Origin: Bradyrhizobium quebecense
GTDB taxonomy: Bacteria > Pseudomonadota > Alphaproteobacteria > Rhizobiales > Xanthobacteraceae
DNA length: 64,000 bases
Reading direction: 5' to 3'
NCBI RefSeq assembly: GCF_013373795.3
Contig: NZ_CP088022.1
Span: 1,054,001-1,118,000 of the forward strand
The position numbers and the translations under genes were made by a program. Positions 1 to 64,000 of the stretch are shown one piece after another. The notes under the pieces were generated by a model, which saw nothing but the letters and a program-made list of their open reading frames with translations, made no database searches and was not told the origin of the DNA. The stretch's first letter is position 1; each line of letters begins with the position of its first letter.

Positions 1-1
1 C

Positions 2-877
2 TCGGTGCCGCTGAACGAGAGCCCGCTGAAGGACCATCCGCTCAACCCGATGCATGATTCCAATCTGGTCCGCGTGCTGGCGCGCCAGAGCAAGACCAGG
101 ATCGGCCTGGTCGATCTGGCGACGCTGAGCCGCGGCACCGAGGCCGTTCGGGCAAAGCTCGCCGAGCTTGCACGCAGCGGCATCGGCGCTGCGATCGTCG
201 ACGCGGTGTTCGACCGCGACCTCGAAACCATTGGGCAGGTGGCGCTGGATCACGGTCTCTCGGTCGGCGCCTCCGGCATCGGGCTAGGATTGGCGCGGGC
301 GCTGGTCGCCGCAGGCAAGGCCAAATCGGCTGCCGTGAATGCCGTGACCAGCGCAGCGATCGGCGGGCCGGCCGCCTGCCTCGCCGGCAGTTGCTCGCAG
401 GCGACCCTGCGCCAGATCGCCAGCGCCGAGAAGGTGATGCCGGTCCTGCACCTCGACCCCGAGCGGGTGATCGCCGGCAAGGACGAGGCGCAGCGCGCGC
501 TCGCCTGGGCCAAAGAGCGGCTCGGTACGGGTCCAATCCTGATCGCCAGCAGCTCGACTCCGGAGGAGGTGGCTGCTCTACAATCCCGTCATGGCCGTGA
601 TGCAGCCGGACATGCGATCGAGCAGGCAATGGCCGACCTCGCGGAGGGGCTGGTGCGGTCGGGTGTGCACAGGCTGGTGGTCGCCGGTGGTGAAACTTCA
701 GGCGCCGTGGTCGATCGCCTGGGTATCCCGGGATTCCTGGTCGGGGCGGAAATCGCTGCGGGTGTGCCGGTTCTGCGCGCGGTCGGCGCTGGAAAGGGCG
801 AGATGGTGCTTGCCCTGAAATCAGGCAATTTCGGCGGGCCGGAGTTCTTCTCGGACGCGCTGGCATTGATGCCTTGA
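2..877 (+). CDS. Four-carbon acid sugar kinase family protein, 5'-truncated by window edge
   Basis: The 291 visible residues match the C-terminal two thirds of the OtnK/DUF1537 four-carbon acid sugar kinase family, usually about 420 aa. The frame is open to the window edge, so the real start lies upstream; the GTG at position 5 is internal. Visible hallmarks are the NESPLKDHPLNPMHDSNL stretch early in the fragment and the nucleotide-binding VVAGGETSGAVVDRLGI and KSGNFGGPEFF motifs near the end. These kinases phosphorylate C4 sugar acids such as erythronate or threonate at O4. Partner genes would lie to the left. The family is clear; the substrate is not. Confidence 0.85.
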   Translation, partial: SVPLNESPLKDHPLNPMHDSNLVRVLARQSKTRIGLVDLATLSRGTEAVRAKLAELARSGIGAAIVDAVFDRDLETIGQVALDHGLSVGASGIGLGLARALVAAGKAKSAAVNAVTSAAIGGPAACLAGSCSQATLRQIASAEKVMPVLHLDPERVIAGKDEAQRALAWAKERLGTGPILIASSSTPEEVAALQSRHGRDAAGHAIEQAMADLAEGLVRSGVHRLVVAGGETSGAVVDRLGIPGFLVGAEIAAGVPVLRAVGAGKGEMVLALKSGNFGGPEFFSDALALMP

Positions 878-1009
878 TGCGCCTCTCGCGCACCATGTCA
901 GTCTGATGACTGATATCTCCGTAGTTCAACGGTGAACCAAATTAACCCTACTTAAGGAGGGGGGCTGGCTTTGATGTCTACGGCGTTCCGCCGCGCCCCC
1001 AGCCATTCG

Positions 1010-1030
1010 ATCGGGCCTCGCGAGCCCGAT
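1010..1030 (+). promoter_or_regulatory. Inverted repeat in the MCP leader
   Basis: ATCGGGC (1010-1016) pairs with GCCCGAT (1024-1030) around a CTCGCGA loop, ending 17 bases before the MCP start codon. It could be an operator or a leader hairpin near the ribosome binding site. Only the symmetry is seen; the function is a guess. Confidence 0.25.
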
Positions 1031-1047
1031 ATCCAAGAGACCTCAAG

Positions 1048-2739
1048 ATGTTCGCCAAATTCTCGATCCGCGCCAAGATCATTGCCGTGGTGTCCTTCCT
1101 GCTTGTCGCAATGGCGGGCATGGGCCTGCTGTCGGTCACGAGCATGCGGTCGATCAATGCCAACACGGTGGATATCACGAAGAACTGGCTGCCGAGCGTG
1201 CGTGCGCTTGGGGATCTGCGCGCCGGCGTCATCACCTACCGCAACGTGATCCGCGAGCACATGCTGGTCGAGACGCTGGAGGAGAAGCTCGCGCAGGAGA
1301 AGACCCTGGCGTCGGTGGTCGAAGCCAACACCAAGGTCCGCGCGATCTACGAGCCGATGATCACCTCGCCGGAAGAGCGGACGCTCTACAATCAATGGGT
1401 CGACACCTGGACTCGCTACAAGAAGGGCACCGAGGAGGTGATGGCGCTGTCGCGCAAGGAGGTCGGCAAGGTCCCGCACGAAGCGCATGAGCTGAACGCC
1501 AAGACCGTGAACAAGATCGGCCTCGAGGCGGACGAGATCCTGCGCAAGGATATCGACCTCAACAACGCCGGTGCCGACAAGGCGGCGCAGGACGCTGCGA
1601 ACAGCTACGCATCAGCGTTCATGCTGCTTGCGATCATGCTCGGCGCCGTCATCATCGTGGGCGCCGGTATCGGCTTCCTGATGATCCGCGACGTGACTTC
1701 CGGCATCGCCTCGATCGTGAGCCCGATGCAGGCGCTCGGCCGCGGTGACCTCACCGCAATCGTGCCGCACCAGGGCGAGAAGACCGAGATCGGCGCGATG
1801 GCCGACACGCTGCAGGTGTTCAAGGAAGCCCTGGTTGCCAAGAAGGCCGCCGATGAGGCCGCGGCCGCCGATGCCGAGGCCAAGATCGAGCGCGGCCGCC
1901 GGGTCGATACCATCACCCGCAATTTCGAACAGATGATCGGTGAGATCGTGCAGACCGTGTCATCGGCCTCGACCCAGCTCGAAGCCTCGGCCAGCACGCT
2001 GTCGTCGACCGCACGGCGGTCGCAGGAACTGACCACCTCGGTTGCCGCTGCGTCCGAGGAGGCCTCGACCAACGTGCAGTCGGTGGCGTCGGCGACCGAA
2101 GAGCTGTCGTCGTCGGTGACCGAGATCAGCCGCCAGGTCCAGGAGTCGGCGCGGATGGCGGGCGATGCCGTCGGCCAGGCGCGCACCACCAACGATCGGG
2201 TCAGCGAGCTGTCGAAGGCCGCCGCGCGGATCGGCGACGTTGTCGAACTGATCAACACGATTGCCGGTCAGACCAATCTGCTGGCGCTGAACGCCACCAT
2301 CGAGGCGGCGCGCGCCGGTGAAGCCGGCCGTGGCTTCGCGGTCGTGGCCTCCGAGGTGAAGGCGCTGGCCGAGCAGACCGCGAAGGCGACCGGCGAGATC
2401 GGCCAGCAGATCGCCGGCATCCAGACCGCAACCCAGGAGTCGGTCGGCGCGATCAAGGAGATCTCGTCGACCATCGAGCGGCTGTCGGAGATCTCCTCAA
2501 CCATCGCCGCCGCGGTCGAAGAGCAGGGCGCGGCGACGCAGGAGATTTCCCGCAACGTGCAGCAGGCGGCGCAGGGCACCCAGCAGGTCTCGGCCAACAT
2601 CACCGACGTGCAGCACGGCGCCAACGAAACCGGCTCGGCTTCGACCCAGGTACTGTCGGCGGCGCAGTCGCTTTCGGGTGACAGCAACCGCCTCAAGCTC
2701 GAGGTCGGCAAATTCCTCGACGCCGTCCGCGCGGCCTGA
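1048..2739 (+). CDS. Methyl-accepting chemotaxis protein
   Basis: A 563-aa inner-membrane chemoreceptor. TM1 lies at about residues 11-30, a roughly 155-residue periplasmic four-helix-bundle-like domain follows, TM2 is at about 189-215, then a HAMP domain to about 270 and a long cytoplasmic coiled coil. The signalling tip is conserved ([20 protein letters not shown], then [14 protein letters not shown]). There is no C-terminal NWETF-type CheR/CheB tether. It should control CheA kinase in response to an unknown periplasmic ligand. The gene stands alone, with a strong terminator 24 bases downstream. Its last codons are duplicated beyond that terminator at 2811-2924. Confidence 0.95.
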
Positions 2740-2763
2740 GGCCGGGCGCGCCTTTGACCATCG

Positions 2764-2795
2764 AAAAATGCCCGGCCGACAGGCCGGGCATTTTT
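2764..2795 (+). terminator. Rho-independent terminator after the MCP gene
   Basis: A perfect 14-base stem (2764-2777 with 2782-2795) around a GACA loop, GC-rich at the top and ending in TTTTT. The A-run on the left arm also makes it plausible in the reverse direction. Confidence 0.9.
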
Positions 2796-2810
2796 CCTTG
2801 CGTGGATACG

Positions 2811-2924
2811 GTGACCGGCTCGGCGTCGACCCAGGTGCTCCCGGCGGCGCAGTCGCTCTCGGGCGACAGCAGCCGCCTCAAGCTCGAAGTCGGCAAGTTC
2901 CTCAACGCCGTTCGCGCCGCCTGA
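2811..2924 (+). pseudogene. 3' stump of a second MCP gene
   Basis: Thirty-seven codons plus a stop, read from 2811, reproduce the C-terminus of the upstream MCP. Both share [17 protein letters not shown] and [10 protein letters not shown] and both end AVRAA, with a few substitutions (SAAQ to PAAQ, DSN to DSS, LDAV to LNAV). No start codon with a ribosome binding site precedes it, and it begins right after the terminator of the intact gene. It is best read as what remains of a tandem paralogue after a deletion. Confidence 0.8.
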
Positions 2925-3311
2925 TCCGGCGCCGCCGGTTCGGCCATACAGGCATTGTTGTCGGGGCAACCGATCCCGGTGTGGTGAGCCGGCCGGCTCA
3001 CCACACTTTACATTTTCGCAGAGCAGCGATGCGCTAGCCTCGTGACGGCCGAAGCAGCGTGCTCGGCCGGCGCATATTCGCAGCAGAGCCGTCTCTTTTT
3101 TGACGATGATACGAGCGCGATCGGCGGCACTGGGTCCGGCGTACCCGATCGGAGCGCACGGCTTCACGTACTATGCCAAGGAAGTGAAGGCCGCCGCGGC
3201 TCCGCAGGTTGGCGTTTTGCCCGTCATCGGGTAAATCGGCCGCTGCGGAACGGCTTTTGCAATGTCGATTCCTCTGCCCGGGGCGGGCTTCATTTCGGGA
3301 ATGCTGCTTTT
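2925..3311. other. 387-base gap between the MCP stump and the RND pump
   Basis: Holds the 28-base palindrome at 2979-3006 and otherwise no recognisable gene. A 42-codon open frame (3106-3234, ATG to TAA, high GC at third positions) has no recognisable relative and no clear ribosome binding site; it is mentioned only as a weak candidate. The frame of the RND gene is open upstream to about 3042, but conservation starts only at the ATG at 3312. The pump's promoter should lie here. Confidence 0.5.
2979..3006. terminator. 28-base perfect palindrome, probable terminator
   Basis: GTGTGGTGAGCCGG (2979-2992) is followed directly by its exact complement (2993-3006), then TTTACATTTT. As RNA it gives a 12-bp stem with a CCGG loop. 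It follows the MCP stump and may be the surviving terminator of the lost second MCP gene. An operator is the alternative. Confidence 0.5.
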
Positions 3312-6300
3312 ATGATCGCACTGGTCCGTATCGCGCTGAGCCGGCCATATACTTTCGTCGTGCTCGCGATCCTGCTCTTGATTATCGGACCGCTGGCCGC
3401 ACTGCGCACGCCGACCGACATCTTTCCCGACATCCGTATCCCCGTGATCGGCGTGGTCTGGCAGTACACCGGCCTGCCGCCCGACCAGATGGCCGGCCGC
3501 ATCACTTCGCCGTTTCAGCGCGCGCTGACCACGACGGTCAACGACATCGAGCACATCACCGCCAACTCGTATAACGGGTTCGGCATCATCAAGATCTTCT
3601 TCCAGCCCAATGTCGACATCCGCACCGCCAACGCGCAGGTCACCGCGATTTCGCAGACCCTGCTCAAGCAGATGCCGCCGGGCGCGACGCCGCCGCTGAT
3701 CCTGAACTACAGCGCCTCGACGGTTCCCATCATCCAGGTCGCATTGTCGGGCGAAGGCCTGACCGAGCAGAACCTCGCCGACATCGGCATCAACCAGCTG
3801 CGCACGCCGCTGGTCACGGTGCCTGGCGCTGCGATCCCGTATCCGTTCGGCGGCAAGCAGCGCCAGGTCCAGATCGATCTCAATTCGACCGCGCTGCAGG
3901 CGCGTGGCCTGTCCGGCCAGGACGTCGCCAACACGCTCGCGGCACAGAACCTGATCACGCCGGTCGGCACGCAGAAGATCGGCAATTTCGAATACACCGT
4001 AAACTTGAACAATTCGCCGCTCCGGATGGAGGAACTCGGCGACCTGCCGATCAAGCAGGTTAACGGTGCAATGGTCTATGTGCGTGACGTCGCCACCGTC
4101 CGCGACGGCAACCCGCCGCAGACCAACATCGTCCATGTCGACGGCAACCGTTCGGTGCTGATGATGGTGCTGAAAGCCGGCGCCACCTCGACGCTCGATA
4201 TTATCTCCGGCATCAAGCAGAAGGTGATCGACGTCAAGGACCAGATGCCGGACGCGCTGAAGATCGGCTTCATCGGCGACCAGTCGGTGTTCGTCCGCGG
4301 TGCGATCACCGGTGTCGCCTTCGAGGGCGTGATCGCCGCGCTGCTCACCAGTGTGATGATCCTGCTGTTCCTCGGCAGCTGGCGCTCGACCGTCATCATC
4401 GCGGTGTCGATCCCGCTGTCGGTGCTCGGGGCCATCATCATGCTGTCCCTGATCGGCGAGACGCTGAACATCATGACGCTCGGCGGCCTTGCGCTCGCGG
4501 TCGGCATCCTGGTCGACGACGCCACGGTGACGATCGAGAACATCAACTACCATCTCGAGCAGGGCAAACCGGTCGAGCAATCGATCCTCGACGGCGCCAA
4601 CCAGATCGTGACGCCAGCCTTCGTCTCGCTGCTCTGTATCTGCATCGTGTTCGTGCCGATGTTCTTCCTGACCGGCGTGGCGCGCTTCCTGTTCGTGCCG
4701 ATGGCCGAAGCGGTCATGTTCGCGATGATCTGGTCTTTCATCCTGTCGCGCACTTTGGTGCCGACCATGGCGAACTATTTGCTGCAGGCGCATGTCCATC
4801 ACGAGGGCGCGCCGCCGAAATCGCGCAATCCGCTGGTCTGGTTCCAGCGCGGCTTCGAGGCGCGGTTCGAGCGCATCCGTGGCGGCTATCGCGGCCTGCT
4901 CGAGATGGCGCTCGGCCACCGCAAGGTGTTCGTCGGCGGCTTCCTCGCGGTGGTTGCCGCGTCGTTCGTGCTGGTGCCGTTTCTCGGCCGCAACTTCTTC
5001 CCGTCGGTCGACGCCGGCAACATCCTGATGCATGTCCGCACCCAGGTCGGTACCCGTGTCGAGGAGACCGCCAACCAGCTCGCCGATATCCAGAAGGCGA
5101 TCCGCAAGCTGGTCCCCGGCGAGATCGAGACCATGACCGACAACATCGGCATGCCGATCTCCGGCATCAACATGACCTACAACAACACCGGCGTGATCGG
5201 TCCGCAGGACGGCGACATCCAGATCCGCCTCAAGGAAGGCCACAAGCCGACCGAGCAGCATGTCCGCACGCTGCGTGAGCAATTGCCGCGGCTGTTTCCG
5301 GGCACCAGCTTCGCGTTCCTGCCGGCCGACATCGTCAGCCAGATCCTGAACTTCGGCGCGCCGGCGCCGATCGATTTGCAGATCCGCGGCGCCAATCTCG
5401 ACGCCAATTTCGCCTACGCCAACAAGCTATTGGCGAAGATCAAGCGCATCCCCGGCATTGCCGATGCACGGATCCAGCAGTCGCCGAACAATCCGACCTT
5501 CAACATCGATGTCGATCGCACCCGCGCGCAATATGTCGGCCTGACCGAGCGCGACGTCACCAACTCGCTCGTCGTCAACCTTGCCGGCTCCTCACAGGTC
5601 GCGCCGACCTACTATCTCAATCCCGACAACGGCGTGTCCTACTCGATCGTGATGCAGACGCCGCAATATCAGATCGACTCGCTGAGCGCTTTGCAGACGC
5701 TGCCGATTACCGCGACCGGCAATACCCAGGCGCCGATCCTCGGCGGCATCGCCGACATCAAGCGGGCGACCTCGAGCGCGGTGGTGTCGCAATATGACAT
5801 CCAGTCGCTGGTGCAGATCTATGCCACGACGCAAGGCCGCGATCTCGGCGGCGTCGCGACCGACGTGCGCCAGCTGATTGCTGACACCGCAAAGGAAGTG
5901 CCGAAGGGCTCTTCGGTGGTGCTGCTCGGCCAGGTGCAGACCATGAACTCGGCCTTCACCGGCCTCTTGTTCGGCCTGCTCGGCGCGGTCGTCTTGATCT
6001 ACTTCCTGATCGTGGTGAACTTCCAGTCCTGGTCGGACCCGTTCGTGATCGTCACGGCGTTGCCCGCAGCACTCGCCGGCATCGTCTGGATGCTGTTCAC
6101 GACCCAGACCACGCTGTCGGTTCCCGCGCTGACCGGCGCCATCATGTGCATGGGCGTTGCGACCGCCAACAGCGTGCTCGTGATCAGCTTTGCCCGCGAG
6201 CGCTACGAGGAACTTGGCGATCCCGTCGCGGCCGCGCTGGAGGCCGGATTTGTCCGCTTCCGCCCGGTGCTGATGACGGCGCTCGCCATGATCATCGGCA

Positions 6301-6491
6301 TGGCGCCGATGGCGCTGGGGCTCGGCGAGGGCGGCGAGCAGAACGCGCCGCTCGGCCGCGCCGTGATCGGCGGCCTGATCTTTGCAACCTTCGCGACGCT
6401 GATGTTTGTTCCCGTGGTATTCAGTATGGTACACAAGAAGCAAGGCGCCAAAGCCGCCGCCTCATCGGAGATTCCGCATGCAGCCCACTGA
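3312..6491 (+). CDS. RND efflux pump inner-membrane subunit
   Basis: A 1059-aa AcrB/HAE1-type RND transporter of normal family length. The start at 3312 (MIALVRIALSRPYTFVVL) is chosen because the first transmembrane helix follows at once; the upstream extension is not conserved. The VDD pair in GILVDDATVTIENI (about residue 400) is the TM4 proton-relay aspartate motif. The second half repeats the fold, ending in the usual TM8-12 block. It exports an unknown substrate by proton antiport. It overlaps the adaptor gene by 14 bases, so translation is coupled. The order pump-then-adaptor is the reverse of acrAB, and no outer-membrane channel gene is adjacent. Confidence 0.95.
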   Translation: MIALVRIALSRPYTFVVLAILLLIIGPLAALRTPTDIFPDIRIPVIGVVWQYTGLPPDQMAGRITSPFQRALTTTVNDIEHITANSYNGFGIIKIFFQPNVDIRTANAQVTAISQTLLKQMPPGATPPLILNYSASTVPIIQVALSGEGLTEQNLADIGINQLRTPLVTVPGAAIPYPFGGKQRQVQIDLNSTALQARGLSGQDVANTLAAQNLITPVGTQKIGNFEYTVNLNNSPLRMEELGDLPIKQVNGAMVYVRDVATVRDGNPPQTNIVHVDGNRSVLMMVLKAGATSTLDIISGIKQKVIDVKDQMPDALKIGFIGDQSVFVRGAITGVAFEGVIAALLTSVMILLFLGSWRSTVIIAVSIPLSVLGAIIMLSLIGETLNIMTLGGLALAVGILVDDATVTIENINYHLEQGKPVEQSILDGANQIVTPAFVSLLCICIVFVPMFFLTGVARFLFVPMAEAVMFAMIWSFILSRTLVPTMANYLLQAHVHHEGAPPKSRNPLVWFQRGFEARFERIRGGYRGLLEMALGHRKVFVGGFLAVVAASFVLVPFLGRNFFPSVDAGNILMHVRTQVGTRVEETANQLADIQKAIRKLVPGEIETMTDNIGMPISGINMTYNNTGVIGPQDGDIQIRLKEGHKPTEQHVRTLREQLPRLFPGTSFAFLPADIVSQILNFGAPAPIDLQIRGANLDANFAYANKLLAKIKRIPGIADARIQQSPNNPTFNIDVDRTRAQYVGLTERDVTNSLVVNLAGSSQVAPTYYLNPDNGVSYSIVMQTPQYQIDSLSALQTLPITATGNTQAPILGGIADIKRATSSAVVSQYDIQSLVQIYATTQGRDLGGVATDVRQLIADTAKEVPKGSSVVLLGQVQTMNSAFTGLLFGLLGAVVLIYFLIVVNFQSWSDPFVIVTALPAALAGIVWMLFTTQTTLSVPALTGAIMCMGVATANSVLVISFARERYEELGDPVAAALEAGFVRFRPVLMTALAMIIGMAPMALGLGEGGEQNAPLGRAVIGGLIFATFATLMFVPVVFSMVHKKQGAKAAASSEIPHAAH

Positions 6492-7680
6492 ACAGCGCCC
6501 ACCGGTGTCTCGCCGGAAATTGGGCATATTCGGCGTGGTTGCACTGGTCGGCGCCGGGCTGATCGTCGGCACCGGCATCCGCGCCCGTGAGGAGCAGGAC
6601 ACAAGGCTGAAGGAATGGACCGACGACCAGGCCATTCCGACCGTCGCCGTGGCGCTGCCGAACGCCAAGGCGCTGAGCCCCACGATCGACCTGCCGGGCC
6701 GGCTCGAGGCCTATTCCCGCGCACCGATCTTCGCGCGGGTGTCCGGCTATCTCAAGAGCTGGGACGCCGACATCGGCGCTCGCGTCAAGGCCGGCCAGGT
6801 GATCGCCGAGATCGAGGCGCCCGACCTTGACCAGCAATTGTTGCAGGCGCGCGCCGATCTCGCCAGCGCCCAGGCCTCAGCCAAGCTCTCCGAGGCGACG
6901 CTGACCCGGCGCAAGACGCTGGTCGCCTCGAATTTCGTCTCCGCCCAGGAGATCGACGAGCGCACTGCCGACCTCTCCAACAAGAACGGTGCGGTCAGGT
7001 CCGGCCAGGCCAATGTCGAGCGGCTGGAAGCGCTCGCTGGTTACAAGAAGATCACGGCGCCGTTCGACGGCGTGGTGACCTCGCGCGACACCGACGTCGG
7101 CGCGCTGATCAATGCCGGCGGCAACTCGGGTCCCGCGATGTTCACGATCTCGGACATCACCAAGCTGCGCGTCTACGTCAACGTGCCGCAGAACTACGTC
7201 CCGGCGATCAAGATCGGCGCCAAGGCCTCCTTGGTGTTGCCGGATTACCCGAACCGCACGTTCCAGGCGACGGTGGAAGCCTCCTCGCAGGCGGTCGATG
7301 TCGCCTCCGGCACCACGCGGATGCAACTCGGGCTCGACAACTCCTCCGGCGAGCTGATGCCGGGCAGCTATGCCAGCGTGAAGCTCAATTTGCAGCGCGA
7401 GGCCGCGCCGCTCAGCATTCCCGCCAGCGCGCTGATCTTCAACAGCAACGGCCTGCGGGTCGCAACCGTCAGCCCCGATGACAAGGTGCTGTTCAAGACC
7501 GTGAAGATCGGCCGCGACCTCGGCAAGGAGATCGAGATCGCCTCGGGCCTCGCCCCCGACGACCGCATCATCACCGCTCCGCCGGACGGCCTCGCCGACG
7601 GCGATCATGTGCGCGTGACCGGTGTCGGCGCCAAGGGCAAGCCGACGACGGCGTCTGAAAAGCAGGACGTGAAGGGGTAG
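6478..7680 (+). CDS. RND efflux periplasmic adaptor (membrane fusion protein)
   Basis: A 400-aa HlyD/AcrA-family adaptor. The ATG at 6478 overlaps the end of the pump gene and fits the short basic N-terminus followed by one membrane anchor (LGIFGVVALVGAGLIVGTGI). There is no lipobox cysteine. The biotinyl-lipoyl half-motifs lie at PIFARVSGYLKSW and KKITAPFDGVVTSRDTDVG, with a coiled-coil hairpin between them and a beta-barrel plus membrane-proximal domain after. It bridges the RND pump to an outer-membrane channel encoded elsewhere. Confidence 0.93.
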   Translation: MQPTEQRPPVSRRKLGIFGVVALVGAGLIVGTGIRAREEQDTRLKEWTDDQAIPTVAVALPNAKALSPTIDLPGRLEAYSRAPIFARVSGYLKSWDADIGARVKAGQVIAEIEAPDLDQQLLQARADLASAQASAKLSEATLTRRKTLVASNFVSAQEIDERTADLSNKNGAVRSGQANVERLEALAGYKKITAPFDGVVTSRDTDVGALINAGGNSGPAMFTISDITKLRVYVNVPQNYVPAIKIGAKASLVLPDYPNRTFQATVEASSQAVDVASGTTRMQLGLDNSSGELMPGSYASVKLNLQREAAPLSIPASALIFNSNGLRVATVSPDDKVLFKTVKIGRDLGKEIEIASGLAPDDRIITAPPDGLADGDHVRVTGVGAKGKPTTASEKQDVKG

Positions 7681-7699
7681 GGCGTAGCCCCGCTCATCA

Positions 7700-7785
7700 C
7701 GTCATGCGCGGGCTTGTCCCGGGCATCCACGACTTCCTTTTGCTGCGCAAAGACGTGGATGGCCGGGACAAGCCCGGCCATGACG
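7700..7785. repeat. Palindromic intergenic repeat, family A copy 1
   Basis: Starts CGTCATGCGCGGGCTTGTCC and ends with the near-complement (GGACAAGCCCGGCCATGACG), with GGCATCCAC and GTGGATGGCC inside, forming one large imperfect hairpin. A second copy lies at 14319-14405. It sits between convergent genes and could act as a transcription barrier. Confidence 0.8.
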
Positions 7786-7796
7786 GTGTTGGTGGT

Positions 7797-9308
7797 TCAA
7801 GCCACCCGCCATTCCCGCACGCCGTCACTGGCCGTGACGATGTTGCCCGTGGTGCCGACCGGCGTGCGGTCGAGGTTCTGCAGATACGTCAGCGTTGCCG
7901 TGTCGCTCGCCGGGACGCGGCCGAGCGTGCGGCGGCCGTCCTCGGTGCGCAGCATGGTGACGCCGTGCTCGACCTCGCCGTTGGCGCGATAGATCACGGT
8001 GAAGGCCTCGACCTTGCCTTTTCCTGTCGCCTCGGCGGTGAAGTCGGGCACGTTGCGCCTGTTGCGGTCGGCTTCCGCCTGCACGCTGGTGTCCTGCTCG
8101 AGCGCGGCCGTCGGCGCGGCGCGCGACAGCACGAGGCCATGATGCTTGGTGACGAAGCCGCCCTGGCCGTAGAGCAGGCCGAGCGTGCCGCCGCCGCGCA
8201 GCTTGCGCACCATCGCGCAGGCCGAATGCGTCATGTAGGTGTTGAGCGGCGCGCCGAAGAACGTCAGCCCGCCCGTCACGGTCGGCTGCACGTCGGCGCC
8301 GAGGCCGAGCGTCCGGCGCGCCATCTTCGGCACGCAGGGGAAGCAGCTATAGAGTTCAATCGCGTCGAACTTCCTGCCGTCGCCGCCGACGAGGTCCATC
8401 GCCGCCTTCAGCACCGCATTCTGTGCGTGGCTCTCGACAAACTGGTCGCGGATCAGATAGTCGCGCGGTTCTTCCGCCGAGGCGCCGCCGAGCGGATAGA
8501 TCAGTTTGTCCTCGGGCACGCCGGCGGCGCGCGCTTTCGCCAGGCTGGTCAGGATCAGCGCGCCGCCCATGTTCACCGTCGGATTTGCCACCATCAGTTT
8601 TGTATACGGCCAGGCGATCATCCGGTTATCGGGCGTCGCGGTGGTGATCTCGTCGCCGGTGAAGCGCTTCTTCAGCCAGGAGTTCGGATTATCGGCGGCA
8701 ACCCGCGCATAGGTGGACCACAACTCGCCGGACTCCTTCAGCGCCTCGCGCGGCGTCTGGCCCCAATGCGCTGAGGTCGCGGACTCATAGAGCGGATAGA
8801 CCGTGATCGGCCGGAACACGCCGAGCGCAACCGCAAGCGGCTTCTGGAATGCGGCGCCGCGCTTCGGCTCCTCCACGTCATGCGCGAACGGCGTCCACGG
8901 CAATGTGAGGCCGGCGCGCTGCGCCTTGGTCGCGGTCGACTGCGCCTCCGCGCCACAGACCGCGGCAACGCTGCATTCGCCGCGCGCGATGCGCTGCGCC
9001 GCCTCGTGCAGGTACCGGATCGGGCTCTCGCCGCCGACCGGACCGTAATAGAGATGCGCCGGCGCGATGCCGAGCCGCTGCGCCAGCTGCTTCTCGGGAT
9101 CGCGGTAGCGCCAGCTCAGGAAGTTGACGACGTCGAGCGACTGCACATCGGAGAGCAGTCTTGCGCCGCTGTCGGCCTCGGCGCGCTTCAGCGCCTCTTC
9201 CAGCAAAGTGAGCGGCTCGAGGCCGGCGGCGATGTCCTTTGGACGATCAACGATCTCGCCGACGCCGACGATGACGGGAATGCGGTCTTCGGGGATGCTG
9301 TTCGACAT
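7797..9308 (-). CDS. Thiolase-like (SCP2/TLP1-type) acetyl-CoA acetyltransferase family protein
   Basis: A 503-aa protein of the thiolase-like family with an extra C-terminal OB-fold-like domain (roughly residues 400-503). The N-terminal thiolase half reads VIVGVGEIVDRP, and the position where classical thiolases carry the nucleophilic Cys is PVGGESPIRYLHEA, without an obvious Cys. THSACAMVRKLRGG lies where thiolases have the GHPxG-like loop. It probably acts on an acyl-CoA in lipid or side-chain degradation, but true thiolase activity is doubtful. It is a single gene, with the broken nitronate monooxygenase downstream in direction of the chromosome but upstream in transcription. Confidence 0.8.
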   Translation of the reverse strand: MSNSIPEDRIPVIVGVGEIVDRPKDIAAGLEPLTLLEEALKRAEADSGARLLSDVQSLDVVNFLSWRYRDPEKQLAQRLGIAPAHLYYGPVGGESPIRYLHEAAQRIARGECSVAAVCGAEAQSTATKAQRAGLTLPWTPFAHDVEEPKRGAAFQKPLAVALGVFRPITVYPLYESATSAHWGQTPREALKESGELWSTYARVAADNPNSWLKKRFTGDEITTATPDNRMIAWPYTKLMVANPTVNMGGALILTSLAKARAAGVPEDKLIYPLGGASAEEPRDYLIRDQFVESHAQNAVLKAAMDLVGGDGRKFDAIELYSCFPCVPKMARRTLGLGADVQPTVTGGLTFFGAPLNTYMTHSACAMVRKLRGGGTLGLLYGQGGFVTKHHGLVLSRAAPTAALEQDTSVQAEADRNRRNVPDFTAEATGKGKVEAFTVIYRANGEVEHGVTMLRTEDGRRTLGRVPASDTATLTYLQNLDRTPVGTTGNIVTASDGVREWRVA

Positions 9309-9354
9309 TCTTGTTGCTTCACTCTGGGATATTGGGCTCGATGGTTGTTCTAGG

Positions 9355-9439
9355 CGTCATTGCGAGCGAAGCGAAGCAATCCATGTCTTGACTCGGGGAA
9401 TGGGTGGATTGCTTCGTCGCTCCGCTCCTCGCAAGGACG
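9355..9439. repeat. Palindromic intergenic repeat, family C
   Basis: CGTCATTGCGAGCGAAGCGA at the left pairs imperfectly with the TCGCTCCGCTCCTCGCAAGG end, with GCAATCCA and TGGATTGC inside. It lies in the gap between the nitronate monooxygenase and thiolase-like genes. This is the classic REP/BIME-like layout of this group. Confidence 0.75.
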
Positions 9440-9453
9440 GTTGTGCTCTTGCG

Positions 9454-10587
9454 CTACTCCGCCACCAGCGCGTTCATGTGCTCGACGGCTTCGACGAAAT
9501 CTTCCTTGAACTCCTGCACCACGGCGCCCGCCGACTTCACGCTGTCGACCAGGCCGACACCCTGGCCGACGAAGTAGCTGACGAGATCGCGCGCCTTCTC
9601 GTTGCCGGCCGCAGCTGCGCGGTCGATCGCGTTGAACGCGTCGCGACTGATGATGCTTTGCAGCGGCATCGGCAGCGCGCCGGGGCTGTCCGGCGAGCGG
9701 TCCCAGGCGTCGGTCCAGACCGAGCGGAGCTGCCGCGCCGGCTTGCCGGTTCGGCCCTTCGAGCGGATGGCGTCGCGCGAGGAGGCCGCGATCATCTTCT
9801 CGCGGAAGATCTCCGAGGTCTCCGACTCCACGGTCGCAAGCCACACCGAGCCGGTTCAGGCGCCGGCGGCGCCCATCGCCATGCAGGCCGCCATCTGGCT
9901 GCCGGTCATGATGCCGCCGGCGGCGAGCACCGGCACGTCGCGAATCTTCCTGACCGCCTTGATCACCTCGGGCACCAGCACCATGGTCGAGACTTCGCCG
10001 CAATGGCCGCCGGCCTCGGTGCCCTGCGCGACCAGGATGTCGACGCCGGCCGCGACCTGGCGCAGCGCATGTTCCTTGGAGCCGACCAGCGCCGCGACCG
10101 GCACCCCGTGCTTGCGGCCCATCTCGATCATCGCCTTCGGCGGCACGCCGAGCGCGTTGGCGATCAGCCTGATCGGATGGCGGAACGAGACGTCAAGCAG
10201 TTGAAGCGCGGTCTCGGCATCGAACGGTTGCGGCTGGTTGTCGGCGACGTTCCGGCTGGTCAACTCGATGTCGTATTTCTTCAGCAAATTGCGGGTGAAG
10301 TCGCGATGCTCCTGCGAGACGCGCGCCTCGAGGCTCTTCCAGGTGACGTTCTTCTCGCCCGCGGTCGAGATGTTTTCCGGGATTAGCACGTCGATGCCGT
10401 AGGGCTTGCCGTCGACATGCGCGTCGATCCATTTCAGCTCCTGCTCCAGCGTCTCCGGCGAATGCGCGGTCGCGCCAAGCACGCCGAAGCCGCCGGCGCG
10501 GCTGACCGCCGCCACCACGTCGCGGCAATGGCTGAAGGCGAGCAGGGGGAAGTCGATTCCCAGCATGTCGTAGATCGGTGATTTCAT
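9454..10587 (-). pseudogene. Nitronate monooxygenase (NPD family) with in-frame TGA
   Basis: The reading frame from ATG 10587 (MKSPIYDMLGIDFPLLAFSH) to 9454 gives 377 codons of an FMN-dependent nitronate monooxygenase / YrpB-type enzyme. It contains the flavin-site motifs GTEAGGHCGE and PVLAAGGIMTGSQMAACMAMG. A TGA at 9858-9856 interrupts it within GAAGA-stop-TGSVWLATVES. In this family that codon is normally Trp (TGG), so one base change explains it. Reading resumes in the same frame, so there is no frameshift. The C-terminal 133 residues remain intact. Options are a young pseudogene, a sequencing error or readthrough. Confidence 0.85.
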
Positions 10588-10863
10588 GGACTGGTTCTCT
10601 CCCGGCGGCTGCTTGTTGTGCTTGTTGGCATCAGCCTCTGCGACGCTAGCGCATGACGGTCGGCGAAGCCAAGCGGGTTTCGGCTGCGGCGATCTTGCGT
10701 GCAGGCGCTGCTTGGCAGCATCGCTTGCAACGCATTCCGCAAGGTAGAAAATGCGATCCAACGGGGCTGGGCAAAGCCGGGCGAGCCCACCATCTAGTGC
10801 GGGCATGCGGATGGGCGCGGCGGTCGCCGCACCGTGGAAAAACGGAAACCGGGAGCCAACGAC

Positions 10864-11742
10864 GTGACTGACACCTCTGCCTACGAGCCGCCGAAGGTCT
10901 GGACCTGGAACAAGGAGAGCGGCGGACGCTTCGCCAGCATCAACCGGCCGATCGCGGGGCCCACCCACGACAAGGAGCTGCCGGTCGGCCGTCATCCGCT
11001 GCAGCTCTACTCGCTGGCGACACCGAACGGCGTCAAGGTCACCGTGATGCTGGAGGAGCTGCTTGCGGCGGGCCACAAGGGCGCGGAATACGACGCCTGG
11101 CTGATCAAGATCGACGGCAACCAGTTCGGCAGCGGCTTCGTTGCGGTCAATCCGAACTCGAAGATCCCGGCGCTGATGGACCGCAGCGGGCCCGAGCCGA
11201 TCCGGGTGTTCGAGTCAGGGTCGATCCTGGTCTATCTCGCGGAAAAGTTCGGCGCGTTCCTGCCCACTGACGTGAAGACCCGCGCGGAAACCTTCTCGTG
11301 GTTGTTCTGGCAGATGGGCTCGGCGCCTTATCTCGGCGGCGGCTTCGGGCACTTCTATGCCTATGCGCCGACCAAGATCGAATACGCCATCGATCGTTTT
11401 GCGATGGAGGTGAAGCGCCAGCTCGACGTGCTCGACCGCAGGCTCGCCGACAACGAATATCTCGCGGGCGACGTCTACACCATCGCCGACATGGCGGTGT
11501 GGCCGTGGTACGGCAGCCTTGCCAAGGGCCTGCTCTATGGCGGCGGCGAATTCCTCTCGGTGCAGGATTACAAGAACGTGCAGCGCTGGACCGACGCGAT
11601 CGCGGCACGGCCCGCGGTGAAGCGCGGCCGCATGGTCAACCGCACCTGGGGCGAGCCGTCGAGCCAGCTCCACGAGCGCCATGACGCCGGCGATTTCGAA
11701 ACCAGGACGCAGGACAAGATCGGCGAGCCGGCGGCCTCGTAG
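10864..11742 (+). CDS. yghU: Glutathione S-transferase, YghU-type disulfide-bond oxidoreductase
   Basis: A 292-aa protein closely resembling E. coli YghU along its length (KVWTWNKESGGRFASINRP, GPTHDKELPVGRHPLQLYS, RGRMVNRTWG, QLHERHDAGDFET). The GTG at 10864 is chosen because the protein then begins where YghU begins and GGGAG sits 8 bases upstream; an earlier in-frame GTG at 10834 is possible. An N-terminal thioredoxin-fold domain with FESGSILVYLAEKFG (glutathione-binding Glu-Ser) precedes an all-helical C-terminal domain. YghU-type GSTs bind two glutathiones and reduce disulfides and hydroperoxides. The gene is monocistronic. Confidence 0.93.
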   Translation: MTDTSAYEPPKVWTWNKESGGRFASINRPIAGPTHDKELPVGRHPLQLYSLATPNGVKVTVMLEELLAAGHKGAEYDAWLIKIDGNQFGSGFVAVNPNSKIPALMDRSGPEPIRVFESGSILVYLAEKFGAFLPTDVKTRAETFSWLFWQMGSAPYLGGGFGHFYAYAPTKIEYAIDRFAMEVKRQLDVLDRRLADNEYLAGDVYTIADMAVWPWYGSLAKGLLYGGGEFLSVQDYKNVQRWTDAIAARPAVKRGRMVNRTWGEPSSQLHERHDAGDFETRTQDKIGEPAAS

Positions 11743-11755
11743 CGTTGCAGCTTGC

Positions 11756-11830
11756 AGGGCGGATTACCCAAGCGTAATCCGCCGTCATGCCCCGACAGAT
11801 CGGCGGGTTACGCTGCGCTAACCCGCTCTG
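11756..11830. repeat. Palindromic intergenic repeat, family D copy 2 (degenerate)
   Basis: GGCGGATTACCCAAGCGTAA and CGGCGGGTTACGCTGCGCTA blocks form adjacent short hairpins related to the larger repeat at 12761-12843. It lies between convergent genes. Confidence 0.65.
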
Positions 11831-11842
11831 CGCATCGGCGCG

Positions 11843-12118
11843 TCACCCCAGCAGATCGTCATACTCCGGATGCTTCTTCATGAAGCCCTGGATGAACTCG
11901 CACTTCACGACGAGCTTGATGCCCTGAGCGCGGACCGCATCGAGCGTCGCGCGGGCGAGTTTTGAGCCGATGCCGCGGCCGCCGAGCTCCGGGGGCACCT
12001 CGGTGTGAACCAGTGTGATCGTATCCGGCGTCTTGCGGTAGACCACGAAGGCGGTAGCGCCATCGACTTCGAGTTCGAACCGGCTCTGTGCCGGATTGTC
12101 GCGGAATGCTTCGCTCAT
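11843..12118 (-). CDS. Small GNAT-like N-acetyltransferase (YidJ/YjdJ type)
   Basis: A 91-aa minimal GNAT protein. It carries the acetyl-CoA-binding pattern VPPELGGRGIGSKLARATLD and the conserved C-terminal FMKKHPEYDDLLG typical of the small Gcn5-related family. Substrate unknown. Its start lies 9 bases after the stop of the flavin reductase gene, so the two are almost certainly cotranscribed. Confidence 0.9.
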   Translation of the reverse strand: MSEAFRDNPAQSRFELEVDGATAFVVYRKTPDTITLVHTEVPPELGGRGIGSKLARATLDAVRAQGIKLVVKCEFIQGFMKKHPEYDDLLG

Positions 12119-12127
12119 TGTCTTGTC

Positions 12128-12745
12128 CTATTTGTTCTTTGCGCCCTCGGCCGCGGGAAACACCACGCGGTCGTCGGTGCGGCAGTAGCGGTCCGCGAAC
12201 ATGCGGCCGATCGGATGGTAGCGCTCCATGTGAACGCGCATCGCGTCACGGTCCCACAATTCGTCGCGGATGTGGAAATGGATGCCTTCTCCCATGATCA
12301 GCTGGCGATCGCCGTTGACGTCGATCAGCTTCCAGGTCTTGCACTCCATCGCGAAAGGCGCGTCGGCAAGCCGGGGCACCGCGATCCTGCTTGAGGGCGC
12401 GAGCTTCAGGCCGAGATAGTCGGGCTCACCGATCTCGGGCGGGAAATCGCCCGAAGTCTCGTGCATCGCGCGCGCCAGTGGTTCGTCGGTGAGATTGACC
12501 ACGAACTCGCCCAGGCGCTGGATATTGACCAGCGTGTCCTTCTCGCGGCCGTCGGGCCTTCGGTTGACCGCGAACATGCAGAGCGGCGGGTCCTCGCAGA
12601 ACACGTTGAAGAACGAGAACGGCGCCGCGTTGACCACGCCTTCCGTGCCGAGGCTCGTCACCCAGGCGATCGGCCGCGGCAGCACGAAGGAGGTCAGCAC
12701 CTTGTAGCGTTCGCGCTGGCTGAGGTCGCTTGGGGAATATTCCAT
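12128..12745 (-). CDS. Flavin reductase family protein (DIM6/NTAB)
   Basis: A 205-aa FMN-binding split-barrel protein. The start at 12745 (MEYSPSDLSQRERYKVLTSF) is preferred; the upstream in-frame extension falls inside a palindromic repeat. The motifs LPRPIAWVTSLGTEGVVNAAPFSFF (split across residues 25-50) and GEFVVNLTDEPLA are typical of NAD(P)H:flavin oxidoreductases that supply reduced flavin to monooxygenases. The next gene (GNAT) follows in the same operon. Confidence 0.9.
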   Translation of the reverse strand: MEYSPSDLSQRERYKVLTSFVLPRPIAWVTSLGTEGVVNAAPFSFFNVFCEDPPLCMFAVNRRPDGREKDTLVNIQRLGEFVVNLTDEPLARAMHETSGDFPPEIGEPDYLGLKLAPSSRIAVPRLADAPFAMECKTWKLIDVNGDRQLIMGEGIHFHIRDELWDRDAMRVHMERYHPIGRMFADRYCRTDDRVVFPAAEGAKNK

Positions 12746-12760
12746 GGGGTGTCCGAAAAC

Positions 12761-12843
12761 GTAGGGCGGGTTAGCGAAGCGTAACCCGCCGCGAGCGGGC
12801 AAGAAAGTAAAAGGCGGGTTACGCTTGCGCTAACCCGCCCTAC
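12761..12843. repeat. Palindromic intergenic repeat, family D copy 1
   Basis: GTAGGGCGGGTTAGCGAAGC at the left and GCTAACCCGCCCTAC at the right, each with an internal GGCGGGTTACGC-type hairpin, form a large inverted repeat of about 83 bases. It lies in the gap between two genes on the minus strand. Confidence 0.8.
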
Positions 12844-12889
12844 GATTCCGCTTGTTCGTCTCCCCGCACGCGGGGAGGAGACGACAAGC

Positions 12890-14164
12890 TTACGTCATGC
12901 TCAGCTCGTGGCGGCCGACCACCATCCAGTGCACCTCGTCCGGACCGTCGGCGAAGCGCAGATGGCGGACGTCCTGGTACATTTCGCCAAGCGGGGACCA
13001 CTGCGAGATGCCGGTGGCACCGTGCATCTGGATCGCCTGGTCGATCACCTTGCAGGCGCGCTCGGGGACCATGGCCTTGACCATCGAGACCCAGACGCGG
13101 GCTTCCTTGTTGCCGAGCACGTCCATCGCCTTGGCGGCCTTCAACACCATCAACCGCATCGCTTCGATCTCGCAGCGGGCCTGGGCAATGATCTGCATGT
13201 TGCCGCCGAGATGGGCGATCTTCTTGCCGAACGCTTCGCGGGTGAGACCGCGCTGCACCATCATGTCGAGCGCCTTCTCGGCCTTGCCGATGGTGCGCAT
13301 GCAATGATGGATGCGGCCAGGGCCAAGGCGGACCTGCGAGATCTCGAAGCCGCGGCCTTCGCCGAGCAGCATGTTCTCCTTCGGCACCTTCACATTGTTG
13401 AAGCGCAGATGCATGTGGCCGCGCGGCGCATGGTCATGGCCGAACACGTGCATCGGGCCGAGGATCTCGACGCCGGGGGTGTCGATCGGCACCAGGATCT
13501 GCGACTGCTGCTTGCTCGGCGCCGCGTCGGGATTGGTCTTCACCATCACGATCATGATCTTGCAGCGCGGGTCGCCGGCGCCGGAGATGTAATACTTCTC
13601 GCCGTTGATCACCCACTCGTCGCCGACCAGCTTTGCGGTGGTCGAGATGTTCTTGGCATCGGAGGAGGCGACGTTCGGCTCGGTCATCGCATAGGCCGAC
13701 CGGATCTCGCCGTTCAGCAGCGGCTTCAGCCACTTCTCCTTCTGCGCCTTGGTGCCGACCCGCTCCAGCACCTCCATGTTGCCGGTGTCGGGCGCCGAGC
13801 AGTTCATGGTCTCGGAGGCCAGCGGGCTCTTGCCGAACTCGGCGGCGATATAGGCGTAGTCGAGGTTGTTGAGGCCGTCGCCGGTTTCGGCGTCGGGCAG
13901 GAAGAAGTTCCAGAGACCGACTTCCTTTGCCTTGTCCTTGGCCTTCTGCAGGATCGCGAGCTGCTCGTCCGTGAAGCTCCAGCGGTCGGTCTTCTTCTCG
14001 CCGGCGCGATAGAACTCGACCGACATCGGGTCGACCGTGTCGCGGATGAACTGCTTCACATGGTCGTAGAGCGGACGGACCTTTTCCGACATGCGGAGGT
14101 CGTTGAGCTCGTCGCCAGGATTGAGCGTGTAGTTCGTGGTGCGCGGCACATAGGCATGCTTCAT
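12890..14164 (-). CDS. Acyl-CoA dehydrogenase, ACAD10/11-like
   Basis: A 424-aa flavoprotein. The start ATG 14164 is chosen because the protein then begins MKHAYVPRTTNYTLNPGDEL without a basic, non-conserved leader. The sequence strongly resembles the dehydrogenase domain of mammalian ACAD11: APDTGNMEVLERVG, MTEPNVASSDAKNI, GEGRGFEISQVRLGPGRIHH, and RFADGPDEVHW near the C-terminus. ACAD10/11 act on 4-phosphorylated acyl-CoAs, together with a kinase domain that in this window is a separate gene (18383-19366). A PsrA-like palindrome lies about 120 bases upstream. An insertion sequence now separates this gene from the kinase. Confidence 0.9.
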   Translation of the reverse strand: MKHAYVPRTTNYTLNPGDELNDLRMSEKVRPLYDHVKQFIRDTVDPMSVEFYRAGEKKTDRWSFTDEQLAILQKAKDKAKEVGLWNFFLPDAETGDGLNNLDYAYIAAEFGKSPLASETMNCSAPDTGNMEVLERVGTKAQKEKWLKPLLNGEIRSAYAMTEPNVASSDAKNISTTAKLVGDEWVINGEKYYISGAGDPRCKIMIVMVKTNPDAAPSKQQSQILVPIDTPGVEILGPMHVFGHDHAPRGHMHLRFNNVKVPKENMLLGEGRGFEISQVRLGPGRIHHCMRTIGKAEKALDMMVQRGLTREAFGKKIAHLGGNMQIIAQARCEIEAMRLMVLKAAKAMDVLGNKEARVWVSMVKAMVPERACKVIDQAIQMHGATGISQWSPLGEMYQDVRHLRFADGPDEVHWMVVGRHELSMT

Positions 14165-14277
14165 TGTCGTTTCTCCCGTCGCGAAGGCGCGTTTCGCGGC
14201 GGACAATAAACGCGTGCGGCGCGAAGCGCGAGCACCGATTTTCCGATCACCCCTACCGCATCGCGGAATATCGCGAT

Positions 14278-14303
14278 GGCGTTTCAAACGTTGTTTGAAC
14301 GCC
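14278..14303 (-). promoter_or_regulatory. PsrA/FadR-like operator candidate upstream of the acyl-CoA dehydrogenase
   Basis: An 11-bp inverted repeat with one bulged T. Its core is CAAAC-GTT-GTTTG (14285-14297), matching the known PsrA consensus (C/G)AAAC(N2-4)GTTT(G/C). It is 120 bases upstream of the acyl-CoA dehydrogenase start. A second palindrome, CATCGCG-GAATAT-CGCGATG (14259-14278), abuts it. The match is seen; binding by a TetR-type fatty-acid regulator is inference. Confidence 0.45.
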
Positions 14304-14318
14304 GTCTTTCCACACACT

Positions 14319-14405
14319 CGTCATGCACGGCCTTGTGCCGGGCATCCAAGTTTTGTCTTCCACATAACGAAGACGTGGATGGCCGGGACAAGCCCGGCCA
14401 TGACG
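14319..14405. repeat. Palindromic intergenic repeat, family A copy 2
   Basis: Same architecture as 7700-7785. It begins CGTCATGCACGGCCTTGTGC, and the right arm (ACGTGGATGGCCGGGACAAG onwards to CATGACG) is nearly identical to copy 1. The left arm is more diverged than the right. Confidence 0.8.
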
Positions 14406-14417
14406 AGCGGATGCCGG

Positions 14418-14795
14418 TTAGATCATCCGATGCATTGCGCAGATCTTGTTGCCGTCGAGGTCGCGCAGATAGGCGAGGTAGAGCTTGATGCCGCTGCCTT
14501 CCCGCACGCCCGGCGGGTCCTCGCAGGTCTTGCCGCCATTGGCGATGCCGGCCGCGTGCCAAGCCTCGACCTGCTCCGGCGAAGAGCAGGCAAAGCCGAT
14601 CGTGCCGCCATTGGCGTGCGTCGCCGGTTCGCCGTTGATCGGCTTGGAAACCATGAAAATGCCGGCCTTGGTGAGGTACATAATGCGGTGACCGTCGACC
14701 CGGGCCGGCCGGACATCGAGCGTGCCGAGCAGCGCATCATAAAACGCCTTGGCCTTGTCCAGATCGTTGGTGCCAACCATCACGTGTGAAAACAT
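14418..14795 (-). CDS. VOC family (glyoxalase-like) protein
   Basis: A 125-aa single-domain protein of the vicinal oxygen chelate superfamily. It starts MFSHVMVGTNDLDKAKAFYD, the usual first beta-alpha unit, and ends RDLDGNKICAMHRM. The start at 14795 is supported by GGGAGGA 7 bases upstream. Candidate metal ligands are H4 and a late His/Glu-equivalent pair, but the substrate cannot be told. It is separated from the acyl-CoA dehydrogenase by repeat A2. Confidence 0.88.
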   Translation of the reverse strand: MFSHVMVGTNDLDKAKAFYDALLGTLDVRPARVDGHRIMYLTKAGIFMVSKPINGEPATHANGGTIGFACSSPEQVEAWHAAGIANGGKTCEDPPGVREGSGIKLYLAYLRDLDGNKICAMHRMI

Positions 14796-15205
14796 CTGAA
14801 ATATCCTCCCTGTTGTTGACCAAAGCCGCTTTGTTGCGTGCTTGCCGCTCGAACGCTTAGCAGCAGTTTTGCCGCGACGGAAGCGACGCTGCATCGCGCT
14901 GCGCACTCTCCTTTCGTCATTCCGGGGCGTGCGAAGCACGAGCCCGAAATCCATTCATCCACCTTTTGCTCGGGGCCCATGGGTGCGATCGGCACCCGGC
15001 ATTCCCTGCGCCCTCTGTTCAATCAGAGGAGTAAGTTAACCTAAGACTCGGACGCGCCAGCGCCGCGAGGATGCGGATGTATGATTCAATTTGGCACCAC
15101 ATATTCGATGTCGTCCCGGGCAAGCGCAGCGCGACCCGGGACCCATAACCACCGTTGCTCATTGCGTTACGACGCTGTGGCCCCAGCTTGCTTCAACAAC
15201 GGCGT
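14796..15205. other. 410-base gap upstream of IS copy 1
   Basis: No gene seen. It contains a decayed family B repeat half (CGTCATTCCGGGGCGTGCG from about 14916) and the left half of a family E repeat (15110-15153). The rest of that family E repeat resumes beyond the insertion sequence at 16578. Confidence 0.6.
15110..15153. repeat. Family E repeat, left half, split from its right half by IS copy 1
   Basis: TGTCGTCCCGGGCAAGCGCA, then GGGACCCATAACCACCG. The sequence that follows (GACGCTGTGGCCCCAGC) matches the central part of the intact composite repeat at 24443-24562. The right half, ATGGGTCCCGGCCTTCGCC, is found after the IS. Confidence 0.7.
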
Positions 15206-15290
15206 CCTGTGGTTGATGGTGTGGACGGCCCCCTACGGCATCAGTGTGCCAGAATGAGGTTGTTGTAAATCTCAGACAAGGAGACCGTCC

Positions 15291-16319
15291 GTGAGAGAGA
15301 TTATCCGTATTGGGATGGATACGTCGAAGCATATTTTTGTGCTGCATGGAGTTGACGCGGCGGAACAGCCGGTGTTGCGCAAGAAGCTGTCGCGCAAGCA
15401 GGTGCTTGAGTTTTTTGCCAAGCTTCCGCCGACCGTGATCGGGATGGAGGCCTGCGGGGCGGCTCATTACTGGGGGCGCGAGCTTGGCAAGCTTGGCCAT
15501 GAGGTGAAGCTGATAGCGCCGCAGTTGGTGAAGCCTTATGTGCTGCGGAACAAGAACGACGGGCGAGATGCGGATGGGGTGTGCGAAGCGATGGGCCGAC
15601 CGCGGATGCGGTTTGTGCCGGTGAAGAGCGCCGAACAGCAGGCCGCGCTGATGCTTGCAGGTGTCCGCGATGGGCTGATCGGCCGCCGTACCCAGCTCAG
15701 CAATGCGATCCGCGGCTACGCGGCGGAGTTTGGCCTGATCGCGCCGAAGGGGTTGGACAAGATCGAGCCGCTGTTGGCCCGGATCACGCAGGACGAGAGC
15801 GTTCCCGCTATGGCGCGCGAGCTGTTCGCCATGCAGGGCCGTGACTATGCGCAGTTGCAGGGTGAGCTGAAGGCGGTCGAGGCCAGGCTGCTGGCCTGGC
15901 ACCAGGCCAACGCCACAAGCCGTCGTCTGGCCCAGATCCCCTCGGTCGGTCCGATCATCGCGACCTCGCTTGTGATGAAGACGCCGGACCCGCACGCCTT
16001 CCGCTCCGGCCGCTTGTTCGCGGCCTGGCTCGGCCTGACGCCCAAGGACCATTCCACCGCCGGCAAAACCAGGCTCGGCAAGATCACCCGCGCTGGCGAC
16101 GAGACCCTGCGTCGCCTGCTCGTGGCCGGGGCGACCGCGGTGATCCGGCAGGCAAGGCTCGGGCGCGGCCACCCCTCGCGCTGGCTCGTGGCGTTGCTCA
16201 GGCGCAAGCCGCCGAAGCTTGCGGCCGTGGCGCTCGCCAACAAGGTGGCCCGCATCGCCTGGAAGCTGATGGCGACCGGCGAGAGCTATGATGCCGCACG
16301 CATGAACGCTGTCACCTAA
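15291..16319 (+). CDS. IS110 family RuvC-like DEDD transposase
   Basis: 342 aa. The N-terminal RuvC-fold domain carries D10 (IRIGMDTSK), E53 (VIGMEACG) and D90/D93 (NKNDGRDADG). The C-terminal Transposase_20 domain includes the helix-hairpin-helix QIPSVGPIIATSL and the region around the catalytic Ser, DHSTAGKTRLGKITRAGD. IS110 enzymes excise and integrate a circular intermediate, guided by an element-encoded RNA. GTG at 15291 follows AAGGAG with good spacing. It is identical at protein level to 42178-43206. Confidence 0.95.
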   Translation: MREIIRIGMDTSKHIFVLHGVDAAEQPVLRKKLSRKQVLEFFAKLPPTVIGMEACGAAHYWGRELGKLGHEVKLIAPQLVKPYVLRNKNDGRDADGVCEAMGRPRMRFVPVKSAEQQAALMLAGVRDGLIGRRTQLSNAIRGYAAEFGLIAPKGLDKIEPLLARITQDESVPAMARELFAMQGRDYAQLQGELKAVEARLLAWHQANATSRRLAQIPSVGPIIATSLVMKTPDPHAFRSGRLFAAWLGLTPKDHSTAGKTRLGKITRAGDETLRRLLVAGATAVIRQARLGRGHPSRWLVALLRRKPPKLAAVALANKVARIAWKLMATGESYDAARMNAVT

Positions 16320-16562
16320 CAGGTCGGCCGGCCGGACGTAGCGCTCGCCGGACGAACCGGAGCTGCAAGAGCAGATGGAATGATCGATCGATCCAGAACG
16401 CGAGACAAGCCGCGGGACCCATTGGCCTTCACAAGGTCGCCAGGTTGTTTGGCACTCGCGTCGCGGAAACCATCTTGGCCCAGCGATCAACACGATCGCA
16501 TCAAACAGGCCGGACATATGGATGACAGCGATCCGACCAATCCCAGAAAGCTCTTGTGCCAC
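16320..16562 (+). ncRNA. Candidate bridge/seeker RNA of IS copy 1
   Basis: The 243-bp tail downstream of the transposase, up to the right inverted repeat, is where IS1111-type elements encode their guide RNA. It contains CGGGACCCAT (16413-16422), the exact complement of ATGGGTCCCG, the host sequence at the right junction of this copy. This is what a right-target guide should look like. No protein frame of note was seen. The RNA ends and fold cannot be set by eye. Confidence 0.6.
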
Positions 16563-16577
16563 GGGGGCCGTCCACAT

Positions 16578-16604
16578 ATGGGTCCCGGCCTTCGCCGGGA
16601 CGAC
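16578..16604. repeat. Family E repeat, right half, after IS copy 1
   Basis: ATGGGTCCCGGCCTTCGCCG followed by GGACGAC, the standard right arm of family E. It starts immediately at the IS end. Confidence 0.75.
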
Positions 16605-16631
16605 GGCGGTGAATGTGGCGGCCGCAGAAAC

Positions 16632-17426
16632 TCAAAACGCCGTGTACCCACCGTCGATCACGAAGCAATCCGCCGTATGATAGGACGACGCCTTGCTCAT
16701 GAGGTAGACGGCGATGCCGCCGAAATCGCTCGGCTCGCCGAAGCGGCGTACCGGGATGCGCGGCATCACGTTGGCGACGAACTTGTCGTTGGCCATGATG
16801 CCGGCGGTCATGTCGCTCTTGATCCAGCCGGGCAGGATCGCGTTCGCGGTGACGCCGTGGCGAGCGAGTTCGACGGCGAGCGCGCGGCACAGCGCGTTCA
16901 GCGCGGCCTTGGTGCCGGCATAGTGCTCGTTGCGCGCGGTGCCGAACAGCGAGGCGAGGCTCGAGGTCGCGACGAGACGGCCGAACTTGTCACCGGCCTC
17001 GGACCGCTCGGTCATGTGGCGTGCCGCAGCCTGGAATACGTGGAACACGCCGTCGAGATTGGTTGCGAACATCCGTCGCCATTCCTCCTCGGTGCGGTCG
17101 ATGAAGGAGCGGCGTCCGCCGCCGCCGATGCCGGCATTGGCGAAGCAGCCGTCGACGCGGCCGAAGGTGTCGAGCGTCGCCTTCATCGCGGTCTTGACCG
17201 AGCCGGGATCGCTGACGTCGCAGAATTGGGTGGCGACCTTGCCGGGGCCGGCCTTCATCGAGGCGGCGGCGTTGGCGTTTTTTTCCGCGTTGCGGCCCCA
17301 GATCGCGACGTTGCAGCCGGCAGCGTTGAGCGCCTGCGCGATGCCGAGGCCGATTCCGCCATTGCCGCCGGTGATGACAGCGACGCGGCCGGTGAGATCG
17401 AAGATGCCACTCATTGGGGTTTCCAT
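16632..17426 (-). CDS. SDR family oxidoreductase
   Basis: 264 aa. Rossmann glycine motif TGGNGGIGLG at about residues 20-29, NAG-type ANAG at about 95, catalytic Ser in ATSSLASLFG, and YAGTK (YxxxK). It ends VIDGGYTAF. A second ATG at 17414 (MSGIFDL) is equally plausible as the start. It is probably a 3-hydroxyacyl-CoA or related alcohol dehydrogenase, given the acyl-CoA genes around it. It diverges from the enoyl-CoA hydratase gene across 165 bases that hold a small palindrome (AGGTCGA-CCCA-TCGACCT, 17520-17537). Confidence 0.92.
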   Translation of the reverse strand: METPMSGIFDLTGRVAVITGGNGGIGLGIAQALNAAGCNVAIWGRNAEKNANAAASMKAGPGKVATQFCDVSDPGSVKTAMKATLDTFGRVDGCFANAGIGGGGRRSFIDRTEEEWRRMFATNLDGVFHVFQAAARHMTERSEAGDKFGRLVATSSLASLFGTARNEHYAGTKAALNALCRALAVELARHGVTANAILPGWIKSDMTAGIMANDKFVANVMPRIPVRRFGEPSDFGGIAVYLMSKASSYHTADCFVIDGGYTAF

Positions 17427-17591
17427 TTGGTTTGGTGCGCGCTAATCACGCGTTCACGGATGGGCTTGCCGTCGACCATGGACAAGCCCGGCACAAAAAT
17501 CAAATATGGGTCCAAATATAGGTCGACCCATCGACCTACCGCGGTACCAACCGCCAAGACAACGTAAGCAAGACAACTTAAAGAGGAAACC

Positions 17592-18386
17592 ATGCAGTTC
17601 AAGCACGTCACGCTCGACTTCGACGGATCGGTCGCGATCCTCAAACTCGACCATCAGGAAGTCATGAACGCAGTCTCGATCGACATGCTGGGCGGGCTTG
17701 CCGAGGCGCTCGATGCGATCGACGACAAGCGCGACGAGGTGCGCTGCCTGGTGATCACGGGCGCGGGCCGCGCCTTCTGTACCGGCGCCAATCTGCAGGG
17801 CCGCAACCAGCAGCAGAAGCCCGGCAGGAGCAACGCCGGCGCGGCGCTGGAGACCGCGTTCCATCCGTTCCTGCGCCGATTGCGTAAGCTGCACTGTCCG
17901 ATCGTGACGGCGGTGAACGGCCCAGCCGCCGGCGCCGGGATGAGTTTTGCATTGATGGGCGACCTGATCCTGTGCGCGCGCTCGTCCTATTTCCTGCAGG
18001 CGTTCCGCCGCATCGGCCTTGTGCCGGATTGCGGTTCGACCTGGCTGCTGCCGCGGCTGATCGGCAAGGCGCGCTCGGTCGAGCTGTCGCTGCTCGGCGA
18101 ACGGCTGCCGGCCGAGAAGGCGCTGGAATGGGGCCTCGTCAACCGCGTCTATGACGACGCCGCGCTGATGGAGGAAACCATGAAGCTTGCGCACGACCTC
18201 GCCAACGGCCCGACGATCGCGCTGTCGCTGATCCGCAAGCTCTATTGGGACAGCCCGGAAAACACTCTCGAAGATCAGCTCAATCTGGAATGCGAGTCGC
18301 AGCGGATTGCGGGCCGCGCCGAGGATTTCAAGGAAGGCGTCACCGCGTTTCTCGAGAAGCGGCCGGCGAAGTTCAAGGGCAAATGA
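17592..18386 (+). CDS. Enoyl-CoA hydratase/isomerase family protein
   Basis: 264-aa crotonase. Oxyanion-hole segments are GAGRAFCTGANLQG (about 57-70) and NGPAAGAGMSFALMGD. In the second-Glu region the usual Glu is replaced (FRRIGLVPDCGSTW has Asp after Pro). It starts at an ATG preceded by AAGAGGAAACC. It overlaps the kinase gene by 4 bases (ATGA), a translationally coupled pair. Likely role: hydration or isomerisation of an enoyl-CoA in the same pathway as the kinase. Confidence 0.93.
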   Translation: MQFKHVTLDFDGSVAILKLDHQEVMNAVSIDMLGGLAEALDAIDDKRDEVRCLVITGAGRAFCTGANLQGRNQQQKPGRSNAGAALETAFHPFLRRLRKLHCPIVTAVNGPAAGAGMSFALMGDLILCARSSYFLQAFRRIGLVPDCGSTWLLPRLIGKARSVELSLLGERLPAEKALEWGLVNRVYDDAALMEETMKLAHDLANGPTIALSLIRKLYWDSPENTLEDQLNLECESQRIAGRAEDFKEGVTAFLEKRPAKFKGK

Positions 18387-19366
18387 TCGAGACCGAACTC
18401 AGGCGCTGCGTCGCCGCGTTTCACCCGGGCGCGACCGGCGTCACCGGCGCCGCGAAGCTCTCCGGCGGCGCCAGCCAGGAGACCTGGACGTTCGACATCG
18501 TGCACCCGGACGGCAATGTCGGCGCGATCCTGCGCCGCGCGCCGCCGGGCTACGGTGCCGCGCCCGGCCGCGCCGCCGGCCTCGAGGCCGAGGCGACGCT
18601 GATGCAGCTCGCGCATGACGCGGGCCTGCCGTCGCCGAAGGTGATGCATGTGCTGACGCCGGAGGACGGCCTTGGCCGCGGCTTCATCATGGCCCGCGTC
18701 GAGGGCGAGACCATCGCGCGGAAAATTTTGCGCGACGAGGAATTCGCCAAGGCGCGGCCGATCCTGGCCCGTCAGCTCGGTCGCGTCATCGCCGGCATCC
18801 ACAGCCTGCCGCAGGCCAAGCTGCCGAAGCTGCGCAGCCTGACCGCAACCAGGGAGATCGAGGATCTCTCCCGCGAGTATCACAGCTTCAACTGGCCGCG
18901 GCCGGTGTTCGAGCTGGCGCTGCGCTGGCTGCGCGATCACGATCCCGGGCCGTCGTCCGAGGTGACGCTGGTGCATGGCGATTTCCGCCACGGCAACCTG
19001 ATCATCGGTCCCGACGGTGTGCGCGCGGTGCTCGACTGGGAGCTCGCGCATTTCGGCGATCCCATGGAGGACCTGGGCTGGATCTGCGTCAATTCCTGGC
19101 GCTTCGGCGAGATCGACAAGCCGGTCGGCGGTTTCGGCACCCGCGAGGATCTGTTCGCAGGCTATGAGGAAGCCGGCCGCAAGGCCGACCCCGACCGCGT
19201 GATGTTCTGGGAAGTGATGGGCACGCTGCGCTGGGGCGTGATGTGCTGCGGAATGATGCAGCGCTTCCGCGCCGGCCCCGATCATTCGATGGAGCGCGCG
19301 ATGATCGGGCGCCGCGCATCGGAGACCGAGATCGATCTGTTGCGGTTGCTGGCTCCGCGCGCATGA
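18383..19366 (+). CDS. APH-type phosphotransferase, ACAD10/11 kinase-domain-like
   Basis: 327 aa, aminoglycoside phosphotransferase/choline kinase fold. LRRAPPGYGAAPGRA forms the nucleotide-binding part, and VHGDFRHGNLIIGP supplies the Brenner catalytic Asp and Asn. AVLDWELAHFGDPMEDLGW carries the metal-binding Asp and is nearly the ACAD11 kinase motif. Such kinases phosphorylate 4-hydroxyacyl-CoA in ACAD10/11 and in the LvaA enzyme of Pseudomonas. Adjacent DUF6285, crotonase, SDR and ACAD11-like genes support this role rather than drug resistance. Start overlaps the stop of the previous gene. Confidence 0.9.
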   Translation: MIETELRRCVAAFHPGATGVTGAAKLSGGASQETWTFDIVHPDGNVGAILRRAPPGYGAAPGRAAGLEAEATLMQLAHDAGLPSPKVMHVLTPEDGLGRGFIMARVEGETIARKILRDEEFAKARPILARQLGRVIAGIHSLPQAKLPKLRSLTATREIEDLSREYHSFNWPRPVFELALRWLRDHDPGPSSEVTLVHGDFRHGNLIIGPDGVRAVLDWELAHFGDPMEDLGWICVNSWRFGEIDKPVGGFGTREDLFAGYEEAGRKADPDRVMFWEVMGTLRWGVMCCGMMQRFRAGPDHSMERAMIGRRASETEIDLLRLLAPRA

Positions 19367-19406
19367 TCCCGAAAAGCGGCATCTGGTTTTCGGAATCGAT
19401 CATGCG
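19362..19406. repeat. Short intergenic palindromic repeat
   Basis: GCATGATCCCGAAAA at the left and TTTTCGGAATCGATCATGC at the right form an imperfect hairpin that begins inside the last codons of the kinase gene. It separates the kinase from DUF6285 without breaking the operon. Confidence 0.6.
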
Positions 19407-19426
19407 CAAAAAAGAGAGCAAATGAC

Positions 19427-19798
19427 ATGCAGGACGAACCGACACCCACCGAACTGATCAAGGCCGTCGCCGATTTCCTGCGCAACGAGATCGCGCCTGT
19501 AATCAAGGGCCACAACGGCTTCAAACTGCGCGTCGGCATCAATGCGCTCGATCTGGTGACCCGGCAGCTCGCGCTCGCGGAAGCCGGTGACGCGACGGAG
19601 GCCGCACGGCTGAAGGCGCTGCTCGGCGCCGACGGCACGCTGATGGAGCTGAACCGCGCGCTGTCGGAGAAGATCGCAAGCGGCGAGGTCGATCTGAACA
19701 CTCCGGGCCTGCCGGAGCATCTCTGGCAGACCACGATGGACAAGCTCGCTGTCGATCAGCCGAACTACGCGTCCTACAAGAGGGAGTTGGGAAAGTAG
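19427..19798 (+). CDS. DUF6285 domain-containing protein
   Basis: 123 aa, acidic and helical, with the family-type opening PTPTELIKAVADFLRNEIAP followed by FKLRVGINALDLVTRQLALA. There is no catalytic motif, signal peptide or membrane segment. It follows the APH-type kinase by 60 bases. In the Pseudomonas Lva pathway a small protein, LvaB, is required by the kinase LvaA; position and size suggest the same here, but family identity to LvaB is inferred, not shown. Confidence 0.82.
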   Translation: MQDEPTPTELIKAVADFLRNEIAPVIKGHNGFKLRVGINALDLVTRQLALAEAGDATEAARLKALLGADGTLMELNRALSEKIASGEVDLNTPGLPEHLWQTTMDKLAVDQPNYASYKRELGK

Positions 19799-19885
19799 GA
19801 TTGGTAGAGCGCAAGCCATACCCATCACGACCCACGGATGACGCTGATGGGTATCGCTGCGCTCAATTGGCCGCAATGCATCCAA

Positions 19886-19931
19886 CGTCGTCCCGGCCGA
19901 GTGCGCAATTGCGCACTCGGCCGGGACGACG
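19886..19931. repeat. 46-base perfect palindrome (family E)
   Basis: The left arm starts CGTCGTCCCGGCCGAGTGCG and the centre is CAATTG; every base from 19886 to 19931 is self-complementary. It lies between convergent DUF6285 and enoyl-CoA hydratase genes and may end transcription from both sides. The GTGCGCAATTGCGCAC core recurs at 63155 and, degenerate, near 32367. Confidence 0.85.
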
Positions 19932-19945
19932 AGTGGAGAGAGCAG

Positions 19946-20725
19946 CTACCGCCCGAGCCACTTCGGCGGGCGCTTCTCTGAAAACGCCTTCGGGCCTTCG
20001 ATGTAATCCTGCGACGCGGCCATCGCCTTCACCGCGGGATACTCTCGCTGCTCGGTCATTGCCTGCTCGAGCGAGACTTCAAGGCCCTTCTGGATCGCCT
20101 GCTTGGAGGCGCGGATCGACATCGGCGAGTTCTTGGTGATGGTCTCGGCCCAGCGCTCGGCGGCGGCCAGCGCCTCGCCCTGCGGCACCACTTCATTGAC
20201 GAAGCCGAGCTCGAGACCCTCCTTGGCGCTGACATGGCGCGCGGTCAGGATCATGCCCATGGCGCGCTTCAGCCCGATCTGGCGCGGCAAGCGGTGGACT
20301 CCGCCAGCGAGTGCCGCAAGGCCGACGCGCGGCTCGGGCAGGGCGAAGGTCGCATTCTCGGAGGCGATGATCAGGTCGCAGGCCAGCGCGATCTCGAACC
20401 CGCCGCCCATTGCGACGCCATTGACGGCGGCGATGATCGGCTTGTCGCAGTCGAAGCGGCTGGTCAGCCCGGCGAAGCCGCCCTTGTCCCAGCCGCGCTT
20501 GCCGCCGGCGGCCTGCCATTTCAGGTCGTTGCCGGCGCAGAACGCCTTGTCGCCGGCGCCGGTGACGATCGCGACCCACTGCTCGGGATCGGCGGAGAAG
20601 TCGTCGAACACCTTGTTGAGCTCGAAATGCGCGTCGATATGCAGCGCGTTGTAAACCTCGGGCCGCGACAGCGTCACGATGGTGATGGGACCCTTGCGCG
20701 TCACCTTGGAGAATTTCAGATCCAT
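19946..20725 (-). CDS. Enoyl-CoA hydratase/isomerase (crotonase) family protein
   Basis: 259 aa. Oxyanion-hole motifs GAGDKAFCAGNDLKW and AVNGVAMGGGFEIALACD are followed by FALPEPRVGLAALAGGVHRLPR, where a catalytic Glu (EPRVG) is kept and the second-Glu loop is AGGVHRLP. The family includes carnitinyl-CoA dehydratase-like and general enoyl-CoA hydratases. It ends RPPKWLGR, a typical crotonase tail. It diverges from the acyl-CoA dehydrogenase across 220 bases. Confidence 0.93.
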   Translation of the reverse strand: MDLKFSKVTRKGPITIVTLSRPEVYNALHIDAHFELNKVFDDFSADPEQWVAIVTGAGDKAFCAGNDLKWQAAGGKRGWDKGGFAGLTSRFDCDKPIIAAVNGVAMGGGFEIALACDLIIASENATFALPEPRVGLAALAGGVHRLPRQIGLKRAMGMILTARHVSAKEGLELGFVNEVVPQGEALAAAERWAETITKNSPMSIRASKQAIQKGLEVSLEQAMTEQREYPAVKAMAASQDYIEGPKAFSEKRPPKWLGR

Positions 20726-20945
20726 GTTTGCTCCCGTCGATTTTCTGCGGCGAAGAATATGGCTGATATCCTAACGCCTGCACCTCGTTCCGCGCCATCC
20801 AATTACGCAACGCGACCGCGCGTGCAAGCCTCGTCGGCCTGCTTGACTTGGCGGCGTGCTTCTCACCTTAATCGATCCGAACGCGCCTGTGCGATAGCGC
20901 CTAAACGCAAAACCAGAATCAACAAGATCTTCGGGAGTGACCGCC

Positions 20946-22220
20946 TTGGATTTCAATCTGCCGGCTGACCTGACAGCCTATCTCGCCGAGCTCGATCGCT
21001 TCATCGAACGCGAGGTCAAGCCGCTGGAAGCGGCTGACGACAACATCCGCTTCTTCGACCATCGCCGCGAATGGGCGCGCACCGATTTCGACAAGGGCGG
21101 CCTGCCGCGCCATGAATGGGAATTGCTGCTGCGCAAGGTCAAGAACCTGGCCGATGCAGCGGGTCATCTGCGCTTCGCGATCCCGAAACGTTACGGCGGC
21201 AAGGACGGCTCCAATCTTTGGATGGCTGTGATCCGCGAGCATTTTGCCTCGAAAGGTCTCGGCCTGCACAACGACCTGCAGAACGAGCACTCGATCGTCG
21301 GCAATCTTCCGCTGGTCACCATGCTCGACCGCTATGGAACCGACGAGCAGAAGGCGATGATCGACGGCTCGATCACCGGCAAGTACCGCATCACATTCGG
21401 TCTGACGGAACCCGAGCACGGCTCTGACGCCACGCACATGGAGACCAGGGCGGTGCAGGCCACCCGCGACAACGTCAAGGGCTGGATCATCAACGGCGAG
21501 AAGATGTGGACCACCGGCATGCACGTCGCCACGCACTGCGCGCTGTTTGCCCGCACTTCGGGCAATGACGGCGACCCGCGCGGCATCACCTGCTTCCTGG
21601 TGCCGGCGAAATCGGCGGGCGTGAAGGTCGAGGAGTATATGTGGACCTTCAACATGCCGACCGATCATCCGCGGGTCAGCTTCACTGACGTGTTCGTGCC
21701 TGAGGATGCGCAGTTCGGTGAGGTCGGCCGCGGCCTGTCGCTGGCGCAATGCTTCGTGCACGAGAACCGCATCCGCCAGGCGGCAAGCTCGCTCGGCGCT
21801 GCGGTCTATTGCATTAATGAAAGTGTGAAGTATGCCCGTGAGCGAAAACCGTTCGGCAAGGCGCTGGCGGAGAACCAGGCGATCCAGTGGCCGCTGGTCG
21901 AGCTCGCGACCCAGGCCGAGATGCTGCGGCTGTTGATCCGCAAGACCGCATGGGAGATGGACCAGCTGACCCAGGCGCAGGTCGAGCACACGCTGTCCGA
22001 CCGGGTCTCGATGTGCAATTTCTGGGCAAACCGTCTGTGCTGCGAGGCCGCCGACCGCGCGATGCAGGTGCATGGCGGCATGGGCTATTCGCGGCACAAG
22101 CCGTTCGAGCACATCTATCGCCATCACCGCCGCTATCGCATCACCGAAGGCAGCGAGGAAATCCAGAAGCGTAAGGTGGCGGGCTTCCTGTTCGGCTACA
22201 TGGGCGCCGGCAAGCATTGA
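20946..22220 (+). CDS. Acyl-CoA dehydrogenase family protein
   Basis: 424 aa from a TTG at 20946 (reads MDFNLPADLTAYL), chosen because GGGAG lies 8 bases upstream. A GTG at 20937 would add three residues but overlaps that ribosome binding site. The flavin-binding segment ITFGLTEPEHGSDATHMET and the C-terminal YRITEGSEEIQ show the acyl-CoA dehydrogenase fold. It resembles a different ACAD subfamily from 12890-14164. It probably oxidises a branched or aromatic-chain acyl-CoA; substrate not readable. Confidence 0.88.
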   Translation: MDFNLPADLTAYLAELDRFIEREVKPLEAADDNIRFFDHRREWARTDFDKGGLPRHEWELLLRKVKNLADAAGHLRFAIPKRYGGKDGSNLWMAVIREHFASKGLGLHNDLQNEHSIVGNLPLVTMLDRYGTDEQKAMIDGSITGKYRITFGLTEPEHGSDATHMETRAVQATRDNVKGWIINGEKMWTTGMHVATHCALFARTSGNDGDPRGITCFLVPAKSAGVKVEEYMWTFNMPTDHPRVSFTDVFVPEDAQFGEVGRGLSLAQCFVHENRIRQAASSLGAAVYCINESVKYARERKPFGKALAENQAIQWPLVELATQAEMLRLLIRKTAWEMDQLTQAQVEHTLSDRVSMCNFWANRLCCEAADRAMQVHGGMGYSRHKPFEHIYRHHRRYRITEGSEEIQKRKVAGFLFGYMGAGKH

Positions 22221-22246
22221 GGCAATGACCGGGGAGGCGGCACGAG

Positions 22247-22720
22247 ATGGAAGGTGGATGCACCTGCAGAAACATCCGCTACCGCCTCACCGGCAGGCCG
22301 TTGATCGTGCATGCCTGCCATTGCACATGGTGCCAGCGGGAGACCGGCACCGTGCACGCACTCAATGCGATGTACGAGGCCGAGCGGGTCGAGCACATCG
22401 CGGCCGAGCCCAAGATCGTGGACACGCCATCGGCGAGCGGCAAGGGGCAGAAGATTGCCCGCTGCCCGCGCTGCAAGGTCGCGGTCTGGAGCAATTATCC
22501 GGGCGCTGGGCCGGCGGTGCGCTTCGTCCGCGTCGGCACGCTGGATGATCCGAGCCTGTGCCCGCCCGATGTCCACATCTTCACGTCGTCCAAGCAGCCC
22601 TGGGTCACATTCCCGCCGGGCGCCAAGGTGTTCGCCGAATATTACGATCGGAGAGACATCTGGCCGGAGGAAGCGCAGGAGCGCTGGCGCGTCCTGCGGG
22701 AGAGGATGAAGAAAGCTTGA
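22247..22720 (+). CDS. GFA family (glutathione-dependent formaldehyde-activating-like) protein
   Basis: 157 aa. The zinc-binding cysteines of the Mss4-like fold are present: CTCRN (5-7), HCTWCQ (25-28) and CPRCK (73-76). Proteins of this fold include Gfa and many of unknown role. It lies 26 bases after the acyl-CoA dehydrogenase and is likely cotranscribed, but the functional link is unclear. Confidence 0.9.
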   Translation: MEGGCTCRNIRYRLTGRPLIVHACHCTWCQRETGTVHALNAMYEAERVEHIAAEPKIVDTPSASGKGQKIARCPRCKVAVWSNYPGAGPAVRFVRVGTLDDPSLCPPDVHIFTSSKQPWVTFPPGAKVFAEYYDRRDIWPEEAQERWRVLRERMKKA

Positions 22721-22736
22721 TGAGCGCTTCTCTTCC

Positions 22737-22768
22737 GTCGTCGTCCCGGCCTTCGCCGGGACGGCAGG
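22737..22768. repeat. Family E short hairpin
   Basis: CGTCGTCCCGGCCTTCGCCG then GGACGGC, between the convergent GFA and acyl-CoA ligase genes. Possible bidirectional terminator without a strong T-run. Confidence 0.6.
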
Positions 22769-22773
22769 GGAGG

Positions 22774-24354
22774 TTAGTTCACCTGCCGGTCCTTGCCCGC
22801 CCAATACGGTTCACGCAGGCTCCGCCGCAAAATCTTGCCCGACGGGTTGCGCGGCAGCGCGGGGATGAAGTCCACCGATTTCGGCGTCTTGTAGCCGGCA
22901 ATCCGCTCGCGGGTGAAGTTGATGATGTCGGTGGCCGTCGCGCTTTTGCCCGGCTTCATCACCACCACCGCCTTCACCGCCTCGCCCCATTTGTCGTCGG
23001 GAATGCCGATCACGGCGGCTTCCGCGACGTCCGGGTGATCGCACAGCGCGCTCTCGACTTCGGCCGGGTAGATGTTCTCGCCGCCGGAGATGATCATGTC
23101 CTTGATGCGGTCGTGGATGTAGAGATAGCCGTCACTGTCCATGTAGCCGGCATCGCCGGTGCGCAGCCAGCCGTCGCTATCGATGGTGCGCGCGGTGGCC
23201 TCGGGCAGATTCCAGTAGCCGGCCATATTGGAGCCGGAGCGAGTGGCGATCTCGCCGACTTGGCCCGGCGGCAGCGGCTTGCCATCCGGATCGAGGATCG
23301 CAAGCTCGATGCCGGGCAGCGCCTTGCCGGCGGAGCGCATGCGGTCGAGCCCCTCGACATGATCCTCCGGCGGCAGCGCGACGATGGTCCCGGTGGTCTC
23401 GGTCATGCCGTACATCTGCACGAAGCCGCATTTGAAGACCTCGATGCACTCCTTCAGCAGCGCCGCCGGAATCGGCGAGGCGCCATAAAGCATGTACTTC
23501 AAACGGGAAAAGTCGACCTGCCGCGCGCGCGGCTGCCGCACCACGAACTGCATCGCGGCCGGCACCATGAACAGCTTGGTGATGCCGGACTGCTCGAAGA
23601 AGTCGAGCACCTTGGTCGGGTCGAACTCGCGCGCGATCACGCCGCGAGCGCCATGATAGAGCCCCATCACGCCCCAGCCGGAGCCGCCGATGTGGAAGAT
23701 CGGCATCGCGACCAGCGAAACGTCGTCGGTGGTCCACCGGTTCCATTCCGGCTTTTCGGCCTCGTTGCCGCTCTGCACCAGATTGAGGAAATTGGCGTGC
23801 GACAGCATCGCGCCCTTCGGCTTGCCCGTGGTGCCCGAGGTATAGAGCTGGATCGCGATGTCTTTCGGCTCGATCGCGATGCATGGGTCGTCGCCGCTCT
23901 GCGCGTCGCGCCAGGCGAGATAGTCGGGCCATTCCGGCGCCCCGCCGTCGGTCGTGATGATGGTGCGGACGCTGGGTAGCTTGTCCCTGATGCTGCGCGC
24001 CTGCGTGATGAATTCGGGGCCGACGAACAGGACGGGTGCCTTGCAGTCGTCGACGATGAAGGCGACCTCGGGGCCGGCGAGGCGCCAGTTCACCGGCGCC
24101 ATCACCACGCCGGCTTTCATCGCGCCCATCAGCAATTCAAAATAGAAGTCGCTGTTCTTGCCGAGATAGGCGATCCGCTCGCCTTTCTTGATGTCCATCG
24201 CGATCAGCGCGTTGGCGACGCGGTTGGTCTTGATGTCGAACTCGGCGAAGGAGGTCTGCCGGCCCTCGAACTCATAGGCCAGCGCATCGCCGCGGCTGCT
24301 GGCGCGGTCGCGCACCATGTCGGCAAGGTTGCTCAGTTTCGGCGCGTCGGACAT
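22774..24354 (-). CDS. Fatty-acid/organic-acid CoA ligase (AMP-binding)
   Basis: 526-aa class I adenylate-forming enzyme. ATP loop YTSGTTGKPKGAMLSH at about 165-180, YGMTETTG at about 315, SGGENIYPAEVESAL hinge region, and catalytic Lys in NPSGKILRRSL near the end. The start ATG 24354 removes a long non-conserved extension. It makes acyl-CoA and AMP from a carboxylic acid, ATP and CoA. Its location beside kinase, ACAD and SDR genes makes it a candidate LvaE-like entry enzyme. Confidence 0.92.
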   Translation of the reverse strand: MSDAPKLSNLADMVRDRASSRGDALAYEFEGRQTSFAEFDIKTNRVANALIAMDIKKGERIAYLGKNSDFYFELLMGAMKAGVVMAPVNWRLAGPEVAFIVDDCKAPVLFVGPEFITQARSIRDKLPSVRTIITTDGGAPEWPDYLAWRDAQSGDDPCIAIEPKDIAIQLYTSGTTGKPKGAMLSHANFLNLVQSGNEAEKPEWNRWTTDDVSLVAMPIFHIGGSGWGVMGLYHGARGVIAREFDPTKVLDFFEQSGITKLFMVPAAMQFVVRQPRARQVDFSRLKYMLYGASPIPAALLKECIEVFKCGFVQMYGMTETTGTIVALPPEDHVEGLDRMRSAGKALPGIELAILDPDGKPLPPGQVGEIATRSGSNMAGYWNLPEATARTIDSDGWLRTGDAGYMDSDGYLYIHDRIKDMIISGGENIYPAEVESALCDHPDVAEAAVIGIPDDKWGEAVKAVVVMKPGKSATATDIINFTRERIAGYKTPKSVDFIPALPRNPSGKILRRSLREPYWAGKDRQVN

Positions 24355-24442
24355 GTTTCCCCCGTGACGTCTTGTTTTGGTTGCGCGGAGTGTGGCGGCA
24401 TCGCGCGGGAAAAACAATACGGAGGAAGTGGCCGCGCTATTT

Positions 24443-24562
24443 CTCGTCCCGGCGAAGGCCGGGACCCCTAACCACGAATGCAATTGTGGCGCGACGCTGG
24501 GACCCCAGCGAGCTCAACGGTGCGGAGCGATGGCTATGGGTCCCGGTCTTCGCCGGGACGAC
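24443..24562. repeat. Composite family E repeat (intact, unoccupied)
   Basis: Left arm CGTCCCGGCGAAGGCCGGGA and right arm ATGGGTCCCGGTCTTCGCC flank a middle with GCGACGCTGGGACCCCAGCG. The layout matches the left flank plus right flank of IS copy 1 with the IS removed. It lies between two minus-strand genes. Confidence 0.8.
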
Positions 24563-24590
24563 TATGGTGGTTGAGGCGCAAGCGCGGGCT

Positions 24591-25466
24591 TCAGCCCCGC
24601 GCCGCGCGATCCTTCTCGTTCTGGGCCTTGATCGACTCGCGCGCCTTGGTCCAGTCGTCGTCGCTCCAGTCGCGGAGTTGATAGAAATTGCCGCCCATCG
24701 CGAGCGCCTGCGCGCCGTCCATGGCGATGGTCTCGCCGTTGATCCAGTCGCAGCCGCCGGAGATCAGGAACACCGCAAGGTTCTGCAACTCCTCCATGGT
24801 GCCGACCCGGCCCATCGGGTTCATCGCCTTGGTCCGCGCGCCGGCCTCGTCGCCGGGCTTGATGCGCTTGCTCATGCCCTCGGTCGGGATCTCGCCAGGC
24901 GCGATGGTGTTGAGGCGGATGCCGTGGCGGCCCCATTCGACCGCAAGCGACATGGTCATGGCATGGATCGCCGACTTGCTCATCGCCGACGGTACCACGT
25001 AGGGCGAGCCGTTGCGCACCCAGGTCACGGTGATCGACACCACATTGCCGCGATGCCCGCCGGCGATCCAGCGCCGGCCCACCGCGTGCGTCACATAGAA
25101 GGTGCCGTGCATCACGATGTTAGCCACTGCATCGAACCCTCGCGCGGAGAGCTCTTCCGAGCGCGAGATGAAGTTGCCGGCAGCGTTGTTGATCAGATCG
25201 GTGAGGGGACCGCTGGTGGTCCAGATCGCCTCGATCATCTCGTCGACCGCCATCGCATTGCGGATATCGACGCCGTGGCTGACCACGCGCCCGCCATGCT
25301 CGGCCATCAACTCGGTGGCGGTTTCGTCGCAGACGCTCTTGCGGCGGCCGCAGATATGCACCTCGGCCCCGAGCTGCAGGAACCGCGAGGCCATGGCCTT
25401 GCCGAGGCCGGTGCCACCACCGGTTACCAGTATGCGCCGCCCGGCAAGAAGCTGATCAGAGAACAT
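24591..25466 (-). CDS. SDR family oxidoreductase, 2,4-dienoyl-CoA reductase-like
   Basis: 291 aa. ATG 25466 is chosen because GGAGG lies just upstream; an in-frame GTG at 25478 overlaps it. Rossmann motif TGGGTGLGKA and NNAAGNF are present. The catalytic region reads PSAMSKSAIHAM, with no Tyr in the usual YxxxK place, followed by LAVEWGRHGIRLNTIAPGEI and PTEGM. That combination is typical of DECR-type 2,4-dienoyl-CoA reductases, which use a different Tyr. Role: reduction of dienoyl-CoA during unsaturated fatty-acid oxidation. Confidence 0.88.
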   Translation of the reverse strand: MFSDQLLAGRRILVTGGGTGLGKAMASRFLQLGAEVHICGRRKSVCDETATELMAEHGGRVVSHGVDIRNAMAVDEMIEAIWTTSGPLTDLINNAAGNFISRSEELSARGFDAVANIVMHGTFYVTHAVGRRWIAGGHRGNVVSITVTWVRNGSPYVVPSAMSKSAIHAMTMSLAVEWGRHGIRLNTIAPGEIPTEGMSKRIKPGDEAGARTKAMNPMGRVGTMEELQNLAVFLISGGCDWINGETIAMDGAQALAMGGNFYQLRDWSDDDWTKARESIKAQNEKDRAARG

Positions 25467-25490
25467 CGTTTCCTCCACGGGGGTTGTCAG

Positions 25491-25510
25491 TTAATTGGTC
25501 GATTGACTAA
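25491..25510. promoter_or_regulatory. Possible operator between divergent beta-oxidation genes
   Basis: TTAATTGGTCGATTGACTAA is a partial palindrome with TTA/TAA ends and a central TCGA. It lies midway between the DECR-like and crotonase starts. TetR regulators often bind such sites, but the match is weak. Confidence 0.25.
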
Positions 25511-25567
25511 AAGCGGACAACGGCCTTTGTGTAAAGCGCCAACTCAGGGAACAAAGCGGAGGGAATG

Positions 25568-26380
25568 ATGGAAGATCGCGTTTCGATATCGATTTCAGAC
25601 GGTATCGCCGATGTCCGCCTGGTGCGGGCGGACAAGATGAACGCGCTCGATGCCGCGATGTTCGAGGCATTGGTCGGCGCAACCGACCGGCTTTCCAAGG
25701 AAAAAGCCGTCCGGGTGGTCGTGCTCTCCGGCGAGGGACGGGCCTTCTGCGCCGGCCTGGACATGGGCCGGTTCGCTGCCATGAAGGACGGCGGTAACGG
25801 AGTGCCGGGCGGCGAGAACCGCGACCTCACGATCCGCACCCATGGCAAAGCCAATTTCGCGCAGCAGGCGGTCTGGGGCTGGCGCCAGCTTCCGGTGCCC
25901 GTGATCGCCGCGGTCCATGGCGTCGCGTTCGGCGGCGGCTTCCAGCTCGCGCTCGGCACCGACATGCGCTTCCTGTCGCGAGATGCGCGGATGTCGATCA
26001 TGGAGATCAAATGGGGCCTCGTCCCCGACATGGCCGGCACGCCGATCCTCGCGAGCCTCGTGCGCGACGATATCCTGCGCGAGCTCACCTTTACCGGCCG
26101 GATCTTCTCGGCGCAGGAAGCCCAGAGCTACGGCCTCGCCACCCGAGTCTGCGACGATCCGCGCGCCGCCGCGCTCGAGGTCGCGCGCGAGATCGCCGGC
26201 AAGAGCCCGGATGCGATCCGTGCTGCGAAGCGGATGCTGAACAATCTGTCGGTCGATCCGGCCGCCGCGCTGCTTGCGGAATCCGTCGAGCAGCAGAAGT
26301 TGCTCGGCAGTCCGAACCAGACCGAATCCGTGCGCGCCAATCTGGAGAAGCGCGCGCCAAGGTTTGCGGATGCGGGGTAG
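25568..26380 (+). CDS. Crotonase/enoyl-CoA hydratase family protein
   Basis: 270 aa from ATG 25568 (an adjoining ATG at 25565 would add one Met). Oxyanion-hole segments are GEGRAFCAGLDMGRF and AVHGVAFGGGFQLALGTD. The active-site region IKWGLVPDMAG carries Asp rather than Glu in the second position, as in 3,2-enoyl isomerase-like members. With the divergent DECR-like reductase it could handle unsaturated acyl-CoA intermediates. Confidence 0.92.
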   Translation: MEDRVSISISDGIADVRLVRADKMNALDAAMFEALVGATDRLSKEKAVRVVVLSGEGRAFCAGLDMGRFAAMKDGGNGVPGGENRDLTIRTHGKANFAQQAVWGWRQLPVPVIAAVHGVAFGGGFQLALGTDMRFLSRDARMSIMEIKWGLVPDMAGTPILASLVRDDILRELTFTGRIFSAQEAQSYGLATRVCDDPRAAALEVAREIAGKSPDAIRAAKRMLNNLSVDPAAALLAESVEQQKLLGSPNQTESVRANLEKRAPRFADAG

Positions 26381-26390
26381 CGACCGCCGC

Positions 26391-26470
26391 GTCATTCCGG
26401 GGCGATGCGCGGCATCGAACCCGGAATCTCGAGATTCCGGGTCTGGTCCTTCGGACCATCCCGGAATGAC
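26391..26470. repeat. Palindromic intergenic repeat, family B copy 1
   Basis: GTCATTCCGG at the left and CCGGAATGAC at the right, enclosing a 22-base perfect palindrome centred on CTCGAG and a GGTCCTTCGGACC hairpin. Other copies: 33351-33430 and 50049-50120. Confidence 0.85.
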
Positions 26471-26504
26471 CGCGTAACCCGACGAGAGATCGGATCAAGA
26501 CAAA

Positions 26505-28049
26505 ATGGAAACGTCCCAACCCTTCCTTGGCATGATCAGCGGCGGTCGCCGTCGCGATCACGCTGCGGTCGCCGAGCGCACCGATCGCATTGCGAGCGGC
26601 CTGAACAAGCTCGGCGTCAAGCCGGGCGACAGCGTCTGCATGCTGATGCGCAACGACATCGCCTTCATCGAGGCGGCCTACGCGGCGATGCGGCTCGGCG
26701 CCTATGGCGTGCCGATCAACTGGCACTTCAAGCCGGAGGAGATCAACTACGTGCTGACGGATTCCGGCACGCGCGTCCTGATCGGCCATGCCGACATGCT
26801 GCACCCGCTACGCGGCGCGATCCCAGCCGATGTCACCGTGCTCAGCGTGCCGACGCCCCCGGAAATCCTCGCCAACTACAAGATCAATCCCGATCACCTC
26901 GCGACGCCGGATTTCGCGATCGATTTCGAATCCTGGCTGGCGCAGTTCCCGCGCTATGACGGCCCTGTGGTGCCGCAGCCGCAGAACATGATCTACACCT
27001 CGGGCACGACAGGCCATCCGAAGGGCGTGCGCCGCTTCGCGCCGACGCCGGAGCAGACCGCCAATGCGGAAGCGATGCGCGGGATGATCTACGGCCTGAG
27101 GCCGGGAGCGCGCGCGATCCTGCCGGGACCGCTCTACCATTCGGCGCCCAATTCCTTCGGGCTGCGTTCCGGCAAGCTCGGCGGCGCGCTGGTGCTGATG
27201 CCGCGTTTCGACGCGGAGGAATTTCTGCAGCTGATCGAGCGCGAGAAGATCGACACCATCTTCATGGTGCCGACGATGTTCATCCGCCTGATGAAGCTGC
27301 CGGAGGAGGTGCGCCGGAAGTACGACATGTCGTCGCTGCGCCACATCATCCATGCCGCCGCGCCCTGTCCGCCCGACGTCAAGCGCGCCATGATCGAATG
27401 GTGGGGACCGGTGATCTACGAATTCTACGGCTCGACCGAGTCAGGTGCGGTGACGTTCGCTAATTCCGAGGACGCGCTGAAGAAGCCCGGCACGGTCGGA
27501 AAGATCTCGCCCGGCGCCGAGCTTCGCTTCATCGGCGACGACGGCAAGGAGGTGCCGCAGGGGCAGATCGGCGAGATCTACTCGCGGATCGCAGGCAATC
27601 CCGATTTCACCTATCACAACAAGTCCGAGAAACGCGCCGAGATCGACCGGCAGGGATTCATCACCTCGGGCGACGTCGGCTATATCGACGCGGACGGCTA
27701 CGTCTTCATCTGCGACCGCAAGCGCGACATGGTGATATCAGGCGGCGTCAACATCTATCCGGCCGAGATCGAGGCCGTGCTGCATGCGGTGCCCGGCGTA
27801 CATGATTGCGCGGTGTTCGGCATTCCCGACGCCGAGTTCGGCGAAGCGCTGATGGCGGTGGTCGAGCCGCAGCCCGGCGTCACGCTCGACATCGCCTCCG
27901 TCCGCGGCCAGCTCAAGACCGCGCTCGCCGACTACAAGGTGCCCAAGCACATCGAGATCCAGACCAATTTGCCGCGGGAGGATTCCGGAAAAATCTTCAA
28001 GCGCCGGCTGCGCGATCCGTATTGGGAACGGGCGGGGCGGAGGATCTAG
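26505..28049 (+). CDS. Acyl-CoA synthetase (AMP-binding), bile-acid/fatty-acid CoA ligase-like
   Basis: 514 aa. ATP-binding YTSGTTGHPKGVRR at about 163, adenine-site EFYGSTESG, hinge KRDMVISGGVNIYPAEIEAV and Lys near the C-terminus in REDSGKIFKRRL. The N-terminus is short, without the first strand seen in some homologues. It follows the crotonase gene with repeat B1 between them. It activates an unknown carboxylate; a sterol or aromatic side chain is possible from the family. Confidence 0.9.
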   Translation: METSQPFLGMISGGRRRDHAAVAERTDRIASGLNKLGVKPGDSVCMLMRNDIAFIEAAYAAMRLGAYGVPINWHFKPEEINYVLTDSGTRVLIGHADMLHPLRGAIPADVTVLSVPTPPEILANYKINPDHLATPDFAIDFESWLAQFPRYDGPVVPQPQNMIYTSGTTGHPKGVRRFAPTPEQTANAEAMRGMIYGLRPGARAILPGPLYHSAPNSFGLRSGKLGGALVLMPRFDAEEFLQLIEREKIDTIFMVPTMFIRLMKLPEEVRRKYDMSSLRHIIHAAAPCPPDVKRAMIEWWGPVIYEFYGSTESGAVTFANSEDALKKPGTVGKISPGAELRFIGDDGKEVPQGQIGEIYSRIAGNPDFTYHNKSEKRAEIDRQGFITSGDVGYIDADGYVFICDRKRDMVISGGVNIYPAEIEAVLHAVPGVHDCAVFGIPDAEFGEALMAVVEPQPGVTLDIASVRGQLKTALADYKVPKHIEIQTNLPREDSGKIFKRRLRDPYWERAGRRI

Positions 28050-28063
28050 GGCCGCAAACTTGC

Positions 28064-28194
28064 TGTCGTCCCCGGCAAGCGAAGCGCGACCCGTTACCTA
28101 TAACCACCGATTTCCCCGTTGCGCGAGCTGCGGCCCCGTCTGATGCCAACCTCGGATATCGGTGGTTATGGTTCCCTGCTTTCGCAGGGACGCC
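28064..28194. repeat. Composite family E repeat (intact, unoccupied)
   Basis: Left arm GTCGTCCCCGGCAAGCGAAG with CTATAACCACC, right arm GGTGGTTATGGTTCCCTGC then TTTCGCAGGGACG. GTGGTT and ATGG are contiguous here, showing what the IS target looks like before insertion. Confidence 0.8.
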
Positions 28195-28287
28195 GGCCGA
28201 GTGTGCACCGCTTCCAAGTTCATCTTGCGCTGCGGCAAAAAAAGCGCACACTCGGGAGGAACCCGGCAGCCTCTGGAGTAGCCCGCC

Positions 28288-31095
28288 ATGTCACCCCAGA
28301 CCATGCCTTCCGACACCGACATCGGTGCCAGGAGTGCCGCAGAAGCCAGTCTCCTTGAGAAGGCGGCACAAGAGGAGGATGCACGGCTCCGGAACGACAT
28401 CCGGCTCCTGGGGCGCGTGCTGGGCGACACCGTGCGCGACCAGGAAGGGGCCGACGTGTTCGACCTGGTCGAGCGCATCCGCCAGACCTCGGTCCGGTTC
28501 CATCGCGACGAGGACAAGCTGGCGCGGCGCGAACTGGAAGGCATCCTCGACGGCATGTCGATTGCCGAGACGCTGCAGATCGTCCGCGCCTTCAGCTATT
28601 TCTCCCACCTCGCCAACATTGCCGAGGACCAGAACAACATTCGCCAGATGCGCAGCCGCGGCCCCAGCGGGGCGCCGCGGCCGAGCACGCTGGAGCAGAC
28701 GCTGGTCCATGCCCGCCAGGCCGGCATCAGCCCGGCCGACCTGCGCAGCTTCTTCAAGAACGCGCTGGTCAGCCCGGTATTGACCGCGCATCCGACCGAG
28801 GTGCGCCGCAAGAGCACGATGGACCGCGAGATGGAGATCGCCCACCTGCTCGACCGCCGCGAGCGGCTGCAGATGACGCCGGAGGAGAGCGAAGCCAGCG
28901 ATGAACAGCTGCGCCGCGCGGTCGTGACGCTGTGGCAGACCAATCTGCTCCGCCGGACCAAGCTGACCGTGCTCGACGAGGTCGCCAACGGCCTGTCGTT
29001 CTACGATTACACCTTCCTGCAGGAAGTCCCGCGCGTGCATTGCGCACTGGAGGACCGCCTGAACAACGAAGGCGGCGAGGCGGGCGAACTCGCCTCGTTC
29101 CTCCGGATGGGAAGCTGGATCGGCGGCGACCGCGACGGCAATCCGTTCGTCACTGCGGAGGTGATGCGCGGCACGCTGCGGCTGCAGTCGAGCCGGGTCC
29201 TCAGCTTCTATCTCGAACAGCTGCATACGCTCGGCGCCGAGCTGTCGCTCGCGGCACATCTCGCCGACATCTCGGACGAATTGCGCATCCTCGCCGAGCG
29301 CTCGCCCGACACCTCTCCGCATCGGAGCGGCGAGCCGTATCGTCTGGCGGTATCCGGCATCTATGCCCGGCTCGCGGCGACCGCCATGCGGCTCGAGGTC
29401 GAGACCACGCGGCCGCCGGTCGGCAAGGCCGAACCCTATGCGAGCGTGAATGAGTTCCAGGCCGATCTCGACGTGCTCAATCGCTCGCTGATCGCGAACA
29501 ATTCGGGCGTGATCGCGCGCGGCCGGCTGCGGCAGTTGCGGCGCGCGGTGGATTGCTTCGGCTTCCATCTGGCGCGGCTCGACATCCGCCAGAACTCGGC
29601 GGTGCATGAACGCACCATCGCCGAGCTGCTCGACACCGCAAATCCCGGCATGTCCTATCTGGCGCTCGGCGAGGACGCGCGCGTCAGCCTGCTGCTCGGC
29701 GAATTGCGCAACGCGCGGCCGCTGGCCTCGCCCTTCGTCAAATATTCCGAGGAGACCCAGAGCGAGCTCGCCGTGTTTCGCGCCGCGGCCGAGGCGCATG
29801 CCAAGTTCGGCCCGGAGGTGATCCCCCAGTGCATCATCTCGATGTGCAAGGGCATGTCGGACATGCTCGAGGTGGCGGTGCTGCTGAAGGAGGTCGGGCT
29901 GGTCAATCCGTCCGGCCGCAGCGCCATCAACATCGTGCCGCTGTTCGAGACCATCGAGGATCTGCAGGCCTCGAGCGGCATCATGGACCGCATGCTGGTG
30001 CTGCACGACTATCGCAAGCTCGTCGACAGCCTCGGCAGCGTGCAGGAGGTGATGCTCGGCTATTCCGACAGCAACAAGGATGGCGGCTTCGTCACCTCGG
30101 GCTGGGAGCTCTACAAGGCCGAGATCGGCCTCGTCGAGGTGTTCGAGCGCCACGGCGTGCGGCTGCGCCTGTTCCACGGCCGCGGCGGTTCGGTTGGCCG
30201 CGGCGGCGGCCCGAGCTATGATGCGATCATCGCGCAGCCCGGCGGCGCGGTGAACGGCCAGATCCGCATCACCGAGCAGGGCGAGATCATCTCCTCGAAA
30301 TATTCCAATGCCGAGGTCGGTCGCAGCAATCTGGAGATTCTCGCGGCGGCAACGCTCGAGACCAGCCTGTTGCAGCCGCGGCAGAGCGCGCCACGCCGCG
30401 AATATCTCAAGGCGATGGAGGAAATTTCCGCGCTCGCGTTCAAGGCTTATCGCGGTCTCGTCTATGAGACCGAAGGCTTCGCCGACTATTTCTGGGGCTC
30501 GACCGTCATCAACGAGATCGCGACCTTGAACATCGGCAGCCGTCCGGCCTCGCGCAAGAAGACCCGCGAGATCGAGGACCTGCGCGCCATTCCCTGGGTG
30601 TTCTCCTGGGCGCAATGCCGGCTGATGCTGCCGGGCTGGTATGGCTTCGGCAGCGCCGTCGAGACCTGGATTGCCGAGCATCCCGAGCAAGGCATGCCGT
30701 TCCTGCAGGAGCTCTACAGGGAATGGCCGTTCTTCCGGACGCTGCTCTCCAACATGGACATGGTGCTGGCGAAGAGCTCGATCGCGATCGCCTCGCGCTA
30801 TGCTGAGCTGGTGCCCGACGTCGCGCTGCGCGAGAAGATCTTCGGCCAGATCCGCCGCGAGTGGCATCTTGCGATCGAGACGCTGCTCGACATCATGGGC
30901 CACGACCGGCTGCTGCAGGGCAACCCGCTGCTGGAACGCGGCATCCGCAACCGCTTCCCCTATCTCGACCCGCTCAACCACGTGCAGGTGGAGCTGTTGA
31001 AGGAGCACCGCGCGCAGAACCCGGACGAGCAGGTGCTGCGCGGGATTCAGATCACGATCAACGGGATCTCGGCCGGGTTGCGGAATAGCGGCTAG
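28288..31095 (+). CDS. ppc: Phosphoenolpyruvate carboxylase
   Basis: 935 aa, full family length. Catalytic His at about residue 168 ([13 protein letters not shown]). [10 protein letters not shown] (about 590) and the mobile loop [14 protein letters not shown] (about 628) are intact. It converts PEP and bicarbonate to oxaloacetate in the cytosol, the main anaplerotic step. It is monocistronic, with family E repeats on both sides. The first 35 residues are variable and acidic; ATG 28288 was kept as the most upstream in-frame start near the gene. Confidence 0.97.
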
Positions 31096-31102
31096 CCACA
31101 GT

Positions 31103-31130
31103 GTCGTCCCGGCGAAAGCAGGGACGACAG
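31103..31130. repeat. Family E short hairpin after ppc
   Basis: GTCGTCCCGGCGAAAGCAGG followed by GACGACAG. It lies between convergent ppc and the SMP-30 gene, so a transcription-end role is plausible. Confidence 0.6.
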
Positions 31131-31140
31131 CGTGTTTACC

Positions 31141-32253
31141 TCAGCAATTATGCGCGCCTCTGGTCTCGACATAGACCGCGTAGAGCGACTGGCTTGCGGT
31201 CATGAACAGGCGGCTGCGCTTCTTGCCGCCGAAGGTGAGGTTGGCGCAGGTCTCCGGCAGCAGGATCTGGCCGATGCGCGCACCGTCGGGCGCGAACACC
31301 TGCACGCCGTCATAGCCCGGTCCGACCCAGCCGGCGCCGACCCAGATGTTGCCGTCGATGTCGACACGCATGCCGTCGGGGAAGCCTGACTTGCCGTCCA
31401 GCGTCATGTCGATCAGCGTGCGCGGGTTGGAGAGCTTGTCGCCGTTGAGGTCGTACTGCCAGACGATGTTCTTGGCGTTCGGATAGTGCGTGATGCCGGT
31501 GTCGCAGACATAGACCTTCTTGTAGTCGTGGCTGAAGGCGATGCCGTTCGGCTTGAACGGTTCGTCGGCAACCTTGGTGATCTGCCCGGTCGCGGCGTCG
31601 ATGCGGTAGACAGCCTCCTTCTGGTAGGGCTGGTTCGAGCCGGTGTTGGCGCGCTGGCCCTCGTAGATCGAGACCGCGCCGTAGCCGGGATCGGTGAACC
31701 AGATCGACTTGTCGTTGGGATGCACGACCATGTCGTTCGGCCCGTTGAGCTGCTTGCCATTGGCCTGCTCCGCCAACGAGGTGACGGTTCCGTCGTGCTC
31801 GTAACGCACCAGCCGCGTGCGCTCCGCCGTGATCTGGCGGCCTTCGAAATCGAAGGTCGAGCCGTTGGCCTCGTTCGACGGCTTGTGGAACTGCTCGGAG
31901 ATGTGGCCGTCATCGTCGAGATAACGCAACTGCCGGTTGGCCGGGATATCGCTCCACACCAGATACTGGCCCTGCGCGTTCCAGGCCGGACCTTCCGCCC
32001 AGAGGCAGCCGGTGTACAGCCGCTTGATCGCGGTGTTGCCGACCTTGGCCTTGAAGCGCTTGTCGTCGATCACGACGATATCCGGATCGGGATAGCGCTG
32101 CGGCTCCGCGTTGCGGCCGAAGTCGCGCGCTGCAGCATCGGATGCAGCCATCGCAGTTGCAGCAAGCGCGGTTGCGCCGCGCAAGATGGTTCGACGGTCG
32201 AACGCCTTCGCGCCGTCGCTCTCGTGTTGTTCAGTGTTGTTTGGATTTGTCAC
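31141..32253 (-). CDS. Tat-exported SMP-30/gluconolactonase family protein
   Basis: 370 aa from GTG 32253, preceded by GGGAGGA at good spacing. A twin-arginine signal (DRRTILRGATALAATAMAA, about residues 20-40) directs a folded protein to the periplasm. The beta-propeller shows ECL-like CLWAEGPAWNAQG, NGPNDMVVHPND, PNGIAFSHDYKKVYV and FPDGMRVDIDGNIW, matching Ca-dependent lactonases. Substrate would be a sugar or other lactone. It stands alone. Confidence 0.92.
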   Translation of the reverse strand: MTNPNNTEQHESDGAKAFDRRTILRGATALAATAMAASDAAARDFGRNAEPQRYPDPDIVVIDDKRFKAKVGNTAIKRLYTGCLWAEGPAWNAQGQYLVWSDIPANRQLRYLDDDGHISEQFHKPSNEANGSTFDFEGRQITAERTRLVRYEHDGTVTSLAEQANGKQLNGPNDMVVHPNDKSIWFTDPGYGAVSIYEGQRANTGSNQPYQKEAVYRIDAATGQITKVADEPFKPNGIAFSHDYKKVYVCDTGITHYPNAKNIVWQYDLNGDKLSNPRTLIDMTLDGKSGFPDGMRVDIDGNIWVGAGWVGPGYDGVQVFAPDGARIGQILLPETCANLTFGGKKRSRLFMTASQSLYAVYVETRGAHNC

Positions 32254-32413
32254 GAAAGTCCTCCCAGGCTTTTTGTTATCGGGAGAACGATCATGTGCCC
32301 GCAATTCGGGCACAATGCGGGCGCGCTATGAAGAGACTACCAAAGAGTGTGTCGCCCCGGCCTCGTGCGCGATTGCGCACGGCGTTCGCCGAGGCGACTT
32401 TTTCATAAACCTG

Positions 32414-33328
32414 TCAGATCGGATCCCAGGTGAAGACGTCGGCCGAGCGGTCGAGCTTGGCGAAAGATCCCTTCAGCGCCGGCATGCCGTGTTCGGCAAT
32501 GGTCTCGGGCGTCCAGCCTTCGCCGCGATGAACCGAGCGCACCGGACGATGCTGGCCGAACAGGAAGATCTCGTTCATGCGCACGCCGAAGATCTGCCCG
32601 GTGACGTCCTTGGCGGCGTCCGAGAGCAGATACGCGCAGACCGGCGCGATCTTCTCCGGGCCCATCTGCTTGATCTTCTCGACGCGCGCCTTCTCGGCGT
32701 CGGTCTCGGTCGGGATGGTGCCGATCATGCGGGTCCAGGCGAACGGCGACACGCAGTTCGAGCGTACGTTGAAGCGGCCCATGTCGAGCGCGATCGATTT
32801 CGACAGGCCGACGATGCCGAGCTTGGCGGCGGCGTAGTTGGCCTGGCCGTAATTGCCGATCAGGCCGGAGGTCGAGGTGAAGTGCACGAACGAGCCTGAT
32901 TCCTGCTCGCGGTAGATACGCGCCGCGGCGTGGCTGACATAGAACGAGCCCATCAGATGCACCTTGATGACGGCCTCGAAGGCTTCCACGCTCATCTTGT
33001 GGAAGATCATGTCGCGCAGGATGCCGGCATTGTTGACGACGCCGTCGAGCCGGCCGAAATGATCGGTCGCGGTCTTCACGATCTTGCTGGCGGGAATGGC
33101 CTCCGCCACCGACTCGAAATTGGCGACGGCGGTACCGCCGCGCTTCTTGATCTCCTCGACCACTTCCTCGGCGGGCGCCGCGCTCGAGCCGCCACCGTCG
33201 GCCGCGCCGCCGGGATCGTTGACCACGACCTTGGCGCCTTCCGCCGCGCAGAGCAGCGCAATTTCGCGGCCGATGCCGCGGCCCGCGCCGGTGACGATGA
33301 TGACTTTGTCCTGCAGTGATTTTGCCAT
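32414..33328 (-). CDS. SDR family oxidoreductase, (3R)-hydroxyacyl-CoA dehydrogenase-like
   Basis: 304 aa. GAGRGIGREI, NNAGILRD, STSGLIGNYGQ and YAAAK (YxxxK) are all present. The spacing and the C-terminal extension (about residues 245-304, ending ADVFTWDPI) resemble the dehydrogenase part of multifunctional HSD17B4-type enzymes. It sits upstream of no partner on its strand, but follows the thiolase-like/DUF35 pair after repeat B2. Possible job: oxidation of a side-chain 3-hydroxyacyl-CoA. Confidence 0.92.
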   Translation of the reverse strand: MAKSLQDKVIIVTGAGRGIGREIALLCAAEGAKVVVNDPGGAADGGGSSAAPAEEVVEEIKKRGGTAVANFESVAEAIPASKIVKTATDHFGRLDGVVNNAGILRDMIFHKMSVEAFEAVIKVHLMGSFYVSHAAARIYREQESGSFVHFTSTSGLIGNYGQANYAAAKLGIVGLSKSIALDMGRFNVRSNCVSPFAWTRMIGTIPTETDAEKARVEKIKQMGPEKIAPVCAYLLSDAAKDVTGQIFGVRMNEIFLFGQHRPVRSVHRGEGWTPETIAEHGMPALKGSFAKLDRSADVFTWDPI

Positions 33329-33350
33329 GTGGGTTCTCCTTGTTGCTGTC

Positions 33351-33430
33351 CGTCATTCCGGGATGGTGCGAAGCACCAGACCCGGAATCTCGAGATTCCG
33401 GGTTCGCGCTTTGCGCGCCCCGGAATGACG
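33351..33430. repeat. Palindromic intergenic repeat, family B copy 2
   Basis: CGTCATTCCG to CGGAATGACG, with the same 22-base central palindrome as copy B1 and a different inner loop (GCGCTTTGCGC). Confidence 0.85.
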
Positions 33431-33437
33431 GATTGGG

Positions 33438-34577
33438 TTACTTCTCGTTCGTAAAGATGATCGTGCCACTCGCGGCGAACATGCCGCCGACGCCGTGGCA
33501 GACCGAGATCTTCGCATTCGGCACCTGCGCCGGCGCGATGCCGCGCATCTGCCGCACGCTCTCCTGCAATGCGTACATGCCGTACATGCCGGAGTGCATG
33601 TAGCTCAGCCCGCCGCCATTGGTGTTGAGCGGCAGCTTGCCGCCGGGTCGGGTGTTGCCGTCGGCGATGAACTTGCCGGTTTCCTCATGCGGCATGAAGC
33701 CGAGATCGCCGAGGCCGTAGAGCGGCAGATGCGCGAAGGCGTCGTAGATCATCAGGTGGTCGACGTCCTTATGGGCGATGCCGGCCTCCTTGAAGGCGAG
33801 CGGGCCCGCCACCTTGAAGGCGCGCGATGAGTCAAATGTCTTCATCTGGCTGACCATCGGCGTTTCCACGCTCTCGCCGGTGCCGAGGATGTAGACCGGC
33901 TTTTGCGGGAAATCCTTGGCGCGATCGGCCGAGGTGAGGATCAGCGCGCCGCCGCCGTCGGTGACGAGGCAGCATTGCAAGAGCCGGAACGGATAGGCGA
34001 TCATCCGCGAGTTCAGCACGTCGGCGACCGTGATCGGATCCTTCATAGTCGCGCGCGGATTCTTCGCCGCCCATTCGCGCTGCACGACGGCGACCATCGC
34101 GAGCTGCTCATGCGTGATGCCGTGCGTCTTCATGTAGCGCAGTACCGGAATCGGGAACATGCTCGGCGGTCCGTACACGCCAAATGGTGACTCGAACTGG
34201 CCGTTCAGGCTGTCGGGTGCGGTAAAGCGCGGCTGCTTGCCGATCATCGACTTGCCGCTCTCGGCATGCGTGATCAGCACGGTCTTGCAAAGGCCGGCCT
34301 CGATCGCCGCGGCGGCATGGCGGACATGCAGCATGAAGGAGCAGCCGCCGACCGAAGTGCCGTCGACCCAGGTCGGGGTGATGCCGAGATAGTGCGCCAT
34401 CTGCTGCGGGGTCTCGACCGCGGTGGCGAAGCCGTCGATGTCGGACAGTTTCAGGCCGGCATCCGCGATCGCATTCAGCGCCGCGTCCGCGTGCAGCTGG
34501 ATCTGCGACATGTTCGGGATGACCCCGAGTTCGGTGGTTTCGGCCGCACCGACGACGGCAACCTGGTTCCTGCGCAT
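33438..34577 (-). CDS. Thiolase-like protein, possible partner of the DUF35 protein
   Basis: 379 aa, SCP2-thiolase-like. The nucleophile region reads VDGTSVGGCSFMLHVRHAAAAI, where alignment puts no clear catalytic Cys. LNTNGGGLSYMHSGMYGMYAL and VCHGVGGMFAASG fill the C-terminal loop positions. The DUF35 gene starts 4 bases upstream of this start codon in the same operon. In steroid catabolism such thiolase-like proteins (Ltp2 type) need a DUF35 protein (ChsH2 type) and work as retro-aldolases rather than thiolases. Which activity applies is inference. Confidence 0.88.
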   Translation of the reverse strand: MRRNQVAVVGAAETTELGVIPNMSQIQLHADAALNAIADAGLKLSDIDGFATAVETPQQMAHYLGITPTWVDGTSVGGCSFMLHVRHAAAAIEAGLCKTVLITHAESGKSMIGKQPRFTAPDSLNGQFESPFGVYGPPSMFPIPVLRYMKTHGITHEQLAMVAVVQREWAAKNPRATMKDPITVADVLNSRMIAYPFRLLQCCLVTDGGGALILTSADRAKDFPQKPVYILGTGESVETPMVSQMKTFDSSRAFKVAGPLAFKEAGIAHKDVDHLMIYDAFAHLPLYGLGDLGFMPHEETGKFIADGNTRPGGKLPLNTNGGGLSYMHSGMYGMYALQESVRQMRGIAPAQVPNAKISVCHGVGGMFAASGTIIFTNEK

Positions 34578-34581
34578 TGCG

Positions 34582-34995
34582 TTACCCCTTTGCCGGGCGG
34601 AACAAAGGAAGGGTGATCTTGTCGTCGAGTGCCTCGAAGGCCACCTCGAGCTTCATGTCGAGCTCGAGCGCTTCCGGCGTCTGCGGACAATCGATGATGT
34701 TGCTCATCATGCGCGGACCTTCGTCGAGTTCGACGATGGCGATCGCGTAAGGCGGCGTGAAGCCGGGGGCGGCGGGACGATGGTTGATGACGTAGCTGTA
34801 GAGCTTGCCCTTGCCGGTAGCCTTGAAGACGGAGACCTTGCGCGAGGCGCAGTAGGGGCAGAACGGCCGCGGCGGAAAGTAGACATTGGCGCAGGCGTCA
34901 CAGCGCTGCAGGCGCAGCTCGCCGGCCTTGGTGCCGTCCCAGAAATGCTGGGTCTCAGGTGTCGGTTTTGGTTTCGCGCGCGCGGGCTCGGCCAT
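34582..34995 (-). CDS. Zn-ribbon OB-fold (DUF35) acyl-CoA-associated protein
   Basis: 137 aa. An N-terminal rubredoxin-like zinc ribbon has CDACANVYFPPRPFCPYC, i.e. two CxxC pairs (about residues 32-49). A C-terminal OB fold follows, with GKGKLYSYVINHRP and PYAIAIVELDEG. It is nearly contiguous with the thiolase-like gene, so a two-protein complex is likely. DUF35 proteins position the CoA ester for thiolase-like or hydratase partners. Confidence 0.92.
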   Translation of the reverse strand: MAEPARAKPKPTPETQHFWDGTKAGELRLQRCDACANVYFPPRPFCPYCASRKVSVFKATGKGKLYSYVINHRPAAPGFTPPYAIAIVELDEGPRMMSNIIDCPQTPEALELDMKLEVAFEALDDKITLPLFRPAKG

Positions 34996-35239
34996 GTCGG
35001 ATGTCTCCTCCCGAAATCGTTACAGTCTTGATGCGCCATCGGACCAACGGCCGTCAACGGTCCATCCATGCCCCGCGCAGCGGCCTGTGTCCCGCGCATG
35101 CCGCATATTCCGCCCCTCGCACAATTGCTAAGGCCGCGATGCTTGTGTCGCTCCGGTCCGGCGCGTAGAAGGGCCGCGGTCCAAGATGCGTCGAAGACCG
35201 GTCCACAAGACGTCCAAGATACCCGGGAGGAATAATATC

Positions 35240-36487
35240 ATGCTGAGGATCATCGGCGCGGCACTCGCTGGCAGCCTCGCATTTGCCACGCAGGCGATGG
35301 CCGCCGACGCACCGTCGGAGATCAAGATCGGCACGCTCTACGCGTCCTCGGGGCGCTACGCCTCGATCTCGATGCCGGTCTACAGCTCGCTCAAATTGTG
35401 GGTCGAGCAGAAGAACGCCGAGGGTGGCGTGTTCGTGAAGGCGTTCGACAAGAAGATCCCGATCAAGCTCGTCTCCTATGACGACCAGAGCAACACCGCG
35501 ACCGCCTCGACGCTTTATAATCAGCTCGTCACCCAGGATAAGGTCGATCTTTTGGTCGCCGATTCCGGATCGGTCCTGACGGCGCCCGCGGTCGCGATCG
35601 CGCGCGACCACAAGATGTTCCTGTTCGACCAGACCGGCACCGGCGCGAGCTTCTTCTCCAAGGACAATCCCTACATCGCGCTGATGGCCGATCCGGTGTC
35701 GACGGTCTGGCCGAAGCCGGTGGCTGACTTCATCAGCCATGACGGCCCGGGCCTCGGCATCAAGAAGATCGCCATCCTCTACGCGACCAACGAGTTCACG
35801 GGCACCCAGGCCAACGCGTTCCGCAAGTTCGTCAAGGAGTCCGGCGCGCCGATCGAGATCGTCTACGACCAGGGCGTCCCGACCGAGACCACCAATTACA
35901 ACGTCATCATCAACAACATCAGCAACACCAATCCCGACGCGGTGATCCATTTCGGCTACGCGCCGAACGACATCGCCTTCCTGCGCAACGTCCAGGACGT
36001 CGGCACCAAGTTCAAGATGCTGTTCGCGATCTATGCCGGTCTCGAGACCGAGCTGCTGGAGAAGAACGTGGGCGCCAAGGGCCTCGAGCACGTTTGGACC
36101 TATGTGCCGCCGTCCGAGCTGGACTACCCCGTCAATTTCGGGATGACCATGAAGGATTTCCGCACCGCCTGGCTGAAGAAGTACAACGACGGCAAGATGG
36201 AGTTCGGCTTCAACGCGGTGGCGGGCTACACCACCGCGCTGGTGATCGAGAAGACGCTGTCGGTTGCGACCAGCCTCGAGCAGATGGAGCTGCGCCGCGC
36301 GGTGTTCTCGCTCAGCGGCCAGCTCAAGACCCTGGACGGCACCTTCGCGCTGGATGAGACCGGCGGCCAGATCGGCGAGTTGACGCCGCTCGGCCAGCTC
36401 ACGGTCGACGAGCACGATCACATCAAGTTCGTCTCGATCTATCCGCACGAGACCGCCACCGGCAAGCCGATCTATCCGGCGCCGTGA
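35240..36487 (+). CDS. ABC transporter substrate-binding protein, LIV-BP family
   Basis: 415 aa, exported by a Sec signal peptide (MLRIIGAALAGSLAFATQAM, cleavage likely after AMA). GGGAGG 8 bases upstream fixes ATG 35240. Type I periplasmic-binding fold: IKIGTLYASSGRYASIS at the start of the mature part and DSGSVLTAPAVAIARDHK. Ligand unknown; the amidase and DUF2848 genes at the end of the operon suggest an amide or related organic compound. First gene of an operon running to 41924. Confidence 0.94.
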   Translation: MLRIIGAALAGSLAFATQAMAADAPSEIKIGTLYASSGRYASISMPVYSSLKLWVEQKNAEGGVFVKAFDKKIPIKLVSYDDQSNTATASTLYNQLVTQDKVDLLVADSGSVLTAPAVAIARDHKMFLFDQTGTGASFFSKDNPYIALMADPVSTVWPKPVADFISHDGPGLGIKKIAILYATNEFTGTQANAFRKFVKESGAPIEIVYDQGVPTETTNYNVIINNISNTNPDAVIHFGYAPNDIAFLRNVQDVGTKFKMLFAIYAGLETELLEKNVGAKGLEHVWTYVPPSELDYPVNFGMTMKDFRTAWLKKYNDGKMEFGFNAVAGYTTALVIEKTLSVATSLEQMELRRAVFSLSGQLKTLDGTFALDETGGQIGELTPLGQLTVDEHDHIKFVSIYPHETATGKPIYPAP

Positions 36488-36520
36488 TGCAGGTGAGTGC
36501 GGCAGGCGTAACCTTCGGCG

Positions 36521-37456
36521 GTGAGCGATAGCATGACCTATGCGCTCGTTGCCGGCGTGCTGTTCGGGCTGTATTTCAGCCTGGTCGGCATCGGCCTCAA
36601 CCTCGTGTTCGGCGTCATGCGCATCGTCAACCTTGCGCATGGCGACATCCTGATGCTCGGCGCCTTCATCGCGCTCGGCGTGGTCGGCATTGCCGGCATC
36701 GACCCGCTGTTCGCGGTGCCGCTCGCCTTTATGGTGTTCGTGCTGGCGGGCGTGCTGCTTTACTGGGTACTGGTGCCGCGCCTGCAGGGCTCGGCCAACC
36801 CGGAAATGCTGTCGATCATCCTGTTCTTCGGCCTGTCGCAGGTGATTGAAGCCGTCACCACGATCTTCGCCGGCACCAGCGAGCGCTCGATCCAGAGCCG
36901 GCTGCTCGGCACCGTGTTCACGACCATCAAGGTCAAGTGGTTCGGCGGCAAGGCCGGCGGGGCAGGGCCGATCCAGATCTTCGGCCAGGGCTTTCCCGCG
37001 CCCTGGGTGATCGCGGCCTGCACCAGCCTCGTCGCGATCGCGCTGGTGTACCTCTATCTCTACCACACAAGGCTTGGCACCTTGACCCGTGCGGTGATGT
37101 CACGGCGCGACGAGGCCCTGGCGACCGGCATCGATGTCGATCGCGTCTCGGCGGCGGCGTTCGGCATCGGGCTCGGTATCGCCGCGGTTGCCGGCGTGTT
37201 CGCACCCTTCATGTTCGGCTCGGTGACGCCGGCCTTCGGCGCCGATGCCACGGTGACGTCGTTTGCGATCGTCGTGCTCGGCTCGCTCGGCAACCCGCTG
37301 GGCACCGCGCTCGGCGGCGTCGTCTATGGCCTCTGCTACATGCTGGTGCAAACCTATCTCAGTTCCTGGGCCGACCTCTTGCCCTATGTGTTGCTGATCG
37401 TGATCCTGTTGTTGCGCCCGAGCGGTCTGCTCGGAAGGCGGGTGCGCGTTGCATAA
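36521..37456 (+). CDS. LIV-type ABC transporter permease (LivH family)
   Basis: 311 aa from GTG 36521, with eight or so membrane segments. GLNLVFGVMRIVNLAHGDIL at about 25-45 is the LivH signature, and VVLGSLGNPLGTALGGVVYG lies near the cytoplasmic coupling loop. It forms one half of the membrane channel with the next gene, whose TTG start overlaps its stop by 8 bases. Confidence 0.94.
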   Translation: MSDSMTYALVAGVLFGLYFSLVGIGLNLVFGVMRIVNLAHGDILMLGAFIALGVVGIAGIDPLFAVPLAFMVFVLAGVLLYWVLVPRLQGSANPEMLSIILFFGLSQVIEAVTTIFAGTSERSIQSRLLGTVFTTIKVKWFGGKAGGAGPIQIFGQGFPAPWVIAACTSLVAIALVYLYLYHTRLGTLTRAVMSRRDEALATGIDVDRVSAAAFGIGLGIAAVAGVFAPFMFGSVTPAFGADATVTSFAIVVLGSLGNPLGTALGGVVYGLCYMLVQTYLSSWADLLPYVLLIVILLLRPSGLLGRRVRVA

Positions 37457-38369
37457 CGCCTCGAAACACCTGCTGTTCATCCTGGCGCCGCTGGTGGTGG
37501 TGTTCGCCCTGCTGCCCGGCGTCTATCAAAACCATCTGCTGCTGTTCAACTTCGTGATCTTCCTGATCCTCGCGCAAGGCGTGAACATCATCTATGGCTT
37601 CACCGGCTATCTGCCGTTCGGCTATGTCGGCTTCTTCGGCGCCGGGGCCTACGGCTTCGCGATCATGGTGATGCATCTGCAGACGCCGGCGCCGCTGGCC
37701 GTGCTGGTCGGCGGCGCCGTCGCGGTTGCGCTTGGCCTGTTGCTGACGCCGCTGCTGCGGCTGTCGGGTGCGTATTTTGCGATCGCCAATCTCGCAGCCT
37801 CGCTCGCGGTGCTGCACTTCGTCGCCAACCCGGCGCTGGAGGGGATCACCAAGGGCCCCTACGGCGTGTCGCTGACCGGCACTTTCAACCCGAGCCATGC
37901 CTATTATGCGGCCGTTGTCGTGATGGCGCTGACGGTTGGCGCGGTGGTCTATCTCAAGAACTCATCGTTCGGCCTGGCGCTGCAGGCCGTGCGCGAGGAT
38001 GCGGTGTCGGCCTCGATGGCCGGCGTCGACATCATCAAGATGCGGGTGATCGCCTGGCTCGCCTCGGCGCTGGTCGCCGGCCTCGCCGGCGGCATCTACG
38101 CCTGGTACGTCTCGGTGTTCTATCCGGACAACGTGTTCTCCGGCGAGTTCAGCATCTTCGCGATCGTGTTCGCGCTGTTCGGTGGCGTCGCCACCATCAC
38201 CGGACCGATCGTCGGCGTGCTGATCCTCTACGGCATCTACAATCTGATCGGCTTCACCACGCCGCAATATTTCCAGCTGATCTACGGGCTCCTGATCATG
38301 GGATTGGTTTTGTTCCTGCCTGCAGGGCTGGTGTCGCTGGCAACGCGCAGGGGGTGGCATGTCCCCTGA
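37449..38369 (+). CDS. LIV-type ABC transporter permease (LivM family)
   Basis: 306 aa, start TTG 37449 overlapping the LivH stop. LivM hallmarks: GFTGYLPFGYVGFFGAGAY and the coupling-helix region VREDAVSASMAGVDIIKMR. About eight to nine hydrophobic helices. It pairs with LivH in the inner membrane. Its last 11 bases overlap the next ATPase gene, consistent with tight translational coupling. Confidence 0.92.
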   Translation: MHNASKHLLFILAPLVVVFALLPGVYQNHLLLFNFVIFLILAQGVNIIYGFTGYLPFGYVGFFGAGAYGFAIMVMHLQTPAPLAVLVGGAVAVALGLLLTPLLRLSGAYFAIANLAASLAVLHFVANPALEGITKGPYGVSLTGTFNPSHAYYAAVVVMALTVGAVVYLKNSSFGLALQAVREDAVSASMAGVDIIKMRVIAWLASALVAGLAGGIYAWYVSVFYPDNVFSGEFSIFAIVFALFGGVATITGPIVGVLILYGIYNLIGFTTPQYFQLIYGLLIMGLVLFLPAGLVSLATRRGWHVP

Positions 38370-39090
38370 GCAAAACTCCATCCTCAAGGTCTCGAAGCTG
38401 GTCAAGCGCTTCGGCGGCTTCCACGCGCTCGATGGCCTAAGCTTCCATGTGGTGCCGGGCGAGATCCTCGGCCTCGTTGGTCCGAACGGTTCCGGCAAGA
38501 CCACGGCGATCAACGTGATCTCCGGCCTTTATGCGCCTGACGGCGGTGAGGTCGTGTTCGACGGCGCGTCCTCCGGCGGCATCGCCTCGCACAAGCTGGT
38601 TCACCGCGGCATCAATCGTACCTTCCAGGTGCCGAAGCCGTTCCTGTCGCTCACGGTACGCGAGAACATCCAGGTGGCGCTGGCCTATGGCGGCGCGACC
38701 GGTACGCCGCCGTCGATCGCCGAACTGCTCGACGAATACCGGCTCAAGGAAGTCGCCGACCGTCCGGCGGCCGATCTCAACAGCGCGCAGCAGAAGATGC
38801 TCGATCTGACCCGCGCGCTCGCCACGCGGCCACGCTTGTTGCTGCTCGACGAGCTCGCCGCCGGTCTCAACCCAGCGGAGCTCGACTGGATCGCCGGCCG
38901 CATCAAGGCCTTGGCTGCAACCGGCATGGCGATCATCGTGGTGGAGCATCTGATGGGCTTCATCGAGCAGATCACCGACCGCGTCATCGTGCTCAATGCA
39001 GGCAAGGAGATATTCGAGGGCACGCTCGCGACCGCGGTGCGCGAGCCGCAGGTGATCGAGGTGTTCCTGGGAGGCGAGCATGCCCACTGA
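38359..39090 (+). CDS. LIV-type ABC transporter ATPase (LivG family)
   Basis: 243 aa. Walker A GPNGSGKTT (about 41-49), Walker B LLLLDE and H-loop VVEHLM. The ABC signature is degenerate: LNSAQQKML instead of LSYGQQ or LSGGQ, with Ala in place of the invariant signature Gly. The active site it would form with LivF may be weakened, making the pair asymmetric. The usual LivG C-terminal extension is short. Confidence 0.92.
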   Translation: MSPEQNSILKVSKLVKRFGGFHALDGLSFHVVPGEILGLVGPNGSGKTTAINVISGLYAPDGGEVVFDGASSGGIASHKLVHRGINRTFQVPKPFLSLTVRENIQVALAYGGATGTPPSIAELLDEYRLKEVADRPAADLNSAQQKMLDLTRALATRPRLLLLDELAAGLNPAELDWIAGRIKALAATGMAIIVVEHLMGFIEQITDRVIVLNAGKEIFEGTLATAVREPQVIEVFLGGEHAH

Positions 39091-39799
39091 TGCAGCGCCG
39101 CTTCTGGACGCCAAGGGCGTTGATGCCGGCTACGGCACCATGCAGGTGTTGTGGGGCGTCGATCTCGACGTCCGCCCCGGCGAGACCGTGCTGCTGCTCG
39201 GCGCCAATGGCGCGGGCAAGACCACCTTCCTGAAGTCGCTGGTCGGCCTGATCGAAGCCCGCAGCGGCCACATCAAGCTCGGCGGCGAAGACATCACCAA
39301 GATGCGATCTTCGGATCGCATGAAGCGCGGCATGACCTACATGTCGGAGCTCGCGGTATTCCCCGATCTATCGATTGAGGAGAACATCCGTGTCGGCGCG
39401 CAGGCGCTCGGCCATGCCAATCCGGGCGCGCGGGTCGACGAACTGTACGGCCTGTTTCCGGTGCTGCGCGACAAGCGCCGCGACCCGGCCTCCAGCCTGT
39501 CCGGCGGTCAACGCAAGATGCTGGGCATCGCCAAGGCGCTGTCGGCCGAGCCGAAGCTGCTGGTCATGGACGAGCCTTCGGCGGGGCTGTCGCCGCTGTT
39601 CGTCAAGGAGGTGCTTCGCGCCTTGTCGAGTCTGCAGGGCCGCGGCTTGGCGCTCTTGATCGCCGAGCAAAATATCGGTTTCCTAGAGATTGCCACCCGC
39701 GTGTTCGTGCTAGAAGGCGGCCGGATCCGCTTCTCCGGCACGGTTGCCGAGATGAGCGGCAATGAAGAGCTGCACCGGGCCTATTTCGGGCTGAAGTGA
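39080..39799 (+). CDS. LIV-type ABC transporter ATPase (LivF family)
   Basis: 239 aa. Walker A GANGAGKTT, canonical signature SLSGGQRKML, Walker B LLVMDEPSAGL. It overlaps the LivG-type gene by 11 bases. Together the two ATPases power uptake through the LivHM-type channel. Confidence 0.94.
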   Translation: MPTDAAPLLDAKGVDAGYGTMQVLWGVDLDVRPGETVLLLGANGAGKTTFLKSLVGLIEARSGHIKLGGEDITKMRSSDRMKRGMTYMSELAVFPDLSIEENIRVGAQALGHANPGARVDELYGLFPVLRDKRRDPASSLSGGQRKMLGIAKALSAEPKLLVMDEPSAGLSPLFVKEVLRALSSLQGRGLALLIAEQNIGFLEIATRVFVLEGGRIRFSGTVAEMSGNEELHRAYFGLK

Positions 39800-39895
39800 T
39801 GCCGGCGCACCGGTCTGGAAATCGGCGTCGGTTCGCGCGACAATCAGCTGCAAGATTTTTTGAATTGCCAGCCAGCAAGCCGTAAAGTGAAAGCC

Positions 39896-41245
39896 ATGCC
39901 CAAGAATCCGACACTCGCCTCCCTTGCCGCCGACCTCGCCAGCGGCGCGACCTCCGCCCGCAAGCTCGTCGAGCGATGCATCGCCAGGATTGCCGATCCG
40001 GCAGGCGAGGGCCAGCGCACCTTCATCCACGTCGACCGCGACGCCGCGCTGGAGGCCGCCGACGCCATGGACCGGCTGCGCAAGGCCAACGCCGCGCCGT
40101 CGCCCTTTGCCGGCGTTCCGGTCTCGATCAAGGACCTGTTCGACATCAAGGGGCAGGTGACGCGCGCAGGCTCCCGGGCGCTGGATGATTCCGCGCCGGC
40201 GGATGCCGATGCGCCTGCGGTGGCGCGGCTCAAGCGCGCCGGCTTCATCGTGATCGGCCGCACCAACATGACCGAGTTCGCCTATTCGGGCATCGGCATC
40301 AATCCGCATTACGGCACGCCGAAGAGCGCCTGGAACCGGAGCGTCGGCCATGTGCCCGGCGGCTCGTCCTCGGGCGCCGCGGTCTCGATCGCCGACGGCA
40401 TGGCGTTCGGCGCGCTCGGCACCGACACCGGCGGCTCCTGCCGGATTCCAGCCGCCTTCAACGGCATCGTGGGCTACAAGCCGACGCAGCGCCGGATTCC
40501 GCTCGATGGCGGCGTGCCGCTGTCGTTCACGCTCGACAGCTACGGCCCGCTGGCCAATTCAGTCGCCTGCTGCGCCGCGCTCGATGCGGTGCTGGCCGAC
40601 GAGCCGGTGACGCCGGTCACCCCGCGGCCGGTGAAGGGCATGCGGCTCGCGGTGCCGACCACGGTCGTGCTCGATGACCTCGACGATGCCGTCGCAAAGA
40701 CCTTTGAGCGCGCGCTGGCGGCGCTGTCGCGCGCCGGCGCCTTGATCGAGCGGATCGAGGTGCCCGAACTGCTCGATGTCGGCGTGATGAACACCAAGGG
40801 CGGGTTTTCCGCGGCCGAGAGCTATGCCTGGCACCGCTTCCTGCTGGCCAGCAAGGGCGACATCTACGATCCCCGCGTCGCGGTGCGGATCCAGCGCGGC
40901 GAGGGCTTTCTGGCGGCCGACTATATCGACCTCATCAATGCGCGCCGCTCCTTCATCGCCCGGACCGAGGCGCGCATCGCGCCCTACGACTCAATGGTGC
41001 TGCCGACCACGGCGAACCTGCCGCCGACCATTGCGAGCCTCGCCGATGACAAGGCATTCGCCACGGAGAATTTGCGCGCGCTGCGCAATCCCTCGCTGAT
41101 CAACGTGCTCGACGGCTGCGCCATCTCGCTGCCCGCGCATCGCGAGGGCGAGGCACCGGTCGGCCTGATGCTCGCCGCCGCGGGCGGTTCGGATCGCCGC
41201 ATCTTCGAGCTTGCCGCCGGAATGGAGACTGTCATCCGTGTTTGA
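39896..41245 (+). CDS. Amidase (amidase signature family)
   Basis: 449 aa from ATG 39896; the earlier in-frame start at 39860 adds residues without support. The Ser-cisSer-Lys triad is visible: Lys in VSIKDLFDIKG, cis-Ser in GGSSSGAAVS, and nucleophile Ser in GTDTGGSCRIPAAFNG. It hydrolyses a carboxamide. It lies 96 bases after the ABC ATPase gene and overlaps the DUF2848 gene, so uptake, amide cleavage and further processing are probably coupled. Confidence 0.94.
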   Translation: MPKNPTLASLAADLASGATSARKLVERCIARIADPAGEGQRTFIHVDRDAALEAADAMDRLRKANAAPSPFAGVPVSIKDLFDIKGQVTRAGSRALDDSAPADADAPAVARLKRAGFIVIGRTNMTEFAYSGIGINPHYGTPKSAWNRSVGHVPGGSSSGAAVSIADGMAFGALGTDTGGSCRIPAAFNGIVGYKPTQRRIPLDGGVPLSFTLDSYGPLANSVACCAALDAVLADEPVTPVTPRPVKGMRLAVPTTVVLDDLDDAVAKTFERALAALSRAGALIERIEVPELLDVGVMNTKGGFSAAESYAWHRFLLASKGDIYDPRVAVRIQRGEGFLAADYIDLINARRSFIARTEARIAPYDSMVLPTTANLPPTIASLADDKAFATENLRALRNPSLINVLDGCAISLPAHREGEAPVGLMLAAAGGSDRRIFELAAGMETVIRV

Positions 41246-41924
41246 TCTCACCTTCAATGTCGATGACAAGGGCGTCGCCACGCCGCTCACGCTCGAAATC
41301 AAACAGGCCGTGATCGCCGGCTGGACCGGCCGCGATCCGGTGGCGCGCGACAAGCACATCGCCGAGCTCGAAGCGCTCGGCATCGCGCGGCCCGCGACGA
41401 CGCCGATCTATTACCGCTGCTCGGCGCGCCGGCTGACCTTTGCCGACACGATCGAGGTCTGCGGCGAGGATTCGAGCGGCGAGGTCGAGTTCGTGCTGAT
41501 CGGCTGGCAGGGCCGCATCTTCGTCGGCTGCGGCTCCGACCATACCGACCGCAAGGTCGAGAGCTACAGCGTCACGGTGTCGAAGCAGATGTGCGACAAG
41601 CCGATGGCGGCTGAACTCTGGGAGCTCGAGGACGTCATCGATCATTGGGACCAGCTCATCCTGCGCTCATGGGCCGTGATCGGCGGTCAGCGCGTGCTCT
41701 ACCAGGAGGGCACACTCGATCACATGCTGCCGGTGAAGGACCTGATCGCGCGCGGCTTCGACAAGGGCGCGCTGCCCGACGGCTGCGCCATGTTCGGCGG
41801 CACCTTCGCGGCCAAGGGCGGCATCCGCCCCGCCAGCCGCTTCGAGTTCGAACTGGAAGATCCCGTGCTGAAGCGGAAGATCAGCCACGGCTACGACGTG
41901 GTGACGCTACCGGTCAGGGGCTGA
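41238..41924 (+). CDS. DUF2848 domain-containing protein
   Basis: 228 aa from GTG 41238, overlapping the amidase stop by 8 bases. DUF2848 members are distant relatives of the fumarylacetoacetate hydrolase fold; visible conserved blocks are YYRCSARRLTFADTIEV, VGCGSDHTDRKVES and PDGCAMFGGTFAAKGGI. Function unknown; fusion-like coupling to an amidase suggests it acts on the amidase product or substrate. Confidence 0.85.
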   Translation: MFDLTFNVDDKGVATPLTLEIKQAVIAGWTGRDPVARDKHIAELEALGIARPATTPIYYRCSARRLTFADTIEVCGEDSSGEVEFVLIGWQGRIFVGCGSDHTDRKVESYSVTVSKQMCDKPMAAELWELEDVIDHWDQLILRSWAVIGGQRVLYQEGTLDHMLPVKDLIARGFDKGALPDGCAMFGGTFAAKGGIRPASRFEFELEDPVLKRKISHGYDVVTLPVRG

Positions 41925-41973
41925 TTTCGCCGCAAGTCGTGCCAGAAAATGTCGGCTAACACTCTCTCCGCGC

Positions 41974-42036
41974 GTCGTCCCGGCGAAAGCTAGTCAGCAC
42001 TTCCTCCGCGCGCCGTCCCTTCGAAAGCAGGGACCC
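41974..42036. repeat. Family E repeat, rearranged left half upstream of IS copy 2
   Basis: GTCGTCCCGGCGAAAGC followed by CCGTCCCTTCGAAAGCAGGG, two partial arms in tandem. The right half lies beyond the IS at 43465. Confidence 0.6.
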
Positions 42037-42177
42037 GTACGCCGCGGCTTTCGCAAAGGGCACGCGGCCAGACGGCCTTCTCACAACCAGCACCTGTGGT
42101 TGATGGTGTGGACGGCCCCCTACGGCATCAGTGTGCCAGAATGAGGTTGTTGTAAATCTCAGACAAGGAGACCGTCC

Positions 42178-43206
42178 GTGAGAGAGATTATCCGTATTGG
42201 GATGGATACGTCGAAGCATATTTTTGTGCTGCATGGAGTTGACGCGGCGGAACAGCCGGTGTTGCGCAAGAAGCTGTCGCGCAAGCAGGTGCTTGAGTTT
42301 TTTGCCAAGCTTCCGCCGACCGTGATCGGGATGGAGGCCTGCGGGGCGGCTCATTACTGGGGGCGCGAGCTTGGCAAGCTTGGCCATGAGGTGAAGCTGA
42401 TAGCGCCGCAGTTGGTGAAGCCTTATGTGCTGCGGAACAAGAACGACGGGCGAGATGCGGATGGGGTGTGCGAAGCGATGGGCCGACCGCGGATGCGGTT
42501 TGTGCCGGTGAAGAGCGCCGAACAGCAGGCCGCGCTGATGCTTGCAGGTGTCCGCGATGGGCTGATCGGCCGCCGTACCCAGCTCAGCAATGCGATCCGC
42601 GGCTACGCGGCGGAGTTTGGCCTGATCGCGCCGAAGGGGTTGGACAAGATCGAGCCGCTGTTGGCCCGGATCACGCAGGACGAGAGCGTTCCCGCTATGG
42701 CGCGCGAGCTGTTCGCCATGCAGGGCCGTGACTATGCGCAGTTGCAGGGTGAGCTGAAGGCGGTCGAGGCCAGGCTGCTGGCCTGGCACCAGGCCAACGC
42801 CACAAGCCGTCGTCTGGCCCAGATCCCCTCGGTCGGTCCGATCATCGCGACCTCGCTTGTGATGAAGACGCCGGACCCGCACGCCTTCCGCTCCGGCCGC
42901 TTGTTCGCGGCCTGGCTCGGCCTGACGCCCAAGGACCATTCCACCGCCGGCAAAACCAGGCTCGGCAAGATCACCCGCGCTGGCGACGAGACCCTGCGTC
43001 GCCTGCTCGTGGCCGGGGCGACCGCGGTGATCCGGCAGGCAAGGCTCGGGCGCGGCCACCCCTCGCGCTGGCTCGTGGCGTTGCTCAGGCGCAAGCCGCC
43101 GAAGCTTGCGGCCGTGGCGCTCGCCAACAAGGTGGCCCGCATCGCCTGGAAGCTGATGGCGACCGGCGAGAGCTATGATGCCGCACGCATGAACGCTGTC
43201 ACCTAA
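42178..43206 (+). CDS. IS110 family RuvC-like DEDD transposase (copy 2)
   Basis: 342 aa, identical to the product of 15291-16319: D10, E53 and D90/D93 in the RuvC-like domain and DHSTAGKTRLGKI in the C-terminal domain. Intact and presumably active. It shares the copy 1 leader, including AAGGAG before the GTG start. Confidence 0.95.
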   Translation: MREIIRIGMDTSKHIFVLHGVDAAEQPVLRKKLSRKQVLEFFAKLPPTVIGMEACGAAHYWGRELGKLGHEVKLIAPQLVKPYVLRNKNDGRDADGVCEAMGRPRMRFVPVKSAEQQAALMLAGVRDGLIGRRTQLSNAIRGYAAEFGLIAPKGLDKIEPLLARITQDESVPAMARELFAMQGRDYAQLQGELKAVEARLLAWHQANATSRRLAQIPSVGPIIATSLVMKTPDPHAFRSGRLFAAWLGLTPKDHSTAGKTRLGKITRAGDETLRRLLVAGATAVIRQARLGRGHPSRWLVALLRRKPPKLAAVALANKVARIAWKLMATGESYDAARMNAVT

Positions 43207-43449
43207 CAAGTCGGCCGGCCGGACGTAGCGCTCGCCGGACGAACCGGAGCTGCAAGAGCAGATGGAATGATCGATCGATCCAGAACGCGAGACAAGCCGC
43301 GGGACCCATTGGCCTTCACAAGGTCGCCAGGTTGTTTGGCACTCGCGTCGCGGAAACCATCTTGGCCCAGCGATCAACACGATCGCATCAAACAGGCCGG
43401 ACATATGGATGACAGCGATCCGACCAATCCCAGAAAGCTCTTGTGCCAC
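43207..43449 (+). ncRNA. Candidate bridge/seeker RNA of IS copy 2
   Basis: Same tail as 16320-16562, with one base different at 43209. GGGACCCAT (43301-43309) complements the right junction sequence ATGGGTCCC at 43465-43473. The host base after that differs from copy 1 (T instead of G), so pairing is nine bases here and ten there. Confidence 0.6.
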
Positions 43450-43464
43450 GGGGGCCGTCCACAT

Positions 43465-43491
43465 ATGGGTCCCTGCTTTCGCAGGGACGAC
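43465..43491. repeat. Family E repeat, right half, after IS copy 2
   Basis: ATGGGTCCCTGCTTTCGCAG then GGACGAC, abutting the IS. Confidence 0.75.
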
Positions 43492-43574
43492 GCCGTGATT
43501 GTGGCGGCGTTCTCGGCATATTTGGATCGGAAATCGGGTGGCGCCAGCTGCGCTCAAGGGCCAGATTCCCTCGC

Positions 43575-44318
43575 ATGACAGCAACAGCCAAAACCATCAC
43601 TCGCCCGACCTCCAGCATTCCCACCCGCGTTGACGCGCTCGACTGGGACCAGATCACCACCGACCTCGACGGACAGGGCTGCGCCGTCCTTGGCGGCCTG
43701 CTGACGCCGGAGGAATGCGATGACGTCGCCGCGCTCTATCCCGACGACAGCCGGTTCCGCAGCCGGGTCGTGATGGGCCGCCACGGCTTCGGCCGCGGCG
43801 AGTACAAATATTTCTCCTATCCGCTGCCAGACCTGATCGCGGAGCTGCGGCCGGCGCTGTATGCGCGGCTGACCGCGACCGCCAATCGCTGGAACGAGAC
43901 GATGGGGATCGAGATCAGCTATCCGCCGTCGCATGCGGCGTTCTTGAAGCGCTGCCATGATGCCGGGCAGACCAGGCTGACGCCGCTGCTGCTGCAATAT
44001 GGCGAGGACGACTACAACTGCCTGCACCAGGATCTCTATGGCGAGCACGTATTCCCGATCCAGGTCGCGATCCTGCTGTCGCAGCCGGGGCGCGATTTCA
44101 CCGGCGGCGAGTTCGTGCTGACCGAGCAGCGGCCGCGGATGCAGTCGCGGCCCGAGGTGGTGCCGCTGACCAAGGGCGATGCGGTAGCGTTTGCCGTGCA
44201 TCATCGTCCGGTGCAGGGCACGCGCGGGCCTTATCGTGTCAATCTGCGCCATGGCGTCAGCCGGATCAGGTCCGGCCATCGCCACACCGTTGGCGTGATC
44301 TTCCACGATGCAAAGTGA
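43575..44318 (+). CDS. 2OG-Fe(II) oxygenase
   Basis: 247 aa from ATG 43575; conservation begins near DALDWDQITTDLDGQG. Iron ligands are H and D of CLHQDLYGEH and a later His in VNLRHGVSRIR, with a following Arg to hold 2-oxoglutarate. Such proteins often neighbour alkB and ada in alpha-proteobacteria, and alkB overlaps its end here by 11 bases. It may hydroxylate a macromolecule in alkylation damage response; the substrate is not known. IS copy 2 ends 110 bases upstream and may have displaced its promoter. Confidence 0.88.
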   Translation: MTATAKTITRPTSSIPTRVDALDWDQITTDLDGQGCAVLGGLLTPEECDDVAALYPDDSRFRSRVVMGRHGFGRGEYKYFSYPLPDLIAELRPALYARLTATANRWNETMGIEISYPPSHAAFLKRCHDAGQTRLTPLLLQYGEDDYNCLHQDLYGEHVFPIQVAILLSQPGRDFTGGEFVLTEQRPRMQSRPEVVPLTKGDAVAFAVHHRPVQGTRGPYRVNLRHGVSRIRSGHRHTVGVIFHDAK

Positions 44319-44980
44319 GTGCGAGAGAGGCGTGGCTGCTGATTTGTTCGAGACCATTGGCGATGCCCGGCCGCCGCGCGAGACCATCGCGGACGGCGCG
44401 GTGCTGTTGCGCGGCTTTGTCCGGCCGTTCGAGGCCGAGCTGATCCCGGCCTTGCGCATCATCGTCAGGCAGGCGCCGTTCCGGCATCTGATCACGCCGG
44501 GCGGCCACCGGATGTCGGTCGCGATGACCAATTGCGGCAGCGTCGGCTGGGTCTCCGATCCCAGCGGCTATCGTTATGATCCAATCGATCCTGACTCGGG
44601 ACAGCCCTGGCCTGAAATGCCGGAGGTGTTGCGCAGGCTCGCCGCCGGCGCCGCCGCCGAGGCCGGCTTCAACGGCTTCGCGCCAGAGGCCTGCCTGATC
44701 AATCGCTATGTCTCCGGCGCAAAATTGTCGCTGCATCAGGACAAGGACGAGCTCGACTACGGCGCACCGATCGTTTCGATTTCGCTCGGGCTGCCGGCGA
44801 TCTTCCTGTTCGGTGGCCTGAAGCGCAGCGACACGCCGCTACCGGCTCGAACATGGCGACGTTGCGGTGTGGGGCGGGCCGTCACGGCTATTTTATCACG
44901 GCGTCGCGGCGCTCGCTGATGGTGAGCACAGCGTGCTCGGCCGCCAGCGCATCAATTTGACTTTCCGCAAGGTGCGCTAG
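44308..44980 (+). pseudogene. alkB: DNA dealkylase AlkB, frameshifted
   Basis: AlkB from MQSECERGVAADLFE (or GTG 44332) runs normally through HRMSVAMTNCG, INRYVSGAKLSLHQDKDELD (iron ligands H and D) to FLFGGLKRSD. Near 44840-44850 the frame shifts. In the original frame it ends at 44919 with a basic nonsense tail, while frame 2 continues with LEHGDVAVWGG, RLFYHGVAAL (distal iron His) and RINLTFRKVR (2OG-binding Arg) to TAG 44978-44980. The product therefore lacks the third iron ligand and the cosubstrate Arg. Confidence 0.88.
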
Positions 44981-45196
44981 CTATTGCGCGGCGGCAGGTG
45001 GCTGCACTATTTCGGAATAATGGAAATATACAATTGAGTTGCCCGACGCGTCAAGCGCTTTTCCGAGTACCGGCGGAACGTCTGCTGCTTTGCATGGGGT
45101 TGTTTTCGATATTTTTGGCAGCTCGTACCTTTGCCTCCTCGCTTCAGTCAGGCTAAAGGCCTCCCGCAAATGGGAGAGCTGGTCTAGACTTCGCGT

Positions 45197-46411
45197 ATGA
45201 CCACCCAGGCCGACCGCGCGGTCAATCGCACCGGCGTCTATCTCGCCGTCCTGCAGCTCGTGTTCACGCTGGGCTGGACCACCTACCTGATCTATCTGCC
45301 CAAGCTGTGCGCCGATGTCGGCATCGCGCCGTCGACCGTCATCCTGATCCTGATGATGGACCAAGGCATCTTCACCGTCACCGACACCGCGATGGGCATG
45401 GCCGCCGACAGGATTGCGAGCCTGGTCGGCCGTCTCGGCCTGTTCGTCGGCATCCTTGCCGCGATCTCCTGCGTCGCCTTCGTCGCGCTGCCTTACGTGG
45501 CCGGGACCGGGCCTGGCGCGAAGGTCTGGCTGATCGCGCTGATCGTGATCTGGGCTGTCACATCATCGGCCTTGCGCGCGCCGCCACTGACGCTGCTCGG
45601 CAAGTATCGCGCGCAACCCTCGGTCCCGTTCCTCGCCGCGCTCGCGATGCTGGGCTACGGCATTGCCGGTGCGGTCTCGCCCTATCTCGGGGTCGTGCTG
45701 CGCGATCATGACGCGCGGCTGCCATTTGTGCTGTCCGGCGCCGTGCTGCTGCTGACTGCGTTCGCGTTCTCAGGGATCGAGCGCCGCATCGCCGAGGAGG
45801 TGCAGCCCGAGCGGCTTGCGGCACCGGCCAAGCGGCTCGGGGCGGTGCCGATGTTCCTGATCGGATCGATGGTGCTGCTGTCGCTCGGCTATCAGCTGCA
45901 CTTCAACATCAACAGCGTCCCGTTCTATTTGCGTTTTGCCAGGCCGGACAATCTGCAATGGCTGATGCCGGTGTTCTGGATCGGTTTCAACATCGCGATG
46001 TTTCCGGCGAGCATTGTCGTCAAGCATCGCGGCGGCCTGATTGTGATGGGCGCAGCCGGACTACTCGGTGCGTTCGCCATCGTCGCGGCGGAGATTGCCG
46101 GCAGCCTCAACGTCCTGATCGTGGCGCAGTTCATGGCGGGAGCGGCCTGGGGCTGCATGCTGATGAGCGCGGTGTCCGCAGCGCTTGCGATCGGGGAGAC
46201 CGGCGCCGAAGGCAAGGTCACGGGCCTCGTGTTCTCGGCGCTGGCGCTCGCGACCTTTGCGCGGATGGCAGCGGTGGCCGGCGGCCTGCAGAAGATACCC
46301 GACTATGCGCCGCTGGTGCACTGGGCGCCGGTCGCCTGCTGGTCGGTCGCCGGCGCCGGCCTGCTGGTGATCGCCGCGTCGCGGCTGCAACGCGGCTTGG
46401 AGAGCGCCTAG
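45197..46411 (+). CDS. MFS transporter
   Basis: 404 aa, about twelve hydrophobic helices in two sets of six. The TM2-3 loop contains TAMGMAADRI, a loose form of the MFS A-motif. A basic cytoplasmic centre (ERRIAEEVQPER) separates the halves. No close relation to a known substrate group is visible. The 216 bases upstream, after alkB, are relatively AT-rich and show no gene. Confidence 0.88.
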   Translation: MTTQADRAVNRTGVYLAVLQLVFTLGWTTYLIYLPKLCADVGIAPSTVILILMMDQGIFTVTDTAMGMAADRIASLVGRLGLFVGILAAISCVAFVALPYVAGTGPGAKVWLIALIVIWAVTSSALRAPPLTLLGKYRAQPSVPFLAALAMLGYGIAGAVSPYLGVVLRDHDARLPFVLSGAVLLLTAFAFSGIERRIAEEVQPERLAAPAKRLGAVPMFLIGSMVLLSLGYQLHFNINSVPFYLRFARPDNLQWLMPVFWIGFNIAMFPASIVVKHRGGLIVMGAAGLLGAFAIVAAEIAGSLNVLIVAQFMAGAAWGCMLMSAVSAALAIGETGAEGKVTGLVFSALALATFARMAAVAGGLQKIPDYAPLVHWAPVACWSVAGAGLLVIAASRLQRGLESA

Positions 46412-46447
46412 AGCTTTGGTTCTGACTGAATCGGAACCAAAGCTCTA
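46409..46447. terminator. Hairpin between convergent genes
   Basis: TAGAGCTTTGGTTC (46409-46422) pairs perfectly with GAACCAAAGCTCTA (46434-46447). It begins at the MFS stop codon. There is no T-run on the plus side, so it could be a terminator helper or a member of a dispersed repeat that continues to CGAAAACGCTCTAG at about 46511. Confidence 0.55.
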
Positions 46448-46507
46448 GATTCTTGTTTTGACGCGGTTTCTTCACGCGAACCGGTGTCCACTTCGCTCGA
46501 AAACGCT

Positions 46508-48136
46508 CTAGTTGTTCCTCGCCGGATGGATGAACGCCCAGGGCGAGACTTCGGAATCCGTCGGCACTTCCACCGAGATCACGTAGGGCCCGCCATCGGC
46601 CAGCGCCTTCTCCAGCACGGGGCGGAAATGATCGGGCGAGGTGACGCGCGCGGCGCCGACGCCAAAGGACTCCGCGAGCTTGACGAAATCGGGGTTGACC
46701 AAATCGGAGGCGACGACACGGCCGTCGAAGCGCTCGCGCTGGTCGCGGCGGACATTGCCATAGGCGTTGTTGTTGAACACCAAGGTCACCACGCCGATCT
46801 TGAACTGCACGGCGGTGGCGAGCTCCTGCACGCCGAACATGAAACCGCCGTCGCCGGTGATCGCGACCACCGGCTTATTCGGGTTGGCGACCTTCGCGCC
46901 GAGCGCGGTCGGGAAGCCCGAGCCGAGCGTGCCCTGATAGCCCGAGGTGACGAAGGTGCGCGGCTCGTAGATCGGAAAGCCGTACCAGGAGGCGAAGCCG
47001 ACCTGCGACAGCTCGTCGGTGACGATGGCGTTCGCGGGCAGCACCTCGCGCAGGATCTTCAGATAGGCCATCTGTGGCTGGATGCGCTGGATTTCCTGCT
47101 CGGCGGCCGCGGTCGCCTCGCGGATCGCCGCGCGGCGGCCCGAGGTCTTGCTGTAGCCGGCTTTGCGCACCGCCGCGATGAGGTCGGCGGTGCCAGCCTT
47201 GGCGTCCGCGATCACGCCGGCGTCGGCCGGCCAGCGGCGCAGCTCGACCGGGTCGATGTCGATCCGCACGCATTTCAGTCCGGCCGGCTGATAAGGCCAG
47301 CGCGACATGGTCGGCAGCTCCATGCGGGTGCCGATGCCGATCATCAGGTCGGTCCTTGGCCACAGCTTGTAGGCCGCGGCCATGGTGAGCCCGAGTTCGT
47401 GCGCATTGGAGACAATGCCCCGGCCGCTGCGGAATGCGACCACCGGCGCGTCGATCATCTCGGCCAGCTCGAGGATCTCCTCGCGGGCCTCGATGGCGCC
47501 ACTGCCGACGAAAATCATCGGCGCCTTGCTGCCGGCGATCAGATCAGCGGCCGCCTTGATGCGGTCCGGATCGGGCCGCGGCGCCGGCAATCGATCGAAT
47601 GGCTTGACGGGGGCAACCTGGGTGCGCTGGGTGAACACGTCCCACGGCATCTCCAGCGAAGCCGGGCCGCGCCGGCCCGACAGCATCTCCTGGAATGCGT
47701 GCGACACCATCGCAGGCGCGTTGTCAGGATATTCGATCCGGTCGGCCCATTTCACGAAGGTGCGCAGCGTCGCAAGCTGGTCCGGCATCTCGTGCAGATG
47801 GCCGCGGCCCTTGCCGAGAAATTGGGTCGGCACCTGGCCGGTCAGGCACAGCACCGGCTCGTTGCAGCCGAATGCGGTCAGCAGCGCCGCCGAGGCGTTG
47901 AGCACGCCGGGACCGGGCACGACGCTGAACACGCCGGGCTTGCCAGAGGAGCGGGCATAGCCGAACGCCATGTAGCCGCAGGCCTGCTCATGCCGGGCGC
48001 CGATCACCTTGAGCTGCGCCTGGTGGAAGGCATCGAACAGGCCGTAGATCTGCGCGCCGGGCAGGCCGAACACGGTGTCGACGCCGTGGGCGACGAGGCC
48101 GTTGACGATCGCTTCGCCGCCGGATGTTGAGGTCAT
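46508..48136 (-). CDS. Thiamine pyrophosphate-dependent enzyme (acetolactate synthase-like)
   Basis: 542 aa. Catalytic Glu of the N-terminal domain in ARHEQACGYMAFGYA (about residue 49), TPP motif GDGGFMFGV to FNNNAYG. Length and three-domain order match acetolactate synthase/benzoylformate decarboxylase/oxalyl-CoA decarboxylase relatives. It is the last gene of the hpa operon, 23 bases after the FAH gene. A 2-oxoacid decarboxylase acting on an aryl- or alkyl-pyruvate is a reasonable guess; true acetolactate synthase would normally have an ilvN partner, absent here. Confidence 0.87.
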   Translation of the reverse strand: MTSTSGGEAIVNGLVAHGVDTVFGLPGAQIYGLFDAFHQAQLKVIGARHEQACGYMAFGYARSSGKPGVFSVVPGPGVLNASAALLTAFGCNEPVLCLTGQVPTQFLGKGRGHLHEMPDQLATLRTFVKWADRIEYPDNAPAMVSHAFQEMLSGRRGPASLEMPWDVFTQRTQVAPVKPFDRLPAPRPDPDRIKAAADLIAGSKAPMIFVGSGAIEAREEILELAEMIDAPVVAFRSGRGIVSNAHELGLTMAAAYKLWPRTDLMIGIGTRMELPTMSRWPYQPAGLKCVRIDIDPVELRRWPADAGVIADAKAGTADLIAAVRKAGYSKTSGRRAAIREATAAAEQEIQRIQPQMAYLKILREVLPANAIVTDELSQVGFASWYGFPIYEPRTFVTSGYQGTLGSGFPTALGAKVANPNKPVVAITGDGGFMFGVQELATAVQFKIGVVTLVFNNNAYGNVRRDQRERFDGRVVASDLVNPDFVKLAESFGVGAARVTSPDHFRPVLEKALADGGPYVISVEVPTDSEVSPWAFIHPARNN

Positions 48137-48159
48137 GGCACTGTCCACTTGCTCTGAGG

Positions 48160-49032
48160 TTAGGTGGCTTCGTCGACGACGCCGTTGCGCAAGATACCGA
48201 CGCCTTCGGCCTCGACTTCGACGACATCGCCGGGCTTCAGATAGCGCGGCGGATCGAACCGCGCACCTGCGCCGGTCGGCGTCCCCGTGACGATGATGTC
48301 GCCGGGAACCAGCGTCGTGAAGGTCGAGATGTAGTTGATGAGGTAGCGGAAGCCGAAGATCAAGCGCGAGGTGCGGTCGTCCTGCCTGACTTCGCCGTTG
48401 ACTCGCGTGATCAGCCGGATGTCGGCGATCTGCGCCTCGCTGGTGTAAGGCACGATCCACGGGCCGAGACTGCCGGTGGAATCGAAGTTCTTGCCCTGGG
48501 TGACGTTGAATTTGGCGTGGCGCACCCAGTCGCGGATGGTGCCTTCATTGCAGAGCGTGATCGCGGCGATGTGATCGAGCGCGGCGCTCTCCGGGATATG
48601 CCGGCCGGCCTTGCCGATCACCAGCACCAGCTCGCCCTCATAGTCGAGCTGCGGCGAGATGCGCGGCCGCACGACGGGCGTGTTGTGGCCGACGAAGGAA
48701 CGCGGCACCCGCAGGAACATGCTGGGATATTTCGGCGCATCCGAGCCGTCCTTGTACTCGGCATTGCGGTCGGGATAGTTGACGCCGATGCAGATGATCT
48801 TGTCCGGCACCAGGATCGGCGGCAGCCAGGCAACTGCGTCGAGCGCGTGGTCGGGCGCGCGCTTGGCGGCGTCCTCCACGAGCCTGGTCAGTGCGCCGGC
48901 GGCAATCGCCTCACGCAGCGTCGGATAGTCCTTGGCGAAGCGTGACGAGAGGTCGACGATACCGGTGTCGGTGACGGCGCCATATTGCGTGGCGCCGTTG
49001 ACGGAATAGGTGGCGAGGCGAGGGGCTGACAT
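48160..49032 (-). CDS. Fumarylacetoacetate hydrolase family protein
   Basis: 290 aa from ATG 49032. FAH fold with metal ligands in QLDYEGELVLVIG (E-x-E) and further Asp residues, and FGFRYLINYISTFTTLVPGD, GTPTGAGARFDPP in the conserved C-terminal core. Its place between hpaD and the TPP enzyme fits HpaG-type work: decarboxylation or isomerisation of the ring-fission product before HpaH. It is 10 bases from the hpaD stop. Confidence 0.9.
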   Translation of the reverse strand: MSAPRLATYSVNGATQYGAVTDTGIVDLSSRFAKDYPTLREAIAAGALTRLVEDAAKRAPDHALDAVAWLPPILVPDKIICIGVNYPDRNAEYKDGSDAPKYPSMFLRVPRSFVGHNTPVVRPRISPQLDYEGELVLVIGKAGRHIPESAALDHIAAITLCNEGTIRDWVRHAKFNVTQGKNFDSTGSLGPWIVPYTSEAQIADIRLITRVNGEVRQDDRTSRLIFGFRYLINYISTFTTLVPGDIIVTGTPTGAGARFDPPRYLKPGDVVEVEAEGVGILRNGVVDEAT

Positions 49033-49042
49033 CGGTAGCCCC

Positions 49043-50026
49043 TCAGTCCGCGACCAGCACGTCGGCGACGAAGCGGGGCTCGCGCACCGCGTGGCCGGCG
49101 AAGGTCGAGCCTTCCTCGAACCAGGAGCGCGGCGCCGGTGCGCCCCACAGCGTCTGGCGGCGCGGATCGCGCAGCGACCAGCGCAGCGGCTCATGGTCGT
49201 GATCGCCGGTGAAATAGTCGCTGGTGTAGAGCTCGATGCGGTGGCCGTCGGGGTCGCGAATGTAGAGGAAGAAGGCGTTCGAAATACCGTGCCGGCCTGG
49301 CCCGCGCTCGATGTTCGCGAGAAAGCCGGAGGAGGCCATCACGTCGCAGAGATGCACGATGTTCATCGCGGTCGGCACCCAATAGGCGATGTGGTGCAGG
49401 CGCGGGCCACGGCCGTTGGTGATGGCGAAGTCATGGACATTGCCCTTGCGATGCATCCAGGCGGCGGCGATGCGGCCGTTGTCGCCGTCCTCCTCGGCAT
49501 ATTCGGTGAGGCGGAAGCCGAGCCGGGCGTAGAAGTCGACCGTGTCCTGCACCTCGGCGGCGAACACATTGAAATGGTCGAGCCGCTGCGGATGGCAGCC
49601 CTTGTAGAGATCGTAGCGCCGCAACAGATGCGGGCGCTTCTCCATCGTGGCATAGAGCTCGATCTGGAAGCCGAACGGATCGGTGAATTGCAGCGTGCGG
49701 CCCTGGAACGGCTGGTCGACGAAGGCGTAGGCGATGCCGTTCTCGGAGAAGAAGGCGGCCGCCTTGTCGAGGTCGCCGTCATTGCCGACCTTGAAACCGA
49801 GGCGGTTGCAGGCAGCCTTCGCCGCCTTGCGCAGCACGACCGAGTGATGCTGGTGCTCCTCGCTGGCGCGCAGATACACCGATTTGTCGTCGCGGTCCTC
49901 GATATGGAGGCCGACGGTCTTCTCGTAGAAGGTGGCGCTCTTCTCCAGATCCGTGACGTCGAGCACGGCATGGCTGCAGCGGATGATGTTGAACGGCGGA
50001 TCGAAGACGTGTGTCGGCACTGGCAT
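49043..50026 (-). CDS. hpaD: Homoprotocatechuate 2,3-dioxygenase, VOC (type I extradiol) family
   Basis: 327 aa with two VOC modules. ATG 50026 has AGGGAA upstream. Putative iron or manganese ligands in the second module: His in RLDHFNVFAAEV, His in RLHHIAYWVPT, Glu in GHRIELYTSDYF. E. coli HpaD is an unrelated LigB-type enzyme, so this is the analogous VOC form, as in Brevibacterium and Arthrobacter. It cleaves homoprotocatechuate to 5-carboxymethyl-2-hydroxymuconate semialdehyde, the substrate of HpaE next door. Confidence 0.88.
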   Translation of the reverse strand: MPVPTHVFDPPFNIIRCSHAVLDVTDLEKSATFYEKTVGLHIEDRDDKSVYLRASEEHQHHSVVLRKAAKAACNRLGFKVGNDGDLDKAAAFFSENGIAYAFVDQPFQGRTLQFTDPFGFQIELYATMEKRPHLLRRYDLYKGCHPQRLDHFNVFAAEVQDTVDFYARLGFRLTEYAEEDGDNGRIAAAWMHRKGNVHDFAITNGRGPRLHHIAYWVPTAMNIVHLCDVMASSGFLANIERGPGRHGISNAFFLYIRDPDGHRIELYTSDYFTGDHDHEPLRWSLRDPRRQTLWGAPAPRSWFEEGSTFAGHAVREPRFVADVLVAD

Positions 50027-50048
50027 GGCGTGTTCCCTCAATTTTATC

Positions 50049-50120
50049 CGTCATTCCGGGGCGATGCGCAGCATCGAACCCGGAATCTCGAGGTTCCGGC
50101 TTCGCTTCGCGCCCCGGAAC
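50049..50120. repeat. Palindromic intergenic repeat, family B copy 3
   Basis: CGTCATTCCGGGGCGATGCG, then a variant of the central palindrome (one base differs from copies 1 and 2), with the right end decayed. It sits inside the hpa operon, between hpaE and hpaD. Confidence 0.8.
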
Positions 50121-50129
50121 CTCGTGCAA

Positions 50130-51674
50130 TCAGATTCCCAGTTTCTGGATCTTGTGCGTCCCGCGCGCGAGCGAGACGTGCTTGGTTTCCATGTAGAAGT
50201 CGAACGAGTAGTCGCCGCCGTCGCGGCCGATGCCGGAGGCTTTCATGCCGCCGAACGGGGTCGGCAGGTGGCGGACGTTTTCCGAGTTGAGCCAGATCAT
50301 GCCGGCTTCCAGCGCGTCCGCGACGCGCAGCGCGCGGCCCACGTCGCCGGTCCAGACATAGCCGGCGAGGCCGTACTGCACGCCGTTGGCGATCTCGATG
50401 GCGTCGGCCTCGTCGCGGAACGGGATCACGGTCAGGAACGGACCGAACACCTCCTGCTGGGCCACGCGCATGGTCGCGTTGGCGCCGGTGACGAGGGTTG
50501 GCTGCACATAGTGCCCGCCGCCCGGACCGTCATGCGGCTTGCCGCCGACCGCAATCGTCGCGCCGTCTTGCCTGGCGACGTCGAAATAGCTGCAGACCTT
50601 GGCGAAGTGCCGTTCGTGGATCAGCGGCCCGATCTCGGTCGCCGGATCGAGGGGGTGACCGACCTTGAGTGCCTTCACGCGCGCGGTCAGCTTCTCGATG
50701 AACTTTTCGGCGATGCTCTCCTGGACCAGGAGGCGGCTCGACGAGGTGCAGCGCTCGCCGTTGAGCGAGTAGATCATGAACATGACGGCATCGAGCGCGC
50801 GGTCGAGATCGGCATCGTCGAACACGATCACTGGGTTCTTGCCGCCGAGTTCGAAATGCACGCGCTTCAGGGTCGGCGCACCCTGCGCCATGATTGCCGA
50901 GCCCGTCGTGCTCTCGCCGACGAAGCCGATCGCCTTGATGGCAGGGTGCTCGGTTAGCGCCTTGCCGGCGTCCTCGCCGAAGCCGTGCACGGTGTTGAAC
51001 ACGCCGTCCGGCAGGCCGGCCTGCTTGGCCAGCCTGACCAGGAGGTCGGCGGTCACCGGCGACCATTCCGCCGGCTTGTGTACCACGGTGCAGCCGGCAG
51101 CGAGCGCGGGCGCGATCTTCCAGGTCGAGAGCATGAACGGCGTGTTCCACGGCGTGATCACGCCGACCGGGCCGATCGGCACGCGGGTCGAGATGTTCCA
51201 GTGCTCGTCCGAGGGTGTGTTGAGGCCATCGCGGGCCTCGCCGCATTTGTCGGCGAAGAATCGGAAATTCTCGGCGGCGCGGATCGCGGCCTTGGCCATG
51301 AAGCGGTGTGCCTGGCCGGTGTCGATGCATTCGAGCACGGCGATGTCGTCGGCGCGCTCCTCGATCGCGTCCGCAACGCGATGCAGCAGCTTGCGCCGCT
51401 GTACCGCCGGCATGTCGCGCCAGGCCTTGAAGGCCTTGAACGCAGCGGTTGTCGCGCGGTCGATATCGTCCGCATTGCCACGTGCGACCGTCGCCAGTAC
51501 CGAGCCATCGATCGGCGATTTCGTCTCAAAAGTCTGGCCGGAGACCGCCGGCACGACCCTGCCGTCGATCACATGGCCGATGCCTTCGGCTTTTAATTTC
51601 GCAAGCAACGGACCGGCGCGATCGCGGTTGGCCTGGAACACGTCGGCTGTGGATGTCGGGGTGGCTTTATCCAT
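50130..51674 (-). CDS. hpaE: 5-carboxymethyl-2-hydroxymuconate semialdehyde dehydrogenase
   Basis: 514 aa, aldehyde dehydrogenase fold. Rossmann signature FVGESTTGSAI, catalytic Glu in HFELGGKNPVIVF, catalytic Cys in NGERCTSSSRLL (about residue 309). It oxidises the ring-cleavage semialdehyde with NAD+. Its start overlaps hpaF by 8 bases. Confidence 0.94.
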   Translation of the reverse strand: MDKATPTSTADVFQANRDRAGPLLAKLKAEGIGHVIDGRVVPAVSGQTFETKSPIDGSVLATVARGNADDIDRATTAAFKAFKAWRDMPAVQRRKLLHRVADAIEERADDIAVLECIDTGQAHRFMAKAAIRAAENFRFFADKCGEARDGLNTPSDEHWNISTRVPIGPVGVITPWNTPFMLSTWKIAPALAAGCTVVHKPAEWSPVTADLLVRLAKQAGLPDGVFNTVHGFGEDAGKALTEHPAIKAIGFVGESTTGSAIMAQGAPTLKRVHFELGGKNPVIVFDDADLDRALDAVMFMIYSLNGERCTSSSRLLVQESIAEKFIEKLTARVKALKVGHPLDPATEIGPLIHERHFAKVCSYFDVARQDGATIAVGGKPHDGPGGGHYVQPTLVTGANATMRVAQQEVFGPFLTVIPFRDEADAIEIANGVQYGLAGYVWTGDVGRALRVADALEAGMIWLNSENVRHLPTPFGGMKASGIGRDGGDYSFDFYMETKHVSLARGTHKIQKLGI

Positions 51675-52065
51675 TGACCGTCTCCACCTTCAGTGCGTCG
51701 TGGATGTTGTTGCGTTTCCAGCTCGTTTCCTTGTCGTTGATCTGCATGTCGAACGACAGGGCGAACTTGCTGTTGGCGAATACCGGATCGAGATGGGCCG
51801 ACAGCGCCTTGAAGATGTGCTCGCCGGCCTTCTTGCGCGCGGCGAGGTCGCGGCCTTCGCCCAGCCGCAGCACCATGTCGAGGAAGCCGTAATTCTTGCG
51901 GCCGTCGGCGATCGCGTAGTGCTCGCATCTGATGGCGCGCACGCGGATGCCGCCGAGCGGGAAGATGCCGGTCTCGACCGCGGCCTTGCGGACCAGTTCG
52001 ACGGTCGCGCCCATGTCGACGAGGCCGTCGAGATTGGCGGAGTATTCAATCGTGAAATGCGGCAT
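51667..52065 (-). CDS. hpaF: 5-carboxymethyl-2-hydroxymuconate delta-isomerase
   Basis: 132 aa, tautomerase-like fold. The catalytic N-terminal Pro after Met removal is present (MPHFTIEYSANLD). RCEHYAIADG and FANSKFALSFDMQIND are family-typical. It isomerises the product of HpaE. It lies 21 bases after hpaH. Confidence 0.93.
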   Translation of the reverse strand: MPHFTIEYSANLDGLVDMGATVELVRKAAVETGIFPLGGIRVRAIRCEHYAIADGRKNYGFLDMVLRLGEGRDLAARKKAGEHIFKALSAHLDPVFANSKFALSFDMQINDKETSWKRNNIHDALKVETVNG

Positions 52066-52086
52066 GCAGCTCTCCTGCTGAGTGCG

Positions 52087-52893
52087 TCAGGCGAAGTAGC
52101 AGCTCACGGAACCGTAAGGTCCGTAGTCGGCTTGGATGGTGTCGCCCTTGCGGGTCTCGATCGGGCGGATGAAGGAGCCTGCCAGCACGATTTGTCCGGC
52201 CTCCAGCGCCAGCCCATTCTGGGCGATCTTGTTGGCGAGCCATGCCACCGCGGTCGCCGGATGATTCAATACGCCCGCGGCCAGACCGGTTTCCTCGAGC
52301 TGGCCGTTTCGGAAGCAGAGCGCGCCGATCCAGCGCAGATCGGCTTCGAGCGGACGGATCGGACGGCCGCCGAGCACGATACCGGCATTGGCGGCGTTAT
52401 CGGCGATGGTGTCGAAGATCTTGCGCGTCGCCTTGGTCTCGGGGTCGACGCGCTCGACCCTGGTATCCAGGATTTCCAGCGCCGGCACCACGAAGTCGGT
52501 GGCGTTGAGCACGTCGAACAGCGTGCAGTTCGGCCCCGCAAGGCGATGCTTCATCACGAAGGCAAGCTCGGCCTCGACGCGGGTTGCGATGAAGCGGTCG
52601 GTCGGCACGAGGCCGCCATCGGCAAAGAACATGTCGTCGAGCAGGATGCCGGAATCCGGCTCGTCGATATTGAGCGCGCTCTGCATCGCCTTCGAGGTCA
52701 GGCCGATCTTGTGGCCCTTGACGACGCGCCCCTGCGCCACCTTCATCTCGACCCAGGCCTTCTGAATCGCGTAGGCGTCTTCGAGGGTCATGCGGGGGTA
52801 TTCCAGCGACAGCTGGCGGATTTGCTTGCGGGTCTTTTCCGCACTGTCGAGCCGTTCGGCGGCAGCGCGGATATCGTCCTTGGAGAGGGCCAT
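52087..52893 (-). CDS. hpaH: 2-oxo-hept-4-ene-1,7-dioate hydratase
   Basis: 268 aa, FAH-related hydratase family (with MhpD and 4-oxalocrotonate decarboxylase). VVKGHKIGLTSKAMQ, EPDSGILLDDMFF and VEAELAFVMKHRL carry the metal-binding acids. It hydrates the dienoate to 2,4-dihydroxyhept-2-enedioate, the HpaI substrate. First gene of the minus-strand hpa operon, facing hpaR. Confidence 0.94.
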   Translation of the reverse strand: MALSKDDIRAAAERLDSAEKTRKQIRQLSLEYPRMTLEDAYAIQKAWVEMKVAQGRVVKGHKIGLTSKAMQSALNIDEPDSGILLDDMFFADGGLVPTDRFIATRVEAELAFVMKHRLAGPNCTLFDVLNATDFVVPALEILDTRVERVDPETKATRKIFDTIADNAANAGIVLGGRPIRPLEADLRWIGALCFRNGQLEETGLAAGVLNHPATAVAWLANKIAQNGLALEAGQIVLAGSFIRPIETRKGDTIQADYGPYGSVSCYFA

Positions 52894-52926
52894 GCGTGAT
52901 ACACAAAAGTGGATGTCGGGAGATGA

Positions 52927-52938
52927 TTAACATGTTAA
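52927..52938. promoter_or_regulatory. Candidate HpaR operator
   Basis: TTAACATGTTAA, a 12-base perfect palindrome, 34 bases before the hpaH start in the divergent hpaH-hpaR gap. MarR regulators commonly bind such AT-rich palindromes next to their own gene. Binding is inferred. Confidence 0.55.
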
Positions 52939-53008
52939 GTTAATTCGCGCAAACTGAATCAGGGCATGTTGCAACGCAAAATTTTGTTGCTGTGGATTGA
53001 GCTGAGTG

Positions 53009-53545
53009 ATGGCACGCAAGAAATCGTTGGATGAGAACCGGCCGGGGCAGGGCGACGAGGCGTCGTCGCGACGGACCCCGATGCGCGAGTTCTCGCGCTC
53101 GCTGCCGATGTCGCTGCTCCGTGCGCGCGAGGCGGTGATGCGGCAGTTCCGTCCGTCGCTGCGCAATCACGGACTGACCGAGCAGCAGTGGCGGATTTTG
53201 CGTGCGCTCACCGCGGTCGATGAGATCGAGGTCACCGAGCTCGCCCGCGTGGCGTTTCTGCTCGGCCCGAGCCTGTCGCGAATCCTGCGTGATCTCGAGG
53301 CGCGCGCGTTGATCGAGCGCAAGGCGGCGGAGAACGACGGGCGGCGCGCGGTGGTCTCGATCTCGGCCAAGGGGTTGAAGCTGATCGAGGCGGTGGCGCC
53401 GACGTCGGAGGCGATCTACGCCGAGATCACACGACGATATGGCGCGCGCAAGCTTGCCGAGTTGCACGAGATGCTGGGCGCGCTGGAGGCAAGCCTCGCC
53501 GGAATGGGCTTGGCCGATGACGCCGAAGTCGAGGCCGACGAGTAA
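53009..53545 (+). CDS. hpaR: Homoprotocatechuate degradation regulator HpaR (MarR family)
   Basis: 178 aa from ATG 53009. Winged-helix core: LTEQQWRILRAL, VTELARVAFLLGPSLSRILRDL and the wing IERKAAENDGRRAVVSIS. A roughly 30-residue charged N-terminal extension precedes it. The family represses the hpa meta-cleavage operon and is released by 4-hydroxyphenylacetate or homoprotocatechuate. It diverges from hpaH over the palindrome at 52927-52938. Confidence 0.92.
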   Translation: MARKKSLDENRPGQGDEASSRRTPMREFSRSLPMSLLRAREAVMRQFRPSLRNHGLTEQQWRILRALTAVDEIEVTELARVAFLLGPSLSRILRDLEARALIERKAAENDGRRAVVSISAKGLKLIEAVAPTSEAIYAEITRRYGARKLAELHEMLGALEASLAGMGLADDAEVEADE

Positions 53546-53570
53546 TCGCGGCGATGCGCGGCAATGCCGC

Positions 53571-54566
53571 TCACGCCATGTAGGGCACGCGCGAGATCAC
53601 GTTGACGGCGCGGAATTCGGCGATCCAGCCGGCAACCTTGGAGTGCGACCACTCGATATGGCGGCGCAACGTCGCGGCGGCCGTATCGCCGTCGCGGGCG
53701 CGCAAGGCTTCGATGATCACCAGATGCTCGTCCATGAAGGAATCGATCTGCGGCGCGGTCAGGGCGACCTGGATGTGCTTGCCGATCACGAAAGCGCAAT
53801 GGGTGCGCTTGAGCGCTTCGATCATCTCGCGATTGATGCCGTAACCCAGGCAGCGGATATGGAGGTCGCCCTCGATCTCATCGAGCTCGCCGACGCCGAC
53901 GCGGCTGCGGAATTGGATCCCTTCGCGCAGCCGCTCCGCCATCCGGTCAAGCAGCGCGGTCGGAATCCTCGCCGCAGCGGATTTGAGGAGCAGCGGCTCG
54001 AGGGTTGCGCGCACCTCGAAGATGTCGCGGAGGCGATCCTCATCAAGCGGCACGACATACCAATGAGCCTTGGCGCCTTTCTCCAGGATTCCGATCGCCT
54101 GCGCACGTAGCAGCAAATTGCGCGCAACCGTGCGCCCGACCCGGAAGTGCCGCGCCAATGCGAGCTCGCTGACGCGGAAGCGTCCGAACAGCGACCGGTA
54201 GATGATCTCGCGCTCGAGCTTGTAATAGAGCGTATCCCAGGCGTCGCTGCGCACCGCCTCGACGGGGCCGTCGGTCAGCCCAAACATCTCCGGCGTGATC
54301 GGGACGCGCCGCGGGTCGACCTTGCGCTTGCCGGCGATCACGCCGCGGCCATCGAAGCGGCGCACCAGGCCGATGTGCTCGAGCTGTTCGAAGGCCTGCC
54401 GTACCGGCGAGCGGCTCGAGCCGAACAAGGTCGCGATCGCCGATTCGGAGAGAACCGTGCCGGGTGGCACGTCACCGGCCCGGATGTGCTTCGCCAATGC
54501 GCTCTTGATCAGCGCGTAGGCCGGCTGTTTTCGTCTGGTCTGCGATTTCGCTCTTGGAATCGACAT
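53571..54566 (-). CDS. GntR family regulator with two winged-helix domains and FCD domain
   Basis: 331 aa from ATG 54566; an earlier in-frame ATG at 54608 is possible. A normal GntR head (about 16-78: VLSESAIATLFGSSRSPVRQ) is followed by a second winged-helix-like segment (about 112-172: FRVSELALARHFRVGRTVAR). Then comes an FCD ligand domain (about 175-310) with DIFEVRATLEPLLLKSA. FCD domains bind small organic acids. It points away from the ABC-Ldh-HpaI-UxaA operon, which it most likely controls. Confidence 0.88.
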   Translation of the reverse strand: MSIPRAKSQTRRKQPAYALIKSALAKHIRAGDVPPGTVLSESAIATLFGSSRSPVRQAFEQLEHIGLVRRFDGRGVIAGKRKVDPRRVPITPEMFGLTDGPVEAVRSDAWDTLYYKLEREIIYRSLFGRFRVSELALARHFRVGRTVARNLLLRAQAIGILEKGAKAHWYVVPLDEDRLRDIFEVRATLEPLLLKSAAARIPTALLDRMAERLREGIQFRSRVGVGELDEIEGDLHIRCLGYGINREMIEALKRTHCAFVIGKHIQVALTAPQIDSFMDEHLVIIEALRARDGDTAAATLRRHIEWSHSKVAGWIAEFRAVNVISRVPYMA

Positions 54567-54656
54567 GGATGACTGCCCGCCGGTCACACTATCATGTGAT
54601 CCCGTCATGGTCGCTGGTAGCAGGCATTTACACACCGTTGCCAGCGACTTTTGACT

Positions 54657-54668
54657 ATTGCGTGCAAT
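54657..54668. promoter_or_regulatory. Candidate operator of the GntR/FCD regulator
   Basis: ATTGCGTGCAAT, a palindrome with outer ATTG/CAAT, followed by a direct GTGCAAT repeat (54669-54675). A TTGACT at 54651 could be a -35 element of the plus-strand operon. The position fits autoregulation and control of the ABC operon. Confidence 0.45.
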
Positions 54669-54854
54669 GTGCAATCATGTTTAGCTATGTCAAACGCCAG
54701 ATTGATGGCAGCCGTTGCGCGTCTTGTGCGCCGCAAGCGGCGCTCACGTTTGTTCGTCGTGCCGATTGACGGCTGCGGATAGGCACTCGATCGACGCGTC
54801 AGCTCGTTTCAACGCAGCCGATATGCAAGTCGGCGCACCAAAAGGGAGGATTGA

Positions 54855-56000
54855 ATGAAACTGACGAGGCGTGAGTTTTCCGCCGGCTTGGCGGCAGGTC
54901 TCGCTGCTCCCGCGCTGATGCGCAGCGCTTGGGCGCAGGGAGCGACCATCAAGATCGGCATGTGCGTGCCGGTGACCGGACCGGCAGCGGAGCAGGGCCT
55001 GTGGGCCCAGAACGGCGCCAAGCTGGCGCTGGCCGCGGTCAACAAGGCCGGCGGCGTGCTCGGCAAGCAGGTCGAACTCGTCATCGAGGACGACCAGACC
55101 ACCAATCCGGGCATCGTGCTGGCGTTCTCCAAGCTTGCCGCGCAGCCCGACATCGTTGCCTTCCTCGGTTCGATCCGCTCGACCCAGGTGCAGGCGATGG
55201 CGCCCGACGTGATCAAGGTCGGCAAGCCGGTGATGATCGGCGGCACCAATCCCGATCTCACCCATTCCGGTAATCCCTGGCTGTTCCGCTTCCGCCCGAA
55301 TGACAATTATTCCGGCCGCGTGATTGCCGATTTCGGCGTCACCACGCTCGGCAAGAAGAAATGGGCGATCGTCCATTCCACCGACGCCTTCGGTACTGCG
55401 GGCGGCAAGGCACTCACCGAGGCGCTGACCAAGCTCGGCGCGCCGCCGGTGCTTGACCAGGGCTATGCCAACCAGAGCCAGGACTTCACCCCGGTCGTGC
55501 TGGCCGTAAAGCAGTCCGGAGCCGACGTGCTCGGCACCTACTTCACCTTCGAGAACGACCTCGGCATCTTTGCCCGGCAGTTGCGCCAGCTCGGCGTCAA
55601 CATCCCCTGGGTCGGCTCGCCCTCGGTGGTGGCGGTCTCCTCGACCAAGCTCGCCGGTCCGGCGCTGTTTGGCACCTATGGGGTCGCCGACTTCGCCGAA
55701 GACTCGAGCGATACCGCGAAGGCGTTCGGCAAGTCTTATCGTGATGCCTACAAGACCGCGCCCGACAACCAGAGCGCCTGGCCGTACGACGCGATCACCA
55801 TCCTGTCGGCGGCGATCAACAAGGCCGGCTCGACCGATCCGAACAAGATCCGCGACGCCATCCTGGCGACGCAGAAATTCGCCGGTGCGGAAGGCGAGTA
55901 TAATTTCGACAAGAACGGCGACGGCCTGCACGGCTACAATGTTGTGAAGAACGACAAGGGCAAGATCGTTTACGACAAGCATATCGACTTCAACGATTGA
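54855..56000 (+). CDS. ABC transporter substrate-binding protein, LIV-BP family (Tat signal)
   Basis: 381 aa. The signal MKLTRREFSAGLAAGLAAPA carries a twin Arg (TRREF), so Tat export is likely. AAAGGGAGGATTGA gives a strong ribosome binding site. The mature part begins IKIGMCVPVTGPAAEQG. It should bind the organic acid degraded by the downstream enzymes. First gene of an operon to 63107. Confidence 0.94.
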   Translation: MKLTRREFSAGLAAGLAAPALMRSAWAQGATIKIGMCVPVTGPAAEQGLWAQNGAKLALAAVNKAGGVLGKQVELVIEDDQTTNPGIVLAFSKLAAQPDIVAFLGSIRSTQVQAMAPDVIKVGKPVMIGGTNPDLTHSGNPWLFRFRPNDNYSGRVIADFGVTTLGKKKWAIVHSTDAFGTAGGKALTEALTKLGAPPVLDQGYANQSQDFTPVVLAVKQSGADVLGTYFTFENDLGIFARQLRQLGVNIPWVGSPSVVAVSSTKLAGPALFGTYGVADFAEDSSDTAKAFGKSYRDAYKTAPDNQSAWPYDAITILSAAINKAGSTDPNKIRDAILATQKFAGAEGEYNFDKNGDGLHGYNVVKNDKGKIVYDKHIDFND

Positions 56001-56009
56001 TCGCGGCTC

Positions 56010-56038
56010 GGCCTCGCCGGCAAAACCGGCGAGGCCGA
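56010..56038 (+). promoter_or_regulatory. Stem-loop between binding-protein and permease genes
   Basis: Perfect 12-bp stem (56010-56021 with 56027-56038) and CAAAA loop, beginning 9 bases after the stop and without a T-run. Such hairpins commonly stabilise binding-protein mRNA and reduce expression of the permeases. Confidence 0.6.
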
Positions 56039-56072
56039 TCTTCTGCGCACACTGTTCTGATCGAGCGCTGTC

Positions 56073-56948
56073 ATGGATCTGGTTCTACAACTGCTGTTCA
56101 CCGGCATCGGCATCGGCGCGGTCTACGCGCTGGTCGCGCTCGGTTTCGTGCTGATCTTCCGCGCCACCAACGTGGTGAACTTCGCGCAAGGCGAGTTCTC
56201 GATGGTGGCCGCCTATCTGATGGTGGTGTTCTCGGTCGATCTCGGCTGGCCTTACTGGCTGTCGTTCCTGATCGCGCTCGCCGGCATGGCGCTGTTTGGC
56301 GTCATCTTCAATCTTGGCGTCTATTATCCGCTGCGCCACCGCACCTATCTGCCTGTCATCATCGCCACCATCGGCGCCTCGATCCTGCTGTCGAACTCGG
56401 TGCTGGCGATCTACGGCCCGCAGCCGCAGGTGCTGCAGGGCTGGTTCGATACGCCCGGCATCCAGCTCGGCCCGGTCTATCTCGACAGCCAGTATCTGTT
56501 GATCATCGGCGTCACGATCCTCCTGGTGCTGTTCAATTTCTGGTTCTTCGAGAAGACGCTGCTCGGCAAGAAACTGCAGGCGACCTCGCAGGACAAGGAG
56601 ATGGCGTCGCTGCTCGGCATTTCCGTCCCCACCATGATCATGATCACCTTCATCTATTCGGCCGTGCTCGGCGGTCTCGCAGGCATCCTGGTGGCGCCCG
56701 TGCTGTTCGTCTCGATCCAGATGGGCTCGACGATTGCGCTGAAGGCGTTTGCCGCGACCATCATCGGCGGCTTCGGCGATGTCGCCGGCGCCATCGTCGG
56801 CGGTCTGGCGCTCGGCGTCATCGAGACGTTCGGCGCCGCCTACATTTCGGTGCCGTACAAGGACGGCTTTGCATTTCTGGTGCTGATCGCTTTCCTGGTG
56901 TTCCGGCCGCAGGGCATCTTCGGCGAACGCGTCGCGGAGAAAGCATGA
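56073..56948 (+). CDS. LIV-type ABC transporter permease (LivH family)
   Basis: 291 aa, eight or so membrane helices; GFVLIFRATNVVNFAQGEFS is the LivH signature. The coupling region reads LQATSQDKEMASLLGISVPT. Its stop overlaps the start of the LivM-LivG fusion (ATGA). Confidence 0.94.
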   Translation: MDLVLQLLFTGIGIGAVYALVALGFVLIFRATNVVNFAQGEFSMVAAYLMVVFSVDLGWPYWLSFLIALAGMALFGVIFNLGVYYPLRHRTYLPVIIATIGASILLSNSVLAIYGPQPQVLQGWFDTPGIQLGPVYLDSQYLLIIGVTILLVLFNFWFFEKTLLGKKLQATSQDKEMASLLGISVPTMIMITFIYSAVLGGLAGILVAPVLFVSIQMGSTIALKAFAATIIGGFGDVAGAIVGGLALGVIETFGAAYISVPYKDGFAFLVLIAFLVFRPQGIFGERVAEKA

Positions 56949-58717
56949 GCGCCAGCGACAACATGATTCCGGCGCCGGCCGTGCGCTCGAAGCCGCTGAT
57001 TATCCGCCATCTGCCGTATTTCATCGGCGCGGCTGCGCTGGTGGCGCTCGCCGCCGGCATGCAGTTCGACGGTTACATCCTCAACATCCTGCTACAGGCG
57101 ACGACGTTCTCGATCGCGGTGTTCGGGCTTTCGGTCGTGCTCGGCCTGTGCGGCCAGATCAACCTGGCGCAGGCCGCGTTCTTCGGCTTCGGCGCCTATG
57201 TCGTCGGCCTCGGGACCGCCGACCTGCATCTGAACTTCTGGCTTTGCCTGGTCGGCGCCTGCGCGATCACGCTGGTCGCCGGCGCGTTTCTGGGCATGTC
57301 GACGCTGCGGCTCGGCGGGCACTACCTTGCGATGGTGACGATCTCGTTCCAGCAGATCGTGACGCTGGTGATGATCAACGCCATCGGCGTGACCCACGGG
57401 CCGGACGGCATCGCGAACATTCGTCGGCCCGAGCTGTTCCAGTCCTCGCAAAGCTATCTCGCCTTCTGCGTCGCGATGCTTGCGATCGTCGGCTATCTGG
57501 TCTGGCATTTGCCTGACACCAAGCTTGGCCGCGCCATGCGCGCGGTGCGCGACAATGAGCTCGCGGCCGGCGTCAACGGCATCGACGTGTTCCGCACCAA
57601 GGTCTACGCCTTCGCGGTGTGCGCAGTGCTCGGCGGCCTCGCCGGCGGCCTGTTCGCCGGCGGCTTTGCCTATGTCAGTCCGGACCAGTTCTCGTTCGCG
57701 GAATCCATTCAGTTCCTGACCATGTCGCTGCTCGGCGGCGTGGCCTCGCCGATCGGCTCCGCGATCGGCACCGGGCTGTTGATCCTGATCCCGGAATGGC
57801 TGCGCTTCCTGAAGAGTGTGCCGGGCCTCTACCTCGCGATCTACGGCCTGTCGGTGATCCTGATCATCCGCTTCATGCCGGACGGCATCTGGGGCTTCGT
57901 GTCCGACGCGTTCACACGCTGGCGCGCGAACACCAAGGCGCCGCCGGTTGCCGGAGCGCTCCAGCTCAAGCCTGCGACGACCGGCGGCGACATCGTGCTC
58001 GAAGTCACCGGGCTCTCGAAGCATTTCGGCGGCCTCAAGGCGGTGGATGACGTCGACATCGCGGTGAAGCGCGGCGGCGTGCATGCGCTGATCGGACCCA
58101 ACGGCTCCGGCAAGACCACGACGCTGAACGTCTTGTCCGGCCTCTACAAGGCGACCGCGGGCAAGATCGTGCTCGACGGCACCGACATCACCAGCATGGC
58201 GCCGCATCAGCGCACCGCGGCGGGGCTCGGACGCACCTTCCAGAACATCCGCCTGTTCCGCTCGATGACCGCGCTGGAGAATGTCGAGATCGGCGCCGAG
58301 CGTCCGGGCAACACCATGATCGGGAAGGGCGACGACGCGCTGACCGAGCGGGCGATGGAGGCTTTGACCTTCGTCGGCCTCGGCAACCGCGCCAACGAGT
58401 TGATCTCGAGCTTCTCCTACGGCCATCAGCGCCTGATCGAGATCGCGCGGGCGCTGGCGTCGAACCCGACGCTGCTGTTGCTCGACGAGCCGGCTGCCGG
58501 CCTCAACTCGACCGAGAAGCTCGAACTGCACGAGTTGCTCAAGCGCATCGCGGCCCAGGGCCTCACCATCCTGATCATCGATCACGACATGACGCTGGTC
58601 TCGGAAGCCGCCCAGCACATCACCGTGCTGAACTTCGGACGCCGCATCGCGGACGGCGAGTCGATGGCGGTGCTGCGTCATCCCGACGTCGTCTCCGCCT
58701 ATCTCGGGAGCGAATGA
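56945..58717 (+). CDS. Fused LIV-type ABC permease-ATPase (LivM-LivG)
   Basis: 590 aa. Residues 1-325 are a LivM-type permease (GLCGQINLAQAAFFGFGAY, VRDNELAAGVNGIDVFRTK). After a short linker (WRANTKAPPVAGALQ), residues about 348-590 are a LivG-type ATPase with Walker A GPNGSGKTT (about 384), signature FSYGHQR (about 489) and Walker B LLLLDEPAAGL (about 510). The frame is continuous with no stop or rescue start at the join. Such fusions occur in this transporter family; the homologous operon at 36-39 kb keeps them separate. Confidence 0.93.
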   Translation: MSASDNMIPAPAVRSKPLIIRHLPYFIGAAALVALAAGMQFDGYILNILLQATTFSIAVFGLSVVLGLCGQINLAQAAFFGFGAYVVGLGTADLHLNFWLCLVGACAITLVAGAFLGMSTLRLGGHYLAMVTISFQQIVTLVMINAIGVTHGPDGIANIRRPELFQSSQSYLAFCVAMLAIVGYLVWHLPDTKLGRAMRAVRDNELAAGVNGIDVFRTKVYAFAVCAVLGGLAGGLFAGGFAYVSPDQFSFAESIQFLTMSLLGGVASPIGSAIGTGLLILIPEWLRFLKSVPGLYLAIYGLSVILIIRFMPDGIWGFVSDAFTRWRANTKAPPVAGALQLKPATTGGDIVLEVTGLSKHFGGLKAVDDVDIAVKRGGVHALIGPNGSGKTTTLNVLSGLYKATAGKIVLDGTDITSMAPHQRTAAGLGRTFQNIRLFRSMTALENVEIGAERPGNTMIGKGDDALTERAMEALTFVGLGNRANELISSFSYGHQRLIEIARALASNPTLLLLDEPAAGLNSTEKLELHELLKRIAAQGLTILIIDHDMTLVSEAAQHITVLNFGRRIADGESMAVLRHPDVVSAYLGSE

Positions 58718-59445
58718 TGCCGCTGCTCGAAATCCGCAATCTCGTGGTCCGCTACGGCGAGATCGAGGCCCTGCGCGGCGTCACCATCGCCGTGGAACAG
58801 GGCCAGGTGGTCACGCTGCTCGGCGCCAATGGCGCCGGCAAGTCGACCACGCTGCGCGCAATCTCCGGCCTCGCCAAACCCGCCTCCGGCGACATCCTGT
58901 TCGACGGTCATTCGATCGCGGGCCTCGGGCCGGAAGCGATCGTGCGGCTCGGCATCTCGCATGTGCCGGAAGGCCGCCGCGTATTCCCGGGTCTCACCGT
59001 GAAAGAGAACATCATGCTCGGCGCGTCGAACCGGAAGGTCGGGGCCGCGCAGATCTCGCGCGAAGCCGACGCGATGTTCGACCTGTTCCCGGACATCCGC
59101 GCCTTCTCCAACGCGCTCGGCTGGACGCTGTCCGGCGGCCAGCTGCAGATGGTCGCGGTGGCGCGCGGCCTGATGGCCAAGCCGCGGCTGTTGCTGCTGG
59201 ATGAACCTTCGCTCGGGCTGGCGCCTGTCATCGTGCAGGCGGTGTTCCGCATCATTTCGCAGATCAGGAAGGACACCACGGTCTTGCTCGTCGAGCAAAA
59301 TGCGCGCATGGGACTTTCGGTCGCCGATCACGGTTTCGTCCTGGAAACCGGGCGGATCGTGCTGGGCGGCAAGCCCGACGAATTGTGGGGCAATGAAGCC
59401 ATCGCCGCAGCCTATCTCGGCGGTCACGCCAAAACCCACGCTTAA
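58714..59445 (+). CDS. LIV-type ABC transporter ATPase (LivF family)
   Basis: 243 aa. Walker A GANGAGKST, signature TLSGGQLQMV, Walker B LLLLDEPSLGL, H-loop VEQNARM. It overlaps the previous gene by 4 bases. It is the second ATPase of the transporter and pairs with the LivG half of the fusion. Confidence 0.94.
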   Translation: MMPLLEIRNLVVRYGEIEALRGVTIAVEQGQVVTLLGANGAGKSTTLRAISGLAKPASGDILFDGHSIAGLGPEAIVRLGISHVPEGRRVFPGLTVKENIMLGASNRKVGAAQISREADAMFDLFPDIRAFSNALGWTLSGGQLQMVAVARGLMAKPRLLLLDEPSLGLAPVIVQAVFRIISQIRKDTTVLLVEQNARMGLSVADHGFVLETGRIVLGGKPDELWGNEAIAAAYLGGHAKTHA

Positions 59446-59481
59446 CAACGCACTGTGCTTCATCGAGCGAGCTAGTCTTTC

Positions 59482-60567
59482 ATGGTCACCATCAAGGTCG
59501 ATAATCTCATCAACTTCGTGTCCGAAGTGTTTTCCCATTCGGAGTCCTCTCCGGAAGAGGCTAAGCGCATCGCGACCTATTTGACGACCGCGAATCTGAC
59601 AGGCCATGACAGCCACGGCGTGATCCGCGTGCCGGTCTATGTCAGGTGGAAGAAGATGGGCTCGATCGTGCCGAACCAGACCGCCGAGGTCGTGGTCGAC
59701 ACGGCCTCGCTCGCCGTTGTCGACGGCAAGTTCGGCTATGGCCAGACCGTCACGCCTGTCGCGGTCAGGCTCGGCATCGAGAAGTGCAAGAAGGCAGGGC
59801 TTGCGGCGGTCGCGCTGCGCAACTCCGGCCATCTCGGCCGCGTCGGCGACTGGGCCGAAATGGCGGCCGCCGAAGGCCTCGTTTCGGTTCATTTCGTGAC
59901 CGCCGCAGGCTCGCTGCTGGTCGCGCCTTACGGCGGCGTCGAGAAGCGCCTGTCGACCGCGCCGTATTGCGTCGGCATTCCGCGGCAGGGCCAGGATCCG
60001 ATCGTGCTCGATTTCGCGACCTCCGTCGTCGCCGAGGGCAAGTGCCTGGTGGCTAGCCGTGGCGGCAAGAAGCTGCCGCCCGGCGCGTTGGTCGATGCCG
60101 ACGGCACGCTGAGCGAGGATCCGCATGTGCTGTATGGCCCGTACACGCCGGACGGACCGCGCGACCATACCAAGGGAACCGGCGCGATCCGTGCTTTCGG
60201 CGACCACAAGGGCTCGGGCCTCGCCTTCATTTGCGAGCTGCTCGGCGGCGCGCTGACCGGCACCGGCGCGACGTCGTCGGACCGGCGCTTCGCCAACGGC
60301 ATGATGGCGTTCTACATCGATCCCAAGGTGATCGACACCAGCAATTTCTTCGACGGCGAAATCACCCGCTACACCGATTTCATCCGCGCCACCAAACCGA
60401 TCTCTGGCACGGAGTCCGTGCTGGTTCCGGGCGATCCCGAGCGGAAAACCCGTGCCGATCGCACCAGGAATGGCATCCCCTTGCCTGACGACACTTGGGC
60501 GGCGATAGTGAATACCGCGCGCGAAGTCGGCGTCAGCGAAGTTTCGATCCAGCGGGCGACCAGCTGA
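59482..60567 (+). CDS. Ldh family oxidoreductase (malate/L-lactate/ureidoglycolate dehydrogenase type)
   Basis: 361 aa. Family motif GHDSHGVIRVPVYVRW (catalytic His) near residue 45, RNSGHLGRVGDWAEMAA and GDHKGSGLAFICELLGGALTG. NAD(P)-dependent oxidation of a 2-hydroxy acid, or reverse reduction of a 2-oxo acid. In this operon it may process the substrate before dehydration or the aldol product after cleavage. Confidence 0.92.
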   Translation: MVTIKVDNLINFVSEVFSHSESSPEEAKRIATYLTTANLTGHDSHGVIRVPVYVRWKKMGSIVPNQTAEVVVDTASLAVVDGKFGYGQTVTPVAVRLGIEKCKKAGLAAVALRNSGHLGRVGDWAEMAAAEGLVSVHFVTAAGSLLVAPYGGVEKRLSTAPYCVGIPRQGQDPIVLDFATSVVAEGKCLVASRGGKKLPPGALVDADGTLSEDPHVLYGPYTPDGPRDHTKGTGAIRAFGDHKGSGLAFICELLGGALTGTGATSSDRRFANGMMAFYIDPKVIDTSNFFDGEITRYTDFIRATKPISGTESVLVPGDPERKTRADRTRNGIPLPDDTWAAIVNTAREVGVSEVSIQRATS

Positions 60568-60606
60568 GGCTCGTCCCCCAATAAACCGCAAAGGGAAACG
60601 CGATCA

Positions 60607-61383
60607 ATGGCAAACAAGGTCAAGCAAGTCTGGGCATCGGGCAAGGCGGTGGTGAACGCGTGGCTCGCGATCCCCTCCGGGTTCTCGGCCGAAGTGATCG
60701 CGCAATGCGGCTTCGACAGCGTAACCGTCGACATGCAGCATGGCGTGCAGGATTATCAGTCGATGGTGCAGTGCTTCCAGTCGATGCATGCCCATCCCGT
60801 CACGCCGATGGTCCGCGTGCCCTGGAATGAGCCGGGCATCATCGGCAAGGTGCTCGACGGCGGCGCCTATGGCGTGATCTGCCCGATGGTCAACACGCCG
60901 CAGGAAGCCAAGAACCTGGTTTCCTATGCCAAGTATCCGCCGAAGGGCGTGCGCTCCAACGGCCCGATCCGCGCCGGCATGTACGGCTCGGCCGGCACCT
61001 ATCAGCAGACCGCCAACGACGAGATCGTGCTGCTGCCGATGATGGAGACCAAGACCGCGGTCGAGAACATGGAAGCCATCCTCGATGTCGAAGGCATCGA
61101 CGGCGTCTATATCGGACCGTCCGATCTCGGCTTCTCCTACGGCCTGGTGCCGAAGCTCGATCGCGACGAGCCGGAGATTCTCAAGATCTACGAGAAGATC
61201 ATCAAGGAGTGCGGCAAGCGCGGCCTCAATCCCGGCATCCACTGCTCGGGCGCCGAAGGCGCGGTGCGCGCGATCAACATGGGCTTCAAGCTCGTGACGC
61301 TGTCGAACGAAGTCGGCCTGATGCAGGTCTACGCCAGGATGCAGGTCAACCAAACCCGCGAGAAGTCCGGCGGTAAGGCGTAA
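60607..61383 (+). CDS. HpaI/HpcH family class II aldolase
   Basis: 258 aa. Catalytic His45 (VDMQHGVQDY), Arg70 (MVRVPWNEPG), GGAYGVICPMVNT, metal Glu in MMETKTAVEN and Asp in YIGPSDLGFSYG. The family includes HpaI (dihydroxyheptenedioate), GarL (keto-deoxyglucarate) and YfaU (keto-deoxyrhamnonate). It could serve the neighbouring hpa pathway, but it lies with UxaA and Ldh genes on another operon, which suggests a GarL-like role. Confidence 0.88.
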   Translation: MANKVKQVWASGKAVVNAWLAIPSGFSAEVIAQCGFDSVTVDMQHGVQDYQSMVQCFQSMHAHPVTPMVRVPWNEPGIIGKVLDGGAYGVICPMVNTPQEAKNLVSYAKYPPKGVRSNGPIRAGMYGSAGTYQQTANDEIVLLPMMETKTAVENMEAILDVEGIDGVYIGPSDLGFSYGLVPKLDRDEPEILKIYEKIIKECGKRGLNPGIHCSGAEGAVRAINMGFKLVTLSNEVGLMQVYARMQVNQTREKSGGKA

Positions 61384-61406
61384 GGTCTGTCCGCAATGTT
61401 AGCTCT

Positions 61407-61558
61407 GCTCCCTCGCCCCGCTCTTGCGGGGAGAGGTTGGGGTGAGGGGCCTCCATCCGGCGAGCACTTTGTTTGCGATTGCGCGTGTGCCTTGCCCCTC
61501 ACCCGAATTATCGCTGCGCGAGAATTCGACCTCTCCCCGTAAAGGACGGGGAGAGGTG
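61407..61558. repeat. Dispersed intergenic repeat
   Basis: CTCCCTCGCCCCGCTCTTGC then GGGGAGAGGTTGGGGTGAGG at the left, and CCTCTCCCCGT...ACGGGGAGAGG at the right, two hairpins with CCCCTCACCC complements. It fills the gap between the aldolase and UxaA genes inside the operon. Confidence 0.75.
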
Positions 61559-61583
61559 AAGATAAGGACGAAGGAGAACTCCC

Positions 61584-63107
61584 ATGGCCTCGGCACAAGT
61601 AATCCGCCTGCACGCCGACGACAGCGTCCTGATCGCGCGCGCGAGCCTGCCGCCGGGGCTGGAGGTGACCGAAGGCGTTACCACGGTTGACCGCATTCCG
61701 GCCGGCCACAAGGTCGCGATCAAGCCGATCGCGCAGGGCGAGCCGATCCGGCGCTATGGCCAGATCATCGGCTTCGCGACCCAGCCGATTGCGCCCGGCC
61801 AGCATGTGCATACGCAGAACTGCGGGATGGGTGATTTTGCCAAGGACTATGCCTATGGCGTCGACGTCAAGCCGGTGCCGAACTTCGATCTGCCGGCAAC
61901 CTTCGAGGGTATCCGCCGCGCCGACGGCCGCGTCGCGACCCGCAACTATATCGGCATCCTCACCTCGGTGAATTGCAGCGCCCACGTTGCGGGCATCGTC
62001 GCCGACATGTTCAAGAAGAATCCGTTCACCGGCGACAACCCGCTGGCCGATTTCCCGAATGTCGATGGCGTCGTCGCGCTGACCCACAAGACCGGCTGCG
62101 GCATGACCCAGGACGAGCCTTTGGCGCTGCTTCGCCGCACGCTCGGCGGCTACGCGCGCCACGTCAATTTCTCCAACGTCATCGTGCTCGGCCTCGGCTG
62201 TGAGGTGAACCAGATCGGCGGCCTGATGGCCGAGCAGAAGCTCGCCGGCCGCCTGCGCGCGATGGACATCCAGGAAGTCGGCGGCACGCGCAAGACCGTG
62301 GAAGCCGGTGTTGCCTTCGTGAAGGAGGCGCTCACCGACGCCAACAAGGTCAAGCGCGAGGCGGTGTCGGCAAGCGAGCTCACCGTAGCGCTGCAATGCG
62401 GCGGCTCTGATGGCTACTCAGGCGTGTCGGCCAATCCAGCGCTCGGCGCGGCCAGCGACCTGCTCGTCCGTCACGGCGGCACGGTGATCCTCTCGGAGAC
62501 GCCGGAGACCTACGGCGCCGAGCATCTGTTGACCCGCCGCGCCGTCAGCCGCGAGGTCGGCGAAAAGCTGGTCGGCCTGATGCGCTGGTGGGAGGAATAC
62601 ACCCAGCGCGAAGGCGCCGAGATGAATGCCAATCCAAGCCCCGGCAACAAGGCCGGCGGCCTCACCACGATCCTAGAGAAGTCGCTCGGTGCGATGGCCA
62701 AGGCCGGCAGCACCAACCTCGTCGACGTCCTGCACTACGCCGAGCCCGTCACCAAGAAGGGCTTTGTGTTCATGGACACGCCTGGCTACGACCCGGTCGC
62801 TGCGACCGGGCAGGTCGCCGGCGGCGCCAACCTCGTCTGCTTCACCACCGGCCGCGGCAGCGTGTTCGGCTGCAAGCCCGCACCCTCGATCAAGCTCGCC
62901 ACCAACACGCCGATGTACAAGCGGATGGAAGACGACATGGACGTCAATTGCGGCACCATCCTCGACGGCGAAGAGAGCGTGCAGGAATGCGGCCAGCGCA
63001 TCTTCGACCTGATCCTCAAGACCGCCTCGGGCCAGCCGACCAAGAGCGAGAGCTTTGATTTCGGCGGTGCGGAGTTCGCGCCGTGGGTCTTGGGCGCGAC
63101 GATGTAG
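61584..63107 (+). CDS. UxaA family dehydratase (altronate/galactarate type)
   Basis: 507 aa. An N-terminal SAF domain (about 1-90: VIRLHADDSVLIARASLPPG) precedes the large dehydratase part. NYIGILTSVNCSAHVA, HKTGCGMTQDEP, GLGCEVNQIGG, CGGSDGYSGVSANPALG and GRGSVFGCKPAPSIK carry the conserved Cys/His residues for iron. It dehydrates a hydroxylated acid to a 2-keto-3-deoxy acid, ideal for the HpaI-family aldolase before it. SD GAAGGAG is 8 bases upstream. Confidence 0.92.
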   Translation: MASAQVIRLHADDSVLIARASLPPGLEVTEGVTTVDRIPAGHKVAIKPIAQGEPIRRYGQIIGFATQPIAPGQHVHTQNCGMGDFAKDYAYGVDVKPVPNFDLPATFEGIRRADGRVATRNYIGILTSVNCSAHVAGIVADMFKKNPFTGDNPLADFPNVDGVVALTHKTGCGMTQDEPLALLRRTLGGYARHVNFSNVIVLGLGCEVNQIGGLMAEQKLAGRLRAMDIQEVGGTRKTVEAGVAFVKEALTDANKVKREAVSASELTVALQCGGSDGYSGVSANPALGAASDLLVRHGGTVILSETPETYGAEHLLTRRAVSREVGEKLVGLMRWWEEYTQREGAEMNANPSPGNKAGGLTTILEKSLGAMAKAGSTNLVDVLHYAEPVTKKGFVFMDTPGYDPVAATGQVAGGANLVCFTTGRGSVFGCKPAPSIKLATNTPMYKRMEDDMDVNCGTILDGEESVQECGQRIFDLILKTASGQPTKSESFDFGGAEFAPWVLGATM

Positions 63108-63139
63108 TTTAGGGCTACGATCTAGCCTTACACTCCGCT

Positions 63140-63276
63140 GTCGTCGCTGCCGAGTGCGCAATTGCGCACGGGAGCAGGGACCCATAACCACCGGCCGTAG
63201 TGATGTGCAAGGCGTCTGTCACCGTTTTTCATCGATGAATCACGCGGTATGGGTCCCTGCTTTTCGCAGGGACGAC
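63140..63276. repeat. Composite family E repeat (intact)
   Basis: Left part GTCGTCGCTGCCGAGTGCGC with the AATTGCGCAC core and GGGACCCATAACCACCGG. Right arm GGTATGGGTCCCTGCTTTTC then GCAGGGACGAC. It contains an intact ATGGGTCCC but GTATGG rather than GTTATGG before it. Confidence 0.75.
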
Positions 63277-63296
63277 GAGTTCTATTGACGTGGCCT

Positions 63297-63322
63297 CCCG
63301 GATTGCGCTTCGCTCCATCCGG
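63297..63322. repeat. Small palindromic repeat
   Basis: CCCGGAT (63297-63303) and ATCCGGG (63316-63322) around GCGCTTCGC. It lies in the leader of the SGNH hydrolase gene. Confidence 0.6.
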
Positions 63323-63358
63323 GCTACAGGCTGGCGTTTCGATCTGAACGGAGGAAAG

Positions 63359-63862
63359 ATGCGCGCGGGTCGATTGGGAATCATTGGATGCCTCGCATTC
63401 CTGGCCGCCTTGAGTCTTGGCGTCGGTTCAGCCGACGCCGCAACCATCGTGGCGCTTGGCGCGAGCAACACCTACGGCAAGGGCGTGGCGCGCAACCAGG
63501 CCTATCCTGCGCAGCTCGAAGCGATCTTGCGGGCGAAGGGATTGAACGTCCGTGTCGTGAACGCCGGCATCAATGGCGACACCACGGAAGGGATGCTGCA
63601 ACGCCTGGACGGTGCCGTCCCGAACGGGACCCGTGCGGTGATTCTACAGCCGGGCGGCAATGACCGGCGCAAGGGCAGCCCCGACCGGACAGCGGATATC
63701 CAAAGTCGACTGAGCGCCCGTGGCGTCGCGGTGATCATGCTTCCTAACGGGATGCTGGGCGGGCTCCCGCATCAGCCCGATGGCCAGCATTTGACCCCCG
63801 AGGGCTATCACACGCTCGCCGAGCAGCTCGCTTCGCAGGTATCCGGCGCGATCGGCCGCTAG
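63359..63862 (+). CDS. Exported SGNH/GDSL hydrolase
   Basis: 167 aa from ATG 63359 with GGAGG 6 bases upstream. A Sec signal peptide (LGIIGCLAFLAALSLGVGSADA) leads to a small TesA-like domain. Block I is ALGASNTYGKG (Ser nucleophile, with GASN in place of GDS), Gly in NAGINGDTTEG, Asn in LQPGGNDRRKG, and Asp/His in PDGQHLTPEGYH. A periplasmic esterase or lysophospholipase-like activity is expected. Confidence 0.9.
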   Translation: MRAGRLGIIGCLAFLAALSLGVGSADAATIVALGASNTYGKGVARNQAYPAQLEAILRAKGLNVRVVNAGINGDTTEGMLQRLDGAVPNGTRAVILQPGGNDRRKGSPDRTADIQSRLSARGVAVIMLPNGMLGGLPHQPDGQHLTPEGYHTLAEQLASQVSGAIGR

Positions 63863-64000
63863 CGGCGAGGGTAACCAGCCACGCCAGTTGCTGAGGTCGG
63901 GACAACGCGGCGGATAATTCCTGGGCAGTCGCTGCCCGTTGTTAGTGCTTGATGTCGACCGGAACCAGTGTTCTGCTCAAAAAAGCTGCTGGAGTCCTCG

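Follow-up and report, generated by a model that had tools for sequence, protein, structure and literature searches.

Does the non-coding tail of an IS1111-type insertion sequence in Bradyrhizobium quebecense encode an RNA that directs the element to its target? The question was raised by ten bases, CGGGACCCAT, located downstream of a transposase gene in the window (the whole stretch of 64,000 nucleotides that was analysed). A previous sequence-only reading took these bases to be the guide for the right half of the target, because they are complementary to the host DNA at the right junction, but it could not place the remaining guides by eye.

An IS1111-type element in a host repeat

We found two copies of one element in the window, 26,887 bp apart and identical over 15206-16586 except for one base (16322). 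The parts needed here, outside of the tail, are the following:

15206..15214, + strand: left target half in the host, CCTGTGGTT, with GGTT kept at 28/28 copies
15220..15233, + strand: left subterminal inverted repeat, TGTGGACGGCCCCC, perfect 14-bp complement of 16563-16576
15291..16319, + strand: transposase gene, 342 aa with a GTG start, from the list of open reading frames and Pfam
16563..16576, - strand: right subterminal inverted repeat, GGGGGCCGTCCACA, perfect 14-bp complement of 15220-15233
16578..16587, + strand: right target half in the host, ATGGGTCCCG, directly past the right end of the element
42093..43473, + strand: second copy with its shared target bases, carrying the same guides, right flank ATGGGTCCCT

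The transposase consists of an N-terminal DEDD/RuvC-like domain and a C-terminal Transposase_20 domain (Pfam DEDD_Tnp_IS110 and Transposase_20, 37.2 and 75.3 bits), and residues D10, E53, D90, and D93 (numbered after the first row of the alignment, L144) are invariant across 16 aligned relatives. Its 342 aa lie within the approximately 330 to 350 aa of IS1111 DEDD transposases with PF01548/PF02371, and the IS1111 motif of the type GL-P----S(T)G, which occasionally has TA, is present as GLTPKDHSTAG, with TA at the motif. The subterminal inverted repeats, 11 to 13 bp as a norm in IS1111, are here perfect over 14 bp, and the terminal extensions typical of this group (7 bp left, 3 bp right) are GATGGTG and CAT when the repeat is counted from TGGACGG. 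Empty sites reading GGTT^ATGGG agree with this count; with the repeat counted from GTGGACGG instead, the 7/3 rule predicts a site two bases shorter. The longer non-coding region is downstream, as in IS1111, with 243 bp between the stop codon and the right repeat (16320-16562, the tail length already given by the sequence-only reading) versus 57 bp between the left repeat and the start codon. The top-strand guide (T, 16413-16422) is located 5' of the bottom-strand guide (B, 16443-16447), which is the IS1111 order, and a single target is used in one orientation (28/28 full copies found). The element thus differs from the IS621-like IS110 pattern, in which the RNA is upstream of the recombinase gene and the left guide comes first, in that its guides are downstream and in reversed order.

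A search of the genome recovered at least 28 full near-identical copies, at least one broken copy in two pieces, at least three relatives at 83% identity, and at least two short fragments, all of them lower bounds since 40 of 130 first-look candidates were scored. Every full copy (28/28) is preceded by GGTT and followed by ATGGGTCCC. Two copies (L028 and L008, genome positions 54472-55833 and 56841-58205) are separated by ca. 1 kb and point in opposite directions. ATGGGTCCC belongs to a host repeat that is abundant; a pattern of ATGGGTCCC preceded by seven free bases and by any base but T as the eighth is matched at 148 genome places, and the 100 of these that were listed comprise 19 element ends, 19 guide copies, and 62 unoccupied places. 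GGTT is found on the left of 21 of the 62 unoccupied listed places and of 28/28 occupied ones (Fisher p 2.6e-10, an optimistic value because the host repeats are related to one another); therefore, the left half is selected too, as a left guide reading GGTT predicts. Six insertion sites were sought in 21 genomes, and at three of them the orthologous place is empty in a relative, with the sequence GGTTATGGGTCC(C) (L010 in G004, 92% over all 440 bp, and in G010; L013 in G004; L008 in G010). Judging from these sequences, the element appears to represent a new and clean case in which an RNA guides insertion into a REP-like repeat of the host.

Covariation of the guides with target and element ends

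The sequence-only reading was correct about the decamer, whose reverse complement is identical to the ten host bases that follow the right end of the element (16578-16587), and equally about the nine-base pairing in copy 2 (guide at 43300-43309, flank ATGGGTCCCT at 43465). An exact same-strand match of that one decamer is expected by chance 0.0002 times, or 0.0005 times with the composition of the tail. However, 46 of 2000 shuffled tails match some flank 10-mer when both 30-nt flanks and both strands are allowed, and for this reason the match alone is not proof; it is suggestive rather than decisive. These shuffles, together with the 148 genome places that match ATGGGTCCC, speak for the view that the decamer has no guiding role, being either a stray piece of the host repeat (in which GGGACCCAT occurs) or an accidental match, with the target read by the transposase alone; a further occurrence of the decamer, at 15137, falls within the flank to the left of copy 1. 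What we consider decisive for a guide role is not the match in the window but the covariation in relatives, for which these segments of the tail were compared with flanks and ends:

16413..16422, + strand: right-target guide (T, RTG), CGGGACCCAT, complements the own right flank in relatives, with held-out positions +6 to +9 covarying
16443..16447, + strand: putative left-target guide (B, LTG), GGTTG, sense of GGTT in the left flank and of base 1 of the element
16469..16474, + strand: candidate left-end donor guide (RDG), ACCATC, complement of left end GATGGT
16514..16521, + strand: putative right-end donor guide (LDG), ACATATGG, sense of right end ACAT plus right flank ATGG

Relatives were collected by protein searches in 117 genomes of the genus, 249 of the order, and 398 of the phylum (counts to be read as at least), and further places for retrieval were picked by hand. 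An inverted-repeat pair was present in 192 of 200 loci inspected. After dropping 24 of them (13 removed manually as apparent false repeats, 10 that had no anchor, and 1 lying at a contig edge), 168 were left, and re-adding six gave 174 loci in 118 clusters, 117 of which were used (set 1); a few misplaced flanks persist among them (L065, L069, L097). Set 2 derives from a scan of named genomes, where 51 of the best 80 loci were placed without hand-picking and 29 were not placed; 49 are non-redundant. Owing to the loci dropped or not placed, both sets favour elements with clear ends. Shuffle tests count related clusters as independent, whereas contrasts between sister pairs (50 disjoint pairs) do not. 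In one relative (L121), a tandem duplication covers the end of the tail together with the region of the right repeat.

The alignment of related tails with their junctions, proposed by the sequence-only reading as a check, upheld the right-target guide. In set 1, tails match their own right flank at 7.25 of 9 bases versus 5.49 when shuffled (z 23, 117 clusters; standard deviation 0.076 and maximum 5.83 in 2000 shuffles), with z 4.1 for the wrong sense and -0.2 for the wrong flank; the values in set 2 are 6.98 versus 5.34 (z 15.0, 49 elements; wrong sense, z 0.6). Examples of guides and flanks in relatives are ATGGGTCCTG with CAGGACCCAT, ATGGGAATG with CATTCCCAT, TGAACCGAGC with GCTCGGTTCA, ATGGCACAA with TTGTGCCAT, and GGACATC with GATGTCC. 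When guides were anchored on +1 to +5 (38/117 clusters), the held-out positions +6 to +9 matched at 61-87% versus 28-39%, and no match was found at +10 to +13. Sister pairs differing at +7 to +10 have an RNA that follows its own flank in 48 cases and the flank of the sister in 13, compared with 11 own and 15 swapped at +11 to +14. The right guide accordingly spans +2 to +9 or +10 by held-out positions, the two anchorings disagreeing on +10 (z 3.7 anchored on +4 to +9, z -0.3 on +1 to +5). Matches of at most 5/9 bases occur in 7/117 clusters and 5/49 further elements, and of at most 6/9 in 32/117 clusters. The same decamer beside a different sequence would speak against the proposal. Here the guide generally changes with the flank; an exception is L075, which has the GGGACCCAT of its clade and yet adjoins ATGGGACGG. 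In a clade with 55-56% identity (L079-L084, L111, L158), the right flank CTGCAATCT is kept (it is different in L080) and left flanks vary; of these, L158 shows a good match for the right guide in its usual position, which the other members mostly lack.

Relatives inserted in quite different sequences thus carry the complement of those sequences at the same region of the tail, and this covariation rules out host scrap or chance as a general account; for the element in the window, we regard such an origin as very improbable. Segment 16413-16422 is almost certainly the right-target guide of a seeker or bridge RNA of the IS1111 type, encoded by the non-coding tail that follows the transposase gene.

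The left guide, the right-end donor guide and, weakly, the left-end donor guide are newly proposed here. GGTTG, 20 nt further on, would match the top strand of the left target half. In set 1, this segment agrees with its own left flank at 5.50 of 7 bases versus 4.55 shuffled (z 15.9; wrong strand, z -0.3), and in set 2 at z 11.5 (wrong sense, z 0.7). By held-out positions (75/117 clusters anchored), it spans -6 to -1 plus the first two bases of the element; the sixth base (LF-6) has a held-out z of 6.8 and sister contrasts of 11 to 6 (p 0.33). Three relatives (L067, L101, and L108) have nearly the same right guide combined with a left guide, GGAGT or GGCGT, that agrees with the left flank of the respective element, and arms ending in GGCGT (11) and GGAGT (5) are found among the 62 unoccupied listed places of the genome of the window. 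Related elements may divide up the arms of one host repeat family.

The assignment of ACATATGG to the right end is robust in the covariation data, with z 23 in set 1 (wrong strand, z 4.6) and 12.4 in set 2. It spans the last four bases of the right end plus +1 to +5 of the right flank (114/117 anchored). Compared with the left end of the element, held-out positions +1 to +4 gave no match (z 0.6, 1.0, 0.0, and 0.0), and +5 and +6 gave z 2.1 and 2.7. Given the lack of a left-end match at +1 to +4, the segment is read as made for the inserted right junction rather than for the joined ends of a circle. ACCATC is a candidate only, with z 5.4 in set 1 but z 1.8 in set 2; held-out positions LE+5 and LE+6 gave z 7.9 and 4.3, and the core side does not match (z -2.4).

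Predicted fold of the tail RNA

A consensus structure was derived from a sequence alignment of 55 clusters with transposases at least 48% identical and with locatable right-target and right-end guides. It contains two predicted loops:

16398..16461, + strand: loop 1, with helix P1 (16398-16404/16455-16461) enclosing T, hairpin P2, and B
16463..16525, + strand: loop 2, with short closing pairs 16463-16464/16524-16525, RDG, P3, P4, and LDG

Helix P1 has seven pairs, each formed in 45-52 of 53-54 sequences; four of them occur as five or six pair types, i.e., with compensatory pairs. Hairpin P2 comprises 16423-16429/16433-16439 in the single-sequence fold and 16425-16427/16435-16437 in the consensus. 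Between P1 and P2, the right and left guides are placed on opposite sides of one loop, and the two donor guides likewise oppose each other around P3 (16477-16481/16508-16511) and hairpin P4 (16483-16487/16495-16499). P3 is nearly invariant and therefore says little about covariation. Loop 2 would thus hold two guides for the ends of the element itself, well indicated by sequence for the right end and weakly for the left. A position of the decamer in a paired stem would have been at odds with the sequence-only reading, but none of its ten bases is in a consensus pair (55 relatives) and it lies between P1 and P2. In the single-sequence fold, some of its bases pair weakly with the left guide, and the consensus includes a two-pair helix of 16446-16447, inside B, with 16438-16439. 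The consensus has a modest energy (-19.4 kcal/mol), the fold of the single sequence is weak evidence when taken alone (z -0.35, -1.86, and -1.47), and an Rfam search of 15100-16700 found nothing at E values up to 1.

Core, possible handshake bases, and known systems

In five other clades, the retrieved empty orthologs are two bases shorter than the joined flanks (L105, 12/12; L194, 15/17; L076, 7/7; L197, 4/4; L128, 1/1). A shared TG core fits L105, L194, and L076; L197 has TA in three and TG in one, and L128 fits no shared pair. L105 and L109 share an insertion site within a conserved sequence that is present in multiple copies, and the 12/12 retrieved empty orthologs (L276, L277, and L279-L288) agree with it. 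We take this target to resemble the 3' end of an IS66-type transposase gene.

The empty site in the clade of the window, GGTTATGGG, is two bases longer than the pattern of those five clades predicts. A TG core (site GGT-TG-GGTCCC) was rejected for this clade, as a site of that length is absent from all seven junction-spanning rows: four of them, from three insertion sites, read GGTTATGGG, as does one paralogous arm, and two poorer matches (73% and 76%) read GCGTATCGG and GGCTATGGG. Moreover, TGTGGTTGGGTCCC is found at none of the 51 genome places fitting the pattern TGTGG...GGGTCCC, compared with 24 that read TGTGGTTATGGGTCCC, uninterrupted. From these sequences, either the circle junction would be shorter by two bases here or two target bases would be lost on insertion; the two forms of circle junction considered, CACAT joined to GATGG or CACATATGATGG, bear on how GGTTATGGG fits.

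Across relatives, the last base of the left flank equals right-flank +2 in 108/117 clusters (74 shuffled) and 36/49 set 2 elements (18.7 shuffled), which agrees with a TG shared by both junctions in L105, L194, and L076. The second base of the core varies more, LE+1 being identical to RF+3 in 87/117 clusters (74.6 shuffled). Past the core, the right-end donor guide agrees with host base RF+4 in a fraction of 0.68 versus 0.33 in set 1 (z 9.3, n=113) and 0.43 versus 0.22 in set 2 (z 3.8, n=47), and the alternative that it follows the left end of the element gave z -1.3 and 1.3. Sister contrasts at RF+4/RF+5 are 8 to 0 (p 0.008), versus 5 to 5 at control positions +7 to +10. For the left-target guide, the corresponding base gave z 4.9 in set 1, sister contrasts of 5 to 1 (p 0.22), and z 0.0 in set 2, in which it shows hardly any variation. 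In the element of the window, G at 16521, past the core in the right-end guide, fits the host base, whereas T at 16448, past the core in the left guide, does not fit the A of the element. One base past the core, the right-target guide (T) matches the left target (z 4.6 and 2.5 in sets 1 and 2); two bases past, its agreement with the right end is confined to set 1 (z 3.6 versus 0.6).

Two other explanations of the right-end segment have to be weighed against these data. ACATATGG (16514-16521) could be a conserved processing or protein-binding motif that merely resembles the right end. Durrant et al. placed the donor nucleotides of IS1111 elements by prediction only, according to the available text (PMC11208160), and an 82-nt RNA suffices for ISEc11 in the available text of Siddiquee et al. 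(PMC11187229), which by its length should be without the distal part. A motif of this kind would hardly track both the right end and host flank bases across clades, as the segment does at RF+4 in both sets and in the sister contrasts, and we consider it unlikely. It could also be that element boundaries were misplaced and the matching host bases really belong to the element, since empty sites put RF+1 inside the element in L105, L194, and L076. However, RF+4 is present in the empty sites of those clades (e.g., GCCC-TG-GGAATG, 12/12 retrieved orthologs) and yet covaries with the RNA, which speaks against a boundary error, likewise considered unlikely. A right-end donor guide that continues into the host flank is the reading we keep.

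The kind of guide RNA is already known, and the element would be a new member (PMC11187229, PMC11208160, as far as their available text goes). IS1111 guide RNAs with T before B in the downstream non-coding region have been published (PMC11187229), and the seekRNA elements ISEc11, ISPa11, and ISKpn4 share with ours the DEDD transposase, the subterminal inverted repeats, the non-coding region downstream of tnp, and the top-strand-first order of both guides in one folded RNA; ISPa11 likewise enters REP repeats. Element and target are different here, and the donor guides, not reported in the available text of that paper, are drawn from covariation. For ISPa11 and other IS1111 elements, earlier work had predicted donor guides by inspection (PMC11208160; ISPa11 is among the six elements in the legend of Extended Data Fig. 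10), and these predictions share with ours a right-end bridge RNA with donor nucleotides in a multiloop. By that text and legend, single elements were inspected there, whereas 117 clusters and 49 elements were tested here. Among the journal papers, mostly open-access, that were listed in searches on IS1111, bridge RNA, and seekRNA, no covariation evidence for IS1111 donor guides or handshake bases was found. What appears new from sequence comparison is the left guide GGTTG, the right-end donor guide, and, weakly, the left-end donor guide, in a two-loop structure.

The IS621 bridge RNA also has target and donor loops with a left and a right guide each, a short core, and an extension of guides past the core to non-cognate DNA (PMC11208160, PMC11208158, available text). 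These handshake guides, so named by Hiraizumi et al., sit at the end of the right guides in IS621 (PMC11208158), whereas the extension here would be on the left donor guide, pairing with the bottom strand. In running past the core into the host right flank, the right-end donor guide would resemble them on the opposite strand. It is thus conceivable, although we lean slightly against it, that IS1111 elements use IS621-like handshake guides in mirror image, with the past-core bases at the 3' end of the bottom-strand guides. The covariation supports such a handshake for the right-end donor guide; none is claimed for the left-target guide. If the mirror arrangement were true, the RNA would be complementary to the junctions of the inserted element, a single flip of RNA polarity would explain why the guides lie downstream, why their order is reversed, and why the handshake bases have moved, and bottom strands would therefore be predicted to be exchanged first.

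As for the way in which the element inserts, the tail is most likely processed from the transcript of the element, by analogy with the systems described in the available text of PMC11187229 and PMC11208160, and its RNA would bind the transposase. The first loop would bind the two halves of the host repeat GGTT^ATGGGTCCCG, pairing with both strands, and the second loop would pair with the ends of the element. Pairing with both repeat strands would place the element there in one orientation.

The relatives represent a natural series of reprogrammed guides, some of which keep nearly the same right guide with a differing left guide. The covariation of the second loop with the right end of the element and the right flank of the host provides testable assignments for a part of the long IS1111 RNA to which its discoverers gave no definite role, and hints at the strand that may be exchanged first.
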